Below are positions 1 to 64,000 of a DNA stretch of 64,000 bases, piece after piece. Every line of letters starts with the position of its first letter. Position 1 is the stretch's first letter. A program made the translations under genes and the position numbers. Origin of the DNA: Gammaproteobacteria bacterium (lineage in GTDB: Bacteria; Pseudomonadota; Gammaproteobacteria; SZUA-152); NCBI GenBank assembly GCA_029882975.1, contig JAOUJW010000006.1, positions 1 through 64,000 of the forward strand. The letters are read 5' to 3'. Under the pieces are notes generated by a model that was given only the letters and a program-made list of their open reading frames with translations, searched no databases and was not told the origin of the DNA.

Positions 1-18
1 TCAGTTTCCATTTAAAAA

Positions 19-129
19 GCTAAACTCCGTAGAGCCAATAGCTGTTTCAAAAATCCGAAAAAAATGCTTTAGCGGCGATGCAAAATATGGAAATGAGCAT
101 TTTTGGGTTTTTCTACAGTCTCGTTAGAT
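19..129. other. attC-like integron recombination site overlapping the ccdB stop
   Basis: The 7-mer GTTAGAT at 123-129 matches the integron core-site consensus GTTRRRY and overlaps the ccdB stop codon. This overlap is usual for gene cassettes. The sequence between it and a weaker core-like GCTAAAC at 19-25 is partly self-complementary: the segments around 30-70 and 90-120 share a stretch ending in ATGCT/AGCAT. The outer arm is asymmetric and one core is imperfect. Because the site lies at the window edge, its exact extent is an inference. Confidence 0.4.
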
Positions 130-444
130 GCCAGACAGGAGCATATCGATAGCGCCTAAAATATCGTAGCGGTATTTCTCTATTGAGTCGATTTCTTTCT
201 TTAAGATAGATTTAGGTACTGTTGTTAATTGGTGGGTTAAAAGTACAAATTGACCCTGATCCGAAATTTGAATGATAGGGCACAGTTTTTTAGCGGCTGT
301 GTTTTCAAGGGTTTTATACAGAGAAAGTGGAATTACAATTCTAGAGTTTAAGTCGCTCAGTAAGTCATTTTGTATATCCACGAAGTACGGATATATTTTG
401 TTGGATGACTTGTTTTCATTTCGGTAAAGTGTAAATTGACTCAC
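124..444 (-). CDS. ccdB: CcdB-family toxin (gyrase poison)
   Basis: This 106-aa protein is of normal CcdB length. It shows the family pattern YPYFVDIQNDLL near the N-terminus, then RIVIPL, a central CPIIQI and the terminal GI pair. Known CcdB toxins trap DNA gyrase through their last residues. F-plasmid CcdB ends WGI, whereas this one ends SGI; as I recall, integron-borne Vibrio CcdB also lacks the Trp, so activity is still plausible. The start is a GTG whose first base is the last base of the ccdA TAG stop, so the pair is translationally coupled. It lies in a probable integron cassette. Confidence 0.9.
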   Translation of the reverse strand: MSQFTLYRNENKSSNKIYPYFVDIQNDLLSDLNSRIVIPLSLYKTLENTAAKKLCPIIQISDQGQFVLLTHQLTTVPKSILKKEIDSIEKYRYDILGAIDMLLSGI

Positions 445-689
445 TAGAATTCCCTATAAGAATCAGAGAATAACCCATGATCATCCACCAGCTTATTTAA
501 AGAATCAATGGCTTTCTTATTCTCCTTCAGCCAATTTTCTTTTTCTGCTGCTCTTACTTCGATTTCAAGAGCGTGTTCTAGTGTGGCTGAGAGGTTGATA
601 TTCAGTCCTTTCGCTTTAGAGAGTAAGTCACTGTTAATACTAAGGTTTGTGGGTTTCTTAGGGGCGTTTTTGTCAAAAATATGTTGCAT
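444..689 (-). CDS. ccdA: CcdA-family antitoxin
   Basis: The product is 81 aa when started at the ATG at 689, which follows an AAAGG ribosome-binding site. A longer reading frame to 782 exists but would run into the attC-like site, so I reject it. The N-terminal part should form the ribbon-helix-helix DNA-binding fold (PTNLSINSDLLSKAKGLNIN). The C-terminal part has the CcdA pattern AEKENWLKEN followed by an acidic tail that in known CcdA wraps and neutralises CcdB. It overlaps ccdB by one base. CcdA-CcdB complexes normally repress their own promoter. Confidence 0.88.
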   Translation of the reverse strand: MQHIFDKNAPKKPTNLSINSDLLSKAKGLNINLSATLEHALEIEVRAAEKENWLKENKKAIDSLNKLVDDHGLFSDSYREF

Positions 690-755
690 TTGGCCTAACC
701 TTTGTTCGGTATGCGCATTATTAATACGTATAAATAATGTAGCATATAAGAGCGT

Positions 756-858
756 ATCTAACAAGGCGTTAAACCAGGACATACTTTCGCGGCGCGCTTT
801 TTGTAGAGTCGCACAAAAAGCCCACCGCTAAGGCATGCCTGATAACACTGCGTTAGCG
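756..858. other. attC-like integron recombination site (long imperfect palindrome)
   Basis: Core-like ATCTAAC (756-762, complement GTTAGAT) and GTTAGCG (852-858) face each other at the ends of a 103-bp imperfect palindrome. Inside it, GTTA and CCAGG/CCTG tracts pair across the arms. The centre holds a strong stem (791-806 with 812-827), including perfect CTTTTTGT/ACAAAAAG. This architecture (conserved ends, poorly conserved palindromic middle) is that of cassette attC sites. Orientation is ambiguous: one end fits GTTRRRY exactly and the other only partly. No integrase gene lies in the window. Confidence 0.6.
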
Positions 859-870
859 ATCGGCATAGAT

Positions 871-1041
871 ATGAGTACATATTCAGACGGTGGTAGATAC
901 TTAACAGAGTTTCAGGATGAAATTATTGTTCGCTGCCCCAATTGCCAAAAATCTGCAAAAATATTTGCAGGCGGTAAGCCTTATGGCCACAAAGGCGTGA
1001 GTCTGGCATGCCATCATTGTGGTTACAGCAAACACATATAG
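871..1041 (+). CDS. Small zinc-ribbon protein, probably a truncated cassette gene
   Basis: A 56-aa product begins with the ATG at 871, only 12 bases after the attC-like core, as the first ORF of a cassette would. It has two Cys pairs, CPNC and CHHC, spaced as in a zinc ribbon. The frame stops soon after the second pair (GYSKHI). Proteins of this type are usually longer, so a 3' truncation is likely. I do not recognise a function. A longer start at 835 would lie inside the attC-like palindrome. Confidence 0.45.
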   Translation: MSTYSDGGRYLTEFQDEIIVRCPNCQKSAKIFAGGKPYGHKGVSLACHHCGYSKHI

Positions 1042-1368
1042 ATGGTCTCTTATTGTGGTCTGTCCACTGCCTGCTTGCCTTCCTTTCATGGACAGCTCAG
1101 GGTCGCTAGACATTCATCGGTTAACCTTGAGGGGCGCTATTCAAGAAGTGAGTTACATTAACGTACTCCGTTAGTATCAGGATCAAACAAGGTGTAAACG
1201 ATTTAGCTAATCGTATTGTTGTACGCCAGTGAGATGTCTAATCAAGCCGGCGGGTTCACAGCGTTGATACATAAATTGACTATCGGATTTGCAATCAATG
1301 ATTGAGCCAATTTACTTTTGTATTCCGCATCGAGTCCAGTTTGACTTCCAGCTCATCCCACTGCGTGA
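1042..1368. other. Non-coding, decayed stretch
   Basis: No convincing gene or RNA is visible. On the minus strand, the part next to the transposase remnant (about 1290-1370) can be read as a short peptide (TQWDELEVKLD) in a shifted frame. This could be another decayed gene, but there is too little to name it. Confidence 0.4.
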
Positions 1369-2045
1369 CTAACCCTTTACAACCCCGGGTACGGTCCTTA
1401 GAAGATTAAGATGCACGGGGTTATGCTGCTTGGCTTGTTGTTCTATAAACCATTCCACCTTGCCGAGTTGTTTTGCATAAAAACCCAGGATGTTTACATC
1501 CAAGTCGATATTTTGTTGCACAGCGATATCCGGGGAGGTTTTTTTCAGCTGCTCGCGCGCACAAACATCTTTTATTTTGACTCGATTGGGTGGAAGGTTG
1601 TATGGCGGTTGTGTTGACCACATGAGCCTTCAAATCCGCACCATGGCGTACGATCTTCATACGCCGACGTTGTAAATCCCTGGTTGCACGCATTTCTTCA
1701 GGCTAGATATAAGCAAGGGAAGTTTCCAGTGCGGATTAAATGGGCAATCTTGAAAGAGTCGATGCGATCGTTCTTGGCTTTTCCTCCGTGAATGGCTTTC
1801 ATGTACAAAGCGTGACCAAGAATAAAATCCACCCCCATTTGGTCACAAAAGTCTGAAACCCAGTACCAACAGTGCATACATTCCACATCAACCACTATAT
1901 TTCCCATATACGGATCATTGAGTTGATGCAGGCGTTTGGGGGCGGCTGGGATTTCCTTGTGTACACAAACCTCTCCCTACTGGTCTATAATGCAGACATA
2001 TAGGGTTCTGGCATGTAAATCAATTCCACAGTAGTAAGGATGCAT
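1369..2045 (-). pseudogene. IS110-family transposase, inactivated
   Basis: From the ATG at 2045 the minus strand reads MHPYYCGIDLHARTLYVC, the N-terminus of an IS110-family (DEDD) transposase including the first catalytic Asp. A TAG then interrupts the frame around 1980. The family signature GHALYMKAIHGGKAKNDRID follows, then a frameshift plus stop near 1700. The frame continues as EEMRATRDLQRRR, shifts again near 1600, and ends in AKQHNPVHLNLLRTVPG before decaying. The Transposase_20 C-terminal half is missing. Some IS110/IS1111 relatives target attC sites, which fits the cassette context, but no element ends were identified. Confidence 0.85.
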
Positions 2046-2301
2046 GTTATTGTAAAAGTTCTTTGGGCTTTCTCCTTTTTTGGTTTTGTCACGTTTCAGT
2101 TTACCCTGTAGGGTAGAACTGGGGGAGAAGGCTCAATGAGTATCAAGAGCGCGAGCTCGGATTAGGTAACATGCTGTGCGCGTGACCAAACCGGTGGCGC
2201 TTGTTGTTATTTGTAAAATGAGAAAAATCACAAATGAATTCTAGTTTCCTAGATTCATTTATTCTAAATAATCACCAACAACAAAAAAGGTAGAAAGAGA
2301 A

Positions 2302-2508
2302 ATGAGTCAAGGAACGGTAAAGTGGTTTAATCCCGACAAAGGGTACGGGTTTATTACTCCAGATGATGGCGGTAAAGATTTGTTTGTTCATCATTCGGAA
2401 ATACAAAGCGGTGGAGGTTTTGCTACTTTAAGCGACGGTCAAAAAGTTGAATATGAAGTGGGTCAAGGTCAAAAAGGCCCATGTGCGACCAAAGTTAAGG
2501 CAATTTAA
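2302..2508 (+). CDS. CspA-family cold-shock protein
   Basis: A 68-aa single cold-shock domain starts at an ATG preceded by AGGTAGAAAGAGA. It has RNP1 KGYGFI and RNP2 DLFVHH, the aromatic surface that binds single-stranded RNA or DNA, and the usual N-terminal GTVKWFN. Proteins of this family melt RNA secondary structure or act as antiterminators. The copy is monocistronic, between a dead transposase and fragments of lipid-related genes. It looks intact, and its length is normal. Whether it is cold-induced cannot be judged from the short AT-rich leader. Confidence 0.95.
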
Positions 2509-2804
2509 AAATTGTGTAGCATATAACCATCAATTTTACTCAGACAGTCAACCGAATCACACTTTTTTCGGTCGCAAAAACTACACCGTGTTTACCTGCT
2601 GGTGAGTTGGTCGTTATGCTGGTCCATAAATCCAACGTAAATGGGTAAAATAATTGTCCTGTATTCATCACTATTATTTACCAACGAGAGGAAGGTGCAT
2701 ACTGACTGCCATGAGTTAAATTTTGTAAATGTAAAAAGTGAATCCGTAAATATATATAGGGGAGAAGGCAATAGTCCCGCATATTTGATGATAATTCCTC
2801 TAGG

Positions 2805-2890
2805 TCCGATACATTAGTTGACGATAAGATGACACTGTTCGAATCGAACGCTATTGCTAGATACCTTTCGAAAAATTGTGGCGATTTAGC
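2805..2890 (+). pseudogene. Fragment resembling a glutathione S-transferase N-terminal domain
   Basis: In one plus-strand frame this segment reads DDKMTLFESNAIARYLS, close to the conserved glutathione-binding ES-N-AI-RYL region of GST N-terminal domains. Nothing before or after continues the family, and no start or stop frames a gene. It is read as a short relic from a decayed lipid or detoxification locus. The match is short, so this is tentative. Confidence 0.4.
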
Positions 2891-2908
2891 TCTAACGGTA
2901 AATCGCCA
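2879..2908. repeat. Perfect 10-bp inverted repeat (hairpin)
   Basis: TGGCGATTTA at 2879-2888 and TAAATCGCCA at 2899-2908 are perfect complements around a 10-base loop. There is no T tract to make it a clear terminator. It directly follows the GST-like fragment. Confidence 0.6.
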
Positions 2909-3033
2909 GTTACGTGAACTGAAGTATATAAACGGCTTTTTTTGGAGAGTGGTCAATGGCAGCCAGAGATAACGATATAGATAAGTAGCGAAATACCAGC
3001 GCGGACACTCTGATCCATAAGCAGGTGCTGTCA

Positions 3034-3213
3034 TCAAGTAAGGGTTTTGGTATAGGCATATCCTATATGATTGCAGCGGTTGTCTGGTTTGACCAGCAGC
3101 ATGCACATCACTGATGGCCCTTTCCATAAAACTACCCTCGCAGTAACAGAGATAGAATTCCCACATGCGTAAAAAGTCATCACTATAGCCCATCGATCTA
3201 ATTTCATCGAAAG
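3034..3213 (-). pseudogene. 3' remnant of cyclopropane-fatty-acyl-phospholipid synthase
   Basis: The minus strand reads FDEIRSMGYSDDFLRMWEFY, then LCYCEGSFMERAISDV: the C-terminal signature of Cfa-type SAM-dependent methyltransferases (RMWEFYLCYCEG). After a one-base shift near 3103 the natural end resumes as LLVKPDNRCNHIGYAYTKT, followed by LT and TGA at 3034. The rest of the enzyme, including the SAM-binding domain, is absent upstream. It is therefore a 5'-deleted and frameshifted relic. A 171-aa open frame covering 2678-3193 is only an accidental extension of it. Confidence 0.75.
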
Positions 3214-3218
3214 GTAAC

Positions 3219-3528
3219 GTATTTTAGTGTTGAGTTAAAACAGTATCCAGAAGAATTTCAAAAATGGATTGAGGATAGAAGCATTCGACTAAACAAGATT
3301 TTGTCCAAAAAAATGGATTACAAAACCGAACATGAACGGGCCATTTCTGATATATGCAGTAGCGTTGACGCAATATATAATGTCAAATTGGTTAAAGAAA
3401 AGGATAATCTACCAATTATTCTTAAAGCAATTAGAATATGGGAGCTAAGGAGCTTTACAAACAGAAAAAGTTTCAAGTCGCCGCAGGTATTGTATATTTA
3501 TTGTGAATATTCATATTATACGAATTAG
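3219..3528 (+). pseudogene. AT-rich ORF fragment of unknown function
   Basis: An open frame without a good start runs from about 3219 to the stop at 3528 and contains KQYPEEFQKWIEDRSIRLNK, then KTEHERAISDICSSVDAIYN. Its composition looks coding (charged, helical), but I do not recognise a family. It may be the tail of a deleted gene. The nearest start codons are a TTG at 3301 and the ATG at 3313, and neither has an obvious ribosome-binding site. It lies between the cfa relic and the AraC regulator. Confidence 0.3.
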
Positions 3529-3650
3529 AAATGTTTCCACTCGCGGCGCTCGGGTCATGCCTGCTATGCTCGTTTTTTCCGGGTACTATATATATCGTTA
3601 TGCATTATTGTGCCGACGAAGAAACTTGTTAACCCAAAAAGATAATATAA

Positions 3651-4451
3651 ATGAATAAGCTTTATAGTCCTTTTCAACCTACGTTAACCAATGCCGGGTT
3701 ACATCAGCTTGGGCTAAGAATGCAGTCAAGAGAGCCCTGTGAGTCACTTAAAGGTATTGTGCATTCATATTTGCAAATTAATGTGGATAGGCAAACTCTG
3801 TATCCGGTAATGCCAGATGGTACTCAGGCTATCTATATTTCACCACAGGGATCACTGATAGGAGGTACTTTGACTGAGGCCAGAGATATCCAGTTGTTAT
3901 ACCCTGGAGAATATTTTGGCATTTGGTTCTATCCCGGCGCACTAAGGCATTTATTTGCTATAAATTTGTCTGAAATATCTGATCAGTTTGTCGATAGCAA
4001 ATATTTTCGTTGCAATAGGTTCAATAGTCTGCACACAGAAATATATAAGCACAAAGATTTCAACGATCGAGTAGCTGTCTGTGAACGGTGGGTAATGGGA
4101 AGATATATCAGGGAACCAACTTCTTGTTTTGATCATGCACTATTTGTTATTTACCAGTCATTCGGTGGTGAACGAATAGACAAAATCGCCGGAAAAGTCG
4201 GCTGGAGTCGTCGCCATCTGAATCGTCGATTTCTAGAATATACTGGTGTAGGTACAAAGGCCTTTGCCAAAATAGTTAGGGCTCAGACTTTATATAGACA
4301 GCTGTATCAAATATCGGTCGATTCTACGCAAAATTTGATGGATCTGGGATACTACGACCAATCTCATTTGATAAAAGAGTTCAAAAAATACTTTAAACTT
4401 ACCCCTGGAGAGTTCATAAATCATAATATGTCCGATTTTTACAATCGATAA
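3651..4451 (+). CDS. AraC/XylS-family transcriptional regulator
   Basis: The 266-aa protein has an N-terminal half of the DUF6597 type (MPDGTQAIYISPQG, then GIWFYPGALRHLF), probably a ligand-sensing domain. The C-terminal half is a double helix-turn-helix: IDKIAGKVGWSRRHLNRRF and, near the end, NLMDLGYYDQSHLIKEFKKY ending in LTPGEF, the AraC signature. It lies 47 bp upstream of a fabA gene on the same strand, so it probably controls that gene, itself, or both. The ligand is unknown. Confidence 0.9.
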   Translation: MNKLYSPFQPTLTNAGLHQLGLRMQSREPCESLKGIVHSYLQINVDRQTLYPVMPDGTQAIYISPQGSLIGGTLTEARDIQLLYPGEYFGIWFYPGALRHLFAINLSEISDQFVDSKYFRCNRFNSLHTEIYKHKDFNDRVAVCERWVMGRYIREPTSCFDHALFVIYQSFGGERIDKIAGKVGWSRRHLNRRFLEYTGVGTKAFAKIVRAQTLYRQLYQISVDSTQNLMDLGYYDQSHLIKEFKKYFKLTPGEFINHNMSDFYNR

Positions 4452-4498
4452 TTCCACAAGTCAGAGAAACTGTATTTTTAGCCTGTAAGGGGGTATAG

Positions 4499-5008
4499 AT
4501 GCGGTTCTCGAAACAAGACGTTACAGAAATATCAAAAGGCGGCTATTTTGGCGACGGTAATGCGCAACTACCAAGTTCGCCGATGCTGATGATTGATGAG
4601 ATCAGTTATATCTCCGCGGAAAGTGGTAAGTATAATAGGGGGGAGCTATGTGCCTGCCTTAGCATTTTGCCGGATCACTGGTTTTTTGCCTGTCATTTTG
4701 AAGGGGACCCGGTCATGCCTGGGTGTTTGGGGTTGGATGCATTATGGCAATTGTTAGGTGTATTTTTAGGTTGGTCGGGGCTTGAGGGAAAAGGGAGGGC
4801 ATTAGGCGTAGGGAAAGTGAAATTTAGTGGTCAAATTTATCCGGATGCAGGCTCAATTAGATATCATTTACATATTAAGCGTATATTTCGAAAGCCAATG
4901 CCCTTGGGCGTGGCGGACGGTGTCGTCATACTCAATGACCAAATAATATATGAGGCCAGTGATCTGAGGGTTGGTTTGATTGAATTAAGTCGAGAAAAAC
5001 TGGCTTAA
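4499..5008 (+). CDS. fabA: FabA-like 3-hydroxydecanoyl-ACP dehydratase/isomerase
   Basis: The 169-aa protein matches the normal FabA length (~172). It carries WFFACHFEGDPVMPGCLGLD, which includes the catalytic His of the CHF motif and the Asp of LDALWQ, and GKGRALGVGKVKFSGQ further on. FabA dehydrates 3-hydroxydecanoyl-ACP and isomerises the trans-2 double bond to cis-3, starting unsaturated fatty-acid synthesis. A strong AAGGGGG precedes the ATG. Unlike the usual fabA-fabB pairing, the partner upstream is an AraC regulator and no fabB is nearby. The neighbouring cfa relic hints at a former lipid-modification locus. It may be a second, specialised copy. Confidence 0.9.
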   Translation: MRFSKQDVTEISKGGYFGDGNAQLPSSPMLMIDEISYISAESGKYNRGELCACLSILPDHWFFACHFEGDPVMPGCLGLDALWQLLGVFLGWSGLEGKGRALGVGKVKFSGQIYPDAGSIRYHLHIKRIFRKPMPLGVADGVVILNDQIIYEASDLRVGLIELSREKLA

Positions 5009-5125
5009 CCAAGCGCTTCAGTTCCAGTCGGACTGAAAATCGGTACGGCGGAAACATGGGAACTGCAGTTACAGTGAGAGAAAATCCCAAGAGCCCATTA
5101 GTCTGGAGGGGACTATCTGGTAATC

Positions 5126-7999
5126 TTAAGAAAAGGCATCAGTTGTGCAGCCCCATTTCGTCAAGTGATCTTTGCACTCTTTAAGGAGATCTCCCCGGAG
5201 TGAGTTATTCGATGTTCTTTCTTGCAAAGAATATCTGTGACTACAAATAGCCGCATCCTGGTAGAAGCCATTAGCCAATGCATTTCTTAATGCGCTTGCG
5301 TAGGTTTTTCCTGCTTCAATTGGATTAGTCTGGCATGCTTCAATTTCTGCTTGTACTAGTTCGAATTTGTGTAAAAAGTTGCGGGGACACAGTTCTGCCC
5401 ATTGACGAAGCTGCTCTTGGTTTGTTTCCAGGGTTTTTTTATGATCTTCGAACTTTTCTTTCTCGTTTTTTATTAAGCCGGTAAGGATAAGTGAATGGTA
5501 GAAATTCAATTCTGAAATGGAGAACTGACCAACGGCGCCGATGCTTGCTGCTCGCGATCGTTCCACAAGATCCATGGCATGTGCGTAGTCCTGGCGAATT
5601 ACAGAAGTCATCATTCTGAGCAAAAAGTACCAGTGAATTCCGTGCAGGAACCCAACATTTTCCATTGAATTAAGAGTGGTGTTTTCACAAAAAGAATCGT
5701 CGGATAACGATAGACTATCATTGGTTGTCCCGTTCATGTTCTTAATAAACTGTCGTGTAAACCTTACCAGCAAAATAGCAGGGTTATTTGATTTTTCGAG
5801 AAAAGGTAAAGCTGAAGTGATTATGTCGTCTAGTTCTACTAAATTCATGCCGGAGTGAAAGCTTTGTAGAATTTGAGAAACGTTGCAGTACCCAGAGTTG
5901 ATCAGGTCCCCTGCGTTTAGTCCATCAACAGACGCCGTTTTTAGCTCATTTATACCAAGTTCAATGTAATTTACCCATGGGCTGATATTGGTGTAGTAGG
6001 TTAGTTTAATTTTGCAGCGTAAGGAAATATCGTTGAGCTTTTGATTGAGTTTTAATGCCAGAAGTGCATAGTCATTGGCTTTTCTGTAGTCTCCGTGGAT
6101 CGAACCTACGAGTACGCCGTACAAATCGAATGCATAAGCGGATTCTTTAGAAATTCCCGAGTCGAAAGACGTTCTAATCATTATTAATACGAGGTTTTGA
6201 ATCAGATCGGGTCTTAAGACATACACAGGAGAAACCATGCTGTTGCAGAGCGATATCAGTGAATCCACCAACGGATCGATATTTGATGGCAGCGTGAGAA
6301 TATGATCGATTGGTGTGGTGCTTAGGAGTTCGAGTGTTTTCGGTGTTTCGTCATCAGATTCCAGATCTATATTAAACAACTTCAGAGCTTCCATCCCTTC
6401 ATCAACGGCCTCTTTCCAATTGCTTTGATTTGTATATTGGATGATTTTAAGTTTGTGTACTTCGGCTCTTTCATATGTATTACCGGTTCTTTCAAGAATT
6501 ATGTGATAGAGCTCATGAGCTTCCTTGAATTTGCCGCAAAGATATTTACACTCGGCAAGTGTTTTGTAGATGCGGAAAGACAATTTGTGTTGACTCGTCC
6601 AGCTGTCAATGGGTAGTAGTTTTCTCGCTGTTTGTAAATATACAATTGCAGTGCTGTAAGAGCCTGTCGTTTTGGCCTGGATGGCGGCAGTAAAATTCAT
6701 ATTGCTTACGTTAATCGTTTCTTCCATGTTTGAGATCTGTTCGCAACCAATATTCATGTGATACAAAATAGTGGGTAACGTTTTTGGGTCTGAAGGGTAG
6801 GATTGGAGTTGCCGCCCAATTGCAAGATGCAAACCGGGTTTATCGTTGACCAGCTCGAAAATGGATTCTCTGATTTTGTCATGGGTAAACTGATAATGTC
6901 TGCAGCTATTGTTTTTCTGGATGAATATCAGTTCCAACTTGACCCCATCGGACAAAAGACTTTCGACTTCGGTGGTACTTAGCGAACTAATACGTGAGAT
7001 TAGTTCTGCACTAAACGTCGGTCCTATTGCTGAGGCGAGTTTAAGCACACGCTGGGTTTCCTTAGATAGTTTTTTAAATTTCAAGATGAGTATTTCGGCC
7101 AATTTGTCTGTTACGCCCAGTTGTTCAGGCTGTTTAAATGCGAGTGAAACGTTGGTCTCACTAAGTGTGCTCGATGTGGCTCCGTAACCGGTGGTTTCGA
7201 CCAGTTGCTTAATGTAGAGTGGATTTCCGTTTGCCTGCAGGCATACATATTGTTCCCATTCTTTAGAGAGGTTATTGCTATATTGACTTACTAAGGTTCT
7301 TGCCTCCAGTTCCGATAAAGGGTTCAAATCTACCCGTTGTAGAAGTGAATTTAATTTGGCGAGCTTTCGGGCTAAAGCAGATAAGGGGTGTGATATTCCC
7401 ACTTCGTCATTTCTGTAGCTGCCCACTATACAAATAGACTTGAATTCTTTATTTAAAACGACTGATTCGATCAGGTCTATAGCGTCGGCGTCAGCCCAAT
7501 GCAGGTCATCAAGAAAAAACACAAGTCGGTCGGATTTCTTAGTGATGAATGTTAACAATTTGTTAAATACCAGGTTGAAACGATTTTTCGATTCAAAAGA
7601 AGGCAAAGGTTGCGGGTGTGAATCTGTCTTTGTGAGTTGCTCAAAATCCGGAGCAAATTCATGCAAAATCTTTAAATTAGGTTGAAGCAGGTCGGTCAGT
7701 TCTTTGGACAGCTCAATTTGTTCCTTCTTGGATTTGAGTTTCAGGGACCTGGCGTAATGATTAATCGCGTCTATCAGGCCTTGCGAGGGGAGGTGATGAT
7801 TGTTGAACTTCCCGTAAAGGCATACATCACTGTCGAAGAAGTACTGACTGATAAATTGTGAAATGAGAGTGGTTTTTCCGATTCCAGGGTTACCCCCAAC
7901 TAATACTATTTTGGTGCCGTTTGTGTGGATATTGTCAAAAATATTGCGTAACTGAGCAAGGTGGCTCTGTCTCCCAACAAATGTAGTATTTGGTAACAT
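5126..7999 (-). CDS. STAND-type AAA ATPase with TPR-like C-terminal region
   Basis: The 957-aa protein opens with FVGRQSHL and a Walker A loop GGNPGIGKTT (residues 35-44). A Walker B FFLDDLHWAD follows at about 161-170, so the N-terminal third is an AAA_16/NB-ARC-like ATPase. The remaining ~550 residues are helical and TPR-like (YSTAIVYLQTARKLLP, KFKEAHELYHIILERTG). This pair of domains is the middle part of large Ser/Thr-kinase/ATPase/GAF/histidine-kinase sensors, but here no kinase or effector is attached. It is divergent from the hybrid histidine kinase at 8149 with 149 bp between starts, so a functional pair is likely. Role inferred: signal-regulated ATPase scaffold. Confidence 0.8.
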   Translation of the reverse strand: MLPNTTFVGRQSHLAQLRNIFDNIHTNGTKIVLVGGNPGIGKTTLISQFISQYFFDSDVCLYGKFNNHHLPSQGLIDAINHYARSLKLKSKKEQIELSKELTDLLQPNLKILHEFAPDFEQLTKTDSHPQPLPSFESKNRFNLVFNKLLTFITKKSDRLVFFLDDLHWADADAIDLIESVVLNKEFKSICIVGSYRNDEVGISHPLSALARKLAKLNSLLQRVDLNPLSELEARTLVSQYSNNLSKEWEQYVCLQANGNPLYIKQLVETTGYGATSSTLSETNVSLAFKQPEQLGVTDKLAEILILKFKKLSKETQRVLKLASAIGPTFSAELISRISSLSTTEVESLLSDGVKLELIFIQKNNSCRHYQFTHDKIRESIFELVNDKPGLHLAIGRQLQSYPSDPKTLPTILYHMNIGCEQISNMEETINVSNMNFTAAIQAKTTGSYSTAIVYLQTARKLLPIDSWTSQHKLSFRIYKTLAECKYLCGKFKEAHELYHIILERTGNTYERAEVHKLKIIQYTNQSNWKEAVDEGMEALKLFNIDLESDDETPKTLELLSTTPIDHILTLPSNIDPLVDSLISLCNSMVSPVYVLRPDLIQNLVLIMIRTSFDSGISKESAYAFDLYGVLVGSIHGDYRKANDYALLALKLNQKLNDISLRCKIKLTYYTNISPWVNYIELGINELKTASVDGLNAGDLINSGYCNVSQILQSFHSGMNLVELDDIITSALPFLEKSNNPAILLVRFTRQFIKNMNGTTNDSLSLSDDSFCENTTLNSMENVGFLHGIHWYFLLRMMTSVIRQDYAHAMDLVERSRAASIGAVGQFSISELNFYHSLILTGLIKNEKEKFEDHKKTLETNQEQLRQWAELCPRNFLHKFELVQAEIEACQTNPIEAGKTYASALRNALANGFYQDAAICSHRYSLQERTSNNSLRGDLLKECKDHLTKWGCTTDAFS

Positions 8000-8148
8000 A
8001 ATAAGTACGCCTAAAAAATCAACCTTGACATTGATATTGTAATACCAGTGTCAATATTTTGTATTTGCTACCACAGGTAGACTATATTGATATTGTTAAT
8101 AGATAGTTGGTTTAATTCAACCCGAAAAATCACATTGTTACAATTATT
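8000..8148. promoter_or_regulatory. Divergent promoter region with repeated motifs
   Basis: The region serves both the ATPase gene (minus) and the histidine kinase (plus). It contains a near-identical direct repeat ATTGATATTGTAAT (8030-8043) and ATTGATATTGTTAAT (8086-8100), spaced 56 bp. An inverted pair TTGACA/TGTCAA (about 8025-8054) and a small palindrome CTACCACAGGTAG (8068-8080) are also present. These are candidate operators; no regulator is assigned. Confidence 0.45.
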
Positions 8149-10032
8149 ATGATTGATTTTCAAAAAATTGCAGAATCCGGACCATTCGTTGTCGTGAAGT
8201 GGAAAAATACTATTGGTTGGCCATTAGAATATGTGTCTTCAAATGTTTCATCATTAGTTGGATATACAGCAGAGGAATTAATCGATTGCTCCGTCGATAT
8301 TTTTGATTTGATGAGTGACAACGATTTGAAAAAGATTGATAGCCAGATAGATATTGCAAAAAAAGCAATGGTCGATGTGCTCAAATTGGATAAATATACA
8401 TTAACCCATGCAAATAATGATACTGTCTGGGTGGAAGAGTATCTTACAATAGAACGTAACGAATATAATGTTATTACCGGGTTTATCGGGTACCTGTTGG
8501 ATATTAGTGGACGTGTGGAAACAGAATTGAGGTTAAAGGCGGTTCAGCGCGATACTAGGGCTATAGTAGATGCTCTACCTGACACGGTGCTCCAGATAAC
8601 AAAGAACGGAGAATTGAAGAAATATATGCAGCCTATTAGCTCAGTTGAGGCAGAAGTGTACATTAATGATATTTTCCCATTGGATTTTTCTACCGATGTT
8701 GTAGCTCGAGTGATCAGAGCAATTGAAACCAAGGAAGTCGGTGTGTACGAATATAAAAAAACGTTACCGGATTTGAGTACGCACCATTATGAAGCACGCT
8801 TTACACAAAAAAGCGCTGAAGATGCTTTGGTAATCATACGGGATGTCACCGATCGTAAGGAGTACGAGGCGCTGCTGAAGCGCACAGTGGAGGAAGTAGG
8901 AAAAACCAGTACTGAAAAGTCCAAGTTCTTGACGAACATGAGCCACGAACTGCGTACGCCGCTTAATGCTATTATGGGATTTTGCCAGTTGTTGGTGTCT
9001 GAGGATGAGCCACCCCAATATGCAAACGATATTCTGGGTGCCAGCAAGTACCTGCTGTCATTGATAAACGATATTCTTGATCTATCCAGAATCGAAGCAG
9101 GAAAGTTACAACTAACAATCGAACCGGTTTCTGTTCGGTCTGTGGTTAATGAATGCGAAAAAATTATAGAGCCTATACTTAAAAAATATAAAGTTAATTA
9201 CCAGAGAAAAGACGTCCCCGATGTCTGGGTCATGGCAGATGAAACACGATTGGTTCAGGTTGTACTGAACTTGCTGAATAATGCGATTAAGTACAACAAA
9301 CAGGATGGTCTGGTATGGTTAAGTTCGTCGTTGAACAACGACGCTACGAGGTTTAGGCTGATTGTTTCCGATACAGGAATAGGATTAGGTCCAAACCAAA
9401 TAAGGAAATTGTTTCGGCCTTTCGAGCGTGTTGGTGCAGAAAGTACGGAGATCGAGGGCACAGGGTTAGGATTGGCGCTTACCAAGAACCTACTGGAACA
9501 AATGCAGGGTGAGATATTTGTACATAGCGAACCGGGGAAAGGATGTGTGTTTGAAGTGGAACTGAATTCAATCGAAATGGAATCTTCTTTGCCAATCGAG
9601 GCTATCGCCAACAAGGGATCTGGTAATTTTAAATCATCCTTAAAACTACGGATTCTTTACATTGAAGATAATCTTCTAAATCAGAAATTAGTTAAGGCAA
9701 TAATCTCCAAAAAAACAACACATGAACTATTTTTGGCCATCAACGGAACCGACGGTTTGGCCGGCGCAAAGGAATTATTGCCAGACCTGATTTTGCTGGA
9801 CATCAATCTTCCGGATATGTTGGGATTTGAGGTTTTAGACAGATTGAGACAAGACCGGTCAACTGCCCATATACCAGTGATTGGAATTTCCGCCAATGCT
9901 GCCGGGGAGGATATAACCAAGGCCTTGGTATTCGACGACTATTTGACGAAACCTATAGATATTGAACGGCTTCTAGCGGTTATTGATAACATTGCTGTTA
10001 TTAATGACACCACAGCGGGTAAGCTTCACTAA
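8149..10032 (+). CDS. PAS-containing hybrid histidine kinase
   Basis: The 627-aa protein has one clear PAS domain (about 1-120), a second weaker PAS-like segment (~130-240), a HisKA domain with phospho-acceptor His266 in NMSHELRTPLNAIMGF, and an HATPase with N box QVVLNLLNNAIKY, G1 SDTGIGL and G2 GTGLGLAL. A receiver domain follows, with phospho-acceptor Asp551 in LILLDINLP and the conserved Lys in DYLTKPI. There is no membrane segment, so sensing is cytoplasmic. No HPt or output regulator adjoins. The divergent ATPase is the only obvious partner. Confidence 0.93.
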   Translation: MIDFQKIAESGPFVVVKWKNTIGWPLEYVSSNVSSLVGYTAEELIDCSVDIFDLMSDNDLKKIDSQIDIAKKAMVDVLKLDKYTLTHANNDTVWVEEYLTIERNEYNVITGFIGYLLDISGRVETELRLKAVQRDTRAIVDALPDTVLQITKNGELKKYMQPISSVEAEVYINDIFPLDFSTDVVARVIRAIETKEVGVYEYKKTLPDLSTHHYEARFTQKSAEDALVIIRDVTDRKEYEALLKRTVEEVGKTSTEKSKFLTNMSHELRTPLNAIMGFCQLLVSEDEPPQYANDILGASKYLLSLINDILDLSRIEAGKLQLTIEPVSVRSVVNECEKIIEPILKKYKVNYQRKDVPDVWVMADETRLVQVVLNLLNNAIKYNKQDGLVWLSSSLNNDATRFRLIVSDTGIGLGPNQIRKLFRPFERVGAESTEIEGTGLGLALTKNLLEQMQGEIFVHSEPGKGCVFEVELNSIEMESSLPIEAIANKGSGNFKSSLKLRILYIEDNLLNQKLVKAIISKKTTHELFLAINGTDGLAGAKELLPDLILLDINLPDMLGFEVLDRLRQDRSTAHIPVIGISANAAGEDITKALVFDDYLTKPIDIERLLAVIDNIAVINDTTAGKLH

Positions 10033-10158
10033 AGTATTGCGCCGCTTCCTGGAAGCATTTCAAAAATTCATACACTTCCGTTTCTGAAGTCATCCATGGT
10101 GAATTTACAGTATCACCGTATGGTGAAGTAAACTCTGCCTCCAAATGTGGAATTTGGC
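10001..10158 (-). pseudogene. Possible C-terminal relic of an unknown gene
   Basis: The minus strand has an open stretch of about 52 codons ending at TAA 10001-10003. It reads PHLEAEFTSPYGDTVNSPWM, then TSETEVYEFLKCFQEAAQYF. Composition and hydrophobic pattern look coding, but an in-frame TAG lies just upstream and there is no start. It overlaps the last bases of the kinase gene. The family is not recognised. Confidence 0.25.
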
Positions 10159-10286
10159 TCTAGATCCCTCGGTTTAGGTCTGGAGGCGCCGGTGCTTGTC
10201 TTGTGGCAACAACAGCTTTTGTCATTGTTCAGAATGTGTTAGGTCCGGCCTTTATTTCACCTGAGTAAAAATGATATAACTCAAAC

Positions 10287-11117
10287 ATGAGAAAAAAGCA
10301 TGGAGCAATACGCGGAATAACACTGAGTTGGGCATTGTTTGGCCTGGGGCTGTTAGCTGTTATTGCCCTGATACCGCCTGGGGTTCAGGCGGGAGATGTC
10401 TGGGTACCTGCCTACCAGGACGCCAAGGGCAAAACTGTCCCGGCCCATTACCTGTTTCGCAGTCATGCCAAGCAGTACGGGGGCTCTGCGTCCGGGCGAC
10501 CGGTGGATTCGCCCTTGTATTATCAAGTGACCTATATGTCCCCGAAATATAAAAATAATTCCCGCTATGTTCAATCACAATTACCTCGGGCTACGTTACC
10601 GGAGCACGCTCGGCGCGATGTTACCACTCAAGGTTGGCGCTGTACCTTGGGGTACGAGCAGAAAGACGAGCGTTGTAAGAAAATTCTCATTCCCGGAAAT
10701 GCCAAACTTAATGCAGCCAGGACCGGTTGGGAATGCCTGAGAGGGTTTCATAAGGCCCGGCAGGCCTGTGAATCGGTTTCCAAACCCAAAAATGCCTACT
10801 GGCAAAGAGATGGCATACGTTGGCAGTGCAAACCCGGGTACAGCCGAGAAGATAAAGACTGTCAGAAAATCCAAGTACCGCCTAATGCGCGGTTGGATTT
10901 GTTGGCTAACGACTGGTACTGCAACTTCGGTTACGTTCGTTCCGGCGGCCTCTGCGCCAAGGTGGAGTTACCCGCCAATGCTCATTACAACAGTTTTGGC
11001 ACTGGTTGGGCCTGTAATCTCGGGTTTTCCCGTCTGGAGCAGGGTTGTGTGCTGAGCCGGGAATTACCCCAGCCATTGGATTTGGCCGAAATTGAATGGG
11101 AATCATCCAGAAATTAA
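10287..11117 (+). CDS. Secreted Cys-repeat protein (five W-x-C-x2-G-Y/F repeats)
   Basis: The 276-aa protein has an N-terminal signal peptide (WALFGLGLLAVIALIPPGVQA). After a ~95-residue linker come five tandem ~31-residue repeats with the pattern W-x-C-x2-G-[YF]-x6-C, joined by IP-x-NA linkers (IPGNAKLNA, VPPNARLDL, LPANAHYNS). Each repeat should form one disulfide, giving a stiff exported rod. Similar repeats occur in gammaproteobacterial surface proteins of unknown role. The gene is monocistronic between the hybrid kinase and metZ. No ribosome-binding site stands out before the ATG. Confidence 0.75.
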   Translation: MRKKHGAIRGITLSWALFGLGLLAVIALIPPGVQAGDVWVPAYQDAKGKTVPAHYLFRSHAKQYGGSASGRPVDSPLYYQVTYMSPKYKNNSRYVQSQLPRATLPEHARRDVTTQGWRCTLGYEQKDERCKKILIPGNAKLNAARTGWECLRGFHKARQACESVSKPKNAYWQRDGIRWQCKPGYSREDKDCQKIQVPPNARLDLLANDWYCNFGYVRSGGLCAKVELPANAHYNSFGTGWACNLGFSRLEQGCVLSRELPQPLDLAEIEWESSRN

Positions 11118-11640
11118 TCCACGTTTCTTAAATGTCTTAGAAACGTAATTGCTTCGAATGTCTGATCGCGTGGAACATTGATTTTCAGCGTTCCACGGAT
11201 ATCGCCAAATCCTGTGGATAACTCTGTGTACAACTTATAGAACAATTGTTTTAAGAAGCGTTGAAACAACGATGTTGTTAGATTGTTTAAAAATTGACCT
11301 TGATTGTTGAAGGCCAAAAATACGACGCTAAGTCGATATTTTTTTGTCGTAAAACTGACTCCGTCGACTTAAAACCATTCTGAGATTTCGATTTTTGTAT
11401 TCAAAAAACTGGATAAACACAGGTTCTAAAGCATGCTAGTAAGTATATACAGTTGCTGAAAAATCATTTTTCTGTCTTAGACTCTGTCAAACGGAATCTT
11501 GTCACCTCAATATCCCGTGGCAGCAATTTTGGGTTTATCTTTGCCAAAGATAAGAATTTCCAATGATTTTATATGACAAAGCGCATTTTTAGTTGCTTGT
11601 GTATAACTTTTCCACCATTGCATTGACAAGGTGGGTGTTT
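11118..11640. promoter_or_regulatory. Long AT-rich intergenic region with DnaA-box-like sites, hairpins and the metZ promoter
   Basis: Two exact TTATNCACA-type sites occur as TGTGGATAA (11213-11221) and TGTGTATAA (11598-11606). Weaker relatives are TGTGTACAA (11225-11233) and CTGGATAAA (11409-11417). Two hairpins lie just after the upstream gene: ACGTTTCT/AGAAACGT (11121-11146) and CGTGGAAC/GTTCCACG (11169-11197). A TTGACA at 11623-11628 with TATAGT at 11644-11649 (15-bp spacer) is a likely promoter for the riboswitch transcript. Confidence 0.4.
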
Positions 11641-11659
11641 GTCTATAGTCTGCCGTCCT

Positions 11660-11712
11660 GAGCGCCGATTTGAACTTCAGCTTGCGGGCGCTTTATAAAT
11701 ACGGCTAAAGAG
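11660..11712 (+). promoter_or_regulatory. SAM-II riboswitch aptamer upstream of metZ
   Basis: The segment fits the SAM-II layout. The P1 stem AGCGCC (11661-11666) pairs with GGCGCT (11687-11692). Its loop contains the conserved GATTTG and GCTTGC. After an A-rich linker the 3' element GGCTAAAG (11703-11710) can form the pseudoknot with CTTCAGC (11675-11681). SAM-II aptamers sense S-adenosylmethionine and control methionine-biosynthesis genes. Here the downstream gene is metZ, which supports the call. The class is best known from Alphaproteobacteria. Confidence 0.9.
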
Positions 11713-11763
11713 AAAAACCTGCTTTAGCCTGAATTGTAAACAGAGCTGAAGGCGGGTTTTTTT
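11703..11763 (+). terminator. Expression platform: antiterminator versus intrinsic terminator for metZ
   Basis: GGCTAAAG (11703-11710), the pseudoknot strand of the aptamer, is also a perfect complement of CTTTAGCC (11722-11729). That same CTTTAGC forms the left arm of a terminator hairpin (11716-11728 with 11745-11758) followed by seven T (11757-11763). With SAM bound, the pseudoknot would occupy GGCTAAAG and free the terminator; without SAM the antiterminator would form. The mechanism is inferred from the mutually exclusive pairings. Confidence 0.8.
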
Positions 11764-11798
11764 GTGCCTGCTGAACGCCCCTAGGCACGAGGTACGAA

Positions 11799-12995
11799 AT
11801 GGTTGATTTAAAAAACAATGACTTAGGCTATGGGTTGGATACCATCGCTGTCAGGGCCGGGCAAGTTCGCACGGCGGAAGGCGAACATTGCGAACCAATT
11901 TTCACCACCTCCAGTTATGTCTATGAAAGTGCGGCCCAAGCGGCTGCGCGATTCGCTGGTGATGAGCCGGGGAACATTTATACTCGTTTTACCAATCCCA
12001 CAGTAAGAGCCTTTGAGCAGCGGTTGGCAGCTTTGGAAGGAGGGGAGAGTTGCGTGGCGACGGCATCGGGGATGGCTGCCATCTTGGCCACCTGTTTGGG
12101 TTTGTTGCAAGCAGGGGATCATATCGTCGCTTCCAAATCCATATTCGGGTCCACAGTAATGCTGTTTAATAATTACATCAGCAAATTTGGGGTTGATGTG
12201 ACCTATGTGGATCTGACCGATCCGCAACAATGGCAGGATGCCATTAGCGACAACACTCGATTTCTGTTTTTAGAAACTCCGTCCAATCCTTTGGGGCAGG
12301 TGGCGAATATTAGCGAATTGGCACAAATTGCTCATGCTCGCGGCTGTTTATTGGTGGTGGATAATTGTTTTTGTACTCCGGCCTTGCAACGACCGCTGGA
12401 CCTGGGGGCGGATATCGTCATCCATTCAGCGACTAAGTATTTGGATGGCCAGGGACGCTGTTTGGGTGGAGCCGTGGTGGGGGACTCGCAACGGGTTGGT
12501 GCTGATATATACGGTGTTGTGCGCACCGGTGGCCCCAGTATGAGTCCCTTCAATGCCTGGGTGTTTTTAAAGGGATTGGAAACCTTGGGGCTGCGTATGG
12601 AGGCCCACAGTCGCAATGCCTTGGCTTTGGCGCAATGGTTGGAGCAGCAGCCAGCGGTGACTCAGGTGTATTACCCCGGACTTCAATCCCATCCCCAGTA
12701 TGAATTGGCGCAGCGGCAACAAAAGGCGGCTGGTGGCGTACTTTCCTTCGAAGTGACAGGTGGTAAGGATAATGCCTGGACGGTGGTGGACAATACTCAA
12801 CTTATGTCCATTACCGCTAATTTGGGTGACACCCGAACAACTATCACTCATCCGGCGACTACCACCCACGGTCGTTTAACACCCGAAGCCCGGGCAGAGG
12901 CAGGTATCAGCGATGCTCTAATTCGCATTTCGGTGGGTTTGGAAGATCTGGAAGACTTAAAAAGGGATTTGCAGCGGGGCTTGGAATTGCTCTGA
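11799..12995 (+). CDS. metZ: O-succinylhomoserine sulfhydrylase
   Basis: The 398-aa protein belongs to the Cys/Met-metabolism PLP enzymes. It has YTRFTNPT for phosphate binding, the ATASGMAAI segment and the PLP-lysine motif HSATKYLDGQGR. The N-terminus LDTIAVRAGQ and the overall length match MetZ, which makes homocysteine directly from O-succinylhomoserine and sulfide. MetB or MetY is a less likely alternative. GAGG precedes the ATG. Transcription is probably attenuated by the SAM-II riboswitch directly upstream. A terminator follows. Confidence 0.92.
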   Translation: MVDLKNNDLGYGLDTIAVRAGQVRTAEGEHCEPIFTTSSYVYESAAQAAARFAGDEPGNIYTRFTNPTVRAFEQRLAALEGGESCVATASGMAAILATCLGLLQAGDHIVASKSIFGSTVMLFNNYISKFGVDVTYVDLTDPQQWQDAISDNTRFLFLETPSNPLGQVANISELAQIAHARGCLLVVDNCFCTPALQRPLDLGADIVIHSATKYLDGQGRCLGGAVVGDSQRVGADIYGVVRTGGPSMSPFNAWVFLKGLETLGLRMEAHSRNALALAQWLEQQPAVTQVYYPGLQSHPQYELAQRQQKAAGGVLSFEVTGGKDNAWTVVDNTQLMSITANLGDTRTTITHPATTTHGRLTPEARAEAGISDALIRISVGLEDLEDLKRDLQRGLELL

Positions 12996-13014
12996 ATGAA
13001 ACGCTTATGGAATG

Positions 13015-13043
13015 AAAAAAGCCGGGACTATCCCGGCTTTTTT
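13015..13043. terminator. Bidirectional intrinsic terminator
   Basis: AAAAAAGCCGGGA-ctat-TCCCGGCTTTTTT is a perfect GC-rich hairpin flanked by A and T tracts on opposite sides. It can end both metZ (plus) and the convergent TPR gene (minus). Confidence 0.93.
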
Positions 13044-13058
13044 GTGAACTCAAATCGC

Positions 13059-14288
13059 TTAGTGCGTACTGCTGAGCCGGGCTTGCATTTGTTCGGCCTT
13101 GGCACGGTTACCGATGCTTTTGTATAGCAAGGCCAACTCGTTCAGCATGGCAGTGACCGCGGGGTGATTTTCACCGATGGATCCGTCCAGAATCTCTAAA
13201 GCACGTTCATATAATGGCACGGCTTGTTCAAAATTGTTCTTGGCTGATTTGGACAGTGTGCCGTTCTTGGGCTTGGCACCCATTTTTTTGGTGCCGGTAT
13301 CCGTTTCGGCCTTCGCTATACGGCCCTGGATATGGTAAATATTGGCCAGGCTGTACAGCAGCATGGCGACTTGTGGGTGTTTGGGACCAAACAATTTTTC
13401 CGCCACTGAAACCGCTTCAATATATAGGGGTTTGGCTTTCTCATACGCGTTTTGTTTAACATACAGGGCACCCAGGTTGATCAGCGCCCGGGCCACTTCC
13501 GCGTGTTCGTCGCCATAGAGACTGCGACGGATGGATAGCGAGTGTTTGTGTAGTTCTATGGCATCGGCATAGTTTTCTACGGCCAGATAAACATTAGCTA
13601 AATTATTCAAGGCATTGGCTACATAGGGGTGAACGGCACCATAGTGAGCGTTCCAAATTTGTACTGCATTTTCGTACAAAGGGATGGCCGCATCATACTT
13701 GGTAAGGTCGTCATACAATACGGCGAGATTGTACATGGATTGGGCTACTGCGGGGTCACTGTCTCCCAGGGTTCGCTGGCGGATGTCCAGAGCTTGCTTG
13801 TGAAACTTTTCCGACAAGTCGGGTTGATTTTGCTCGAAATAAACGTTGGCAATGTTAGTCAGCACGATTGCGACGTCCTCGTGATAGGTGCCCAATTTTG
13901 CCTTAAGGATACTGAGAGATTGCTTCATGTGTTTTTTAGCATTCTCAAAGTCACCCAAGGATTCGCTGACTATGCCCATTTTAAGAAGTGAATCAGCGGT
14001 GTTCACGTGGTCGGGGCCAAAGTTATCCATGGCGATTTTCAGAGCTGTTCGGGCAGTACTACTGGCCTGGGCATAGTCACCATTTTCGTAGTGCTTGATA
14101 AATTCGTTGGTCAACTGATTCCAGATCTTGTCGGCAATCTGCCTGGTTTCATACATTTGCTCAAGGTTTTGGGGTTCCTCGATCGTCAGGGTTTTATCCA
14201 ATGGTCTGGTGAAAGCGTATGGTTGACTGGAATAAAACAATACGCTCATGGCAAGAACGGGTAAAACTTTATTTTCGCGTATGCCCAT
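13059..14288 (-). CDS. Periplasmic TPR-repeat protein (kinesin light-chain type)
   Basis: The product is 409 aa from the ATG at 14288, which follows AAGGA. That start yields a signal peptide (VLPVLAMSVLFYSSQPYAF); an upstream in-frame start at 14426 would bury it. At least six ~42-residue TPR units follow with the A-LNNLA-Y pattern (VANALNNLANVYLAVENYAD, VARALINLGALYVKQNAYEK), typical of TPR_12 repeats that bind peptides. An insertion rich in Lys/Gly (about residue 340) splits the repeat array. It lies downstream of the cyclase/ATPase gene on the same strand, 425 bp away. Function unknown; a scaffold role is inferred. Confidence 0.8.
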   Translation of the reverse strand: MGIRENKVLPVLAMSVLFYSSQPYAFTRPLDKTLTIEEPQNLEQMYETRQIADKIWNQLTNEFIKHYENGDYAQASSTARTALKIAMDNFGPDHVNTADSLLKMGIVSESLGDFENAKKHMKQSLSILKAKLGTYHEDVAIVLTNIANVYFEQNQPDLSEKFHKQALDIRQRTLGDSDPAVAQSMYNLAVLYDDLTKYDAAIPLYENAVQIWNAHYGAVHPYVANALNNLANVYLAVENYADAIELHKHSLSIRRSLYGDEHAEVARALINLGALYVKQNAYEKAKPLYIEAVSVAEKLFGPKHPQVAMLLYSLANIYHIQGRIAKAETDTGTKKMGAKPKNGTLSKSAKNNFEQAVPLYERALEILDGSIGENHPAVTAMLNELALLYKSIGNRAKAEQMQARLSSTH

Positions 14289-14713
14289 TTTAGTTCCTTG
14301 GTTTCGGCGGCATTTGATCAATAGTCGCCTGACGAAAAGTGACGGTACCCCCTGCGGGTCCGTGTGGTGATACCAAGCCTGGCTGTGTATTTCCCTGAAC
14401 AGCTTGATCACGGCAGTTGGTTTCACGGCTAAAGGTATTGTCGGCCTTGAATCTGAGTTTCTTTACCGCTAATTTCTGTACTATTTGTAAAGAAATCTGC
14501 AGGTAAAAATTGTAACTATATGATATTTAAGCTAATAAGTTGTTGCGGCGTTCATTGCCCCAAAATCCCTTCACTCAATAATCGCTTTTACTGAAAGCAA
14601 ACAACGGGCCAAGCCGGAGAATGAGCACAAAGTGGAGTTGAATAGACCTGAATCGAGCCGGTGGGACCCGCCGACGCAAAGAGAGGGGGGATAAAAACGT
14701 TAGACAAATACCA
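14289..14713. other. Intergenic region upstream of the TPR gene
   Basis: The sequence is AT-rich around 14500-14540 (minus-strand promoter candidates such as TATCAT/TTACAA) and GC-richer next to the ATG. I looked for a c-di-GMP or other riboswitch on the minus strand and recognised none. A run GAGAGGGGGG lies just past the cyclase stop. Confidence 0.4.
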
Positions 14714-17700
14714 TCAAACTAAAACAGTATCGCCGTTTCGAATGGCATTACGCAACGCATCAGCAATGAGCCAGTCCTTGGTGTCAAAGCCCTCGGTGTA
14801 GTGGCTCATCACCCGATCCAAACTGGGTAGGGCCTTTTCTTTTTGATTCTGTCCACACCAGACCCTGGAAGCGGTAATAACGGCGCGTAATTCCAGACTG
14901 GTGGCCTGTTGAGTGCGTGCAGTTTCAATGGCCAAGTCCAATTGCTGTAAGGCTTTATCCGTGTTTTCGCGGCCCATGCCTAATAGGGCTTCCGCTTTAA
15001 TACGATACAGTTCCGCCTCAAAGAAGCGCTCGTTTTTGCTGTCCATGAAGTCAATGGTGTTGTCGATGATATCGTAGGCTTGTTGGTAGCGTTCCATCAA
15101 GCAATAAGACTGAGCCAGAAGGCTGTGAAAATAAGTAAGTGCCAGACTGCTTCCCGTGGCTTTATATTGCTGTAAGGTTTTTTCGTAACCTTGAATGTAC
15201 TGAAAGTCTTGTAGTATCACCATCATAGCCTGGGACAGCATCATATTACCGACTGTTTTCCAGTAGCCGAATTCATAAGTGTCAGAAACTTCGATAATTT
15301 TTTCCGCCTCTTGTTTTACCCCCAGTTGGTCGCCGGATAGCTGGTGTACAAAAGCACAAAAGGCATGGGCATAGGCACAGCTGAAGGGGTGGGACAATTC
15401 ATGGGCCAGGTCCACAGCTTGCTGGGCTCGTTCCAAGGCCTGAGCGGGAAACCCCTGTAACCAGAGTACGCAGGAGCCGTTGGCCAGATTAGCCACTTCC
15501 GTATCGTGGCTGAAGGTTTGGGTGGAAATACGTCGTTGGTGTTGGGTTTTAAAACCGGCTTTAAGATATTGATACGCCTCGCTTAACTGGCCACGCCAAA
15601 ATAAGGTGCCGCCCATGGAACGTTGTGCTTCCATCGAGAAGGTGTGATCGGTGGTGGATTTGGCAATATTGTATTGCTGTGAAGCCAGTTTTTGCGCTGT
15701 ATCAAATTCGGCCCGCACCACGTAGTATTCCCACAGACCACAAAGAACCGGAAAGATAGAGCTGGTTTCACCAAAATTGCGGCACAAAGCGTAGGCTCGG
15801 GCATACGCTTTTTCCACTTCTGGAGCGGCATAGCCGTAGGACAGCATATAGGCTAAACCTAAAGATGCTTGTATGCTCAGTTCGTATTCAAAGCCGGCTT
15901 TGGATTCCGGTAAGTGTTTCAACGCATCCAATGCCCGGCTCAAGTGAACAATGGCGTCGGTGTTGGCCGAGCGACCGATAGCCGTCTTGCCGGCTTGGAG
16001 CCAATATTTTGTCGCTTCCTGGTAATCTCCGGCTTCGGTACAGTGGTGGGCCACCAATTCCGGATTTTCTTCTACGATTTCAGGAAAATGTTCAAATAAG
16101 GTCAAGGCAATCAGGTGGTGGTATTTTTGCCGGGTTTTTTTCAATAAGGATTGGTAGGCCAGTTCATGCACCAGAGCATGACGGAAAGTGTATTGGGCCT
16201 GGGGTGGCAGACCTTTTTGATACAATACTTCTGAGTACACCAGATGGGCCAGCCGATTTTCAAAGCGAACCTCTTTCTTCGGTGCCACGGCTTTGAGTAA
16301 TGAATAGCTGAACTCGCGTCCCAAGGTGGCACTGAGTTGCGCCAGTTCTTTATTTGGACCCAACCGGTCCAGGCGTGCCATGAGAGAATCTTGTAGTGTA
16401 GACGGAATGGCAAGGCTGTCCAGAGGCGAGGCCAGTTTGAAATGGTCTTCTGCTTCCAGAACCAAATTGGATTCCAATACCATTTTGGTGAGCTCTTCTA
16501 CAAACAGTGGTGTGCCATCGGTTTTGTTAATAATTTCCGTCACCAGTTCGGGGGGGAGGCTTTTATCTTTGGCAATCCATTTAATCATGGCGGCTGTTTG
16601 TTCCCGCGTTAGACGGTTGACCGAAATCTGAGTCATATGTGAGCGAGTAATCCAGGGTGCCGAAAATTCCATACGAAAAGTCAGTAGTAAAAAGATCTTA
16701 GCTGTGGGAGTTTGGTCGATAAATAGACTGAGTAGATCCAAGGTAGTGGGGTCAACCCAGTGCAGGTCTTCCACAATGATCACTACGGTTTTCTTTTCCG
16801 ACATGGCCATACCTAAGGCCAGTAGATTTTCCAGCGTTTTTTGTTTCTTCTGTACGGGGGCCAGTTGCAATGGTTCATAGCGGTCCTCCGGAAGCGAGAT
16901 GGACAGCAATTCGGCCAGCAAGGGTACCGCTTGTGTTAAGTCCAGTCCGTGTTGTTCCAGGAAACTTTCCAGTTCCAACAATTTTTCTTCCGGTTTGCTT
17001 TTGCTGCCAAACTCCAAATGTTCCCGGAACAGTTGGGAGGCGCAATGCAAGTAACTGTTTTGATAATAGGCTGAACCCGCACTTTCAAAAAAATAGTGGG
17101 TTTCGTCCTTGATTTTATCACGCAGTAGTTGGGCCAGGCGTGATTTACCAATACCTGCCTCGCCACTGAGTAAAACTACTTGACCGGAACCGTTGTTGGC
17201 TTGACTAAATCGGTCCAGCAGTAGAGCGGATTCTTGTTCTCTGCCGATTAAGGGCGTTTGGCCGCGAGAGCCGGGGCTGAGGATTTGTTGGTAGCTTTCG
17301 AACTCCCGCAGAACCCGGTATAAGGTAAAAGGACGGGAGAAGCCTTTTAGATGGTGCTCGCCCAGGGAACTGCAATCGTAATAATTGTTCACCAGTCGGT
17401 AGGTATCGGCACTGATGACGATTCCATTGGGTTTGGCCAGATCCTGCAGTCGGGCAGCAATGTTGGGGGTTTGGCCCAGGGCCAAGGAACGTTTATCACC
17501 ATCGCCAATTTCACCCACGACCACCAGGCCTGTGTGGATACCCACGCGTATGGATAGATTGATACCCATGGATTGTTGCAGGCGAATGTTCAGATGGACC
17601 ATGGCTTTTATGAGTTCCAGCCCGGTCTGCACGGCCCTGGATGCGTCATTTTCGTGGGCGTGTGGGAAACCGAAATAGGTGAGGATACCGTCACCCAGGT

Positions 17701-18070
17701 ATTGGGCCACATGACCTTTGAAACGGTGAATGACTTCATCACAAGTGTGGCGATAGTCACGCATAATGTCTCGCAAATCTTCCGGGTCGGTTTTTTCCGA
17801 TAATGTGCTGGAGCCCACCAAATCGCAAAACAATACGGTTAACTGGCGTCGTTCTGCGCCTTGATTGTCTGATGACTCTTGGGAGACTTCAGGGATTTTG
17901 ATTTCAGAATGTTGTGAGTCTAAGGGTTCGGCACAGTAGCCGCAAAACTTAAAGTTTCCGGGATTGTCGGCTTTACATTTGGGGCAACTGGCCATGAGCG
18001 AAGTGCCGCATTGACCGCAAAATTTCATATCGGTGGGCGACTTGAAGCCGCATTGCTTACATTGCATCAA
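14714..18070 (-). CDS. Zinc-ribbon class III adenylate cyclase with AAA ATPase and TPR region
   Basis: The 1118-aa protein starts with two zinc ribbons (CKQCG...CGQCG, CPKCK...CGYC; residues 4-46). A class III nucleotide cyclase domain follows (~72-240) with both metal Asp residues (D83 in LFCDLVGSS, D127 in YLGDGIL) and the transition-state pair N203/R207 in NIAARLQD, so it looks active. An AAA_16 ATPase with Walker A SGEAGIGKS (302-310) comes next, then ~500 residues of TPR-like helices. This architecture is common in bacteria as a cytosolic sensor making cAMP. It is downstream of pgaCD on the same strand, separated by a hairpin. Confidence 0.9.
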   Translation of the reverse strand: MMQCKQCGFKSPTDMKFCGQCGTSLMASCPKCKADNPGNFKFCGYCAEPLDSQHSEIKIPEVSQESSDNQGAERRQLTVLFCDLVGSSTLSEKTDPEDLRDIMRDYRHTCDEVIHRFKGHVAQYLGDGILTYFGFPHAHENDASRAVQTGLELIKAMVHLNIRLQQSMGINLSIRVGIHTGLVVVGEIGDGDKRSLALGQTPNIAARLQDLAKPNGIVISADTYRLVNNYYDCSSLGEHHLKGFSRPFTLYRVLREFESYQQILSPGSRGQTPLIGREQESALLLDRFSQANNGSGQVVLLSGEAGIGKSRLAQLLRDKIKDETHYFFESAGSAYYQNSYLHCASQLFREHLEFGSKSKPEEKLLELESFLEQHGLDLTQAVPLLAELLSISLPEDRYEPLQLAPVQKKQKTLENLLALGMAMSEKKTVVIIVEDLHWVDPTTLDLLSLFIDQTPTAKIFLLLTFRMEFSAPWITRSHMTQISVNRLTREQTAAMIKWIAKDKSLPPELVTEIINKTDGTPLFVEELTKMVLESNLVLEAEDHFKLASPLDSLAIPSTLQDSLMARLDRLGPNKELAQLSATLGREFSYSLLKAVAPKKEVRFENRLAHLVYSEVLYQKGLPPQAQYTFRHALVHELAYQSLLKKTRQKYHHLIALTLFEHFPEIVEENPELVAHHCTEAGDYQEATKYWLQAGKTAIGRSANTDAIVHLSRALDALKHLPESKAGFEYELSIQASLGLAYMLSYGYAAPEVEKAYARAYALCRNFGETSSIFPVLCGLWEYYVVRAEFDTAQKLASQQYNIAKSTTDHTFSMEAQRSMGGTLFWRGQLSEAYQYLKAGFKTQHQRRISTQTFSHDTEVANLANGSCVLWLQGFPAQALERAQQAVDLAHELSHPFSCAYAHAFCAFVHQLSGDQLGVKQEAEKIIEVSDTYEFGYWKTVGNMMLSQAMMVILQDFQYIQGYEKTLQQYKATGSSLALTYFHSLLAQSYCLMERYQQAYDIIDNTIDFMDSKNERFFEAELYRIKAEALLGMGRENTDKALQQLDLAIETARTQQATSLELRAVITASRVWCGQNQKEKALPSLDRVMSHYTEGFDTKDWLIADALRNAIRNGDTVLV

Positions 18071-18142
18071 CGTTCCTACGGGTTCACGGGACTGCGTTTG
18101 GTCTTACCGGGAGAGAATATTGAAACCGAAGCAAACCCGCAA

Positions 18143-18175
18143 GCCGGATGACACGTTAAATTTAGTGTCACCGGC
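18143..18175. terminator. Hairpin between pgaCD and the cyclase gene
   Basis: GCCGG-a-TGACA pairs with TGTCA-CCGGC around an AT-rich loop, giving ten base pairs with one bulge. There is no clear U tract on either strand, so it may be a weak terminator or a processing/stability element of the minus-strand transcript. Confidence 0.45.
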
Positions 18176-18183
18176 GTGCCCAA

Positions 18184-19926
18184 TTACTTTGCTTCACTTC
18201 CGGCACCAGCACCCGCATATTCTTCTATGACCGGGGCATTATTTTTATCCAAATGCAAAAAGCTTTCTTTACTATTACGCAGTTTTTCCACTTCGTCCAT
18301 TTCCAGCCCCATGACCCGACTCATTTCCTCGGTGGAAACCTTGGGCAAAGGCGCTTGACGCCGGTTACGACGGCCATAACGTTGACGGTTCCATACGATC
18401 CATAAGGCCAGCAACACCCACATGGTTAAGATGACGGTACCGTAATTGGCTGCCCTGGAAAAAGTTTCCAAGCTACCGGGATTGATAATGCGATCCATGA
18501 ACAAATAGGATGCAGCAACCCATACGATCAAACTGATCAAAGGGGTAATCAGGTAGGCCCAGAGGCTCCAGGAAATAAACATAACAATGATTTCGATGTA
18601 TTTCCTGGTCTGTGGTACCAGACGCCAAAAGAAATGCCGCAATTCTTGTTTTTTGGCACTTTGGCGCATACGTAAGGGCGAATACTGCAATACCCGCACC
18701 GGACTGGTCCAGACGGCATGCTGAGTCTTACGTTTTTTGTACATGGCTTTGGGGACGGCAACTATGGTGGTCGCGGCATTTAATACCCAATACACAGCCG
18801 GATACCATATGGCCCAGAACATATAACGAAACAGGCCGCGGCGTTCATAGAGGCTGTCCAGTGCCAGTCCTACAGCGAATTGCATCAAGCACACTACAGC
18901 CAGGATAACACCGGTCCAACCGGGAATGAGCGATGGTATGCGTAAAGGTTCCGGCCAGGCACCTTCCGGAGCCAAATGGGTTCCGGCGAAACATAACACA
19001 GTAAACGCAAGGGCATAACACCAGAGCACGCTGATCCAGTATTCACCACTGACCATCCACATGCGTCGGTTTTCCCATCGGAAGATTTCCTTGGAAAACT
19101 TAGAGGCGGCTTCATAACCGCCTTGGGCCCAACGCACCCGTTGTTTCCACAGTGCAGACAAAGTTTCCGGCACCAGAATCCAGGTCAGGGCATTCGGTTC
19201 ATAACGAATGTCCCAGTAACGCAGCTGCAGCTTCCAACTGATGTCTATGTCCTCGGTTACCGTTTCCGTGGACCAATAACGCACATCATGTAAGGCTGCC
19301 AGACGAAAGCAGGTATTTACACCGGATACGGTAAAGATACGGCCAATGTTTCTTTGGGTGCGTTTTACCATGCCCACGATGGCAGAGAACTCCCCGATTT
19401 GAATTCGGGCCAGCAAACTGGTTTTGTTAATTACGCGGGGGTTACCAGTGACGGCGCCGACGCGAGGTCCGTCTTGGAAGTGTTTCATCATCCAGAACAG
19501 GGCATTTTTATCCAATAGGGCATCGGCATCAATACACATGATGAATTCTGCATTACTGGCCATGGTGCCGATTTTGAGAGCTGTGGCTTTGCCGTAATTG
19601 CGTGTCAGATTGATGACTTTGAGCTTGTCGATGCTCTTGGACATTTCGCTGAGAATGCTGCCGGTTTCATCCTGGCTGCCATCATTGATGGCAATAATGT
19701 CGAAAGACGGGTAGTTGTTTTGTTCCAACTGCTGGATGGCATCCTTTATACAGCTTTCTTCATTGTGGCAGGGGACCAGGATGGATATATGAGGATATTC
19801 CTCCATCTTTGGCGGTGTTTGTCCCCGAAATTCATGCCGGTTAAAAAAGATAATGGCGCCGGTCATCCAATATACGGCCATGAATAGCGGATAGAAAAAA
19901 ACAAATACAAATAATAATAATTCCAC
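18184..19926 (-). CDS. pgaC: Fused PgaC-PgaD: PNAG synthase glycosyltransferase plus activator subunit
   Basis: The product is 580 aa. Residues ~1-445 are PgaC: membrane segments at both ends of a GT2 domain with INDGSQDET, CIDADALLD, the acceptor-side TEDIDISWKLQL and QRVRWAQGG, all typical of poly-beta-1,6-GlcNAc synthases. Residues ~455-580 resemble PgaD, with two membrane helices followed by the cytoplasmic tail. In E. coli these are separate proteins whose interface binds c-di-GMP. The GTG at 19926 was chosen because AGGAGG lies 8 nt upstream; the longer frame would read the pgaB repeats out of frame. The gene starts 4 nt after the pgaB stop. Confidence 0.88.
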   Translation of the reverse strand: MELLLFVFVFFYPLFMAVYWMTGAIIFFNRHEFRGQTPPKMEEYPHISILVPCHNEESCIKDAIQQLEQNNYPSFDIIAINDGSQDETGSILSEMSKSIDKLKVINLTRNYGKATALKIGTMASNAEFIMCIDADALLDKNALFWMMKHFQDGPRVGAVTGNPRVINKTSLLARIQIGEFSAIVGMVKRTQRNIGRIFTVSGVNTCFRLAALHDVRYWSTETVTEDIDISWKLQLRYWDIRYEPNALTWILVPETLSALWKQRVRWAQGGYEAASKFSKEIFRWENRRMWMVSGEYWISVLWCYALAFTVLCFAGTHLAPEGAWPEPLRIPSLIPGWTGVILAVVCLMQFAVGLALDSLYERRGLFRYMFWAIWYPAVYWVLNAATTIVAVPKAMYKKRKTQHAVWTSPVRVLQYSPLRMRQSAKKQELRHFFWRLVPQTRKYIEIIVMFISWSLWAYLITPLISLIVWVAASYLFMDRIINPGSLETFSRAANYGTVILTMWVLLALWIVWNRQRYGRRNRRQAPLPKVSTEEMSRVMGLEMDEVEKLRNSKESFLHLDKNNAPVIEEYAGAGAGSEAK

Positions 19927-19930
19927 TGTT

Positions 19931-21700
19931 TCAGCCTCCTGTAACCGGTGTTTGTGTTGCCACCGTATTACCCGTCTGTGAGTTTTTTTGTTTTGGTTGT
20001 TCCGGGGTTGTTTGCTCCGGTGTTGTTTGTTTCGGTGTTGTTTGTTTCGGTGTTGCTTGTTCCGGTATTGCTTGTTCCGGTATTGCTTGTTTCGGAGTTG
20101 CGTGTTCTGAGCTTGCATGCTCCGGGGGCGCTTGTTCCAGGGCTTGTTTGGTCGGTTCTGACTTTTGTTGTTCTAATTTAATGGACGCGGCTGCTTTTTG
20201 AGTAAGCAACTTGTAACCGATGTGTCGGGCATCCAGAAAGTCGAAGGTTTGTTCGGCTTTTTCAAAGAAACCCTTGTTGTCATTAGTGTTTTGTACGGCC
20301 AAATAGTAAATGGTTTCACCATCATCTTTTAGCGGAGCCAGGGCTTCGCGCGTTTTGCGTATGGGTTCGTTCGGATTAATCGGCGCGACGACGAAATCAT
20401 TGCGAAAAGGGTTTTTTTGTATACCGTATACGCCATAACGGATATTGGATTTAAAGCGATTGATGGTTTGGCGAATGGTTAGTATATCGTGTGCTCTGGT
20501 GTTGGGGGCAAAAATAACGCCATTGAATTTTACCAAGCGGGCCAGATCTTCATAGGTCGTACTGGGGTCGGTCGCCGGTTGTTGTGCGGGTAATTTCAGG
20601 AATACATACCGAATGGCAAGTTTGGAGCGAAAACTGTTGATGACCCGGCTTAGTATGTCTGTGGCGATGGGGGTTTGACGGTTGTAAAAGAACGCCTGTT
20701 TGCCCGGCTTGTCGAATGGGGAAATCACCAGGGTGTTGGCACCCAGTTTCTGATGTCTGTCCAGTGCATCTGACAGTAGTTGTTCTTTTTCCTTGAGGCT
20801 TTTACCGGTAAATGTGTCGAGACTGATTTCTATCATTTGCGTGCGCAAGTTCTTCAACGACGCATAGGTTAGTTCATTGGCGAAATCAGTAATACTTTGC
20901 TTGGCCAGTAGCATAATACGGTTTAACTTGGGTAGTTGGTTGAGGCCGGTGGGTCCGTCATCCAAAGAGAGTTGATAGACAAAACCCAATTTTTTGGCTT
21001 CATCGATGATGACCTCATCGTAAAGACCATAGGGCCAAACGATGGTATCGGTGACGATGCCCAGTTCTTGGCGCAGACGCGTTGCGGAGGTTTGTAAATC
21101 CTTGGAAATGCGTTGACGGAACTGTGTTTCGGTTTCGTAGGTTTGTGTTTCCGCCAGATACATGCGCGTGACACCGGCGGCCTCATAAATGTCTTGTGGA
21201 TTGGCCCGGACACCCCGGTGCAGATTGTTGCTATGAGAAACGATTTCCACCAGGGGTTCATTGTTGAGTTTTTTTAAGGTGGCCCAATTCATGAGTTTGG
21301 TGTGGTATTCCCTGGGTATGTCCTGGTCGTCAAGCCATCCGGTAACAATGCTGGCTACCGACGGAAAACCGTAAATTTTCAGTAATGGGACCACGAACTC
21401 CCCGTAACTTTTCAAGCCATCGTCAAAAGTCAGAATGATAGTTTTTTCGGGCATTTGTTCCGGGTATTTTTCGTAGACCTTAAGTTCGGACAGGCTGATG
21501 ACGTGGTAGTTATTGTTGTACAAATGGTCCATTTGTGCGACGAATTCAGAACGGGTCACGGAAAACATGTCGCCGTTAAACTCGGTGACCACATCGTGAT
21601 AGGTGAGCACCGTAAGCTGTTTGCCGTGGGCAGTCGGGAGCACGACCAACCACAGCAGGATCCAGCCGACACAGAGGGTTTGTTTAGAAACGATACGCAT
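19931..21700 (-). CDS. pgaB: PNAG N-deacetylase with a repeat-rich C-terminal tail
   Basis: The 589-aa protein has a signal peptide (ILLWLVVLPTAHG), then a NodB-type polysaccharide deacetylase domain with LTYHDV, LTFDDG and the metal-binding SHSNNLH. A shortened C-terminal PgaB-like domain (about 270-500) follows. It removes acetyl groups from poly-N-acetylglucosamine in the periplasm so the polymer can be exported. The last ~75 residues are a Pro/Gln/Thr-rich tail of 5-residue units (PEQAI, PKQTT, PEQTT). No lipobox Cys is present, unlike E. coli PgaB. It overlaps pgaA by 17 bp, so it is part of the operon. Confidence 0.88.
   Translation of the reverse strand: MRIVSKQTLCVGWILLWLVVLPTAHGKQLTVLTYHDVVTEFNGDMFSVTRSEFVAQMDHLYNNNYHVISLSELKVYEKYPEQMPEKTIILTFDDGLKSYGEFVVPLLKIYGFPSVASIVTGWLDDQDIPREYHTKLMNWATLKKLNNEPLVEIVSHSNNLHRGVRANPQDIYEAAGVTRMYLAETQTYETETQFRQRISKDLQTSATRLRQELGIVTDTIVWPYGLYDEVIIDEAKKLGFVYQLSLDDGPTGLNQLPKLNRIMLLAKQSITDFANELTYASLKNLRTQMIEISLDTFTGKSLKEKEQLLSDALDRHQKLGANTLVISPFDKPGKQAFFYNRQTPIATDILSRVINSFRSKLAIRYVFLKLPAQQPATDPSTTYEDLARLVKFNGVIFAPNTRAHDILTIRQTINRFKSNIRYGVYGIQKNPFRNDFVVAPINPNEPIRKTREALAPLKDDGETIYYLAVQNTNDNKGFFEKAEQTFDFLDARHIGYKLLTQKAAASIKLEQQKSEPTKQALEQAPPEHASSEHATPKQAIPEQAIPEQATPKQTTPKQTTPEQTTPEQPKQKNSQTGNTVATQTPVTGG
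19992..20138 (-). repeat. Tandem 15-bp repeats encoding the PgaB tail
   Basis: About nine imperfect copies of a 15-bp unit (reading ggtgttgtttgtttc on the plus strand) encode P-[EK]-Q-x-x pentapeptides at the end of pgaB. Because the unit is a multiple of three, copy-number slippage would change tail length without breaking the frame. Confidence 0.85.
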
Positions 21701-23342
21701 AACTCATGTCAAAACCAGGTTGCTGTTCTCGGTTTCCGTCATAGACTTTGCTGGAATAGCTTAATCTGTAGGACAAGGAGTGCTGATCATTAAAATCATA
21801 TTCCTGTCCCAGGCTTAAACCGTAAGTCATGTCGGCACTATAGTTTTGTTGTATGTAATTACTCATGGACAGTTCAATGTGGTCCACATGGCGCTGGAAC
21901 GATGAGTCGTAGACAAAATCTGCCCGGTAGGCCAATCCGGCGCTGACTTCGTCTTCGGGATTGTAGTACACCACATCTTCACGCAAGGAATTGGAGCCGC
22001 GATACAGTTCCAGACGCAAGCGTTGTTCCCGTTCGTGTTTCAGTTCAAAGGCATAGGCAACCGCACCATAGACGGTTTTGCGCTGATTGGTGTCGGAAAA
22101 ATCATAGTGGGAATAACTCATGTTCCCTGTCCATTGATAATCGGCGCTGTGGTAGGAAAACGCCGCGACGGTACGATCCGATTCTACGCCTAACGCCTTG
22201 GCGCGCAAGGGCAGGTCTTCAGCGTGTGAGGCGTATTCCAGGCTCATTTCCCAAAGATAATGCGGTTTGTAAATGAGTATGGCGGTGTTGCCTTCTTCCC
22301 CGGAGCGTTCTGTGTCCTGGGAATATTCATAGTCTAAAGTCCATTGATAGTTGTGGCGATAGGTCAGGCCGATTCCCACGCGGTTCAGGTCGCCTGTTTC
22401 AAACTGCGGGTCATCAGCACGCACCACTGAATAGCGGGTGTAGGCACGCAACTCGTCGTAAAAAAACCGCTGTTCATAACGTAGGTTGGAATACCATTCG
22501 CGATTTCCCTGGTCGGATTCATTAATTCCACCGCTGAAAGACAGTACGGGAGCCAGACGATGTTGTTTTTCGGTCTGCAAACGTTGTAGCAAGGCTTTGA
22601 GTTCTTCATCGTCAGGCCACTGGGTTAACCCGGTTTTTAACAAGTTGATCGCTTGTTCCGGCCGATCCATATCGTTCATACATTCAGCAACGGGAGCCAG
22701 TAAATAGGACTCTTTCTTGGGGTGATTGACGATAGTGTCATAGTTTTCCAGTGCTTGCTCACATTCACCGGCCCAACGGGAAATGATGACGAAATCACGC
22801 CGCACTTCATAGTTATAGGGTTTTTTGTCCAACAGCATTTGAAGAATTTGCAGACCCTCCTGGTGTTTGCCCTGTCGAGCCAATTCTACGCCACGGTTGT
22901 GATCCGGATCGTCGTTTAGGGGAGCGTCTGCGGCCGGTGTAATCTCTTTAGGGGAAGCGTCAGCCGTTGCCGGTGTGCCGGTCTCTTCAGGAGAAACGTC
23001 AGCCGTTGCCGGTGAGCCGGTCTCTTCAGGAGAAGCGTCAGCCGTCGCCGGTGTGCCGGTCTCTTCAGGAGAAGCGTCAGCCGTCGCAGGTGTGCCGGTC
23101 TCTTCAGGTGAGGTGTCAGCCGTCTTAGCCGGTGTACCGGTTTCTTCAGATGGGGTGTCGGCTTTTGCAGTGGCGTTGCTGCCAGATGAAGGACTTGCTG
23201 CTACAACGGACGCTGGGGGTTCTGCGGGGCTTGCGTCTAATGACACAGTGCCTGCTTCTTTTGAAGGCACGCCGGCTTCTTGCGCCAACAAAGGCGTAGC
23301 CAGGAAATAAACCAATACACCAGCAATGGTTACAGTACGCAC
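21684..23342 (-). CDS. pgaA: PNAG outer-membrane export porin PgaA
   Basis: The product is 552 aa from a GTG at 23342 preceded by AGGGGG; a TTG at 23363 in the same frame is less likely. After a signal peptide (IAGVLVYFLATPLLA) comes a repetitive acidic, proline-rich linker, then a short TPR section (HNRGVELARQGKHQEGLQIL). A ~300-residue beta-barrel with alternating aromatic strands ends in YAYRF, the C-terminal Phe signature of outer-membrane proteins. E. coli PgaA is ~807 aa, so the TPR part is reduced here. The protein moves deacetylated PNAG across the outer membrane. It is the first gene of pgaA-pgaB-pgaCD. Confidence 0.85.
   Translation of the reverse strand: MRTVTIAGVLVYFLATPLLAQEAGVPSKEAGTVSLDASPAEPPASVVAASPSSGSNATAKADTPSEETGTPAKTADTSPEETGTPATADASPEETGTPATADASPEETGSPATADVSPEETGTPATADASPKEITPAADAPLNDDPDHNRGVELARQGKHQEGLQILQMLLDKKPYNYEVRRDFVIISRWAGECEQALENYDTIVNHPKKESYLLAPVAECMNDMDRPEQAINLLKTGLTQWPDDEELKALLQRLQTEKQHRLAPVLSFSGGINESDQGNREWYSNLRYEQRFFYDELRAYTRYSVVRADDPQFETGDLNRVGIGLTYRHNYQWTLDYEYSQDTERSGEEGNTAILIYKPHYLWEMSLEYASHAEDLPLRAKALGVESDRTVAAFSYHSADYQWTGNMSYSHYDFSDTNQRKTVYGAVAYAFELKHEREQRLRLELYRGSNSLREDVVYYNPEDEVSAGLAYRADFVYDSSFQRHVDHIELSMSNYIQQNYSADMTYGLSLGQEYDFNDQHSLSYRLSYSSKVYDGNREQQPGFDMSYAYRF
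22957..23155 (-). repeat. Tandem 39-bp repeats encoding the PgaA linker
   Basis: Five imperfect copies encode the 13-residue unit ETGTPATADASPE. The unit length keeps the frame. Copies are nearly identical in DNA (gtgccggtctcttcaggaga recurs), implying recent duplication. Confidence 0.9.
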
Positions 23343-23781
23343 GCATGGACCCCCTATGGTCAATGGACTTCTAGTTATCTAATGGATTTTTCACGAGTTA
23401 TTAGGGTGGTTAAACCCTTTTGTTATGTGTTGGCCTCGCATTGCAGAGTCCAACTCTTTGCCCGCCAGCCCAGCCGCCGACTCTTGATATCGCGGGATTC
23501 AACCATTATCCACTATCCGGCCTTGGATGCCATATTTTACGGTGAATTCTCTTAAGAGTACAGACGCTATGGTCAAAATATAATCAATCAGGAACGCTAA
23601 GTAGTTGTTTTAAAATGCTTATGAATTTATCCATCCACCAGTCTAAAAATGTTGATCTTTTTATGGCGAAAATGTGTGCCACGTCTGTTAATTTATCAAA
23701 GTTTTGGTCGAAACAGTAAGCAGCTGCGATTATCTTCGGATAGTCCGTAACTTAGGAAAAACGGAACCAGTAGAGGTGGAA
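23343..23781. promoter_or_regulatory. pgaA leader and divergent promoter region
   Basis: On the minus strand this is a long AT-rich leader for pgaA. It holds several GGA motifs: TGGATGGATAA (complement of 23627-23639), CCGGATAGTGGATAATGG (complement of 23503-23520) and a mini-hairpin AGAGTtggACTCT near 23445-23458. GGA-rich leaders are bound by CsrA/RsmA in E. coli pga mRNA, so the same control is possible here. No riboswitch was recognised. Confidence 0.35.
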
Positions 23782-23964
23782 ATGAAACTCGATTTGTTGT
23801 TTGTATTAAGTGTTGTGGTGATGGTTGGAGTGGTTTTAACTTTGAACTTGGATACCAAATCACATCCAAAAGAGGTTGCGGCGTATCAGCACTTGCAATC
23901 TCACATGCAAGCACAAGCAAGCGATGTGAGACCGGTTGCATTACGGCTCGGCGCCGTGCGATAG
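23782..23964 (+). CDS. Small single-pass membrane protein
   Basis: The 60-aa product starts at an ATG preceded by AGAGGTGGA. Residues 4-21 (DLLFVLSVVVMVGVVLTL) form one membrane helix, followed by a ~38-residue soluble tail with HLQSHMQAQ. I do not recognise the family. It is divergent from pgaA and convergent with folE2. The clear ribosome-binding site supports translation. Confidence 0.5.
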   Translation: MKLDLLFVLSVVVMVGVVLTLNLDTKSHPKEVAAYQHLQSHMQAQASDVRPVALRLGAVR

Positions 23965-23985
23965 CACGGGGCCACAGTCCTAAGG

Positions 23986-24780
23986 TCACTTCGGTTGCAT
24001 ATTTTGTTCAATCATAGCGTAGGCGCTGTGGTTGTGAATGGATTCGAAATTTTCAGATTCCACTATATAGCCTTCGATGCGTTTGTCTTCGTTCAGGCTG
24101 ACCGCAATATCCCGTACCATATCTTCAACGAATTTAGGGTTGTTATAAGCTCTTTCGGTGACATGTTTTTCGTCCGGGCGTTTCAACAGGCCAAACAACT
24201 CACATGAAGCTTTTTGCTCCACGATATCGATCAATTCCTCGATCCATACAAATTGATTAGTACGCACCGTAATGGTGACGTGCGAACGTTGATTATGGGC
24301 ACCATAGTCTGAGATTTTCTTGGAGCAGGGGCATAGACTGGTGACCGGTACCACCACCTTTAGTATGGTGTTGTTGTTTTTGTTGGTAATTTCCCCCAGG
24401 AAGGTCACGTCGTAGTCCATCAGGCTTTGCACTTTGGACACAGGCGCAGTTTTGTTGACGAAATAAGGGAAATTCATTTCGATATGCCCGGTTTGCGCCT
24501 CCAGTCGTTCGGTCATTTCCGACAGCATTTCCTTAAAGGATTTTACTGATATTTCCCGCTCGTGCTGGTTCAAAATCTCCACAAAGCGAGACATGTGGGT
24601 GCCTTTGAAGTTATGCGGCAAATTCACATACATATTGAAATTGGCAATGGTGTGTTGCTCGCCACCACTGCGGTCGCGTATACGCACCGGATGACGAATA
24701 TCTTTGATACCCACTTTGTTAATGGGAATTTGGCGTTTGTCCGCGCTGTTTTGCACGTCCGCGATGGTACTGCTGGACAT
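23986..24780 (-). CDS. folE2: GTP cyclohydrolase FolE2 (type IB)
   Basis: The product is 264 aa from the ATG at 24780, which follows AAGGA. It has the COG1469 signatures: [10 protein letters not shown], the metal-binding Cys in [20 protein letters not shown], and [10 protein letters not shown] near the end. FolE2 turns GTP into dihydroneopterin triphosphate, the entry step of folate and queuosine synthesis, and tolerates metals other than zinc. It is directly downstream of queD, so the pair provides the first two steps toward preQ0. Two earlier in-frame ATGs overlap queD and lack a good ribosome-binding site. Confidence 0.95.
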
Positions 24781-24799
24781 TTTTTTTCCTTGTTTCGAT

Positions 24800-25177
24800 T
24801 TAGGGCTCATAACGGACACAGGCACGTTCTGTCTCCCACAAAGTAATGGCCTTTACTTTAATCACATCGGTGTTTAATCGCTCCGACACTTCCTTGAAAA
24901 TGTACTCGGCGATTCTCTCCGCAGTGGGATTGATGTGAGTAAAAGCAGGCAGTTCATTCAGGTATTGGTGATCCAGTTCGTCAGTCACCTGCCAGGTAGT
25001 TTGTTTTATTTTTTTAAAATCAATTCCCATACCGATGTCGTCCAGTCCTGCGGCTTTTACCTCCACTTCCACCTTCCAGTTATGGCCGTGCATACGACTG
25101 CATGCGCCAGGGTAGTCGCGTAAGGTATGGGCGGACGCAAAATCCGTCACGATTTTAAGTGTATATGGGAACGACAT
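24800..25177 (-). CDS. queD: 6-carboxy-5,6,7,8-tetrahydropterin synthase
   Basis: The 125-aa protein has the PTPS/QueD zinc ligands: His16 in [10 protein letters not shown] and the pair in CSRMHGHNW, with the catalytic Cys in the same motif. [10 protein letters not shown] at the C-terminus holds the pterin-anchoring Glu. It converts dihydroneopterin triphosphate to carboxytetrahydropterin for queuosine synthesis. It sits 6 bp downstream of dxs and 19 bp upstream of folE2, so it belongs to the xseB-ispA-dxs-queD-folE2 transcript. Confidence 0.93.
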
Positions 25178-25183
25178 TGTAGA

Positions 25184-27088
25184 CTAAAATGCTAAGGTAT
25201 TACCGGCTGGTTGACAAGTCTCTTTTTGACCCAGGAATGAAACAATGGCAGCCATTATACCAGAATAATCCAGGCCGCACTCACTTAAGCACTCATCTCG
25301 GGTGCCATGTTCCACAAAAATATCCGGAATCCCCAGGTGTAATGTGGGAATAGCGAAGCCATTTTGCGCCAGACACTCGGCTATACCACTGCCGGCACCC
25401 CCGGAGATGGCGTTTTCTTCTACAGTCACCAAATGGTCATGAGACTGGGCCATTTCCAAGATTAATTCGTTGTCTAAGGGTTTGATAAAACGCATATTCA
25501 CCACCGTGGCATCCAGTTGTTCCGCCACTGCCAAAGCCGGTTCCACCATGCTGCCAAAGGCCAAGATGGCTGTTTTTACCCCTTTTCGGAGCAATTTGGC
25601 TTTGCCTATCGGTAGGGTACTAAGGGTGCGGGGTACGGGTGCTCCCGGTCCGGTGCCGCGAGGGTAGCGGACAGCGGCGGGGCCGCTGTGTTTGTATCCG
25701 GTTTGCAGCATTTGGCGGCATTCGTTTTCGTCAGCCGGTGCCATAATGAGCATATTGGGAATGCAGCGCAGGAAACTCAAATCAAAACTCCCTGCATGCG
25801 TGGGGCCATCCGGTCCCACCAGGCCGGCGCGATCAATCGCGAATAAAACCGGCAGGTTTTGTAGGGCGACATCGTGGACTAGTTGGTCATAGGCTCTTTG
25901 CAAGAAAGTGGAGTAAATAGCGACCACCGGTTTTAAGCCGTCGCAGGCCATGCCGGCTGCAATGGTAACGCTGTGTTGTTCCGCAATGCCGACGTCGAAA
26001 TAACGGTCTGGGTATTGTTCTGAGAAAGTCACCAGGCCCGAGCCTTCACGCATGGCCGGAGTGATGCCTACCAAATCGGGTTCGGAAGCCGCAGCATCGC
26101 AAATCCAATCACCAAAAATTTCGGTGTAGGTTTTTTGACTGCTTCCCGAGGCGGACATGCGTCCGGTTTGGGGGTCAAAGGAAGACACTCCGTGATAGGT
26201 GCAGGGATTATCCTCGGCAGGGGCAAACCCCTTTCCTTTCTTGGTTACCACGTGCAGAAACTGAGGGCCTTTGAGGGATTTGAGGTTTTGCAGCGTTACC
26301 ACTAAGGTTTCCAGGTCGTGTCCATCAACAGGGCCAATGTAGTTAAAGCCCAATTCTTCAAACAGGGTGCCGGGAATGACCATGCCCTTAACATGTTCCT
26401 CTGCGCGCCGGGCCAAAGCCCATACGCTGGGCATGTTGCCCAGTACTTTTTTACTGCCTTCTTTTACCGTGGAGTAAAACCGTCCCGATAATATCTTAGC
26501 CAGGTAGTTGGACAGCCCGCCTACATTAGGGGAGATGGACATATCGTTGTCGTTCAATATTACCAATACATTGGCATCCAACACTCCGGCATGGTTTAGG
26601 GCTTCAAAAGCCATACCTGCTGTCATAGCGCCATCGCCAATGATTGCGACTACTTTACGGTCCACTTGCGCGTGTTTGGCCGCCAAGGCCATGCCTAGAG
26701 CCGCGCTTATAGAGGTGCTGGAATGGCCCACCCCAAAGGTGTCGTATTCGCTTTCCTCTCGAGTGGGGAAGCCCACCAGGCCGCCTTTTTGACGCATGCT
26801 GTGCATGCGATCACGGCGCCCGGTCAGTATTTTGTGCGGATAACTCTGATGCCCCACGTCCCACACCAGGCGGTCATCGGGGGTGTTGAACACATAATGT
26901 AATGCTATGGTCAGCTCTACTGTACCCAAACCGGCTGCCAGATGTCCGCCGGTTTTACCGACCGAATCAATCAGAAAGCGACGTAATTCGTCAGCCAGTT
27001 GGGGTAATTGTTCAGGTTTACACTGGCGCAGGTCAGCGGGCGAATCGATGCCATGCAATAGCGGAAACAAAATTTGATCTTGGGACAT
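25184..27088 (-). CDS. dxs: 1-deoxy-D-xylulose-5-phosphate synthase
   Basis: The 634-aa protein is of full length. It shows the thiamine-diphosphate motif [18 protein letters not shown]...NDNDMSIS, the catalytic-region [27 protein letters not shown], and [15 protein letters not shown]. It condenses pyruvate and glyceraldehyde 3-phosphate, the first step of the MEP isoprenoid pathway, and its product also feeds thiamine and pyridoxal synthesis. It lies 58 bp downstream of ispA, following the widespread xseB-ispA-dxs order. Confidence 0.98.
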
Positions 27089-27146
27089 GGTTGCTAATTG
27101 TGCCTAATTAACTGCATATGGTCTATGTTTATGCCCATTTATGGGC

Positions 27147-28037
27147 CTAGTGGCGCCGGTCCACGATATATCCGGCGATCCCTCGCAAGGGATCGGCGCC
27201 AGTTCCGAATTTTTCCAGATTTTTCAGCGCCTCATCAATGAGCGATTGCGCCATGGTTTTTGCTTGCTCTAAGCCCATTATAGCTGGATAGGTGGGTTTG
27301 TTTTTGGCTTGGTCGGCCCCCTGGGTTTTACCTAAGGTGGCGGTGTCCGATTCCACATCCAAAATATCATCCTGAATTTGGAACGCCAGGCCGATGTATT
27401 GGGCGTAGCGATCCAAGGATTGTAATTGTTCGTTGTTGCATTTGTCACCGGTTAAAGCTCCCAGTACCACACTGGCACGGATCAGGGCTCCGGTTTTTTT
27501 GGAATGCATGGTTTTTAGTTGATCCAAACTGAGGTTTTTTCCCACCCCGTCCAGGTCTATAGCTTGGCCACCGGCCATGCCCAATGAGCCACTGGCTTGC
27601 GCCAGCGTGTGAATCATTTGCAGGCGTTTGCTCGGATTGTCGGGCATAAACGGGTCATTGGCCAGGCAGTCAAAAGCCAGTGTTTGCAGGGAGTCGCCGA
27701 CTAATAGGGCAGTGGCTTCATCATAGGCGATGTGGCAGGTGGGTTTGCCCCGACGCAAATCATCATCGTCCATGGCCGGTAAGTCATCGTGCACCAGGGA
27801 GTAAGCATGGATCAGTTCCAGCGCACAGGCGGGGGCGTCCAATTGTTCCGGCCTGGAATTGAATATACTACCGGAGGCATAGACCAATATGGCGCGAATG
27901 CGTTTGCCGCCACCCAGGGTGACATAACGCATGGCTTGGTGCAGCTTTTGTGGTGCCACGTCACTGCCGGGAAGGAGCCGCTCCAAGGCCTGTTCCACCC
28001 TTTGTTGGTGCTGTTGTAAAAACTCTTGCAGTGACAC
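27147..28037 (-). CDS. ispA: Farnesyl diphosphate synthase (polyprenyl synthetase)
   Basis: The 296-aa protein has the first Asp-rich motif DDLPAMDDDDLRRG with the upstream LELIHAYSLVHDD, the GGQAIDLDG segment, and the second Asp-rich motif QIQDDILD. The residues before the first motif fit a short-chain (C15) enzyme. It joins isopentenyl units into farnesyl diphosphate for quinones and undecaprenyl carriers. It is between xseB and dxs on one transcript. Confidence 0.96.
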   Translation of the reverse strand: MSLQEFLQQHQQRVEQALERLLPGSDVAPQKLHQAMRYVTLGGGKRIRAILVYASGSIFNSRPEQLDAPACALELIHAYSLVHDDLPAMDDDDLRRGKPTCHIAYDEATALLVGDSLQTLAFDCLANDPFMPDNPSKRLQMIHTLAQASGSLGMAGGQAIDLDGVGKNLSLDQLKTMHSKKTGALIRASVVLGALTGDKCNNEQLQSLDRYAQYIGLAFQIQDDILDVESDTATLGKTQGADQAKNKPTYPAIMGLEQAKTMAQSLIDEALKNLEKFGTGADPLRGIAGYIVDRRH

Positions 28038-28077
28038 GATTGAGACCTCTTTTCTTTATACTTATATTACTTTTATC

Positions 28078-28102
28078 TGCTTATGCTTATGCTTATGCTT
28101 CC
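28078..28102. repeat. Short hexamer tandem repeat at the xseB 3' end
   Basis: Four consecutive copies of TGCTTA (plus strand) span the xseB stop codon. On the coding strand they read GCATAA repeated, giving a series of in-frame stops. Expansion or contraction would leave the protein unaltered. Confidence 0.8.
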
Positions 28103-28335
28103 GGTTCCTGGAAGTCTTCCCCTTCAATGGGTTGCTTGGCGGTGAGAATTTTCACTTTTTGCTCAGCTTCCTGCAGTGCGTTTTGACAAGATCTGGTTAG
28201 TTCCACGCCTCGTTGAAAATATTCCAGGGATTGTTCCAGGGAAATATCCCCTTGCTCCATGGCTGAAACCAATGTCTCTAATTCTTCAATGGCTTCTTCA
28301 AAACCGGGTTTTTGGGTTTTTTTCTTTGCTGCCAT
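28093..28335 (-). CDS. xseB: Exodeoxyribonuclease VII small subunit
   Basis: The product is 80 aa from the ATG at 28335, with GAGG upstream; an earlier start at 28401 would be too long for the family. It has the conserved FEEAIEELETLVSAMEQGD and LEQSLEYFQRGVELTR helices that pack against XseA. ExoVII degrades single-stranded DNA from both ends. The large subunit xseA is in this window at 50.7 kb, not adjacent. First gene of the xseB-ispA-dxs-queD-folE2 group. Confidence 0.96.
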   Translation of the reverse strand: MAAKKKTQKPGFEEAIEELETLVSAMEQGDISLEQSLEYFQRGVELTRSCQNALQEAEQKVKILTAKQPIEGEDFQEPEA

Positions 28336-28546
28336 GTCGGTGTCCTCTACAATCTTAGGTATAACATATTGGCAATCGTAAAACCTTCCACACATTCGCA
28401 ATTTTTGACCTAAGATTATTATCGGGCTGCGACGTGTCAGGGAGCCGGGTAAGTTAACGCAGACACAGCGTCGTGGTCAAATAATATCAAAATTGTGCAG
28501 TGTCTACGGTCCGGACCGGATCGGGGTTGCGCCAACAGGCGGTTCC

Positions 28547-28565
28547 AATTAGACTAAGTCTAATT
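28547..28565. promoter_or_regulatory. Perfect 19-bp palindrome upstream of the rubrerythrin gene
   Basis: AATTAGACT-A-AGTCTAATT is a perfect 9-1-9 palindrome about 100 bp before the rubrerythrin ATG, just upstream of a possible promoter (TTGGGT near 28567, TAGAAT near 28600). It looks like the operator of a dimeric redox- or metal-sensing regulator. The regulator is not identified. Confidence 0.6.
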
Positions 28566-28662
28566 TGTTGGGTTTCGTAAATGGTCATTGCGGGGATAGA
28601 ATCAAGTAATGGTGCAATCAATTTTATGTGTAAAGAGTAGTCGTTGAATCAAGGAGATAATT

Positions 28663-29082
28663 ATGGAATTGAAGGGCAGTAAAACAGAACAGAATTTAAA
28701 AGATGCATTTGCAGGTGAGTCTCAGGCAAATCGTCGCTACCTTTACTTTGCCGCCAAAGCGGATGTGGAAGGCTACAATGATGTTGCCAGTGTGTTCCGT
28801 TCCACTGCTGAAGGGGAAACAGGGCATGCTCACGGACATTTGGAATATTTGGAAAGTGTTGGCGATCCAGCCACCGGATTACCCATTGGTAAAACCGAAG
28901 ACAACCTTAAAGCCGCGGTAGCCGGTGAAACCCACGAGTACACAGATATGTATCCGGGGATGGCAAAGATGGCGCGGGAAGAAGGTTTTGATGAAATCGC
29001 TGACTGGTTTGAAACTCTAGCCAAAGCCGAGCGTTCTCACGCCAATCGGTTTCAAAAAGAGCTGGATAATATTAAAGACTAA
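28663..29082 (+). CDS. Rubrerythrin-type diiron protein without rubredoxin domain
   Basis: The 139-aa four-helix protein carries the ferritin-like diiron ligands: [35 protein letters not shown] and [10 protein letters not shown]. The C-terminal rubredoxin domain of classic rubrerythrin is missing. Proteins of this type reduce hydrogen peroxide in the cytoplasm. AAGGAG precedes the ATG. It begins a cluster with an Fe-S protein and a DUF3501 protein, an arrangement I know from many proteobacteria; the Fe-S protein may supply electrons. Confidence 0.92.
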
Positions 29083-29187
29083 TCGTTCATCAACGGTGAA
29101 CGTAGGGGGCCGGGGTAGCCGACAAGGCATATCTTGCCGGGTTTTTCCCGGTCCTGTGTTTTTGATCCGTGGTAATGGAGTTTTGTA

Positions 29188-30522
29188 ATGCGCGAAGGAA
29201 GCCTGGAAGCCCCAATCCGACATCCTATCCCCTGGCATACATCGGAATATTACGACGAAGGCGCACTGTTCAAGGAGCTGGAGCGGGTGTACGACATCTG
29301 TCACGGCTGTCGTCGTTGTTTCAATCTTTGTCATGCCTTCCCCACCTTATTTGATTTGGTGGATGAATCCGAGTCCATGGAAGTCGACGGCGTGGACAAG
29401 CAAGATTTTTGGAAAGTGGTGGATCATTGTTACCTGTGTGACATGTGTTATATGAGCAAATGCCCTTATGTTCCACCGCACGAATGGAATCTTGATTTTC
29501 CCCATTTAATGCTGCGTGCCAAGGCCGTACGCTATAAAGCCAAAGGTGTATCCTTCCGTGACCGCATGCTGGCGGCTACTGACCGTATGGGGCGCTTGCT
29601 GTCCAATCCGGTGTTGGCGCCTTTAGTTAACTTGGCGAACAAAATCCCGTTTATGCGTTCTTTGACTCAGGCGTTGCTGGGGGTCCATGTGGGTGCTGTT
29701 TTGCCCCCTTATGCCTCCAAACGTTTTTCCACAATGGCCAAAACCCTTCGAACGCGAGTCGAGCAGCAAGCTGCGGAGGTGCAGCGCAAAGTCGTTTTGT
29801 TTACCACCTGCTATGCCAATTACAACAAGCCGGAATTGGCGCAGGATTTGGTGCGGGTATTTAAACACAACGATGTTGCTGTTACTGTAGAGTATGAGCA
29901 ATGTTGTGGTATGCCCAGTCTGGAGTTGGGTGACTTGGCGGCTGTACAAAAGGCTAAAGACGCCAATTTAAAGAAGTTGCTGCTATGGGTGGAGCAAGGT
30001 TGGGATATTGTGGCTCCCGTTCCCTCATGTGTTTTGATGTTCAAGCAGGAACTGCCGCTGATGTTTCCCGAAGATGCTGATTTGGCCATAGTGAGTCGGG
30101 CGGTATACGATCCCTTTGAATATTTAATGCGCTTACATGGCGACAATCAGTTGAAAACCGATTTCAAGAAAAAATTGGGTAAAATTGCTTACCATAGCGC
30201 CTGTCATTTGCGGGTGCAGAACATGGGCTGGAAGACCAAACAAGTGTTGGAGTTAGTGCAAGGCACTCACGTTGAATTGATAGAGCGTTGCTCCGGCCAT
30301 GACGGTACGTATGCTGTTAAAGTGGAGTTTCATAAAACATCCAAAAAGCTGTGTAAACCGGTGGTGAATAAAGTCAAAGGCTTGAAACCGGATTTCTATA
30401 GCAGTGATTGTCCCATGGCGGGAGATCACATCAGTAACGGGTTGGACAATGGGAGCAAAGCAGCTCACCCCTTGACATTATTGCGTCGAGCGTATGGAAT
30501 GAAATCAAGCGACCCTATTTAA
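29188..30522 (+). CDS. GlpC/HdrD-like (4Fe-4S) oxidoreductase
   Basis: The 444-aa protein has two ferredoxin-like clusters, CHGCRRCFNLCHAFP and CYLCDMCYMSKCPYVPPH. Two later Cys-rich (CCG-type) segments, YEQCCGMPSLELG and YHSACHLRVQN...CSGHDG, occur in heterodisulfide-reductase subunits and GlpC. There is no membrane segment. It probably moves electrons between a quinone- or thiol-linked donor and the rubrerythrin encoded 106 bp upstream. DUF3501 follows 24 bp downstream. The electron partner is inferred from gene order. Confidence 0.88.
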   Translation: MREGSLEAPIRHPIPWHTSEYYDEGALFKELERVYDICHGCRRCFNLCHAFPTLFDLVDESESMEVDGVDKQDFWKVVDHCYLCDMCYMSKCPYVPPHEWNLDFPHLMLRAKAVRYKAKGVSFRDRMLAATDRMGRLLSNPVLAPLVNLANKIPFMRSLTQALLGVHVGAVLPPYASKRFSTMAKTLRTRVEQQAAEVQRKVVLFTTCYANYNKPELAQDLVRVFKHNDVAVTVEYEQCCGMPSLELGDLAAVQKAKDANLKKLLLWVEQGWDIVAPVPSCVLMFKQELPLMFPEDADLAIVSRAVYDPFEYLMRLHGDNQLKTDFKKKLGKIAYHSACHLRVQNMGWKTKQVLELVQGTHVELIERCSGHDGTYAVKVEFHKTSKKLCKPVVNKVKGLKPDFYSSDCPMAGDHISNGLDNGSKAAHPLTLLRRAYGMKSSDPI

Positions 30523-30546
30523 CGATCGATAGAACGGCAGTACATT

Positions 30547-31131
30547 ATGGAAAAATTGACCCGAGCTTCCTTGCTGTCACTGGAAGAATACGCGCAACAG
30601 CGCAGTGTTTTTCGACAAAAGGTGATAGACCACAAAAAAAATCGTCAAGTCCCGCTAGGCCCCCATTTGACACTGTATTTTGAAGACCAATTGACTATGC
30701 AGTACCAAGTTCAGGAAATGTTGCGAGTGGAACGCATTTTCGAGGCTGAGGGTATTGCTGAGGAGTTGGATGTGTACAACCCTTTGATCCCTGATGGAAG
30801 CAATTGGAAAGCGACGATGATGTTGGAATACGCGGATGTTTCCCAGCGTCAGGCGGCTTTGGCACAGTTGGTGGGTGTTGAGGAAAAAGTTTGGGTTCAA
30901 GTCCATGGCTACGACAAAGTGTATGCGCTGGCCGATGAGGACCTGGAGCGTAGTGATGCCAATAAAACCTCGGCGGTACACTTTATGCGCTTTGAATTGA
31001 CAGCGTCCATGTGTGCGGCTGCGAAGCAAGGCGCTGGTCTGACCATGGGGGTGGAGCATCCCGATTACACGCATACACTGAATGCGGTGCCTGAAAATAT
31101 AGCAAAATCCCTGGTTTCCGACCTGGATTGA
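30547..31131 (+). CDS. DUF3501 family protein
   Basis: This 194-aa protein is typical of DUF3501 and contains KKNRQVPLGPHLTLYFEDQ, then TMQYQVQEMLRVERI and YNPLIPDGSNWKATMM. The family has no established function but regularly follows rubrerythrin and the Fe-S oxidoreductase, as here. The segment SAVHFMRFELT suggests a metal or cofactor site, but this is a guess. No signal peptide or membrane helix is visible. Confidence 0.85.
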   Translation: MEKLTRASLLSLEEYAQQRSVFRQKVIDHKKNRQVPLGPHLTLYFEDQLTMQYQVQEMLRVERIFEAEGIAEELDVYNPLIPDGSNWKATMMLEYADVSQRQAALAQLVGVEEKVWVQVHGYDKVYALADEDLERSDANKTSAVHFMRFELTASMCAAAKQGAGLTMGVEHPDYTHTLNAVPENIAKSLVSDLD

Positions 31132-31323
31132 TCCCTGAATTCCGCTCGCAACCTTTTTCAAGTCAATGTAAACTCCACACTGCGGTTGCGGGTGACCGGG
31201 GGATTCTTGCGGTAGTCCAATGTTTACGGCACCGTGTGCGCCGGACGCGCGGCGGAAAACTCACAACAATACGGAACCTTTTCGGGATCGGGAATTATCG
31301 GGAAATAGTTGGAACCATAAAGT

Positions 31324-33207
31324 ATGAGTAAATACGATGCATCTTCCATAGAGGTACTCAGTGGTCTGGAACCCGTGCGCAAGCGCCCGGGGATGTACAC
31401 CCAGACAGATCGCCCCAACCATCTGGCGCAAGAGGTCATTGATAACAGTGTCGATGAGGCCATAGCGGGGTTCGCTAAAAAAATAGAAGTGATTTTGCAC
31501 AAGGACGGTTCCCTCTCAGTCAGTGATGATGGCCGTGGTATGCCGGTGGATATTCACCCGGAAGAGGGGATCAGCGGTGTGGAGCTGATTTTTACCCGAC
31601 TGCATGCCGGGGGTAAGTTTTCCAACAAAAACTACCAGTTCTCCGGTGGTTTACACGGTGTGGGTGTTTCGGTTGTCAACGCCTTATCCAAGCAGCTGGA
31701 TGTTTGGGTCAGGCGTAATGGCAAGGAATACAATATGGCTTTTGCCAACGGCGATAAAAAGTCTGAGTTGGAAGTGGTCGGTAGTGTAGGTAAGCGTACC
31801 ACCGGCACGACCGTGCGTTTCTGGCCCAACACCAAATATTTTGACAGTCCCAAGTTTTCCATTCCCCGATTAAAACATATATTACGTGCCAAAGCGGTGT
31901 TGTGCTCCGGTTTAACCATGACGTTTACCGATGAGAAAACTCAAGAAGAACAACAGTGGTACTATGAAGATGGCTTGTCCAGTTATCTTCTGGACGAACT
32001 AAAAGGATTTGAGGTTTTACCGGACGAGCCTTTCATAGGTTCCATGGCAGGCAACACCGAAGCGGTGGACTGGGCCGTGCTGTGGTTGCCGGAAGGCGGC
32101 GAAGCAGTAACCGAAGGTTATGTGAACCTCATTCCCACCGCACAGGGAGGGACGCACGTTAATGGATTGCGTTCCGGATTGACGGATGCCGTGCGGGAGT
32201 TTTGCGAGATAAGAAACTTATTACCACGAGGTATAAAAATCACCCCGGATGATGTTTGGGAGAAAGTCAGTTTTGTGTTATCCGTAAAACTGGAAGATCC
32301 ACAGTTTTCAGGGCAAACCAAAGAACGCCTGTCCTCACGTGAATGTGCACCGTTTGTATCCGGCGTGACTAAGGATGCTTTTTCATTGTGGTTAAACCAG
32401 CATGTGGAATTAGGCGAACGAATCGCCGAACTTGCTATTAGCAGCGCCCAAAGTCGTCAACGTGCCGGAAAAAAAGTAGCACGGAAAAAAATCACGCAAG
32501 GGCCGGCACTGCCAGGTAAGTTGGCTGACTGTACAACCCAAGATCCGGAGCGCGGTGAATTGTTCCTGGTGGAAGGGGATTCCGCAGGAGGTTCCGCCAA
32601 GCAGGCGCGGGACAAAGAATTTCAGGCCATTATGCCTCTTCGCGGTAAGATTTTAAATACCTGGGAAGTGGATCCGGCGCAGGTGCTGGGATCCCAAGAG
32701 GTGCACGATATTGCGGTGGCTATCGGGGTTGATCCCGGCTCTAACGATTTGAGCGGCTTGCGTTACAGTAAGGTGTGTGTCCTGGCGGATGCGGATTCGG
32801 ATGGTGCTCATATCGCCACTTTGCTTTGTGCCTTGTTTTTAAGACACTTCCGTGATTTGGTGGATAACGGCCATGTTTATATAGCCATGCCACCTTTGTA
32901 TCGTATAGATGTGGGTAAAGAGGTGTTTTACGCTTTGGACGAGGCGGAAAAACAAGGGGTGTTGGATCGTATTGCCGCTGAAAACAAACGTGGCAAAGTC
33001 AATGTACAGCGTTTCAAAGGTTTGGGTGAGATGAATCCTCTGCAATTGAGGGAAACCACTTTAGCACCGGACACACGGCGTTTGGTGCAGTTGGTGGTCA
33101 GCAAAGGCGATAACACTAACCAAATAGTGGATATGCTTCTGGCAAAAAAACGAGCAGCCGATCGGAAAAAATGGCTGGAACAAAAAGGCGACAGGGCTGA
33201 GGTATAA
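31324..33207 (+). CDS. parE: DNA topoisomerase IV subunit B
   Basis: The 627-aa protein is of ParE length. It has the GHKL ATP site (EVIDNSVDEA, DDGRGMPVD, GGLHGVGVSVVNA), the QTKERLSS element, and the TOPRIM motifs EGDSAGGSAKQARD, PLRGKILN and DADSDGAHI. With ParC it decatenates daughter chromosomes. The shortness relative to GyrB and the ParC partner immediately downstream (ATG directly after the TAA) identify it as ParE. Confidence 0.97.
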   Translation: MSKYDASSIEVLSGLEPVRKRPGMYTQTDRPNHLAQEVIDNSVDEAIAGFAKKIEVILHKDGSLSVSDDGRGMPVDIHPEEGISGVELIFTRLHAGGKFSNKNYQFSGGLHGVGVSVVNALSKQLDVWVRRNGKEYNMAFANGDKKSELEVVGSVGKRTTGTTVRFWPNTKYFDSPKFSIPRLKHILRAKAVLCSGLTMTFTDEKTQEEQQWYYEDGLSSYLLDELKGFEVLPDEPFIGSMAGNTEAVDWAVLWLPEGGEAVTEGYVNLIPTAQGGTHVNGLRSGLTDAVREFCEIRNLLPRGIKITPDDVWEKVSFVLSVKLEDPQFSGQTKERLSSRECAPFVSGVTKDAFSLWLNQHVELGERIAELAISSAQSRQRAGKKVARKKITQGPALPGKLADCTTQDPERGELFLVEGDSAGGSAKQARDKEFQAIMPLRGKILNTWEVDPAQVLGSQEVHDIAVAIGVDPGSNDLSGLRYSKVCVLADADSDGAHIATLLCALFLRHFRDLVDNGHVYIAMPPLYRIDVGKEVFYALDEAEKQGVLDRIAAENKRGKVNVQRFKGLGEMNPLQLRETTLAPDTRRLVQLVVSKGDNTNQIVDMLLAKKRAADRKKWLEQKGDRAEV

Positions 33208-35463
33208 ATGAGCGAAACTATTAACTATGAAGGTATAGAACAGCTTCCCTTAAAAGAATTTACAGAAAATGCGTATTTGAACTACTCCATGTACGTTATT
33301 CTGGATCGGGCCCTGCCTTACATCGGCGATGGTCTCAAACCGGTGCAGCGACGTATTATATACGCAATGTCGGAGTTGGGCTTGTCCTCATCGGCCAAAT
33401 ACAAAAAATCTGCCCGCACTGTCGGGGACGTCTTGGGTAAGTTTCATCCTCATGGGGATTCCGCCTGTTACGAAGCCATGGTGCTCATGGCTCAGTCTTT
33501 TTCCTATCGCTATCCGCTGATTGACGGTCAGGGTAATTTTGGTGCTCCGGATGACCCCAAGTCCTTTGCGGCGATGCGTTATACCGAATCGCGGTTGTCC
33601 AAATTTGCGCAGGTGTTGTTGTCTGAGATCGGGCTTGGAACTGTGGACTGGGTGCCAAACTTTGACGGCACTTTGCGTGAACCGTCTATTTTACCGGCAC
33701 GGTTACCCCACGTACTGCTCAATGGTACCACCGGCATTGCTGTGGGTATGGCCACCGATATTCCTCCGCATAATGTAAAGGAAGTGACATCGGCCTGTAT
33801 TCGGTTGTTGGAGCAACCCAAAGCCACAGTGGCAGAGTTATGTGAACACATTAAAGGCCCGGATTACCCTACGGGTGCGGAAATTATTACTCCGCCGGAG
33901 GACCTGTTAGCCATGTACGAGACCGGCAACGGCAGTGTACGGATGCGGGCAAAATGGGAAAGGGAAGGGAGTGATATTGTCATTACGGATTTACCACATC
34001 AGGTTTCCGGGTCACGTCTGCTGGAGCAATTAGCAGCACAAATGCAAGCGAAGAAGCTGCCTATGATCGAAGACTTGCGTGACGAGTCGGATCATGAAAA
34101 TCCAACACGATTGGTTATTGTGCCTCGCTCTAATCGAGTTGATGCACAACAACTCATGTCGCACTTATTTGCCACTACCGATTTAGAGAAAAACTATCGC
34201 GTTAATATTAATGTGATTGGCCTGAATGGCAGACCGCAAGTGAAAGACTTGCGAACTCTGTTAAAGGAGTGGTTGGAGTATCGAACCGATACGGTTAGGC
34301 GTCGCTTGCAGTTTCGGTTGGATAAAGTTATTGCCAGGCTGCACATATTGGAAGGTTTGTTAATAGCGTTTCTTAATATTGATGAAGTTATTCATATTAT
34401 TCGCACCGAAGATAACCCCAAACCGGTGCTGATGAAACGCTTTAAGATCAGTGATGAACAGGCCGAAGCTATTCTGGAACTAAAATTACGTCACCTGGCG
34501 AAGCTGGAGGAGATGAAAATTCGTGGTGAACAGGATGAGCTGAGTGAGGAACGTGATTATCTTGAAAAAACACTGGGTTCCGCACAACGATTGAAGACGT
34601 TAATTCGCAATGAGCTTATGGCCGATGCCGAGGCGTATGGGGATGATCGCCGCTCGCCCATCGTGGCCCGGGAAGCCGCTCAGGCGATAGATCAGACCAG
34701 TTTGATCAGCGCAGAATCCATTACCGTTGTAATGTCTAAAAACGGATGGGTGCGAGCGGCCAAGGGACATGAAGTGGACGCCACATCGTTAAACTACAAG
34801 TCCGGTGATCAGTTTATGGCCGCGGCGCGGGGACGTAGCAACCAGTCGGTCATTTTTATGGACAGCACCGGGCGAACCTATGCCATTGCGGCCCATACCC
34901 TGCCATCAGCGCGAGGCCAGGGTGAGCCTTTAACCGGTCGGGTGAACCCTCCTGCGGGTGCGTCCTTTGTAGCGGCCATGATGGCCACTCCCGACAACAA
35001 ATACTTGCTGGCCAGTGATGCCGGTTTTGGGTTTATCTGTAACATAGAAGATCTGGGTACCAAGAACAAAGCCGGCAAAGCCTCTCTCAATGTACCGAAG
35101 GGTTCACGCGCATTGGCTGCGCAATTGATTACCTCTTTGGAAACCGACCGGGTAGCGGCGGTAACGAATTTGGGTAAAATGCTGATTATTCCTGTCTCCG
35201 AATTGCCTGCGTTAGCCAAAGGTAAGGGGATTAAAATCATTAATATACCCTCGGCAAAGAGCAGCAGTCGGGAAGAGTACGTGGTTGCTGCCGTAGTGTT
35301 ACCGCAGGGGGCTACCTTAACGATTCACGCCGGCAAGCGCCACACTACCATCAAGGAAGAAGACCTGGCCCATTATGTGGGCGAGCGGGCTCAACGTGGT
35401 CATAAACTGCCTCGGGGTTTACAGAAAGTGGATTTCGTTACGGTCAATTTACCGCAGGAATAA
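33208..35463 (+). CDS. parC: DNA topoisomerase IV subunit A
   Basis: The 751-aa protein has the winged-helix catalytic segment with active-site Tyr in [15 protein letters not shown]. The quinolone-region motif [15 protein letters not shown] and [17 protein letters not shown] are also present. A beta-pinwheel C-terminal domain follows. It cuts and rejoins DNA in topoisomerase IV. It abuts parE with no spacer, and the next ORF begins 3 bp after its stop using an AGGA located inside the parC end, so the three genes are probably co-translated. Confidence 0.97.
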
Positions 35464-35466
35464 ATT

Positions 35467-37269
35467 TTGCTGGGCATCTTCGGGGATAAACGCAGTGTTG
35501 GGGGGCAGGAATTACTCCAATCGCTGCGTTTGCCACCGTGCGCGAATAAATTCGATCCTTCCCTGGAACCGGGGCCAGTGCTGCAATCCTTGGCCAAGCA
35601 GCAGCATGTTTATTTGCTGGTATCTGTGCGCGACTATGTCGCTAAGCTCAATCGGGTGATAGTGGCACCCTCTAAACGTCTGGACATCGTCGAGCGCTGT
35701 CTGGCGTTGGTGGGGCCACCGGTTAGAAAAATTTTAATCGAATACAGCAAGACCCAAGCAATTCCTGAGTCGCAAGCTCGCAGCGAATCGCTTTTGGCGG
35801 CCGCTTCCTGCCTGAAACAACTCTCAATCAGTCTCAAACGACTGCTAAAAAACGATTTATGCGCCAGTCGGCATAATAAAACCCTGCGCAAGCGCATTGT
35901 TAAAAGTGCTGTTTACTACTTCGAAGTGTTGGCGGTGGAGCAACGCTTGATTGCTTTGCGTTATGAACAATGGCCGGATCATATTTGGTTGGATTGTAAC
36001 GCCATATATTTTGCCTTGGCAGACAGTGAGGACGTAGACAAACTTAACGAGTTGGGTTTGAGTATATTGCTCTCCGTAAATAGTGCCACTGAAACCGCCA
36101 AACTGAGTTTGACGGGATTGTACTTTGCTATACAGTTGTTTGGTTTTATGGACCCTAACACGCTCTCGCCGGAACAACTTCAGCTGTTGGATTATACTCT
36201 AAAATCCAGGCTGGGCGATTTACAGATTTTGGCAGATGATGATACTCCTTTGGGTGAGGGGCAACTATTAGTATACCGAAATTTGGATCGACCCCCGTTG
36301 TTGGATCGCACCGGGGGAAGTTACGAGGATGCCAGAATTCTGGACCTGCGGCCTTTGCTCAATGTTTGGCAGCTGAATTACGAAATATATGCCAATAAAT
36401 TCAAAGGTCGAGGTGAAGTACTGGAAATGAATTCCAATGTCCACGGCGTACTGGAGCGCGAAGACATGGAGCGCATTTTGGCGCTGGAGTCGGTTTTACG
36501 GTGTTTCAAAATTCAGCAAAGAAACGAAACCCGGCGCTATCGTGACGAAGCACCCTCGTATGTTTTCTTGGGTTACAGTAAATGTTTTAGTCTGCTGAAC
36601 TCAGGTAATGATCCGGAAGCCGAGTCCGCAGAACAGTTGCGCAATTCTTTGGCACAAAGTTCCGCCTCTATTTCCCCCACAGCTGGAAGCGGTGAATCTG
36701 CCCGTTGGGTAATAATCAATGAAAGCAGCAAAGGGATGCTGCTGCAGACTGCAGCGACCCAATACATATCCCATATCTTTATCGGTCAGTTGCTGGCTTT
36801 GGCACAAGAACGTGAACAATTGCGATATCCAATCATCGCTTACGTGACACGAATTGTTCGAGCCGGCGAAAATAAAATCCAGCTGGCGGTCAAGCGCCTG
36901 TCTTCTCAGGTCAGCTGTGTTGTTGTGCAGAATGACTTTTTGCAGAAAAATAATATGGGACTACCCGGCTTGCTAATTCTGGATTCCGGTGAGGGGCTCA
37001 GACTCTTGGTGCATCAGAGCCACCGTCTGGGTGAGTCTCAGGAAATTGCTATCAAACGTGGTGGAAAACTCTTTAGAACCACGGTACAAAGTACACAGTT
37101 GATGCGGCGGGAGTTTATTGTCTATCAGTTAAGTGAGGCGAAGTATCATCAAGATGCAGAGACGCAAGAAATCGAGTTGGCGGATGGAGAAAAGCTTGAG
37201 CATAGTCACGGTGAGGATTTGACTGAAGGCAGGGGGCTCACTGAGGAGCAAGATTTCACGGAAGACTAA
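35467..37269 (+). CDS. PilZ-like domain protein, paralogue of the 40192-42060 product
   Basis: The 600-aa protein begins at a TTG seven bases after AGGA, 3 bp behind parC. The N-terminal ~480 residues are helical and unassigned. The C-terminal part has INESSKGMLLQ, fitting the PilZ (D/N)-x-S-x-x-G motif, followed by IGQLLALAQ and a beta-rich IIAYVTRIVRAGENKIQL. An RNETR sequence (RxxxR) lies upstream of it. Order and spacing of these parts repeat in the protein at 40192-42060, so the two are diverged paralogues around a FimX-like gene. c-di-GMP binding is inferred, not proven. The last ~40 residues are acidic and low complexity. Confidence 0.65.
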   Translation: MLGIFGDKRSVGGQELLQSLRLPPCANKFDPSLEPGPVLQSLAKQQHVYLLVSVRDYVAKLNRVIVAPSKRLDIVERCLALVGPPVRKILIEYSKTQAIPESQARSESLLAAASCLKQLSISLKRLLKNDLCASRHNKTLRKRIVKSAVYYFEVLAVEQRLIALRYEQWPDHIWLDCNAIYFALADSEDVDKLNELGLSILLSVNSATETAKLSLTGLYFAIQLFGFMDPNTLSPEQLQLLDYTLKSRLGDLQILADDDTPLGEGQLLVYRNLDRPPLLDRTGGSYEDARILDLRPLLNVWQLNYEIYANKFKGRGEVLEMNSNVHGVLEREDMERILALESVLRCFKIQQRNETRRYRDEAPSYVFLGYSKCFSLLNSGNDPEAESAEQLRNSLAQSSASISPTAGSGESARWVIINESSKGMLLQTAATQYISHIFIGQLLALAQEREQLRYPIIAYVTRIVRAGENKIQLAVKRLSSQVSCVVVQNDFLQKNNMGLPGLLILDSGEGLRLLVHQSHRLGESQEIAIKRGGKLFRTTVQSTQLMRREFIVYQLSEAKYHQDAETQEIELADGEKLEHSHGEDLTEGRGLTEEQDFTED

Positions 37270-37480
37270 TGTGATTTCCCCGGTTCAAAAAAGCATACAG
37301 CTGTTTTGGACCTCTATCCGGAGCAAGCTATTTCCGTAATGCAGTACATGTCATATTATTTGATCCACATCATGAGCGATGCATATTCATCTGCTACATT
37401 TAAAGAAATTCGGATTAACTCCAACAAGGCATTTGTCAGCACAACCAGGAATTATTGAAACTAAACCGTAGGAAGGCGCC

Positions 37481-38080
37481 ATGAAACAACTGCTCATTTC
37501 TATATTCCTACTTTGCATGGTGGTGCCGGTGCTGGAGGCTCGGGATTTCCAATACTCTCAGCTTAATCTCCGTTATGTCAGTGGGAAGTTAGACGATGGC
37601 ACCACGGGAAGCGGTAAAGAGGTGGAGTTAAATTATGACATCGATCATGTCGTTCTCAGTTTGCATATTCAAATCATGGACTATTCCTTGGCAGGCGATT
37701 CAGTGGGACGCGATACCCATATGGGTGGAATAGGGGGTTATGTGAAACTGGAAGAATACATGGATTTTTTTGGCCATGTACGCTTTGGAGCCTATAACTC
37801 GGACGCCTCCAGCATCAAACTGGCAGAACGAGATGTGTTGGTTTTGTTATTGGGTGTGCGTCTGGACTTTGCCGGACACAATGAAGGCCAGATATATATC
37901 GGGCGTTATGAATTCTCTGAAAATCAAGTGGTGGGTGGTGGTCCCGCTCTTGATGAAAATATGATAGGTCTTAGGGCGGTTGTTTCTGATGTCGCTTATC
38001 CGGAGTTTGGGTTTAACCTTGGTGCGGAAGTTTTCGACTCCTACCAATATGTGAGTTTTGGTTTTACTTACAATTTTTAG
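37481..38080 (+). CDS. Putative outer-membrane beta-barrel protein
   Basis: The 199-aa protein has a signal peptide (LLISIFLLCMVVPVLEA) and about eight predicted amphipathic strands (FQYSQLNLRYVSG, HVVLSLHIQIMDYS, GGYVKLEEYMDFFGHVRFG). It ends in FGFTYNF with a C-terminal Phe, the outer-membrane insertion signal. AGGAAGG precedes the ATG. The family is not recognised. It is convergent with the FimX-like gene, overlapping its stop by 4 bp. Confidence 0.7.
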   Translation: MKQLLISIFLLCMVVPVLEARDFQYSQLNLRYVSGKLDDGTTGSGKEVELNYDIDHVVLSLHIQIMDYSLAGDSVGRDTHMGGIGGYVKLEEYMDFFGHVRFGAYNSDASSIKLAERDVLVLLLGVRLDFAGHNEGQIYIGRYEFSENQVVGGGPALDENMIGLRAVVSDVAYPEFGFNLGAEVFDSYQYVSFGFTYNF

Positions 38081-40158
38081 TGCTCTCCGGAAAAATCATA
38101 ATTTAAATGAGGCTCAGGTTTTTGCAGGTAATGACCTTGGATGAAGTTAATGCCGTGTTGCCACAGCACGGCCAGCGAACTGGGGTCTTCCACATGTTCT
38201 GCTATGGTTTTAATCCCTTTCTTTTGTGCAATATCAGTGAGTTCTTTGACCACGTTTTGGCTGGCTTCGCCGTTGGCAAGTTCTTTAATGTGCTCGCCAT
38301 CGATTTTGAGGTAGTTCAAATCAAAGTGTGCCAGGAATTTTAGATCAGTGTTTTCTTGTCCTATGCCCGATAAGGCAAAGCCACAGTGCAGTTGCTTAAT
38401 GCCGTTTACCAAAGCTTTGGTAGCGCGGATGTTTCTCAAAGCGTCGGCTTCAGACGCTTGGAAAACAAAGTTTTTACCCTGAAGTCGGGCAGCTTTAAGC
38501 AATTTGCTGACCCAAGGCAATAAGGTGGCGTCTTCAATAGATTCAGGAGACAGCTTTAGGAACAATTGCACATCGGCCCCGGTACGTTTTTTCTCCAAAA
38601 TGGCTTTGGCGGCGCTCTTAAAAATCCAGCGGTCCAGTTCCAGGGCCAAACCGGAGTTGCCGGCGGCTTCCATAAACTCGCTGGGCATAATGAGATTTTT
38701 GTCTTTATCCAACATGCGTATGAGCGCATCATAGCGTTCGCCGGATTCGCCATGAAGACTGACAATGGGTTGAAAATGCAGGACGAAGTGGTTGGATTTC
38801 AGTGCCAGTCGAATCCGTTGAGCCCAGGCTTTGTCTTCTTCCAGGCTGGCAATTTCATCGGCCATGGTGTGGATATGTACGCTGTTACCTTTGACTGCGG
38901 CGTTCTTACAGGCGGCTTCGGCATGATTCAGCGCTTTTTTGTAATCGGAAGTCGTTTCCACAATAGGACAGACGCCGATACTCACCGTGGTGGTGACGGT
39001 TTTCCCCTCCACTTCAAAAATATGCCCTTCGAATATTTTACGGATTTGTTCGGCAAGGGCTTGGAGCCCGTCGCTTTCTGTATTGGGAAATAAAATGGTA
39101 AAAACATTGCCTTCAAAACGGGCGATAATGGCATTAGCTTGTTTAATATTGCTTTTAAGAATATTAGCCGTATCGGTCAAAACCAAGTCGCTACCCGACA
39201 TGCCTAAGGTGTCACGAATAGAGGAGAAACTGTCCGGTTTAATATAAAACAAGGTGCTGACAGTGGCGGATTTGGCCGCATCCACGACAGCCGTGTTCAA
39301 CTCTTCTACAAAAAACTGGCGGTTATACAATCCGGTCAACAGGTCTTGTTTGCGTAACTCGTCCAGTTCTTTTTGCAGTTCAGCATCATCTGAATGCAAC
39401 TGAATTACGATCTGGGTACAGGGTTCACCGTCAATACTGGCAGAGGAGAAGTGCATAACCGCTTTGAACTGTTCGTCATTGGCTTTGATCGCCTGAAAAT
39501 CGAAAACTTTCTCAGGTATTTTCCCCTGGCTGATAGTTCGCAACAATTCCTTAAAGTTCTTTTGGTGATCGGGGGCGATGAGGTCCATTACCGGAATACT
39601 TTCCACTTCATCCGCATCCAGTTCAAATAATTCCAAATAGCTTTGATTGGCGTAAATGTGCATACCTTCGTGGATATAGGAGATGGCATCACGGGAACTG
39701 TCCAGCAAGGTACGGTTACGCTTTTCACTTTCCACCAGAGCGACACGGCATTCACGATGAGATCGGCGGCCCTGCAGGCTGCTCAGTTCTTTTTGGATGA
39801 CCGCAACCAGGTACTCCTGTGAATCGGAGGCGATGCAGTGGGCAGCGCCGCCTTGCATCAGCGCAACGCTGTTTTCCACAGCCAGGGTTTCGCCGAATAC
39901 AATGGTTGGCAGGTCTTTGCCGGATTTTTGTACGACCTCTAATGCAGCAGAGGCTTCGCAATCACCTACGGTCGGTGCGCACACTAACATGTCCCAGTTT
40001 TGTTCATTAAGGGCGTTTTCCAGGTCTTCCTCGTCCTGGATGTGTTTTGACCTCACAGCAAAACCATTATTTCGTAGCGAGCTGGCGAGCGTCTCCGCGC
40101 TATGGGAGGATTCCAGCAACAACAACATATGGATGGTAAAATCGTTATCCAACATCAA
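38077..40158 (-). CDS. fimX: FimX-like REC-PAS-GGDEF-EAL protein with degenerate catalytic motifs
   Basis: The 693-aa protein has the order and length of Pseudomonas FimX (691 aa): a receiver-like domain (~8-125), PAS (~145-260), GGDEF (~270-430) and EAL (~440-690). The GGDEF motif reads EGNVF, so cyclase activity is unlikely. The EAL motif reads DALIR and the metal-binding DDFG is replaced by SGIG, so phosphodiesterase activity is also doubtful. FimX binds c-di-GMP through such an inactive EAL domain and steers type IV pili with PilZ proteins. The upstream neighbour, 33 bp away, is a PilZ-like protein, which fits that role. The receiver lacks an obvious phospho-Asp. Confidence 0.72.
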   Translation of the reverse strand: MMLDNDFTIHMLLLLESSHSAETLASSLRNNGFAVRSKHIQDEEDLENALNEQNWDMLVCAPTVGDCEASAALEVVQKSGKDLPTIVFGETLAVENSVALMQGGAAHCIASDSQEYLVAVIQKELSSLQGRRSHRECRVALVESEKRNRTLLDSSRDAISYIHEGMHIYANQSYLELFELDADEVESIPVMDLIAPDHQKNFKELLRTISQGKIPEKVFDFQAIKANDEQFKAVMHFSSASIDGEPCTQIVIQLHSDDAELQKELDELRKQDLLTGLYNRQFFVEELNTAVVDAAKSATVSTLFYIKPDSFSSIRDTLGMSGSDLVLTDTANILKSNIKQANAIIARFEGNVFTILFPNTESDGLQALAEQIRKIFEGHIFEVEGKTVTTTVSIGVCPIVETTSDYKKALNHAEAACKNAAVKGNSVHIHTMADEIASLEEDKAWAQRIRLALKSNHFVLHFQPIVSLHGESGERYDALIRMLDKDKNLIMPSEFMEAAGNSGLALELDRWIFKSAAKAILEKKRTGADVQLFLKLSPESIEDATLLPWVSKLLKAARLQGKNFVFQASEADALRNIRATKALVNGIKQLHCGFALSGIGQENTDLKFLAHFDLNYLKIDGEHIKELANGEASQNVVKELTDIAQKKGIKTIAEHVEDPSSLAVLWQHGINFIQGHYLQKPEPHLNYDFSGEH

Positions 40159-40191
40159 CTCCTTGATAATATTCTTTTTTTTGTATGCTCA

Positions 40192-42060
40192 CTAAATTAA
40201 TTGCCAGATACTGTCAAAGTCTTTGTCTGTTTCGGTGGAAAGGGGTTTAGGTTTGTCAAATCCCAAGACTTCTATGGTTTCAAATTCAAACTGCGAAAAA
40301 ACGCCGGTGGTTTCTATTAATCGGCTCAATTTGATGTGAGTTTTATAGCCATGTTTGTTCATGGTTAAGTGATCACCTGTTTTAAGACTGTGTTTGGTCA
40401 GCAAAGTAATAGGTTGCTCAATTCTGGGCAATTCCGGTAATACCAGAGCTGGACTGTAAGCCGGTTCAATTTCTGCCTTCATAAACCGACAGATAGCCAC
40501 CACTTGTGCACAAGGGGCTAGCTTTTGAATGCCCAGTTCCAGCCCCCGGCTGGTGTTTTTCATACGGCGAATGACACCCAGATTCAGCATACTTTCGTCA
40601 TCTGTATCGGCATGTATTGCATCACGTATACCAACCAGTTCACCAATTTGAACTTTTTGCGTTTTCAGAGTGTTATCCATGTAACCGATCAAACAGTAAC
40701 CACCAGCACTTTCATTAATATTGTTGAAATTTATTGCTTCGTAGGCCAGTGTCTGCTTTGCCTTGTCTTTTTGCTCCAACCACAAACGCAAGTTGTAGTC
40801 ATATCCAATGGTTTTGCTGGCATAGTCGTTGTCCCATACGTCAGGTGCGAATTCATTCACCGAACTGGCGCCATAGATGAGAGGGGCGGCAAATTCCGCC
40901 GGGTCTTCCAGTTTTGGGTCTTTTTGCTCGCTTTGACTGTCAATGACCGTGTTGGTATCAAAAATGGCGGCGGTGACGGATTTGCACATGCCACTGGTTT
41001 CCAACTCAGGGTTCAAGCGGAGAATTTCTTTGATTAAATGGTGCGTCGCATTGAGGCCCAGGGTTATAGTCAGGGTGCTGTTGGTGGCAGTACGATTGAA
41101 GCCACGTCGAGATTTTCCACTCCAGGTTAACGCGATCAAATAGACTAAATCCAAGGGTAATTCCAGTGCGGTACTGCGTTCGGCCAGATGTTCACTAAGC
41201 ATTTGCACCAGATCCGTGGTGTCCAACCAGCGGGAGTGGGTGGGGTTGCTGGGTTCCTTGGAATTGAAAAAACTGGGCGCAAAGTCTGTATTCAAGCGAA
41301 TTTGTACTTGATTCAACAGCTCGGACTGACCGTCCGGTGGCAAAATGCGGCACAGAGGGCCCCAGTTTTCCAGGCGTGCATAGAGCAGGTCCACAATACT
41401 TTGTCGGAACCGATAGGGGCTTAAAAGACCAATCAGTAATATACGTTTATACAGATCACGGATGGTGGATTTTGGTTTATGGCAGCTGCCTACGTTACGA
41501 ATTTTGGATTTTTCCAAGGCATTTTCTTCTGCATACAGGTAGAGCTGATGTAATTGCAGCCAAGTACTGCTGGGTAGTTCCGAGTAAACTTCATAAGCCG
41601 TCAGCAATGTTCCGCTTAAGTAGTGAATGGCCCTGTGGATGGCCAATCGGGTGCGGCCTTTGATAAGTAAGGACAGTGGTGTTCCCCAGGTCTGATCGAT
41701 AATGATTTTGTAACCTGTGGCCATTTCCGCATTCAGTTCAATAGCCAACTGGGCCATGTGGCGGTTTTTTTCGGATAGGGGCAAGGTTTCGTGCAGATAA
41801 TGCTTTTTCAACGTGCCCAGGATGTTTTCCACAGGTTCGCATATTTTTTCCAAAAGATGTAGCCGAGTTTTTTTGCTGATGTCGGTCTGATTACACTCGC
41901 ACAGTGCGTTATAGATCATGCGAGCGCATTCACCCGTATCGCCTAAAGGTAAACTGGTAAGCCAGGCATCGAGATGTTTCGGGCGGGTATTGAACATTCC
42001 CTCCGAAACCGGTTTTAGGCTGGGAGTGGCTAATAGTCCTTCTGGTCTCATGCTGGGCAT
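40192..42060 (-). CDS. PilZ-like domain protein, partner of the FimX-like gene
   Basis: This 622-aa protein resembles the product of 35467-37269 in overall plan: a ~460-residue helical N-terminal part (LLEKICEPVENILGTLKKHY, LYKRILLIGLLSPYRFRQSI) and a C-terminal PilZ-like domain. The latter has INESAGGYCL (N-x-S-x-x-G), IGELVGIRD and LNLGVIRRMKNTSRGLELGI. No RxxxR arm precedes the motif, so ligand binding may differ from its paralogue. It is upstream of the FimX-like gene on the same strand (33 bp gap), probably one operon. I place it among PilZ-type effectors by inference. Confidence 0.62.
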   Translation of the reverse strand: MPSMRPEGLLATPSLKPVSEGMFNTRPKHLDAWLTSLPLGDTGECARMIYNALCECNQTDISKKTRLHLLEKICEPVENILGTLKKHYLHETLPLSEKNRHMAQLAIELNAEMATGYKIIIDQTWGTPLSLLIKGRTRLAIHRAIHYLSGTLLTAYEVYSELPSSTWLQLHQLYLYAEENALEKSKIRNVGSCHKPKSTIRDLYKRILLIGLLSPYRFRQSIVDLLYARLENWGPLCRILPPDGQSELLNQVQIRLNTDFAPSFFNSKEPSNPTHSRWLDTTDLVQMLSEHLAERSTALELPLDLVYLIALTWSGKSRRGFNRTATNSTLTITLGLNATHHLIKEILRLNPELETSGMCKSVTAAIFDTNTVIDSQSEQKDPKLEDPAEFAAPLIYGASSVNEFAPDVWDNDYASKTIGYDYNLRLWLEQKDKAKQTLAYEAINFNNINESAGGYCLIGYMDNTLKTQKVQIGELVGIRDAIHADTDDESMLNLGVIRRMKNTSRGLELGIQKLAPCAQVVAICRFMKAEIEPAYSPALVLPELPRIEQPITLLTKHSLKTGDHLTMNKHGYKTHIKLSRLIETTGVFSQFEFETIEVLGFDKPKPLSTETDKDFDSIWQLI

Positions 42061-42344
42061 GACTTACCTGCCAACATTTCGATGACGAATTTTGGTTGAA
42101 AAAACGTCCAACGCCGTTTATTCACCGGTCTTTGCTTACCGACTCTGCAATGCCTTTGGAAAACTCTCATTAGCGATTCGACACAAGTTTTATACCTATC
42201 CATGCGAATTTCTCGGCTAACTTTATTCATTGATTCGGTTGAATAGAACACAGCAGGTTTGGCGGTAACCGAAACCTTACTTTCCTTTTTGTCCGCCCAT
42301 AGGGTAGTACGATTACTATACAATCTGTTTCGGTTTGTTTTCAT
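42048..42344 (-). CDS. Doubtful 98-aa ORF upstream of the PilZ-like gene
   Basis: An open frame starts at ATG 42344 and overlaps the next gene start by 13 bp. The product is basic (many Arg/Lys), has no recognisable motif and lacks a good ribosome-binding site. It fills most of an otherwise empty 362-bp gap (42061-42422) that must also carry the promoters of the flanking genes. It may be non-coding leader. Confidence 0.25.
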   Translation of the reverse strand: MKTNRNRLYSNRTTLWADKKESKVSVTAKPAVFYSTESMNKVSREIRMDRYKTCVESLMRVFQRHCRVGKQRPVNKRRWTFFQPKFVIEMLAGKSCPA

Positions 42345-42422
42345 TTTTCTGTAGATTATGGCAGCTCTAAGCCAGTAAAAACAATGGGTTTGAATGGTTA
42401 AATGTTGATCGGCGGGAATGAC

Positions 42423-43418
42423 TCATAGCGGTGTCTTGGACGGCATACCGGGAGATTCACGCACCAAAGTGGGGACCAAATACCCCGGTAACCGGTCTCT
42501 TAGTTGCGTTATCAGGGTTCTGGCTTTGTGGTCGCTGACACAAAAGTGTGCTGCACCCTGAACCTTATCCAGGATATGTAAATAGTAAGGAAGTATACCC
42601 GTATCAAATAGGGCTTCGCTGAGTTGACAAAGAACCTCGGGATTGTCGTTGATACGTCGCAGTAATACCGATTGATTGAGTAATGTCGTTCCACAATGGC
42701 GTAGTTTTTTGCACATTGCCCTAATGTTGGCATCAATTTCGTTGGCATGGTTGATATGCAATACCATTACAAACTGAAACCGAGTTTGCTGCAATAGTTG
42801 TAGAAACGTCGCAGTGATGCGTTCCGGCAGTACCACTGGCATACGTGTGTGAAACCGGATGCGACGTATATGATTGATTTTGCTTAAAGAACTAACGATG
42901 ACTTCGAGTTTCTCATCACTCAAAGACAGCGGCTCGCCTCCACTCAAGATGACTTCTGTTATTTGCTTGTCCTGGCGCAGGTAGTTCAGGGTTTGGTTCC
43001 AGGTTTGTTGGTTGAAACTGTTGTCCGAATAGGGAAAATGGCGTCGAAAACAATAACGACAATGAATAGGGCAGGCGCCCGTTAAGGTTAACAGTGCCCT
43101 GCCCGCATATTTGTGGAGCAGGCCCGGAGCTTGCTGAGCATGGGTTTCCAGTAACGGATCAAAGCTGTATTCCTCCGGACTGCAGGTTTCTGCCAGTAAG
43201 GGAAGTACTTGCAGCAGCAAAGGGTCTTTCGGATTGCCTTTTTGCATTCGGGCGACAAAGCTATGAGGGACTCGTAAGGGGAAGTCCTGAAATTGCCCTG
43301 GGCGGAACTTATGGGAGAGCTGTAAGATATTCAGCAGCTCCAGCGGGTCCTGAATAGCTTCGGCCATGTTTTTTTTCCACGAATTGGCCTGCAAAATCGG
43401 GTGGGAAAATTGTATCAT
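42423..43418 (-). CDS. epmB: EF-P beta-lysylation protein EpmB (lysine 2,3-aminomutase type)
   Basis: The product is 331 aa from the ATG at 43418; a longer start at 43478 adds residues absent from the family. The radical-SAM motif CPIHCRYCFRRHFPY, the glycine-rich ILSGGEPLSL, HINHANEID and the C-terminal YYLHILDKVQGAAHF are those of EpmB. It converts alpha-lysine to beta-lysine, the group attached to EF-P by EpmA. It is divergent from efp (228 bp between starts), and epmA follows efp, so the whole modification module is in one place. Confidence 0.94.
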   Translation of the reverse strand: MIQFSHPILQANSWKKNMAEAIQDPLELLNILQLSHKFRPGQFQDFPLRVPHSFVARMQKGNPKDPLLLQVLPLLAETCSPEEYSFDPLLETHAQQAPGLLHKYAGRALLTLTGACPIHCRYCFRRHFPYSDNSFNQQTWNQTLNYLRQDKQITEVILSGGEPLSLSDEKLEVIVSSLSKINHIRRIRFHTRMPVVLPERITATFLQLLQQTRFQFVMVLHINHANEIDANIRAMCKKLRHCGTTLLNQSVLLRRINDNPEVLCQLSEALFDTGILPYYLHILDKVQGAAHFCVSDHKARTLITQLRDRLPGYLVPTLVRESPGMPSKTPL

Positions 43419-43646
43419 TGGCGGCTTCTTTATTTTTGAATAGACAGTTTTTTGAATAGACAAATAATTTTTGAACAAGTATAAGGGCTGTCACTTAGGG
43501 TCCATTTCAAAATCAATCCGTTTCGGCGCAAAAACGGAGTATATAATCATTCGGCGTTTTGCGACTGTATTTAAAACAGACGATAGTATAAACGGTAACG
43601 ATTGATTTTGAGATAGTTCCAGTAATAGTCCCAAATCGAGGCGCAC

Positions 43647-44216
43647 ATGGCTACTTATAGCACTAATGAATTCAAATCGGGTATGAAATTAATGATCGAT
43701 GGGGCACCCTATACCATTGTAGAGTGTGAGTTTGTCAAACCAGGGAAAGGTCAGGCGTTCGCCCGAGTTAAATTACGCAATCTGCAAACTCGGCGCGTCA
43801 TCGAACGAACCTTTAAAACGGGTGAGTCGGCCGAAGCGGCTGATGTTGTGGATACGGACATGCAATATTTATATAACGATGGTGAGTTATGGCATTTCAT
43901 GCATCCCGATACCTATGAGCAGGTCGCTGCAGGCAAAGATGTGGTGGGAGAAGCCAGTAAGTGGTTGAAAGATCAAGATATGTGTGTGCTGACATTATGG
44001 AATAGCCAGCCCATTGATGTGGTTCCGCCCAATTTTGTGGAATTGCGTATTGTGGAAACTGACCCAGGTGTACGTGGGGATACCGCCAGCGGTGGCGGTA
44101 AACCGGCAACTCTGGAAACAGGAGCCGTAGTACGCGTCCCCTTGTTTGTGGAACAAGAAGAAGTGATCAAAGTAGATACCCGGACCGGGGAATACGTCAG
44201 TCGCGTCAAAGAATAA
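43647..44216 (+). CDS. efp: Elongation factor P
   Basis: The 189-aa three-domain protein has the modified lysine at K34 in the loop VKPGKGQAF and the domain-III signature [23 protein letters not shown] enters the ribosomal E site and rescues ribosomes stalled on polyproline. The Lys (not Arg) at 34 matches the EpmA/EpmB pathway encoded beside it. This host has proline-rich proteins such as PgaA and PgaB, plausible clients. Confidence 0.98.
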
Positions 44217-44229
44217 TTCGATCACGCCT

Positions 44230-45204
44230 GTGGAATCCTGGCGTCCCAATGCCAGCCTGGAAGCGTTAAAACTGCGGGCACACACCTTGGCAAAAATACG
44301 TGAATTTTTTGCCGAGCGTCAGGTGCTGGAGGTGGAAACGCCCACCTTATGCCGAGCCGTGGACCCGGATCCTCACATAGACTGTTTTCAAAGCCAATTT
44401 AATGGCCCGGGCTTTGCTCGGGCATTGGGCTTGTTTTTGCGCAGTTCACCGGAATTTCACATGAAGCGCCTGTTATGTGCGGGTAGTGGTTCTATCTATC
44501 AAATTAGCAAATGCTTTCGTCAGGGTGAGCTGGGCGCGTTGCACCAGCCGGAATTTACCATGCTGGAGTGGTATCGCACAGATTTTGATCAAAACGACCT
44601 GGTCGCGGAGATGAAAGATTTGTTGATGCGATTGGCACCCCAGTGGTCGTGGCATCGCTGCCATACCTTGTCTTATGCCGATGCTTTCCTACGCTACGTT
44701 CAAGTGGACCCATTACAAGCCAGTGCAGAAGAGTTAAACATCTGTTTACAACGTTACGGTGTTCAGCTTCAGGATGGGGATTTAGCGGATGAATTTTTGT
44801 TGTTGGATTGTCTGATGAGTCATATTATTCAACCGCAGCTGGGGCGGGAGGGGCCTTTATTTCTGACGGATTTTCCAGCCCGGCAGGCGGCTTTGTCACA
44901 ATTGAATCCACTGGATGCAAGGGTGTCGCAACGGTTTGAATTGTTTGTGGATGGGGTGGAGTTGGCCAATGGTTTTTGTGAATTGCGTGATGCCACGGAA
45001 TTGCAACGGCGTTTGGAACAGGATTGTCAAACGCGGCGGGATAACGGGCAGACATTGATTCCCCTGGATCGAGCGCTCATTGCGGCACACCAATCCGGCT
45101 TACCGCAATGTGCCGGTGTGGCTCTGGGTTTTGATCGATTGATGATGCTAATAAGTGGGGTTGATCAAATAGACCAAGTCTTGGCTTTTTCTGAATTCCA
45201 GTGA
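44230..45204 (+). CDS. epmA: EF-P lysine ligase EpmA (PoxA/GenX)
   Basis: The 324-aa protein begins at a GTG 13 bp after efp. It is a short class II lysyl-tRNA-synthetase-like enzyme without the tRNA-binding domain: EVETPTLCRAVDPDPHID (motif 1 region), CFRQGELGALHQPEFTMLEW (motif 2) and GVALGFDRLMML (motif 3). It attaches beta-lysine to K34 of EF-P. Co-transcription with efp is likely. Confidence 0.95.
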   Translation: MESWRPNASLEALKLRAHTLAKIREFFAERQVLEVETPTLCRAVDPDPHIDCFQSQFNGPGFARALGLFLRSSPEFHMKRLLCAGSGSIYQISKCFRQGELGALHQPEFTMLEWYRTDFDQNDLVAEMKDLLMRLAPQWSWHRCHTLSYADAFLRYVQVDPLQASAEELNICLQRYGVQLQDGDLADEFLLLDCLMSHIIQPQLGREGPLFLTDFPARQAALSQLNPLDARVSQRFELFVDGVELANGFCELRDATELQRRLEQDCQTRRDNGQTLIPLDRALIAAHQSGLPQCAGVALGFDRLMMLISGVDQIDQVLAFSEFQ

Positions 45205-45322
45205 CGGGACGGGATGGCGAAAAACACAACTAATTGTATGGTTGTTCGACGGGCTGAAATACGGCAATATTGGCGTAATTAGGGATTGGACGCAGTTTCG
45301 TTAATCGCAAGGGGGGCGATGT

Positions 45323-45640
45323 ATGGAAAACCGTTGGAGCAGTCGCAAAGATCTAAATATCGGTGTGGATGTGCATTGTGACGGTACCGTTGTTTCTTGC
45401 AGTTGCCGCGATATTGCAATGGGAGGTGCCTATCTGGAGTCCAGTGCGCCATCCATGTTGTCGCACAAGTCCGAAGTGGAATTGGTATTTCATCTTAAAG
45501 ACGGTTTCAATAACATCAAATACGCCCTACCGGCGCAAATAGTCCGAGTGGATCAACAAGGTTATGCTTTACGGTTTCTCAGTAATGATACCGCCGCGTT
45601 TCGCTCCCTGCAGAGTTTGTTGTCGTATCAGTCCTGTTGA
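45323..45640 (+). CDS. Single-domain PilZ protein
   Basis: The 105-aa protein consists of one PilZ domain. An RWSSR arm at residues 4-8 provides the RxxxR c-di-GMP contact. CRDIAMGGAYLE fits the D-x-S-x-x-G motif except that Ala replaces Ser, and HLKDG and ALPAQIVRVDQQGYALRF complete the barrel. It likely acts as a c-di-GMP adaptor. AAGGGGGGCG precedes the ATG. It is convergent with the small Cys protein next door. Confidence 0.85.
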   Translation: MENRWSSRKDLNIGVDVHCDGTVVSCSCRDIAMGGAYLESSAPSMLSHKSEVELVFHLKDGFNNIKYALPAQIVRVDQQGYALRFLSNDTAAFRSLQSLLSYQSC

Positions 45641-45651
45641 AAAATTGCAAT

Positions 45652-45828
45652 TTAGTCCGATTCCAACGGATGTTGTTGCCGTTTCCACTGTGAATAACAT
45701 TCAATGCCGCAGTAGTGTTGCACATACTCATCGGCTTCCTGGTGGATAGATGCAGAGACCGGAATTTCTTCCAAACAGATTTCACAAGCGACAAGATCGG
45801 GTTCTTTGGGTTTTGGTTTGTTATCCAT
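45652..45828 (-). CDS. 58-aa Cys-pair protein (DUF3330-like)
   Basis: From ATG 45828 to TAA 45652 the minus strand encodes MDNKPKPKEPDLVACEICLE followed by EIPVSASIHQEADEYVQHYC and GIECYSQW. The C-x2-C and C-x3-C pairs and the phrase EADEYVQHYCG resemble DUF3330, small zinc-ribbon-like proteins found in proteobacteria. Function is unknown. It lies tail-to-tail with the PilZ gene. Confidence 0.7.
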   Translation of the reverse strand: MDNKPKPKEPDLVACEICLEEIPVSASIHQEADEYVQHYCGIECYSQWKRQQHPLESD

Positions 45829-46004
45829 ATAGCGGCTCCGTGGATCAGCAACACGTGTTGGGAATTATGGGCTCTGTCGCGCTTGCGCGGGAACAGGTCG
45901 GGAAAGAAACTATCGTGTCTTAAGCATAGATCTATAGAGATAGGATTTCATGTCGTGACTGTGTCAGCTGTGTGACGGGATGGGCCAATCTAACCCAAGG
46001 AAAA

Positions 46005-46889
46005 CTAGGTTTTCTGTATCTCGCCTATGATTTGTCCCATTTGTACATTTTTTCCCGGGGCCAGATTCTGCCAGGCCATGCTCTTGGGCGGAAATAATAA
46101 GATCACAGTTGATCCCATATTGAAACGTCCCATTTCCATCCCCTGTTCCAGCACAATGTTCTTATCTTTGTAATTCCAATTGCAGATGTGACGACCGTGC
46201 GGTGGGCTGACGGCGCCATGCCATACCGTTTCCATACCAGCCACAAAAATAGCACCCACCAAGATCATGGCCATGGGACCAGCCGGTGTTTCAAAATAGG
46301 CTATCACACGTTCGTTGCGGGCGAACAGGCGAGGAATGGCCCGTGTGGTGGCTGGGTTAACGCTGAAAAGACGGCCGGGAATGTGGCTCATTGCCACCAA
46401 ATGACCGGAACGAGGCATATGGATTCGGTGATAGTCTTTGGGTGACAAATAGATGGTTGCAAAGTGGCCATTGTTGAAGCTGTCCACCCATTGTTGTTCA
46501 CCCGCCAGCAATTCATGCAGGGTATATGACCGGCCTTTAGCTTGAAACACGTTGCCGTTGACGATATCGCCACTTTGGCTAATGGCCCCGTCTACCGGAC
46601 TGACGATATGTTTGTCTCCAAAAGCAATGGGTCTGGCCTGTGTTTGTAGTGGTCGGGTAAAAAACTCGTTAAAACTGGCATAAGCGCTTGGGTCGCTGGG
46701 GTTTGCCTCGCTCATGTTGATTTTGTATTGTTTAATAAACCAACGAATGAAGAAATTTTTCCACCAGACGGTTTTGCTGCGTGTTAGGGCATGCATGAGG
46801 TTGGAAAGCGCGTAGTGAGGTAGTATGTATTGTGGCCAGGCTTTGACAAAATCCAACAGGCCGGCGGTCTCGTTATTAGAGTTGTTCAT
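46005..46889 (-). CDS. psd: Phosphatidylserine decarboxylase proenzyme
   Basis: The 294-aa protein has SPVDGAISQSG, DYHRIHMP and the self-cleavage site MGSTVILL, in which the Ser becomes the pyruvoyl cofactor. It makes phosphatidylethanolamine at the inner membrane. The length matches the proteobacterial enzyme. The ATG at 46889 is 34 bp from the sco gene end, so the two may be co-transcribed. Confidence 0.96.
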   Translation of the reverse strand: MNNSNNETAGLLDFVKAWPQYILPHYALSNLMHALTRSKTVWWKNFFIRWFIKQYKINMSEANPSDPSAYASFNEFFTRPLQTQARPIAFGDKHIVSPVDGAISQSGDIVNGNVFQAKGRSYTLHELLAGEQQWVDSFNNGHFATIYLSPKDYHRIHMPRSGHLVAMSHIPGRLFSVNPATTRAIPRLFARNERVIAYFETPAGPMAMILVGAIFVAGMETVWHGAVSPPHGRHICNWNYKDKNIVLEQGMEMGRFNMGSTVILLFPPKSMAWQNLAPGKNVQMGQIIGEIQKT

Positions 46890-46923
46890 AGATCGTTTCG
46901 TTTAGGATATAAATAAGTTCAGG

Positions 46924-47613
46924 TCAGGGATTCAGGGCCAGGAATAATGTTCGGATTTCCTTGGCATAGTGCGGAGCCGGGAAGCGCGCAAAATAACGGC
47001 CCTTGGGATCAATTAACAGCAAGGCACTGCTGTGGCTGACCGGATAGTCGCCTTTGTAGCCTTCGCCCAATTTGTATTTAATGTTCAGTTGGCGGGTTAG
47101 TACATCGATTTGGTCTGATGTCCCGCTCAGAGCTACAAAATTTTCATCGAAATAGCTGATATAAGTCAGCAATTGTTTTGGGGTATCTCGTTTGGGGTCC
47201 ACGGTGGCAAAGACATACTGCACATTGTTCTCCATTGGGGGAACGGGCAGCAGGTTTTTGGACAAAGTCTCCAATTCTGACAAAGTAGTAGGACAGATGT
47301 CCGGACAATTGGTGTAGCCAAAAAAGACAAATGTCCATTTATGAGCAAAACTTTTTTCAGTAAACGCCCGGTTGTGCTGATCAACCAATTGGAACGGGGC
47401 GATTTGTTTGGGTTCTGGGAGCAGGACCGCTTTTAGCTGCTCGGCCACTGTGGCATCATTGGCATTGGCAGTTAAGACATAAAAACTTAAACTGGTAACC
47501 AGCACCAGCAGCCTATGTGCCGGCGCAAGCCGGATCCTGGGAATTCGGGGTAATCGAGGCGATAGAAATAAGTGCCCAAGGTTTCTTAACATAACAAAAG
47601 GAAAAATTCGCAT
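46924..47613 (-). CDS. SCO1/SenC-type copper chaperone
   Basis: The product is 229 aa from the ATG at 47613; a TTG at 47631 is the alternative. A membrane/signal segment (LLVLVTSLSFYVLTANA) precedes a thioredoxin-like domain with the copper-binding CPDICPTT and the third ligand His in VSHSSAL. Sco proteins deliver copper to cytochrome c oxidase CuA or act as thiol reductants. It is divergent from hemH, in keeping with a respiratory role. Confidence 0.92.
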   Translation of the reverse strand: MRIFPFVMLRNLGHLFLSPRLPRIPRIRLAPAHRLLVLVTSLSFYVLTANANDATVAEQLKAVLLPEPKQIAPFQLVDQHNRAFTEKSFAHKWTFVFFGYTNCPDICPTTLSELETLSKNLLPVPPMENNVQYVFATVDPKRDTPKQLLTYISYFDENFVALSGTSDQIDVLTRQLNIKYKLGEGYKGDYPVSHSSALLLIDPKGRYFARFPAPHYAKEIRTLFLALNP

Positions 47614-47661
47614 TGATTCAGTATGCGGCAAGTATACAGGGTTTTCGGGAATGTGGGAAAG

Positions 47662-48783
47662 ATGGATTCAACTAATATCAAAATAGAAGACAATCAGGAA
47701 TTTGATCACAAAACTCAGTTAACAACGGGTATTTTGCTGGTCAATCTGGGTACCCCGGAGAGCCCGACAGCGTCGGCATTAAGACGTTATTTGGCCGAAT
47801 TTCTATGGGATCCTCGGATTGTGGATTTGCCTCGTTGGTTGTGGTGGTTCATTTTAAAAGTGATCTTGCTGATTCGGCCACGACGTTCTGCGGCGGCGTA
47901 CAAAAAAATATGGACAGAAGCAGGGTCACCGTTGTTGGTGATTTCCCAGCGTCAAAAAGAGGTTATAGAACGATCTCTATCCAGCCTGTATACAGGTCCT
48001 ATTGTGGTGGAGTTGGGTATGCGTTATGGCAATCCGTCCATTGCCTACGCTTTGCAGAGACTACGTCAAGCCCACGCGCAGCGGGTGCTGGTGCTGCCTT
48101 TGTACCCCCAGTATTCCTGCAGTACCACGGCGTCCACTTTTGATGCGGTTGCCGCCGCAGTTAAAAACTGGCGTTGGGTACCGGAGTTGCGAATGGTGAA
48201 TTCCTATCACGATTTTCCCCCCTATATTGAAGCCTTGGCCAATAGTATCAAGGAATCCTGGGGAGCCAACGGGCAAGCACAAATGTTGTTGTTCTCGTTC
48301 CACGGCACACCCATGCGGTTTTTGGAAACCGGCGATCCCTATCACTGTATGTGTCAGACTACTGCCAGATTGGTCGCTGAGCGATTGGGATTGGTGGAAA
48401 GCCGTTGGCAAGTCACATTTCAGTCGATCTTCGGGCGGGAGAAATGGCTGCAGCCTTACACTATTAATACCCTGGAGACGCTGGCTCATTCCGGCGTACG
48501 CAGTGTGGATGTGGTGTGTCCCGGATTCTCTGCCGATTGCCTGGAGACTTTAGAAGAAATTCAGGAGGAAAATTGTCATGCGTTTCTCAATGCGGGTGGT
48601 AAAGAGTTTCGTTATATTCCAGCGTTAAACGATCGTGTAGATCACGTGCATGCCTTGTGTTCTTTGATTCAAATGCATACCCTGGGCTGGTTGGATACGG
48701 CTGAGCGTTGGGATGCGCAAGTACATCAACAAGCTAATGTCGATCGTGCTGAGCGGGCCAAGGCGCTGGGGGCAAAGAAATAG
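47662..48783 (+). CDS. hemH: Ferrochelatase
   Basis: The product is 373 aa from the ATG at 47662 (GGGAAAG upstream); a start at 47623 would overlap the divergent gene. It has GILLVNLGTPESP, VLVLPLYPQYS, the catalytic-site LFSFHGTPMR, TFQSIFGREKWLQPYT and VVCPGFSADCLETLEE. It inserts Fe2+ into protoporphyrin IX to finish heme. A strong terminator follows. Confidence 0.96.
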   Translation: MDSTNIKIEDNQEFDHKTQLTTGILLVNLGTPESPTASALRRYLAEFLWDPRIVDLPRWLWWFILKVILLIRPRRSAAAYKKIWTEAGSPLLVISQRQKEVIERSLSSLYTGPIVVELGMRYGNPSIAYALQRLRQAHAQRVLVLPLYPQYSCSTTASTFDAVAAAVKNWRWVPELRMVNSYHDFPPYIEALANSIKESWGANGQAQMLLFSFHGTPMRFLETGDPYHCMCQTTARLVAERLGLVESRWQVTFQSIFGREKWLQPYTINTLETLAHSGVRSVDVVCPGFSADCLETLEEIQEENCHAFLNAGGKEFRYIPALNDRVDHVHALCSLIQMHTLGWLDTAERWDAQVHQQANVDRAERAKALGAKK

Positions 48784-48806
48784 CCCAGTTAATAAGCCTT
48801 CAATAC

Positions 48807-48845
48807 AAAAAAGGGCAACCGACCGAATCGGTTGCCCTTTTTTTA
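48807..48845. terminator. Bidirectional intrinsic terminator after hemH
   Basis: AAAAAAGGGCAACCGA and TCGGTTGCCCTTTTTTT form a perfect hairpin with a 5-base loop. It separates hemH from the convergent channel gene. Confidence 0.95.
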
Positions 48846-48864
48846 TGTTCCACTTTATACCGAA

Positions 48865-49671
48865 TTAATGCCCGGGAGCGTTTTCCAGTTTTTGTTGTAA
48901 TTTTGCCAATGCCGCCTGTGTTTGTTTCAATTCTTTGAGAATATCGTCCTTGCTGGGTGGGCTTTGCAGCTGCTCCAGGCGTTCCTGTTTGGCTTCTTCC
49001 AGGTTATTTAACACGACGGCAATAAACAAGTTAATCACAACAAACGTGCCTACAGTGACAAAGCTGACAAAATACAACCAGAACAAATGGTGTAACTCCA
49101 TGGCTTTGTACATGACGTCGGTCCAGTCTTCCAGAGTAACGACACGAAATAAAGTGAGTAGCGATATGCCCAGATTGCGCCAGTGTTCCGGGTCGTGTTG
49201 GTGGAACAAGTGATATCCGGCGACGGCATAGATATAGAAAATCACGCCCATTAACAGCAATACATGACCCATGCTGGGAATGGAGCGCACCAATGTGCTC
49301 ACAATCAAACGCAATTCGGGGATGGTGGAGATGAGACGGGCAATCCGTAACAGACGCGCCAGACGCGCAATCATGGCGTATTCGCCGGTAGCGGGTATTA
49401 ACGAGACCACAACCACGGTGAAATCAAACAGGTTCCAGCCATCACCAAAGTACAGTTTCAGGCGTGGTGCCACGGCAGCGATTTTTAATATGGCTTCCAG
49501 TACAAATACGGCTAATATGATGTTGTTGAGTAGAACCAGGCCACCGTTGTATTTGGCCACAATTTCCGGTGAAGTTTCCAGCCCCAAAACCACAGCGTTG
49601 ATTAATATCAAGCCAACAATACCGTATTCGAAATACGTAGAGTCAACAAATTTTTTAAGCGTATTCTGCAT
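48865..49671 (-). CDS. Voltage-gated cation channel, single 6-TM domain
   Basis: The product is 268 aa from the ATG at 49671. Six membrane segments are visible. S4 has four Arg at every third position (RLARLLRIAR), and S5-S6 bracket the pore loop TLEDWTD, the selectivity filter. Known bacterial sodium channels have TLESWS in this place; extra Asp residues at positions 4 and 7 are those that shift engineered NavAb toward calcium. The C-terminal ~45 residues form a predicted coiled coil (KDDILKELKQTQAALAKLQQ) that would assemble the tetramer. Ion preference is inferred. Confidence 0.88.
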   Translation of the reverse strand: MQNTLKKFVDSTYFEYGIVGLILINAVVLGLETSPEIVAKYNGGLVLLNNIILAVFVLEAILKIAAVAPRLKLYFGDGWNLFDFTVVVVSLIPATGEYAMIARLARLLRIARLISTIPELRLIVSTLVRSIPSMGHVLLLMGVIFYIYAVAGYHLFHQHDPEHWRNLGISLLTLFRVVTLEDWTDVMYKAMELHHLFWLYFVSFVTVGTFVVINLFIAVVLNNLEEAKQERLEQLQSPPSKDDILKELKQTQAALAKLQQKLENAPGH

Positions 49672-49749
49672 GTTTTTCTCGTGTTCAAAAGCGGGCAAAG
49701 ATACCGAATCGCGATGCGGACCGCAACTGTAGTGAAAACGTGGGAGAGG

Positions 49750-50634
49750 TTATTTTTTGGCGTGTTTGCGCCGTACCTGTTTGCGAATGTCGTCAAAGAA
49801 TAATCCTGGATCGACACGAGCATCATTCAGGCTTACACCCCAGTGTAAATGGGGACCGGTGGCGCGGCCGGTTTTGCCAATGGCGCCGATTTGTTGGCCT
49901 CGTTCGATGGTGTCTCCCGGTTTTACATCAATGCGGGACATATGACAGTACATGGTGATAAGGCCGTTGCCATGATCCAGGAATACCGTATTGCCGTTAA
50001 AAAAGTAATCACCGGTTTGCAATACCACCGCTGCGGCCGGTGCCACAATAGGGGTTCCGTGGGGAGCGGCAATATCGATGCCGCTGTGGGGTTTACGGGG
50101 TTTTTGATTGAAAAAGCGACGCAACCCAAAAGGGCTGCTTAAGCGACCGTGTACCGGAATCTGAAAGTCTTCCGTAGAAGGTGGGGCGTCACGCCAGTGA
50201 GCCAGAGATGCGGTAATTTCCTCTTTTTCACTTAGAATACGTTTTAAATCTTCCGGGTTGGGATCCACTTTGCGTTTATTTTTTATCTTAAGATACTGTT
50301 TTTTATATTTTTTATTTTTGATTTTGAAACTAACGACAGAGTCTCCGGATGCGCGGCTGATGCGCAGTTGGTGCTGGCCCGGCTTAGTGTCCAAGGGGAT
50401 GCCGGTCACGGCTCTCCAATGGTCGGTTTTCCCCGGGATGGGTACCACCATCACCGGGTTTTTGCCGAAATAGGCTTGGGGTTTGTCACTGGAATGACCC
50501 AGAGAAACCCATGCAACGCCACCGGGTACGGGATTGGCTTTGGGAACTACGGCCACAACAACCGTGGGGGTTAAAAGCAATAATAAGGCTGTGATGATTA
50601 TTGCTTTTGTAAAGTGACGAATAACCGGTTTCAT
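49750..50634 (-). CDS. M23-family (LytM) peptidase
   Basis: The 294-aa protein has a signal peptide (IIITALLLLLTPTVVVAV), a lysine-rich middle part and a C-terminal M23 domain with zinc ligands in HSGIDIAAPHGTP and HLHWGVSLN. It probably cuts peptidoglycan cross-links in the periplasm. The N-terminal domain (~30-130) resembles the Ig-like region often preceding M23 in proteobacteria. It is 18 bp downstream of xseA. Confidence 0.92.
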   Translation of the reverse strand: MKPVIRHFTKAIIITALLLLLTPTVVVAVVPKANPVPGGVAWVSLGHSSDKPQAYFGKNPVMVVPIPGKTDHWRAVTGIPLDTKPGQHQLRISRASGDSVVSFKIKNKKYKKQYLKIKNKRKVDPNPEDLKRILSEKEEITASLAHWRDAPPSTEDFQIPVHGRLSSPFGLRRFFNQKPRKPHSGIDIAAPHGTPIVAPAAAVVLQTGDYFFNGNTVFLDHGNGLITMYCHMSRIDVKPGDTIERGQQIGAIGKTGRATGPHLHWGVSLNDARVDPGLFFDDIRKQVRRKHAKK

Positions 50635-50652
50635 AAGTACTAAGAACCTCGC

Positions 50653-52050
50653 TTAGGGTTGAAGTTCATCATCCGCGGACTCGATTGTAGCGTTTGCATC
50701 AATCGGGTTCAGTGCATTGCTCGGTTCTATAGCGTCGACAGTACAGTGCAATGTACCCCGGTGTAATTGAGTTTTGACGCTTTGCCCCAGTTTTACTGTT
50801 TCGCTATTGCGGACAATGGTACCGTTGCTGCTGCGAACAATCGCATAACCGCGGCCTAAGGTTGCCAGGGGGCTGACCGCATCCAAGGCCCTCCCCAAGG
50901 CGCCCAATTGTTGCCGATGTTCATCCAGAATGTGTGCCATTACGGCGTGCAGACGTTGTCCGTATGCACCTAAGCGCCATTGCAATGGCGGAATTCTTTT
51001 TAGGGGAGACTGGAGTTCTAAACGAGAGCTCAGGTGTTGTAAGCGGGTGTGGTTTTGTTGTTGCAGTAAGGAGAAACTTTGCAATAGACGCTGTTCCAGC
51101 TCATCCAATCGTTGCGCCTGAGTCTGGAGTCTGCGAGCGGGGTGTTGCATGCGTTTACGCAACCATTCCAGTTGTTGTTTGCGATACAGCAGTTTGTTTT
51201 TAAATTCCCGTTGCAAGCGTTGTTGCAATGCTTGCAGCGTTTCCAGCCATTCTATCTTGTCCGGACTCACCAACTCCGCTGCCGCTGAGGGGGTGGCGGC
51301 GCGTACATCGGCAACAAAATCTGCAATGGTTACATCGGTTTCGTGTCCTACACCGGTGACAACAGGAATGGAACACTGAAAGATGGCCCTGGCCACAGCC
51401 TCGGTGTTGAAACACCACAAATCTTCCAAAGAGCCACCGCCCCGGCATAAGATCAACACATCGCAGCGCTGGGCACTTTGTGCCCGGCGGATAGCTCGAA
51501 CGAGCTCTGCAACAGCGTTGGAACCTTGTACCGAGGTGGGGTAGATCAATACAGGAATGGCGGCAAAGCGGCGCTTTAACACCGTGAGCACATCTTTGAC
51601 CGCAGCGCCATGCGGCGAGGTGATAATGCCGATGCGTGTTGGCAATTGCGGTAGGAGACGTTTGTGTTCCGCCGCAAACAAACCTTCATCGCTCAGACGC
51701 TGTTTTAATTGTTCAAACTGTAATTGCAGCGCTCCTTCGCCGGAGGCCTCCATATGCTCCACCAGCAGTTGAAATTCTCCTCTGGCCTCATACAGACTCA
51801 CTTTGGCCAGGACCACCACGTGATCTCCATTCTTTGGGGCGAATCGCAGCAAACGGTTGCGGGTTCGAAACATGGCGCAGCGCACTTGTGCCCGCGTGTC
51901 TTTCAGGCTGAAGTACCAATGGCCGGAGGAGGGGTTGGCCAGATTGGAAATTTCGCCTTCCAACCAGACATGTGAAAACTGCTTTTCCAATGAGATTTTA
52001 GCGGTTCGGGTCAGTTCCGATACGGTCAGAATTTGCCGTGACTGGCTCAT
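50653..52050 (-). CDS. xseA: Exodeoxyribonuclease VII large subunit
   Basis: The 465-aa protein has the OB-fold N-terminus (LTRTAKISLEKQFSHVWLEG, EISNLANPSSGHWYFSLKD), the catalytic RGGGSLEDLWCFN and VVTGVGHETDVTIADFVAD, then a long coiled coil and a C-terminal LGRGYAIV repeat. It is the nuclease subunit partner of XseB, encoded 22 kb away here. Confidence 0.97.
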   Translation of the reverse strand: MSQSRQILTVSELTRTAKISLEKQFSHVWLEGEISNLANPSSGHWYFSLKDTRAQVRCAMFRTRNRLLRFAPKNGDHVVVLAKVSLYEARGEFQLLVEHMEASGEGALQLQFEQLKQRLSDEGLFAAEHKRLLPQLPTRIGIITSPHGAAVKDVLTVLKRRFAAIPVLIYPTSVQGSNAVAELVRAIRRAQSAQRCDVLILCRGGGSLEDLWCFNTEAVARAIFQCSIPVVTGVGHETDVTIADFVADVRAATPSAAAELVSPDKIEWLETLQALQQRLQREFKNKLLYRKQQLEWLRKRMQHPARRLQTQAQRLDELEQRLLQSFSLLQQQNHTRLQHLSSRLELQSPLKRIPPLQWRLGAYGQRLHAVMAHILDEHRQQLGALGRALDAVSPLATLGRGYAIVRSSNGTIVRNSETVKLGQSVKTQLHRGTLHCTVDAIEPSNALNPIDANATIESADDELQP

Positions 52051-52088
52051 AGGGTTGTTTTGGATAATGCGTTTGGTTTGGTGATAAG

Positions 52089-52118
52089 CAAAAAAGCAGG
52101 CCGAAGCCTGCTTTTTTT
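52089..52118. terminator. Intrinsic terminator between the SoxK-like gene and xseA
   Basis: AAAAAAGCAGGC-cgaa-GCCTGCTTTTTTT is a perfect hairpin with A and T flanks. It lies between the stop of the lipoprotein gene (52137) and the start of xseA (52050). On the minus strand it terminates the lipoprotein transcript. Confidence 0.93.
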
Positions 52119-52136
52119 GTGTGGATCATGCCGACA

Positions 52137-52469
52137 CTAGAATAACCAGGGTCCGGCGTTTTTCTGACTCATAGCCTGTTGGTACGCGGCTTCACCTTCA
52201 AACTTGGCACGGGCAGCCAATTTACGGGCTTGTTCTGTATCGCCTTTGCTCAATGCCGCTTTAGCGCCTTTGATAAATTTGTCTTGAGAATCACGCCACG
52301 CGCCACCGTTGGCTTGGGCTTTTTTGATCACAGCTTCGGCTTCTTTGATTAATGATTCTACAGACCCGCCACCGTCACTGGAGGTGGCCATCGTACCACC
52401 ACCGGTGGAAGCACATCCGGAAATTGAAATAGCTAGAAATGCCGCTGTGACAATCAATACTTTTCTCAT
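52137..52469 (-). CDS. SoxK-like (SoxXA-binding) lipoprotein
   Basis: The 110-aa protein has a lipoprotein signal with lipobox ISGC, a Gly/Ser linker, then two helices with the pattern AQANGGAWRDSQDKFIKGAK and GDTEQARKLAARAKFEGEAA. It ends QAMSQKNAGPWLF, as in SoxXA-binding (SoxK-type) proteins. SoxK helps the SoxXA cytochrome in thiosulfate oxidation, but the same domain occurs outside sox clusters. No other sox gene is near, so this assignment is by family only. Confidence 0.75.
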   Translation of the reverse strand: MRKVLIVTAAFLAISISGCASTGGGTMATSSDGGGSVESLIKEAEAVIKKAQANGGAWRDSQDKFIKGAKAALSKGDTEQARKLAARAKFEGEAAYQQAMSQKNAGPWLF

Positions 52470-52555
52470 TTACTCTCCTCCAATGAAGTGTACTGTCTAA
52501 ATAATTTATAACAATTGTTCGCGGTGGATTCGCCAATTGCCACTGTGACCAGTGC

Positions 52556-52578
52556 GAGGGGATTTATGCCCCTTTTTT
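52556..52578 (+). terminator. Possible terminator-like hairpin upstream of guaB
   Basis: GAGGGG-atttatg-CCCCTTTTTT forms a short 5-bp GC stem followed by six T, about 137 bp before the guaB ATG. It could be a leader attenuator or the end of a small transcript. Confidence 0.35.
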
Positions 52579-52714
52579 CCTCCTGTTCATCACAGCGAGT
52601 GGCGTGTTATCCCGAAAAGCGATAAGCCTTTTGCTAAGCTACCGGTTTACCTTATACACGTCAATCTTTATAATTCGCACCCTACTATATATTTACCCTG
52701 TAGGGAACCCCACT

Positions 52715-54175
52715 ATGCGCATAGTTCAGGAAGCACTCACGTTCGATGACGTTTTACTGGTCCCGGCTCATTCCACGGTGATGCCTAAAGACGTTGACCT
52801 AAAGACACAATTAACGCGTGGGATTAACTTAAACATACCTTTGGTATCCGCGGCAATGGATACGGTCACAGAAGCTCGTTTGGCCATCAGCATGGCCCAG
52901 GAGGGCGGAATTGGCATTATTCATAAGAATATGTCGGCGGAACAACAAGCCAATCAGGTACGAATGGTTAAAAAGTTTGAAAGCGGTGTCATCAAAGATC
53001 CTATCACCGTGGCACCCAACACCAGCATTAAAGAAGTATTGGCGTTGACCCGAGCCCACAATATTTCCGGAGTTCCGGTGGTTGATGGTGCCGATTTGGT
53101 AGGTATAGTGACCGGCCGTGATTTGCGTTTTGAGACTCGTCACGACAATCCGGTTTCCAGTATCATGACCCCTAAAGAGAAATTGGTGACCGTTAGGGAG
53201 GGCGCGGAACCTCAGGAAATTCTTAAACTTTTACATGAATTTCGGATTGAAAAAATCTTGGTGGTGAACGATCAGTTCCAGCTGCGAGGCTTGGTCACGG
53301 TTAAGGATATTCAAAAAGCCACCGAGTTTCCCAATGCCTGTAAAGACGAGCACGGTCGCTTACGCGTTGGAGCTGCCGTCGGAACCGGTGCCGGAACCGA
53401 GGATCGAGTGGCCGGTTTGGTGGATGCCGGTGTGGATGTGGTGGTGGTGGACACGGCTCACGGCCATTCCCAAGGTGTTTTGGATCGAGTCGCCTGGGTA
53501 AAAAGTCATTACCCTGATTTGCAGGTAATAGGTGGAAATATCGCTACTGCTGAAGCTGCCAAAGCATTGGTGGCTGCCGGTGCCGATGGTGTTAAAGTGG
53601 GTATTGGCCCCGGTTCCATTTGCACGACCCGAATTGTTGCCGGTGTGGGCGTGCCACAGATCACCGCGATCGCCAATGTGGCCGAGGCTTTGAAGGGCAC
53701 GGGTATACCATTGATCGGTGATGGTGGTATCCGTTATTCCGGTGACGTGGCCAAAGCCATAGCCGCCGGGGCCTCCAGTATTATGATCGGGAGTATGTTT
53801 GCCGGTACGGAAGAAGCGCCGGGAGAAGTTGAGCTGTTTCAAGGGCGCTCTTACAAAGCCTACCGTGGCATGGGTTCCTTGGGGGCTATGACGGCGCAAC
53901 AGGGCTCCAGCGATCGTTATTTCCAGGAAGGCAACCAACCGGATAAACTGGTGCCGGAAGGCATCGAAGGGCGAGTTCCTTTTAAAGGGGCATTGCGTCC
54001 GGTGTTACATCAACTACTGGGCGGTGTGCGCTCCAGCATGGGTTATACGGGTTGTGGCGATATTCTCGCTATGCGCACCAATACCCAATTTGTACGTATC
54101 ACCAATGCGGGCATTGGCGAGAGTCATGTGCACGATGTTCAAATTACCAAAGAGGCTCCCAACTATCGGGTGTGA
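52715..54175 (+). CDS. guaB: IMP dehydrogenase
   Basis: The product is 486 aa from the ATG at 52715; the open frame upstream to 52604 lacks family sequence. The start [20 protein letters not shown] is typical. Two CBS domains lie near residues 95-205. The active-site Cys is in [10 protein letters not shown] and the flap has RYFQEG. It oxidises IMP to XMP, the first committed step to GMP. guaA follows 47 bp downstream. Confidence 0.97.
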
Positions 54176-54222
54176 ATCCCCGCGGCGTTGCCGCGGCCTA
54201 TAACGATAAAGTCAGGTTTTAC

Positions 54223-55809
54223 ATGTCAAATAATGCGGATATACACCAGGATAAGGTTCTTATCATCGATTTTGGATCGCAATACACCCAGTTGATCGCC
54301 CGGCGGGTTAGAGAAATCGGTGTTTTTTGTGAAATTTTCGCCTACGACATGGTGGATGAAAAGTTTGTGCTCGACTACTGGCCGAAGGGAATCATATTAT
54401 CCGGTGGCCCGGAGTCCGTGAATATGGATCAGCCGCCACGTTTGGATCAGGCCATTTTTTCCATGAAAATTCCCATTCTGGGGATATGTTACGGCATGCA
54501 AACCATGGCGGCACAAATGGGGGGCAAGGTACGCAGTGCCGGCAAAAGTGAATTTGGTTTTGCTCAAGTCCGTGCCCGCGGTCATTCTGAATTGCTGGAA
54601 GACATCGAAGATCACACCAGCCCGGAAGGCTACGGCATGTTGGACGTGTGGATGAGCCATGGGGACGAGGTGAGCGAGATTCCCGAAGGCTTTAAAGTCA
54701 TCGCCAGCTCCGATAATGCGGAGATCGCCGGTATTGGCAACGATGAGAAACAAATGTACGGGATCCAGTTTCACCCGGAAGTCACCCACACCCGCCAGGG
54801 CAGTCGTATTCTAAAGCGCTTTGTGAGCGATATCTGCGAGTGTGATACTTTGTGGTCACCCGGTAATATTGTTAACGATACTATCTTGAAAGTCCGCGAA
54901 TTGGTGGGTGTGGACAAAGTGGTGTTGGGGCTGTCCGGTGGGGTGGATTCTTCCGTGGTGGCGGCTTTGTTACACAAAGCCATCGGCGATCAACTGATCT
55001 GTGTATTTGTGGATAATGGTTTGTTGCGCCTGAAGGAGGGCGATCAGGTCATGGCAACCTTTGCCCAGCACATGGGCGTGCATGTCATTCGTGTGAATGC
55101 GGAAGAGCGGTTTTTAACGGCTTTGTCGGGTGTGGCCGATCCGGAGAAAAAACGCAAAATCATCGGTAATTTGTTTGTCGAGGTGTTTGAAGAAGAAGCC
55201 GGCAAATTAACCGGTGTGAAGTGGTTGGCGCAGGGGACGATTTATCCCGATGTGATTGAATCCGCCGGAGCCAATTCGGGCAAAGCGCATGTGATCAAGT
55301 CACACCACAATGTGGGCGGCCTGCCCGAAGACATGGCTTTGCAATTGCTGGAACCTTTGCGGGAACTGTTTAAGGACGAAGTGCGAAAAATCGGTGAAGA
55401 ACTGGGCTTGGCCCACGATCTGGTTTACCGCCATCCCTTCCCCGGACCGGGTTTGGGGGTACGTATACTGGGTGAAGTACAAAAAGCGTACGCCGATGTA
55501 TTGCGTCAAGCCGATGCCATTTTTATCGAAGAATTGCATAAGTTTGGCATGTACCACAAAGTGAGTCAGGCTTTCGCCGTATTCTTACCGGTCAAATCCG
55601 TGGGCGTCACCGGCGATGGTCGTCGCTATGATCATGTTATTGCCTTACGTGCCGTGGAAACGGTGGACTTCATGACCGCACGCTGGGCTCATTTGCCTTA
55701 CAAGTTTCTGGAAACCGTATCCAGCCGCATCATGAATGAAGTCGATGGGGTATCCCGGGTGACCTATGATATTTCCAGCAAGCCTCCTGCGACGATAGAG
55801 TGGGAGTAG
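54223..55809 (+). CDS. guaA: GMP synthase (glutamine-hydrolysing)
   Basis: The product is 528 aa from the ATG at 54223 (AGG upstream). The class I amidotransferase domain has the catalytic Cys in [10 protein letters not shown] and His in [10 protein letters not shown]. The ATP-pyrophosphatase P-loop is [15 protein letters not shown], and the end reads [11 protein letters not shown]. It aminates XMP to GMP. Partner of guaB in one operon. Confidence 0.97.
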
Positions 55810-55996
55810 CCGGTACTGGCTAGCAATGACCGGTACTGGCCAGCATCAAGCTCTTTCCGTTTAGATAAATGCGCCGCGACAAATGGGAGATTCAAGTCCT
55901 GTGGGTCGGATTAGACCAAGACAAAACGGTGAAGATCCACGTGTTGGATTAAGCCCATGTCCCTGCGGGCTCCTCCGACCTAGGTTCTGGCGAAAT
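55810..55996. other. Spacer with a duplicated CCGGTACTGGC motif
   Basis: Directly after guaA, CCGGTACTGGC occurs twice 20 bp apart (near 55811 and 55831). Further on, short GGTCGGATTAG-type segments resemble degenerate intergenic repeats. No gene or clear terminator is seen. Confidence 0.4.
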
Positions 55997-58951
55997 CTAA
56001 TATCCGTTAGTGCCGTACTGCATCAGCGTAACGCCCGTGATGGTGCCGTCAACAAAGGCAGGTCCGGCACCTATCGTACCATGACCCTGATAACTGCCCA
56101 GGTTCGGGGCATACAGGCAGACTTCATTGGACTCGCACAAAAGATTATCATTGCCCACCGCATCGCCGCTAATCTCGATCGCAGATAGCAGGAAGGTTGT
56201 CGACGAGGTGGTGGACCAGGTATGGCTGATGATGTCGTTCCCGGTCGGTACCGCCATCGCGCCCAACATTACCGTGTCGTTGTTCAGCAGAGACCAGTCC
56301 CAGATTGCACCATTTCCAAACGTAAACGCGCCTTGACCCCCGGTGGACGGAAACGCACCGCCTTCTCTGCCCCAGAGTCGATAGGCATTTTCATAATTGA
56401 GCCAATCAAAGGTTGACGGGTCAGCGGGGTAGCTCGCTATACCATTGGTGTCACTGGTGTTGGCCAGGTCATCCGTGGATAGTTTGCCGACAAAGCTGGA
56501 AGCGACGGAAACCCCCGTCGTTGGGCTGCCGAAATCTGAAGGCACAGCCGCGACGCAAACGCCATCATGGGTTGCGTCAACACCGCCGGCGTCATCCCAC
56601 AGGCCGCCCGTTGCGGTTGACTCGGCTATCACAAAGCAATCTCCAACTGAATTGTCACCAACCATCAAAGAACCGGAAAACTGGTTGTTGTCGGCTCCTG
56701 TGGTCAAGTAGATCCCGGTATTGCTGTGTGTTGCCAATGTTGAGTGGAACAGGTTGTTGGCATTGCCCAGGTAGTAACCATAGTAGTTGTTGGCCGCAGC
56801 AGTCTGCAGAAACGTATTGTCACTACCTTGGGCGATAATTCCGATGGAAACATTATTGGTGGCGGTTACCCCGGCGAACACATTGTTTGCAGCGAAATTG
56901 TCCACTGCGAATCCAAAATTGCTACCGGTTGCCGTAATACCCATAAGGACATTGTCCACACCCACGGAAAGCGAAATTCCGGAATTTGAACCACTGGCGA
57001 TGACGTTGGTGATCAGATTTCGGTCTGAACTCGACATCTGCACACCATTGGTGGAGTTGATGGCCCGAACGTTGTTTATGGTGTTGTCATGAGCAGCAGT
57101 TAAGGCAATGCCATTCGATGTGTTGTTCTTTGCACCGATATTGTTCACGACGTTGAAGCTGGTTAGTTGTAAATAGACTCCTGAGTTGGTGTTGGCGTGC
57201 GCGACAACATCCAGAATTTCATTTGAGTTAGAATTATAAACATAGAGTCCGTAGTAGTTACCGCTGACATCGATGTTGGTCAAAGTGTTGTTGCTACTGA
57301 AATTGTTCACATGCACGCCATTGGTACCATTGTTCGAGGCCGTGATATTGGTTAGCACATTGTTCGTCGAAAAGCTGAGCTCCAGGCCAACACCCCCGTT
57401 GAAGGAGAAATTCATGTCGCTTATCTGATTGCTATTCGATGCAGAAACCAGCATACCTTTGCTGGTGGAATTACTTATCACGCCATTCGATATCGTGTTA
57501 TTCGTCGAACCTGAAAACAGTTCGATACCCACCGTCACCGACCCATCGATATTCGCCTGATCGATCAGGTTATTGCTCGAGGCATTCAGTTGTATGCCAT
57601 AGTCCGCGTTGGTGATGGTGTTCAGTCGAGCCACCGAAAATTTGGTGCTGACCAGTAATATGGGGTTGTTGGCGGGACTGGCCGTGCCATCCATCTCACC
57701 TTCAATCCAAAGAAAATTCTGCGTGTTTAAGAACACCAGGTTGGAGCCGCCGGTAACTGGCCCGGTCATCGTCACACCCGGCGCGACGACAAACCCGACC
57801 TTGCCAGCATCCAGTGTATAGGATGTTGCCGGGTCGGCGGTGACAACATAAATAGTACCAGCTACCGCGCCGCCGGCCATGCCGTCGTTGTCTTCAACGA
57901 TGGTATTGCTGTACCAGGGATGAGGGCGGCTTAAAAACCCATCTCCGCCGGTGACGACCAGACTATGGTTCTTCCAGGCTGGCGCGCCGCTGAAATTGAT
58001 CAGGTCGCCCAGGCCTTTGCCCGTGGCCAGCCCCGACGTGCGATAGACTGTAGTAAGCCCGCTGTCATCACACACCCAGGCAAAGGCCGACATGGTGTCG
58101 GCCGCGCTCAGTCCGCCGCAGGCGGTGGTCAGCCCAGTGTCGATCTCTATGATTTCTGCCGCGTGTACGCAGGCATCATAGCCACCGGTTTCTGTGCCAT
58201 CGCAAGCGGTATCTGTTGCAGAGAAGACGTCAGCACCATCATTCTTGACGTATTCATTCCAGTTACTATTGGTGTAGGTACGCGTCGAAATGACCACGTC
58301 AAACGTGTCTTCAACAAAGGCCGCAGAGCCGCCGTCGGTCAGCCGCACCGTCAGTGAAACCACCGGAGAATTCAGACTGGCCTGCGTCAGTGTCAATGTC
58401 GAGCCGACGATGGCCGTGGTTATCGTCGTGGCATCGGTGTTCGCCTCAACCGTATAGACAGGCGTCTGAGTGGTATCGACATCCACCATCCAGGTCGCGA
58501 GGTCCACATTCCAGGAACCGAACCCGTCAAACACACCATGGTTGGGGATGGTCATCGAAAGCGTCGGCAGGTCGTTGACCTCGGCGACATCGATGCTCAA
58601 CAGCAGGGTGTCTTCACCGCCGACCCCATCTGCGGCCGTAATCGTAAAATCGTTTTGGCCGACATCCGAATTTGCCGGTGTGCCGGCCAATGCACCGGTA
58701 TTCGAATCGATGGCCAGCCATGCCGGACCGATTATGGTCCAGGTGACGGATTGACCGTCGGCATCTGAGGCTGACAGCGCACTATCCGAATAGGCGGCCT
58801 CTTCAGTACCGACGATGGCGGGTGTCCCCGAGATCACAGGTGCCGAATTGGTCGGGCCGGTTCCACCGCCACCACCTCCACACCCGGCGAGTAGCAACAT
58901 GGCGCTCACTGCCAGGGAACGAGAAATGTGAGAACCGGGGTTGATGGACAT
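55997..58951 (-). CDS. Large lipoprotein with Ig-like domain and parallel beta-helix repeats
   Basis: The 984-aa protein has a lipobox LLAGC followed by a six-Gly run. A cadherin/He_PIG-type Ig domain follows (ISGTPAIVGTEEAAYSDSAL, then DADGQSVTW). A ~350-residue section then repeats N-x-I/L turns every ~22-24 residues (NNVLTNITASNNGTNGVHV, NNTLTNIDVSGNYYGLYVYN), the pattern of NosD/pectate-lyase right-handed beta-helices. It is surface- or periplasm-anchored and may bind or cut polysaccharide, though no catalytic site is evident. Codon use is GC-richer than its neighbours, suggesting acquisition. Confidence 0.75.
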   Translation of the reverse strand: MSINPGSHISRSLAVSAMLLLAGCGGGGGGTGPTNSAPVISGTPAIVGTEEAAYSDSALSASDADGQSVTWTIIGPAWLAIDSNTGALAGTPANSDVGQNDFTITAADGVGGEDTLLLSIDVAEVNDLPTLSMTIPNHGVFDGFGSWNVDLATWMVDVDTTQTPVYTVEANTDATTITTAIVGSTLTLTQASLNSPVVSLTVRLTDGGSAAFVEDTFDVVISTRTYTNSNWNEYVKNDGADVFSATDTACDGTETGGYDACVHAAEIIEIDTGLTTACGGLSAADTMSAFAWVCDDSGLTTVYRTSGLATGKGLGDLINFSGAPAWKNHSLVVTGGDGFLSRPHPWYSNTIVEDNDGMAGGAVAGTIYVVTADPATSYTLDAGKVGFVVAPGVTMTGPVTGGSNLVFLNTQNFLWIEGEMDGTASPANNPILLVSTKFSVARLNTITNADYGIQLNASSNNLIDQANIDGSVTVGIELFSGSTNNTISNGVISNSTSKGMLVSASNSNQISDMNFSFNGGVGLELSFSTNNVLTNITASNNGTNGVHVNNFSSNNTLTNIDVSGNYYGLYVYNSNSNEILDVVAHANTNSGVYLQLTSFNVVNNIGAKNNTSNGIALTAAHDNTINNVRAINSTNGVQMSSSDRNLITNVIASGSNSGISLSVGVDNVLMGITATGSNFGFAVDNFAANNVFAGVTATNNVSIGIIAQGSDNTFLQTAAANNYYGYYLGNANNLFHSTLATHSNTGIYLTTGADNNQFSGSLMVGDNSVGDCFVIAESTATGGLWDDAGGVDATHDGVCVAAVPSDFGSPTTGVSVASSFVGKLSTDDLANTSDTNGIASYPADPSTFDWLNYENAYRLWGREGGAFPSTGGQGAFTFGNGAIWDWSLLNNDTVMLGAMAVPTGNDIISHTWSTTSSTTFLLSAIEISGDAVGNDNLLCESNEVCLYAPNLGSYQGHGTIGAGPAFVDGTITGVTLMQYGTNGY

Positions 58952-59349
58952 CGGAAAGCCTCCTCAGGCAAAAGGAATTCGGTGGAACATATCTGTATAG
59001 TATAAGTGTGGCAATTTCTCTAGCCGACAATCCTCGGTTTTTGTTAACAGTTTGTTCGAGGCGTTTCATATTCTGTCACCCCCGGGCTTGACCCTGTCAT
59101 CATGAACCAAATAACCAAGGAGTACGACATTTAGACACACCAATGTCAGCTTCTCCATGGAATACGTAACTGGTTTATTGCTAGATTTCGTTACAAACAG
59201 TAACATATTTGGGGTATAAACTTTCGTAAAAATGGGTGTTTAGAGAGCATATCCAGATGAAAAGAAGTTGCAAAGTAAAAATTAGTAACGTAAAAACATA
59301 TGCTTACACTCAAAAATTATGGGAATAAGTCCTCAACGGCTGTGGTTTG
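58952..59349. other. Intergenic region upstream of tadA
   Basis: Near 58960 is the GAGG ribosome-binding site of the lipoprotein gene. The remainder is AT-rich and carries the divergent promoters. No RNA gene, hairpin terminator or repeat stood out. Confidence 0.4.
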
Positions 59350-59832
59350 ATGACGCCGCCGTTTTCTGACGCGGACTGGATGCGTCATGCATTGGCTCTG
59401 GCGCGCAAAGCGCAACAGCAAGGTGAGGTGCCGGTAGGTGCTGTGATTGTGAAAAACGATCAGCTCATTGCCGAAGGTTGGAATCAACCCATTAGTAGCA
59501 ACGATCCCACGGCGCATGCGGAAATTATGGCGTTGCGCAATGCGGCAACTGCAATCCATAATTATCGCTTGGTGGATACGGTGATGTACGTCACCCTGGA
59601 ACCTTGCATTATGTGCGTTGGAGCACTGATACACGCCCGTGTCAGCCGTCTGGTATATGGTACCGGTGATACAAAAGTGGGTGCGGCGGGCAGTGTATTC
59701 GATTTTCTGCGCGATTCGCGATTCAATCACCAGGTGGAAGTGCAGGGTGGGGTGCTGCAGCAGGAAAGTGCCACTTTGTTAAGTGACTTTTTTCGGCAGA
59801 GGCGCTTGCAAAAAAAAGATCCCGCGCAATAA
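59350..59832 (+). CDS. tadA: tRNA-specific adenosine deaminase
   Basis: The product is 160 aa from the ATG at 59350 (a TTG precedes it in frame). It has the zinc/catalytic motifs HAEIMALRNAA and PCIMCVGALIHARVSRLVYG. It deaminates A34 of tRNA-Arg(ACG) to inosine. N-terminal WMRHALALARKAQQQGEVPV is typical. It sits alone between the beta-helix lipoprotein and mqo. Confidence 0.95.
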   Translation: MTPPFSDADWMRHALALARKAQQQGEVPVGAVIVKNDQLIAEGWNQPISSNDPTAHAEIMALRNAATAIHNYRLVDTVMYVTLEPCIMCVGALIHARVSRLVYGTGDTKVGAAGSVFDFLRDSRFNHQVEVQGGVLQQESATLLSDFFRQRRLQKKDPAQ

Positions 59833-60230
59833 AAAGCTGATATTCACGCTTTGGCAGCCACCGATCAGAGTGATGGCTTACTCCATACGACAAGTTGTCT
59901 GCACAACGTCAATAGCGGGATTTTATAGATGTTTTGCGGTAACCTAAAGTCTGCTTGGCGGAATACGCGGGGCTATTCCGCCCTACCCGCGACAAGAAAG
60001 GTTGTGGGGAAGAATAGCAAAAGTGTTTTGAACAGCTATGGCCCGTGGGAAAAAAAAGCTTGCCCACCCTGCAAAAACTTTCGCACGTGTGGGCAATAAT
60101 TTGAATGCGTGACCGCATGGGAACAAGTAGATGTTGGTAAAATCCATGTTAATTCTGCTGGATTGCTGGCCTCAGCCTCCGTTCTAGCCTAGGATTAGTG
60201 TGTCCCTTTTCGGTTTTTAATCAACTGCCT
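59833..60230. repeat. Intergenic region with REP-like hairpins
   Basis: GGCGGAATA (59957-59965) and TATTCCGCC (59974-59982) form a perfect 9-bp hairpin inside a GC-rich segment, similar to common intergenic GGCGGAAT-type repeats. TTGCCCAC (60060-60067) and GTGGGCAA (60089-60096) form a second hairpin. No gene is seen. Confidence 0.5.
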
Positions 60231-61709
60231 ATGTCTGAAACAAGCCAAGATTTTGTACTCATCGGCGCCGGTATCATGTGCGCCACACTGGGGGTGTTTA
60301 TACGTCGCCTCATGCCGGATGCGCAGATCACCATTTTTGAGCGTCTGGATCGTGTTGCAGCGGAGAGTTCGGATGCCTGGAACAATGCCGGTACCGGCCA
60401 TTCTGCGTTTTGCGAGTTGAATTATACCCCCTGTGTCGATGGCGGGATTGATATCAGCAAGGCGCTCCAAATTGCCAACGACTTTGAAATATCACGACAG
60501 CTCTGGGCCTGGCTGAAACAACAGGGGCATTTGCCGAACGCGAGCGATTTTATCAATGATATTCCGCATATGAGTCTGGTCTGGGGCGAGGAGAACGTCG
60601 CCTTTTTACGTGCTCGGCATCAGGCGATGTCGGCACATCCTTTGTTCAGGGACATGCTCTATTCAGAGGATACGGCGCAAATACAGGAATGGACGCCGCT
60701 GATCATGGAAGGACGCACTACAGACGAGCCGCTGGCAGCGACGCGCATGGATGCCGGCACTGACGTGAATTTTGGGCAGTTGACGCGCGGCATGATTGCC
60801 TGGTTGGAATCGACGCCCGGTACGCATCTTAAACTGGGACATGAGATACAGGACCTGGAGCAGGATGAGGGTAACTGGAAGATTCACGTCAAGGATCTGA
60901 GCAACGATGAGAGTTACAGTTATTGTGCCGACCATGTGTTTATCGGGGCCGGAGGTGCGACACTCCAACTGTTGGAAAAATCGGATATTGTCGAAGCACG
61001 GGGTTATGGCGGCTTTCCGGTCAGCGGACATTTCCTGCGTTGCACCAATGAGGCAGTCATTAAGCGCCATGCGGCCAAGGTCTATGGAAAGGCCAAGGTC
61101 GGATCGCCGCCGATGTCTGTGCCCCATCTGGATACCCGTATGATAAACGGTCAACGCAGTCTTTTTTTTGGTCCCTACGCCGGGTTTACCACGAAGTTTC
61201 TTAAAAGCGGATCGTGGTTTGATCTGCCCTTGTCGATAGAGATGCACAATGTCTGGCCGATGCTGGCGGCGGGCTATAAGAATATCGAACTGACCAAGTA
61301 TCTGATCGAACAGATCATGCAGTCAGACGAGGAGCGCTTTGCAGAACTGCAGGTCTACTACCCCAATGCGGTATTCGCCGACTGGGAGCTGATTACCGCC
61401 GGCCAACGTGTACAGATTATCAAGAAAGATGAAGGTGAAGGCGGTGTGCTGAAATTTGGGACCGAGATTGTCTGCTCAGAAGACCGCACCATTGCGGCGT
61501 TGCTGGGTGCTTCGCCGGGCGCTTCAACGTCCGTCTCTATCATGCTCAACGTTCTTGAGAGGCTGTTTCCGGGCAAGATGCTGAGTGTCGAATGGAAGAC
61601 ACTAATCCGGGACATGATTCCGACCTATGGTCAATCGCTGATCGGCGATGGCAAGTTGTGCTTGGTGACACGGCGTCGCACAGCCGACATTCTCGATCTG
61701 TCGAGTTAA
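60231..61709 (+). CDS. mqo: Malate:quinone oxidoreductase
   Basis: The product is 492 aa from the ATG at 60231. It has the FAD-binding LIGAGIMCATLGVFIRRL, the family DAWNNAGTGHSAFCELNYTP, SVPHLDTR and SLFFGPYAGF. The end, DMIPTYGQSL, is typical though the last residues are variable. It oxidises malate to oxaloacetate at the membrane and passes electrons to quinone. Codon use is somewhat GC-richer than the surrounding genes. A terminator follows at 61772. Confidence 0.95.
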   Translation: MSETSQDFVLIGAGIMCATLGVFIRRLMPDAQITIFERLDRVAAESSDAWNNAGTGHSAFCELNYTPCVDGGIDISKALQIANDFEISRQLWAWLKQQGHLPNASDFINDIPHMSLVWGEENVAFLRARHQAMSAHPLFRDMLYSEDTAQIQEWTPLIMEGRTTDEPLAATRMDAGTDVNFGQLTRGMIAWLESTPGTHLKLGHEIQDLEQDEGNWKIHVKDLSNDESYSYCADHVFIGAGGATLQLLEKSDIVEARGYGGFPVSGHFLRCTNEAVIKRHAAKVYGKAKVGSPPMSVPHLDTRMINGQRSLFFGPYAGFTTKFLKSGSWFDLPLSIEMHNVWPMLAAGYKNIELTKYLIEQIMQSDEERFAELQVYYPNAVFADWELITAGQRVQIIKKDEGEGGVLKFGTEIVCSEDRTIAALLGASPGASTSVSIMLNVLERLFPGKMLSVEWKTLIRDMIPTYGQSLIGDGKLCLVTRRRTADILDLSS

Positions 61710-61771
61710 GTCCAATTATATAGCGCCGGCTAACAGATTAGGTGTGTCCGCCACAGAAAAAGATCCTGCGC

Positions 61772-61805
61772 AAAAAAAAGCCGACATTCAAGTCGGCTTT
61801 TCTAT
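61772..61805. terminator. Bidirectional intrinsic terminator
   Basis: AAAAAAAAGCCGACattcaaGTCGGCTTTTCT forms a stable hairpin between mqo and the convergent lipoprotein gene. Confidence 0.88.
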
Positions 61806-61822
61806 TGGAATCGGGTTCCCGG

Positions 61823-63361
61823 TTATTCATACCAAGCTACATTTCGTACCGGGTTCCAGCTGTTACCGAAGTCGGTACTCATAAATACCTTGCCGGATGC
61901 GCCTACCATATACAGCATTTGATTATAGGCATCAGCCAGAAGTCGCGGACTGACCAGGTCGGGAGCGTCCGAGGCCTTGGTCCAGGTTTTGCCGCCGTCT
62001 GAGGTGTGCAAGACAATCCGTTTTCCTACTTCACCGGGTTTCGGGTTCAGTGAATAACCCGTTTGTCCGTCAATAAAAACCAAGCTGGATATGTGCATAA
62101 TCGCACCTTGTTTTTCCCAATCTTTACCCTGGTTGCTGGTTTTGTATACCCGATTCATTTTTCCATCGGTTTCGTAAGCGACAATGGTGCCGTCGTCCAG
62201 AATGTTCACTTGTTGGGCGATATCTTTTGCCTCAAAGGGCATATCGCGACTATTCCATCCGCCGCTGCCAAAGTCGTAGGTGTAGACATCATCATCCGCT
62301 ACCACGATGAGATGTTCAGTGGTCAGTTTCATTTTGGGTAATGACTCATGCAGGCGTTTGCTGTTCACCGAGAAAGATTTCAGCTTATTCCAGTTGGGTG
62401 AGTCCAAGGATTCAGTTTTATAAACCGTTGCAACGCCTTCGTTTACTGATGCAACAAATATTTCCTTTTTGTTGTTCTGGGCGCTGTAGAATACCCAGCT
62501 GTTGTTATCCGGCGCCGGAACGGGTTTCCAGGTTCTACCTTTGTCGTTGCTCATAATAAGCAAACCGTCTTCACCGCCGGCTACCAACGTACCGTCCTGT
62601 AAGGGCAGTACCGTGCTGATTTCCTGGTTATAACCCGTATCCAAACTTTCCCAATCAAATTCTTTTCGCAGGACCTGGCCAAAGCGTGCACCGGAATAAA
62701 AATGTCCTTTGGCAGTGAATACAGGGTTGTTGAGCACAGCGCTGTTGGCTTTTGCGTGTCGTGCTACATCGCGTAAGCGCCGATCGCGGTTTTCCGAACT
62801 CGCAATATGGACCAAAGGTTGGGCTAGAACTTGCTTGGCTATTTCCGGGAAATGTTTTTCCACCAGTGCCTTAGCTCCATCATCATCGGTGTCCAGTCCC
62901 ATGGAAAAGGTTTTTCGGGTTAGCAGATTACCCTGTGGTTGATAAATAAGATTTCCCACATTGGTAAATTGTCCCGGCTTGACTTGAAAACTAAGGCCAA
63001 GCTTTTTGACTTCCAGGTTGTTGGGATTGGACTTAGAACTGGCGCTCAAGGTAGACAGTACATATTTACCCGCCGGCAGCGAACGGGCAAAAGTCAGGGT
63101 GTTGGCGTAGCCTTGCAGGTTCTCGTTGGGCTGCAGCGTAATCAGACGAGCCGGTTTAGAGTCCGCTTTCTTGATGGTCAGAGTATGCCAATAGGGAAAG
63201 TCAGGGTCATTTAAGACGCTGTTACTCATGACTTTTATTAACACCAGGCCTTCATCACTGGAAAGGCTGGAGGATTTTGAAAGGCTGCCACCGCCGCAAG
63301 CGGAAACCAGGGTGCCGAGGCTAAGAATCAGTAAAGCGTTGAAAATTTTAGTGCGTTGCAT
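61823..63361 (-). CDS. Lipoprotein with BNR/Ycf48-like beta-propeller repeats
   Basis: The 512-aa protein has a lipobox VSACGGG, an N-terminal domain with GKYVLSTLSAS-like beta strands, then from ~240 a propeller region. The propeller shows sialidase-type Asp boxes: SNDKGRTWKPV, SNQGKDWEKQ, SDGGKTWTKA, STDFGNSWNPV. Such domains bind surfaces or assembly partners; enzyme activity is not implied. It is divergent from the membrane protein at 63590. Confidence 0.78.
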   Translation of the reverse strand: MQRTKIFNALLILSLGTLVSACGGGSLSKSSSLSSDEGLVLIKVMSNSVLNDPDFPYWHTLTIKKADSKPARLITLQPNENLQGYANTLTFARSLPAGKYVLSTLSASSKSNPNNLEVKKLGLSFQVKPGQFTNVGNLIYQPQGNLLTRKTFSMGLDTDDDGAKALVEKHFPEIAKQVLAQPLVHIASSENRDRRLRDVARHAKANSAVLNNPVFTAKGHFYSGARFGQVLRKEFDWESLDTGYNQEISTVLPLQDGTLVAGGEDGLLIMSNDKGRTWKPVPAPDNNSWVFYSAQNNKKEIFVASVNEGVATVYKTESLDSPNWNKLKSFSVNSKRLHESLPKMKLTTEHLIVVADDDVYTYDFGSGGWNSRDMPFEAKDIAQQVNILDDGTIVAYETDGKMNRVYKTSNQGKDWEKQGAIMHISSLVFIDGQTGYSLNPKPGEVGKRIVLHTSDGGKTWTKASDAPDLVSPRLLADAYNQMLYMVGASGKVFMSTDFGNSWNPVRNVAWYE

Positions 63362-63589
63362 AGTTCCTGTCCGGTTTTTCTTAAAAATGGATTCGAACTA
63401 TTAGCGGACATTGGCACCAACATATTTAATGTTGTAGCCCACTCCTTTGGAGAAAAATCCCCAAAATGTGATCTTGATTCAACAAGGCATTTAAATTCAA
63501 TCTCTTGGGGCAAATCATACTTTGCTGTGTGTCAGGGAAAGGACCAAATCCTGCATAGCAAGGACGATCTGTTTGATCGGAGAGCTCTG

Positions 63590-63862
63590 TTGAAAAAATT
63601 TCAATTACACCTGGATGCGGTTATTTTTTTAGCACTGATAGTGCTCGCGGCTATCGGCGGTAATGTTATCCAATATTTGCGATATTCCAGCTTGCTACAG
63701 ACTTATATCGACAAAGAGTGGGAGTTGGCTTCTACCCGAGACGGTTTGAAAATGGCCAACAACAAACTAAAGCAATTGGGTGTAGAACCCATTGAACTGG
63801 AGTCCTGGGTTGAGGCCATGGCAGCCGGCACGTCCCCGCCTGGTGTTCAATCCAAGGAATAG
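63590..63862 (+). CDS. Small membrane-anchored protein
   Basis: A 90-aa product is obtained from the TTG at 63590, which follows CGGAGAG. An in-frame ATG at 63356 gives a longer, less convincing N-terminus. A single membrane helix (AVIFLALIVLAAIGGNVIQY) is followed by a helical region (WELASTRDGLKMANNKLKQL) and a Gly/Pro tail. Family unknown. It precedes a secreted protein gene at the edge. Confidence 0.5.
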   Translation: MKKFQLHLDAVIFLALIVLAAIGGNVIQYLRYSSLLQTYIDKEWELASTRDGLKMANNKLKQLGVEPIELESWVEAMAAGTSPPGVQSKE

Positions 63863-63925
63863 GTACCATGTTGCCATCGATGGGCGGTTTATGCCTTGGT
63901 TTTACCCGCAGTATTGGAGACAGGA

Positions 63926-64000
63926 TTGAAAACACGGCTTTGGTGCTTACTGGTTCTGTTGCCGCTAATTTGTGGTGTGGTACTGGCGCAGGACAAGGAG
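63926..64000 (+). CDS. N-terminus of a secreted protein (cut by window end)
   Basis: From a TTG at 63926 (GGAGACAGG upstream) the frame reads KTRLWCLLVLLPLICGVVLA, then QDKE, a signal peptide with an ALA-like cleavage site. The window ends there. It is the next gene after the small membrane protein and may share its transcript. Confidence 0.45.
   Translation, partial: MKTRLWCLLVLLPLICGVVLAQDKE

Follow-up and report, generated by a model that had tools for sequence, protein, structure and literature searches.

A probable SAM-II riboswitch with a terminator platform upstream of metZ in a gammaproteobacterium, and its relatives in Beta- and Gammaproteobacteria

The window, the whole 64,000-nucleotide stretch of DNA analyzed here, contains metZ preceded by a leader with a sigma-70-like promoter, the elements of a SAM-II aptamer, and an intrinsic terminator that overlaps an alternative hairpin (Table 1). 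Helix P1, the two loop elements and the pseudoknot strand, together with the antiterminator and the terminator, can all be read in the sequence upstream of metZ, where the first-pass annotation had placed them. Elsewhere in the window, two large proteins encoded on the reverse strand resemble the TOMM-system kinase/cyclase fusion TIGR03903, both below its curated cut-off of 706 bits. One (14714-18070, 610 bits) begins with zinc-ribbon-like CxxC motifs; the other lies at 5126-7999 (90 bits). A cysteine-rich repeat protein of 276 residues is encoded on the forward strand at 10287-11117, and its only Pfam match, to the Plasmodium MSP1 EGF domain (33.7 bits versus 27), is probably misleading.

Table 1. 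Features of the metZ leader and gene, in positions of the window
Feature	Positions	Strand	Basis and remarks
Sigma-70-like promoter	11623-11651	+	TTGACA 11623-11628, 17 nt, TAGTCT 11646-11651
Alternative second hexamer TATAGT	11644-11649	+	15-nt spacer after TTGACA
P1 5′ strand AGCGCC	11661-11666	+	Sequence; pairs with GGCGCT, 6 bp
L1 element GATTTG	11667-11672	+	Near-invariant in alignment A1; expected third strand of the SAM-binding triplex
GCTTGC, 5′ strand of pseudoknot helix P2	11680-11685	+	Near-invariant in A1
P1 3′ strand GGCGCT	11687-11692	+	Sequence
Antiterminator 5′ strand GGCTAAAG	11703-11710	+	Perfect 8-bp complement of CTTTAGCC
GCTAAAG, P2 3′ strand	11704-11710	+	GCTAAA invariant in A1; with G11703 also the antiterminator 5′ strand
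Intrinsic terminator	11712-11763	+	Stem about 11717-11731/11741-11757, two bulges, T7 11757-11763
CTTTAGCC, antiterminator 3′ strand and part of terminator 5′ arm	11722-11729	+	Complementarity
GAGG, probable metZ ribosome-binding site	11789-11792	+	Sequence; about 26 nt past the terminator, outside terminator and aptamer
metZ, O-succinylhomoserine sulfhydrylase, 398 aa	11799-12995	+	NF006003 698 bits (cut-off 522); TIGR01325 577 bits (cut-off 510)

The Rfam covariance model RF00521 (SAM_alpha/SAM-II) matched positions 11652-11729 of the forward strand over model positions 1-79 with 31.2 bits. The E value was 2.3e-5 against 4227 Rfam families and 7.2e-5 in the whole 5.18-Mb genome, where the second-best site reached 17.1 bits. 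The first-pass annotation had proposed this search and had named a score below threshold as grounds for refutation; taken to the letter, that is the result, the gathering cut-off being 36 bits, although the match is full length and has the E values given. A search at the gathering threshold returned no Rfam match within the 64-kb window, and an E-value search was needed for SAM-II to be seen. The further RF00521 matches in the genome (17 bits or less) were dismissed as noise, control genomes giving the same level. Weak matches in the window to mir-2797, CRISPR-DR64 and OrzO-P were likewise discarded, the first and last of these merely reflecting the inverted repeat of the terminator. The RF01826 (SAM-V) model found nothing in the window at E values up to 10. 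Because the same leader recurs across relatives, as described below, the comparative evidence overrides the sub-threshold score: judged by its sequence, the segment is a SAM-II aptamer, and its low score indicates a limit of the Rfam model and not a false match. The identity claimed in the first-pass annotation thus has the support of the covariance model, of comparison with relatives, of folding and of gene context.

The three sequences of the SAM site, GATTTG, GCTTGC and GCTAAAG, are all exact in the window and match the SAM-II consensus. The triplex role of GATTTG is taken from the structures of SAM-II and SAM-V (PMC6061858, PMC5352136). GCTTGC and GCTAAAG are complementary around an unpaired U, and the near-invariance of both strands makes P2 untestable by covariation. 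P1 does covary: among 95 distinct relatives, three of its six pairs were changed on both sides, with 41 such cells against 14.4 in shuffled data, and sliding the partner strand abolished the signal. The element resembles the SAM-II family of RF00521 (the "metA motif") in P1, the three core sequences, spacing, association with methionine genes and frequent terminator. It differs in that the P1 core GCGCC/GGCGC is nearly fixed in the group of relatives and in having little or none of the 3′ extension that P2 shows in the Rfam consensus (GGCC/GGCC). This extension has 3 bp in the window versus 6 bp in the consensus, and helices of at least 4 bp between linker and tail occur in 26 of 75 leaders compared with about 14% of shuffled ones, so it is weak at most in the group. 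A long P2 3′ extension is also absent in SAM-V, which shares the pseudoknot fold and SAM site but is translational.

Some relatives depart from this layout. In five loci (L106, L188, L189, L187 and L075, of which L106 and L075 are from Methylophilales), inserts of about 10-30 nt, often of the form GAG...CTC, separate GATTTG from GCTTGC, at the site where SAM-V has extra pairing. Several elements of the order that holds Sideroxydans (L191-L202) carry an additional G+C-rich hairpin directly after the 3′ strand of P1.

The same leader is widespread. RF00521 matched in 19 of 23 genomes of the same family, and the loci checked all lie upstream of metZ. Of the four genomes of the family that gave no match, two (G006 and G011) lack a metZ match as well, a third (G004) has metZ and no element, and the leader of the fourth (G016) contains a run of N. 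Among the 80 contigs whose metZ is closest to that of the window, 36 carry the element, including those of Ectothiorhodospira, Leucothrix and Sinimarinibacterium and of the betaproteobacteria Gallionella, Sideroxydans, Methylobacillus and Methylotenera. A covariance model built from the beta/gamma group of leaders (R1) recovered the element from 179 of the 369 class genomes sampled and from 106 of 150 in the Sideroxydans order. One genome of the class (G276) has ten matches to the group model, compared with one or two in most others. The first-pass annotation had singled out SAM-II with a terminator beside gammaproteobacterial genes as noteworthy. The idea that this is unusual finds no support: most of the family and roughly one in two sampled genomes of the class have the element, and a 2007 paper had already reported SAM-II from beta- and gammaproteobacteria, often together with terminators (PMC2258182). 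Since the leader is common to family, class and the Sideroxydans order, SAM-II at this locus is no stray alphaproteobacterial piece, and finding it in a gammaproteobacterium is nothing unusual.

That the leader might be a chance resemblance or a decayed, functionless relic is suggested by its score under the Rfam cut-off. This is scarcely credible and strongly disfavored by the conservation: promoter, aptamer and platform are all retained beside metZ genes only 60-75% identical, no core base has been lost in the window, and R1, although its training set included the window copy, gives that copy 76.1 bits.

The gene downstream of the element is metZ in 44 of 67 loci; the others identified with NCBIfam are metX, metK, metF and metH. 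These are the genes that a SAM sensor should control, and the context therefore fits SAM feedback. Across 80 loci, no association was found between the element and detachment of metZ from purF. In several riboswitch classes, the ligand differs through small changes in the core. An aptamer with the same SAM-II architecture upstream of metZ might on that ground sense another ligand, for example SAH, but this is most unlikely. The sequences expected to contact SAM are those of the SAM-II consensus and hardly vary in relatives, and the target genes are as expected for SAM feedback. SAH riboswitches moreover form a separate family; none was found in the genome, in a search that matched in no control either. 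The window aptamer would most likely bind SAM.

Immediately upstream of P1, a promoter-like pair of the form TTGAC-N14-20-TAnnnT is present in 46 of 57 leaders versus 0.4% of shuffled sequences, and in the window transcription is predicted to start near 11657. Downstream, as the first-pass annotation had noticed, the pseudoknot strand is the perfect partner of a segment that is itself in the left arm of the terminator, the pairing comprising 8 bp (11703-11710:11722-11729). Folding energies are -10.8 kcal/mol for the antiterminator (11703-11729; z -4.0) and -22.3 kcal/mol for the terminator (z -5.2), and in neither case was any of 200 shuffles as good. When the growing chain is folded step by step, the best structure is P1 plus antiterminator for chain ends at about 11732-11748 and P1 plus terminator from 11760; these energies take no account of pseudoknot or ligand. 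Plain promoter and terminator scans listed neither element, owing to the weak second hexamer and the bulges in the terminator stem.

Both halves of the platform recur among 113 non-redundant leaders: 65 have a 7-bp complement of GCTAAAG farther downstream (3.1% of shuffled) and 106 have a terminator (9.5% of shuffled). About one-third of relatives have no downstream complement to GCTAAAG of at least 6 bp, and the antiterminator is thus not universal. In the window, the antiterminator and terminator are mutually exclusive and share a strand with the aptamer, the arrangement by which a transcription-attenuation riboswitch is recognized.

The aptamer could instead exert its effect chiefly through translation or mRNA stability, with a constitutive terminator behind it. 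Precedents exist in Sinorhizobium meliloti: the translation-controlling SAM-II of metA is followed by a terminator for which no response to the riboswitch is predicted, and effects of SAM-II on mRNA stability are described as well (PMC9373788). For the window such a mode of action is improbable, if somewhat less so than a change of ligand. The ribosome-binding site of metZ belongs to neither structure, and the terminator arm is perfectly complementary to the aptamer's own strand, a pairing conserved in most relatives. Control at the level of transcription termination finds a parallel in the same organism: S. meliloti metZ is preceded by a transcription-terminating SAM-II, whose terminator is predicted to fold once SAM is bound, and this riboswitch yields an sRNA of about 100 nt (PMC9373788), compared with about 107 nt predicted for the terminated RNA here. 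The two leaders are likened by description, and the S. meliloti host is alphaproteobacterial.

Taken as a whole, the element is very likely a SAM-II riboswitch that switches metZ off by early termination of transcription when SAM is plentiful. RNA polymerase would start a few bases upstream of P1. Without SAM, GGCUAAAG (11703-11710) would pair with CUUUAGCC (11722-11729), and the resulting antiterminator would leave metZ on. The window RNA is expected to bind SAM and to form the pseudoknot, so that GCUAAAG would be engaged with GCUUGC and GAUUUG in the P2 pseudoknot/triplex, as in the SAM-II and SAM-V crystal structures (PMC6061858, PMC5352136). The freed CUUUAGCC would join the 5′ arm of the terminator, transcription would stop at the U tract at about 11757-11763, and metZ would be off.

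In some genomes, a second SAM-II-like element lies 100-170 nt past the first (L203:743-804, L204:1480-1541, L138:1387-1447, L205:646-707; also L209-L211). Its core in most copies reads GATTTAA..ACTTGC..GCTAAAGCGTC, and a search with an exact pattern recovered the element from 5 of the 300 genomes covered in the Sideroxydans order. The L203 copy comes with a promoter-like sequence of its own, and behind it stand a small ORF and, next, a MATE transporter instead of methionine genes. This element is possibly a separate variant.

In a survey based on Rfam profiles, Leyn et al. (2014) recorded SAM_alpha only in Rhizobiales and Rhodobacterales (PMC4239095). This restriction arises because the beta/gamma aptamers mostly fall under the Rfam cut-off: relatives exceed the gathering score in only 5 of 57 genomes and, in the Sideroxydans order, at 7 of 20 loci (13 below), likely because of the weak P2 3′ extension. 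The same study described a new betaproteobacterial element, metXZ, upstream of metX and metZ, for which no ligand was given. The metXZ element has two alternative folds, a pseudoknot of conserved regions and a downstream terminator, and precedes metZ in Methylophilales (PMC4239095). In the present analysis, a SAM-II element was found upstream of metZ in two Methylophilales genomes, Methylobacillus (L106) and Methylotenera (L075), and upstream of metX in a Sideroxydans genome (G060, L120). These positions suggest that metXZ is the SAM-II group. The genes, the pseudoknot, the alternative folds and the terminator agree, metXZ being compared through its published description; a literature search found no paper that equates the two.

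The presence of SAM-II in beta- and gammaproteobacteria, its association with terminators and its position upstream of metZ are already known. Slightly beyond the published record are the mostly sub-threshold scores of the beta/gamma aptamers, their weak P2 3′ extension and the identity of metXZ, which is very probably SAM-II. These aptamers probably constitute a distinct and widespread beta/gamma subtype of SAM-II on metZ, metX, metK, metF and metH, mostly missed by Rfam and described before as metXZ; its proposed traits are a fixed GCGCC P1, a short linker, a weak P2 3′ extension and a terminator platform.

For the organism, the proposed riboswitch would account for the switching-off of metZ by SAM. 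Beyond this locus, the element is carried by about one in two sampled genomes of the class and by most of one order, while at the default Rfam threshold the window copy and 13 of 20 relatives go undetected. With an improved SAM-II model, methionine regulation would be annotated better in many genomes, and the orphan metXZ element, if it is SAM-II, would gain a directly testable ligand.
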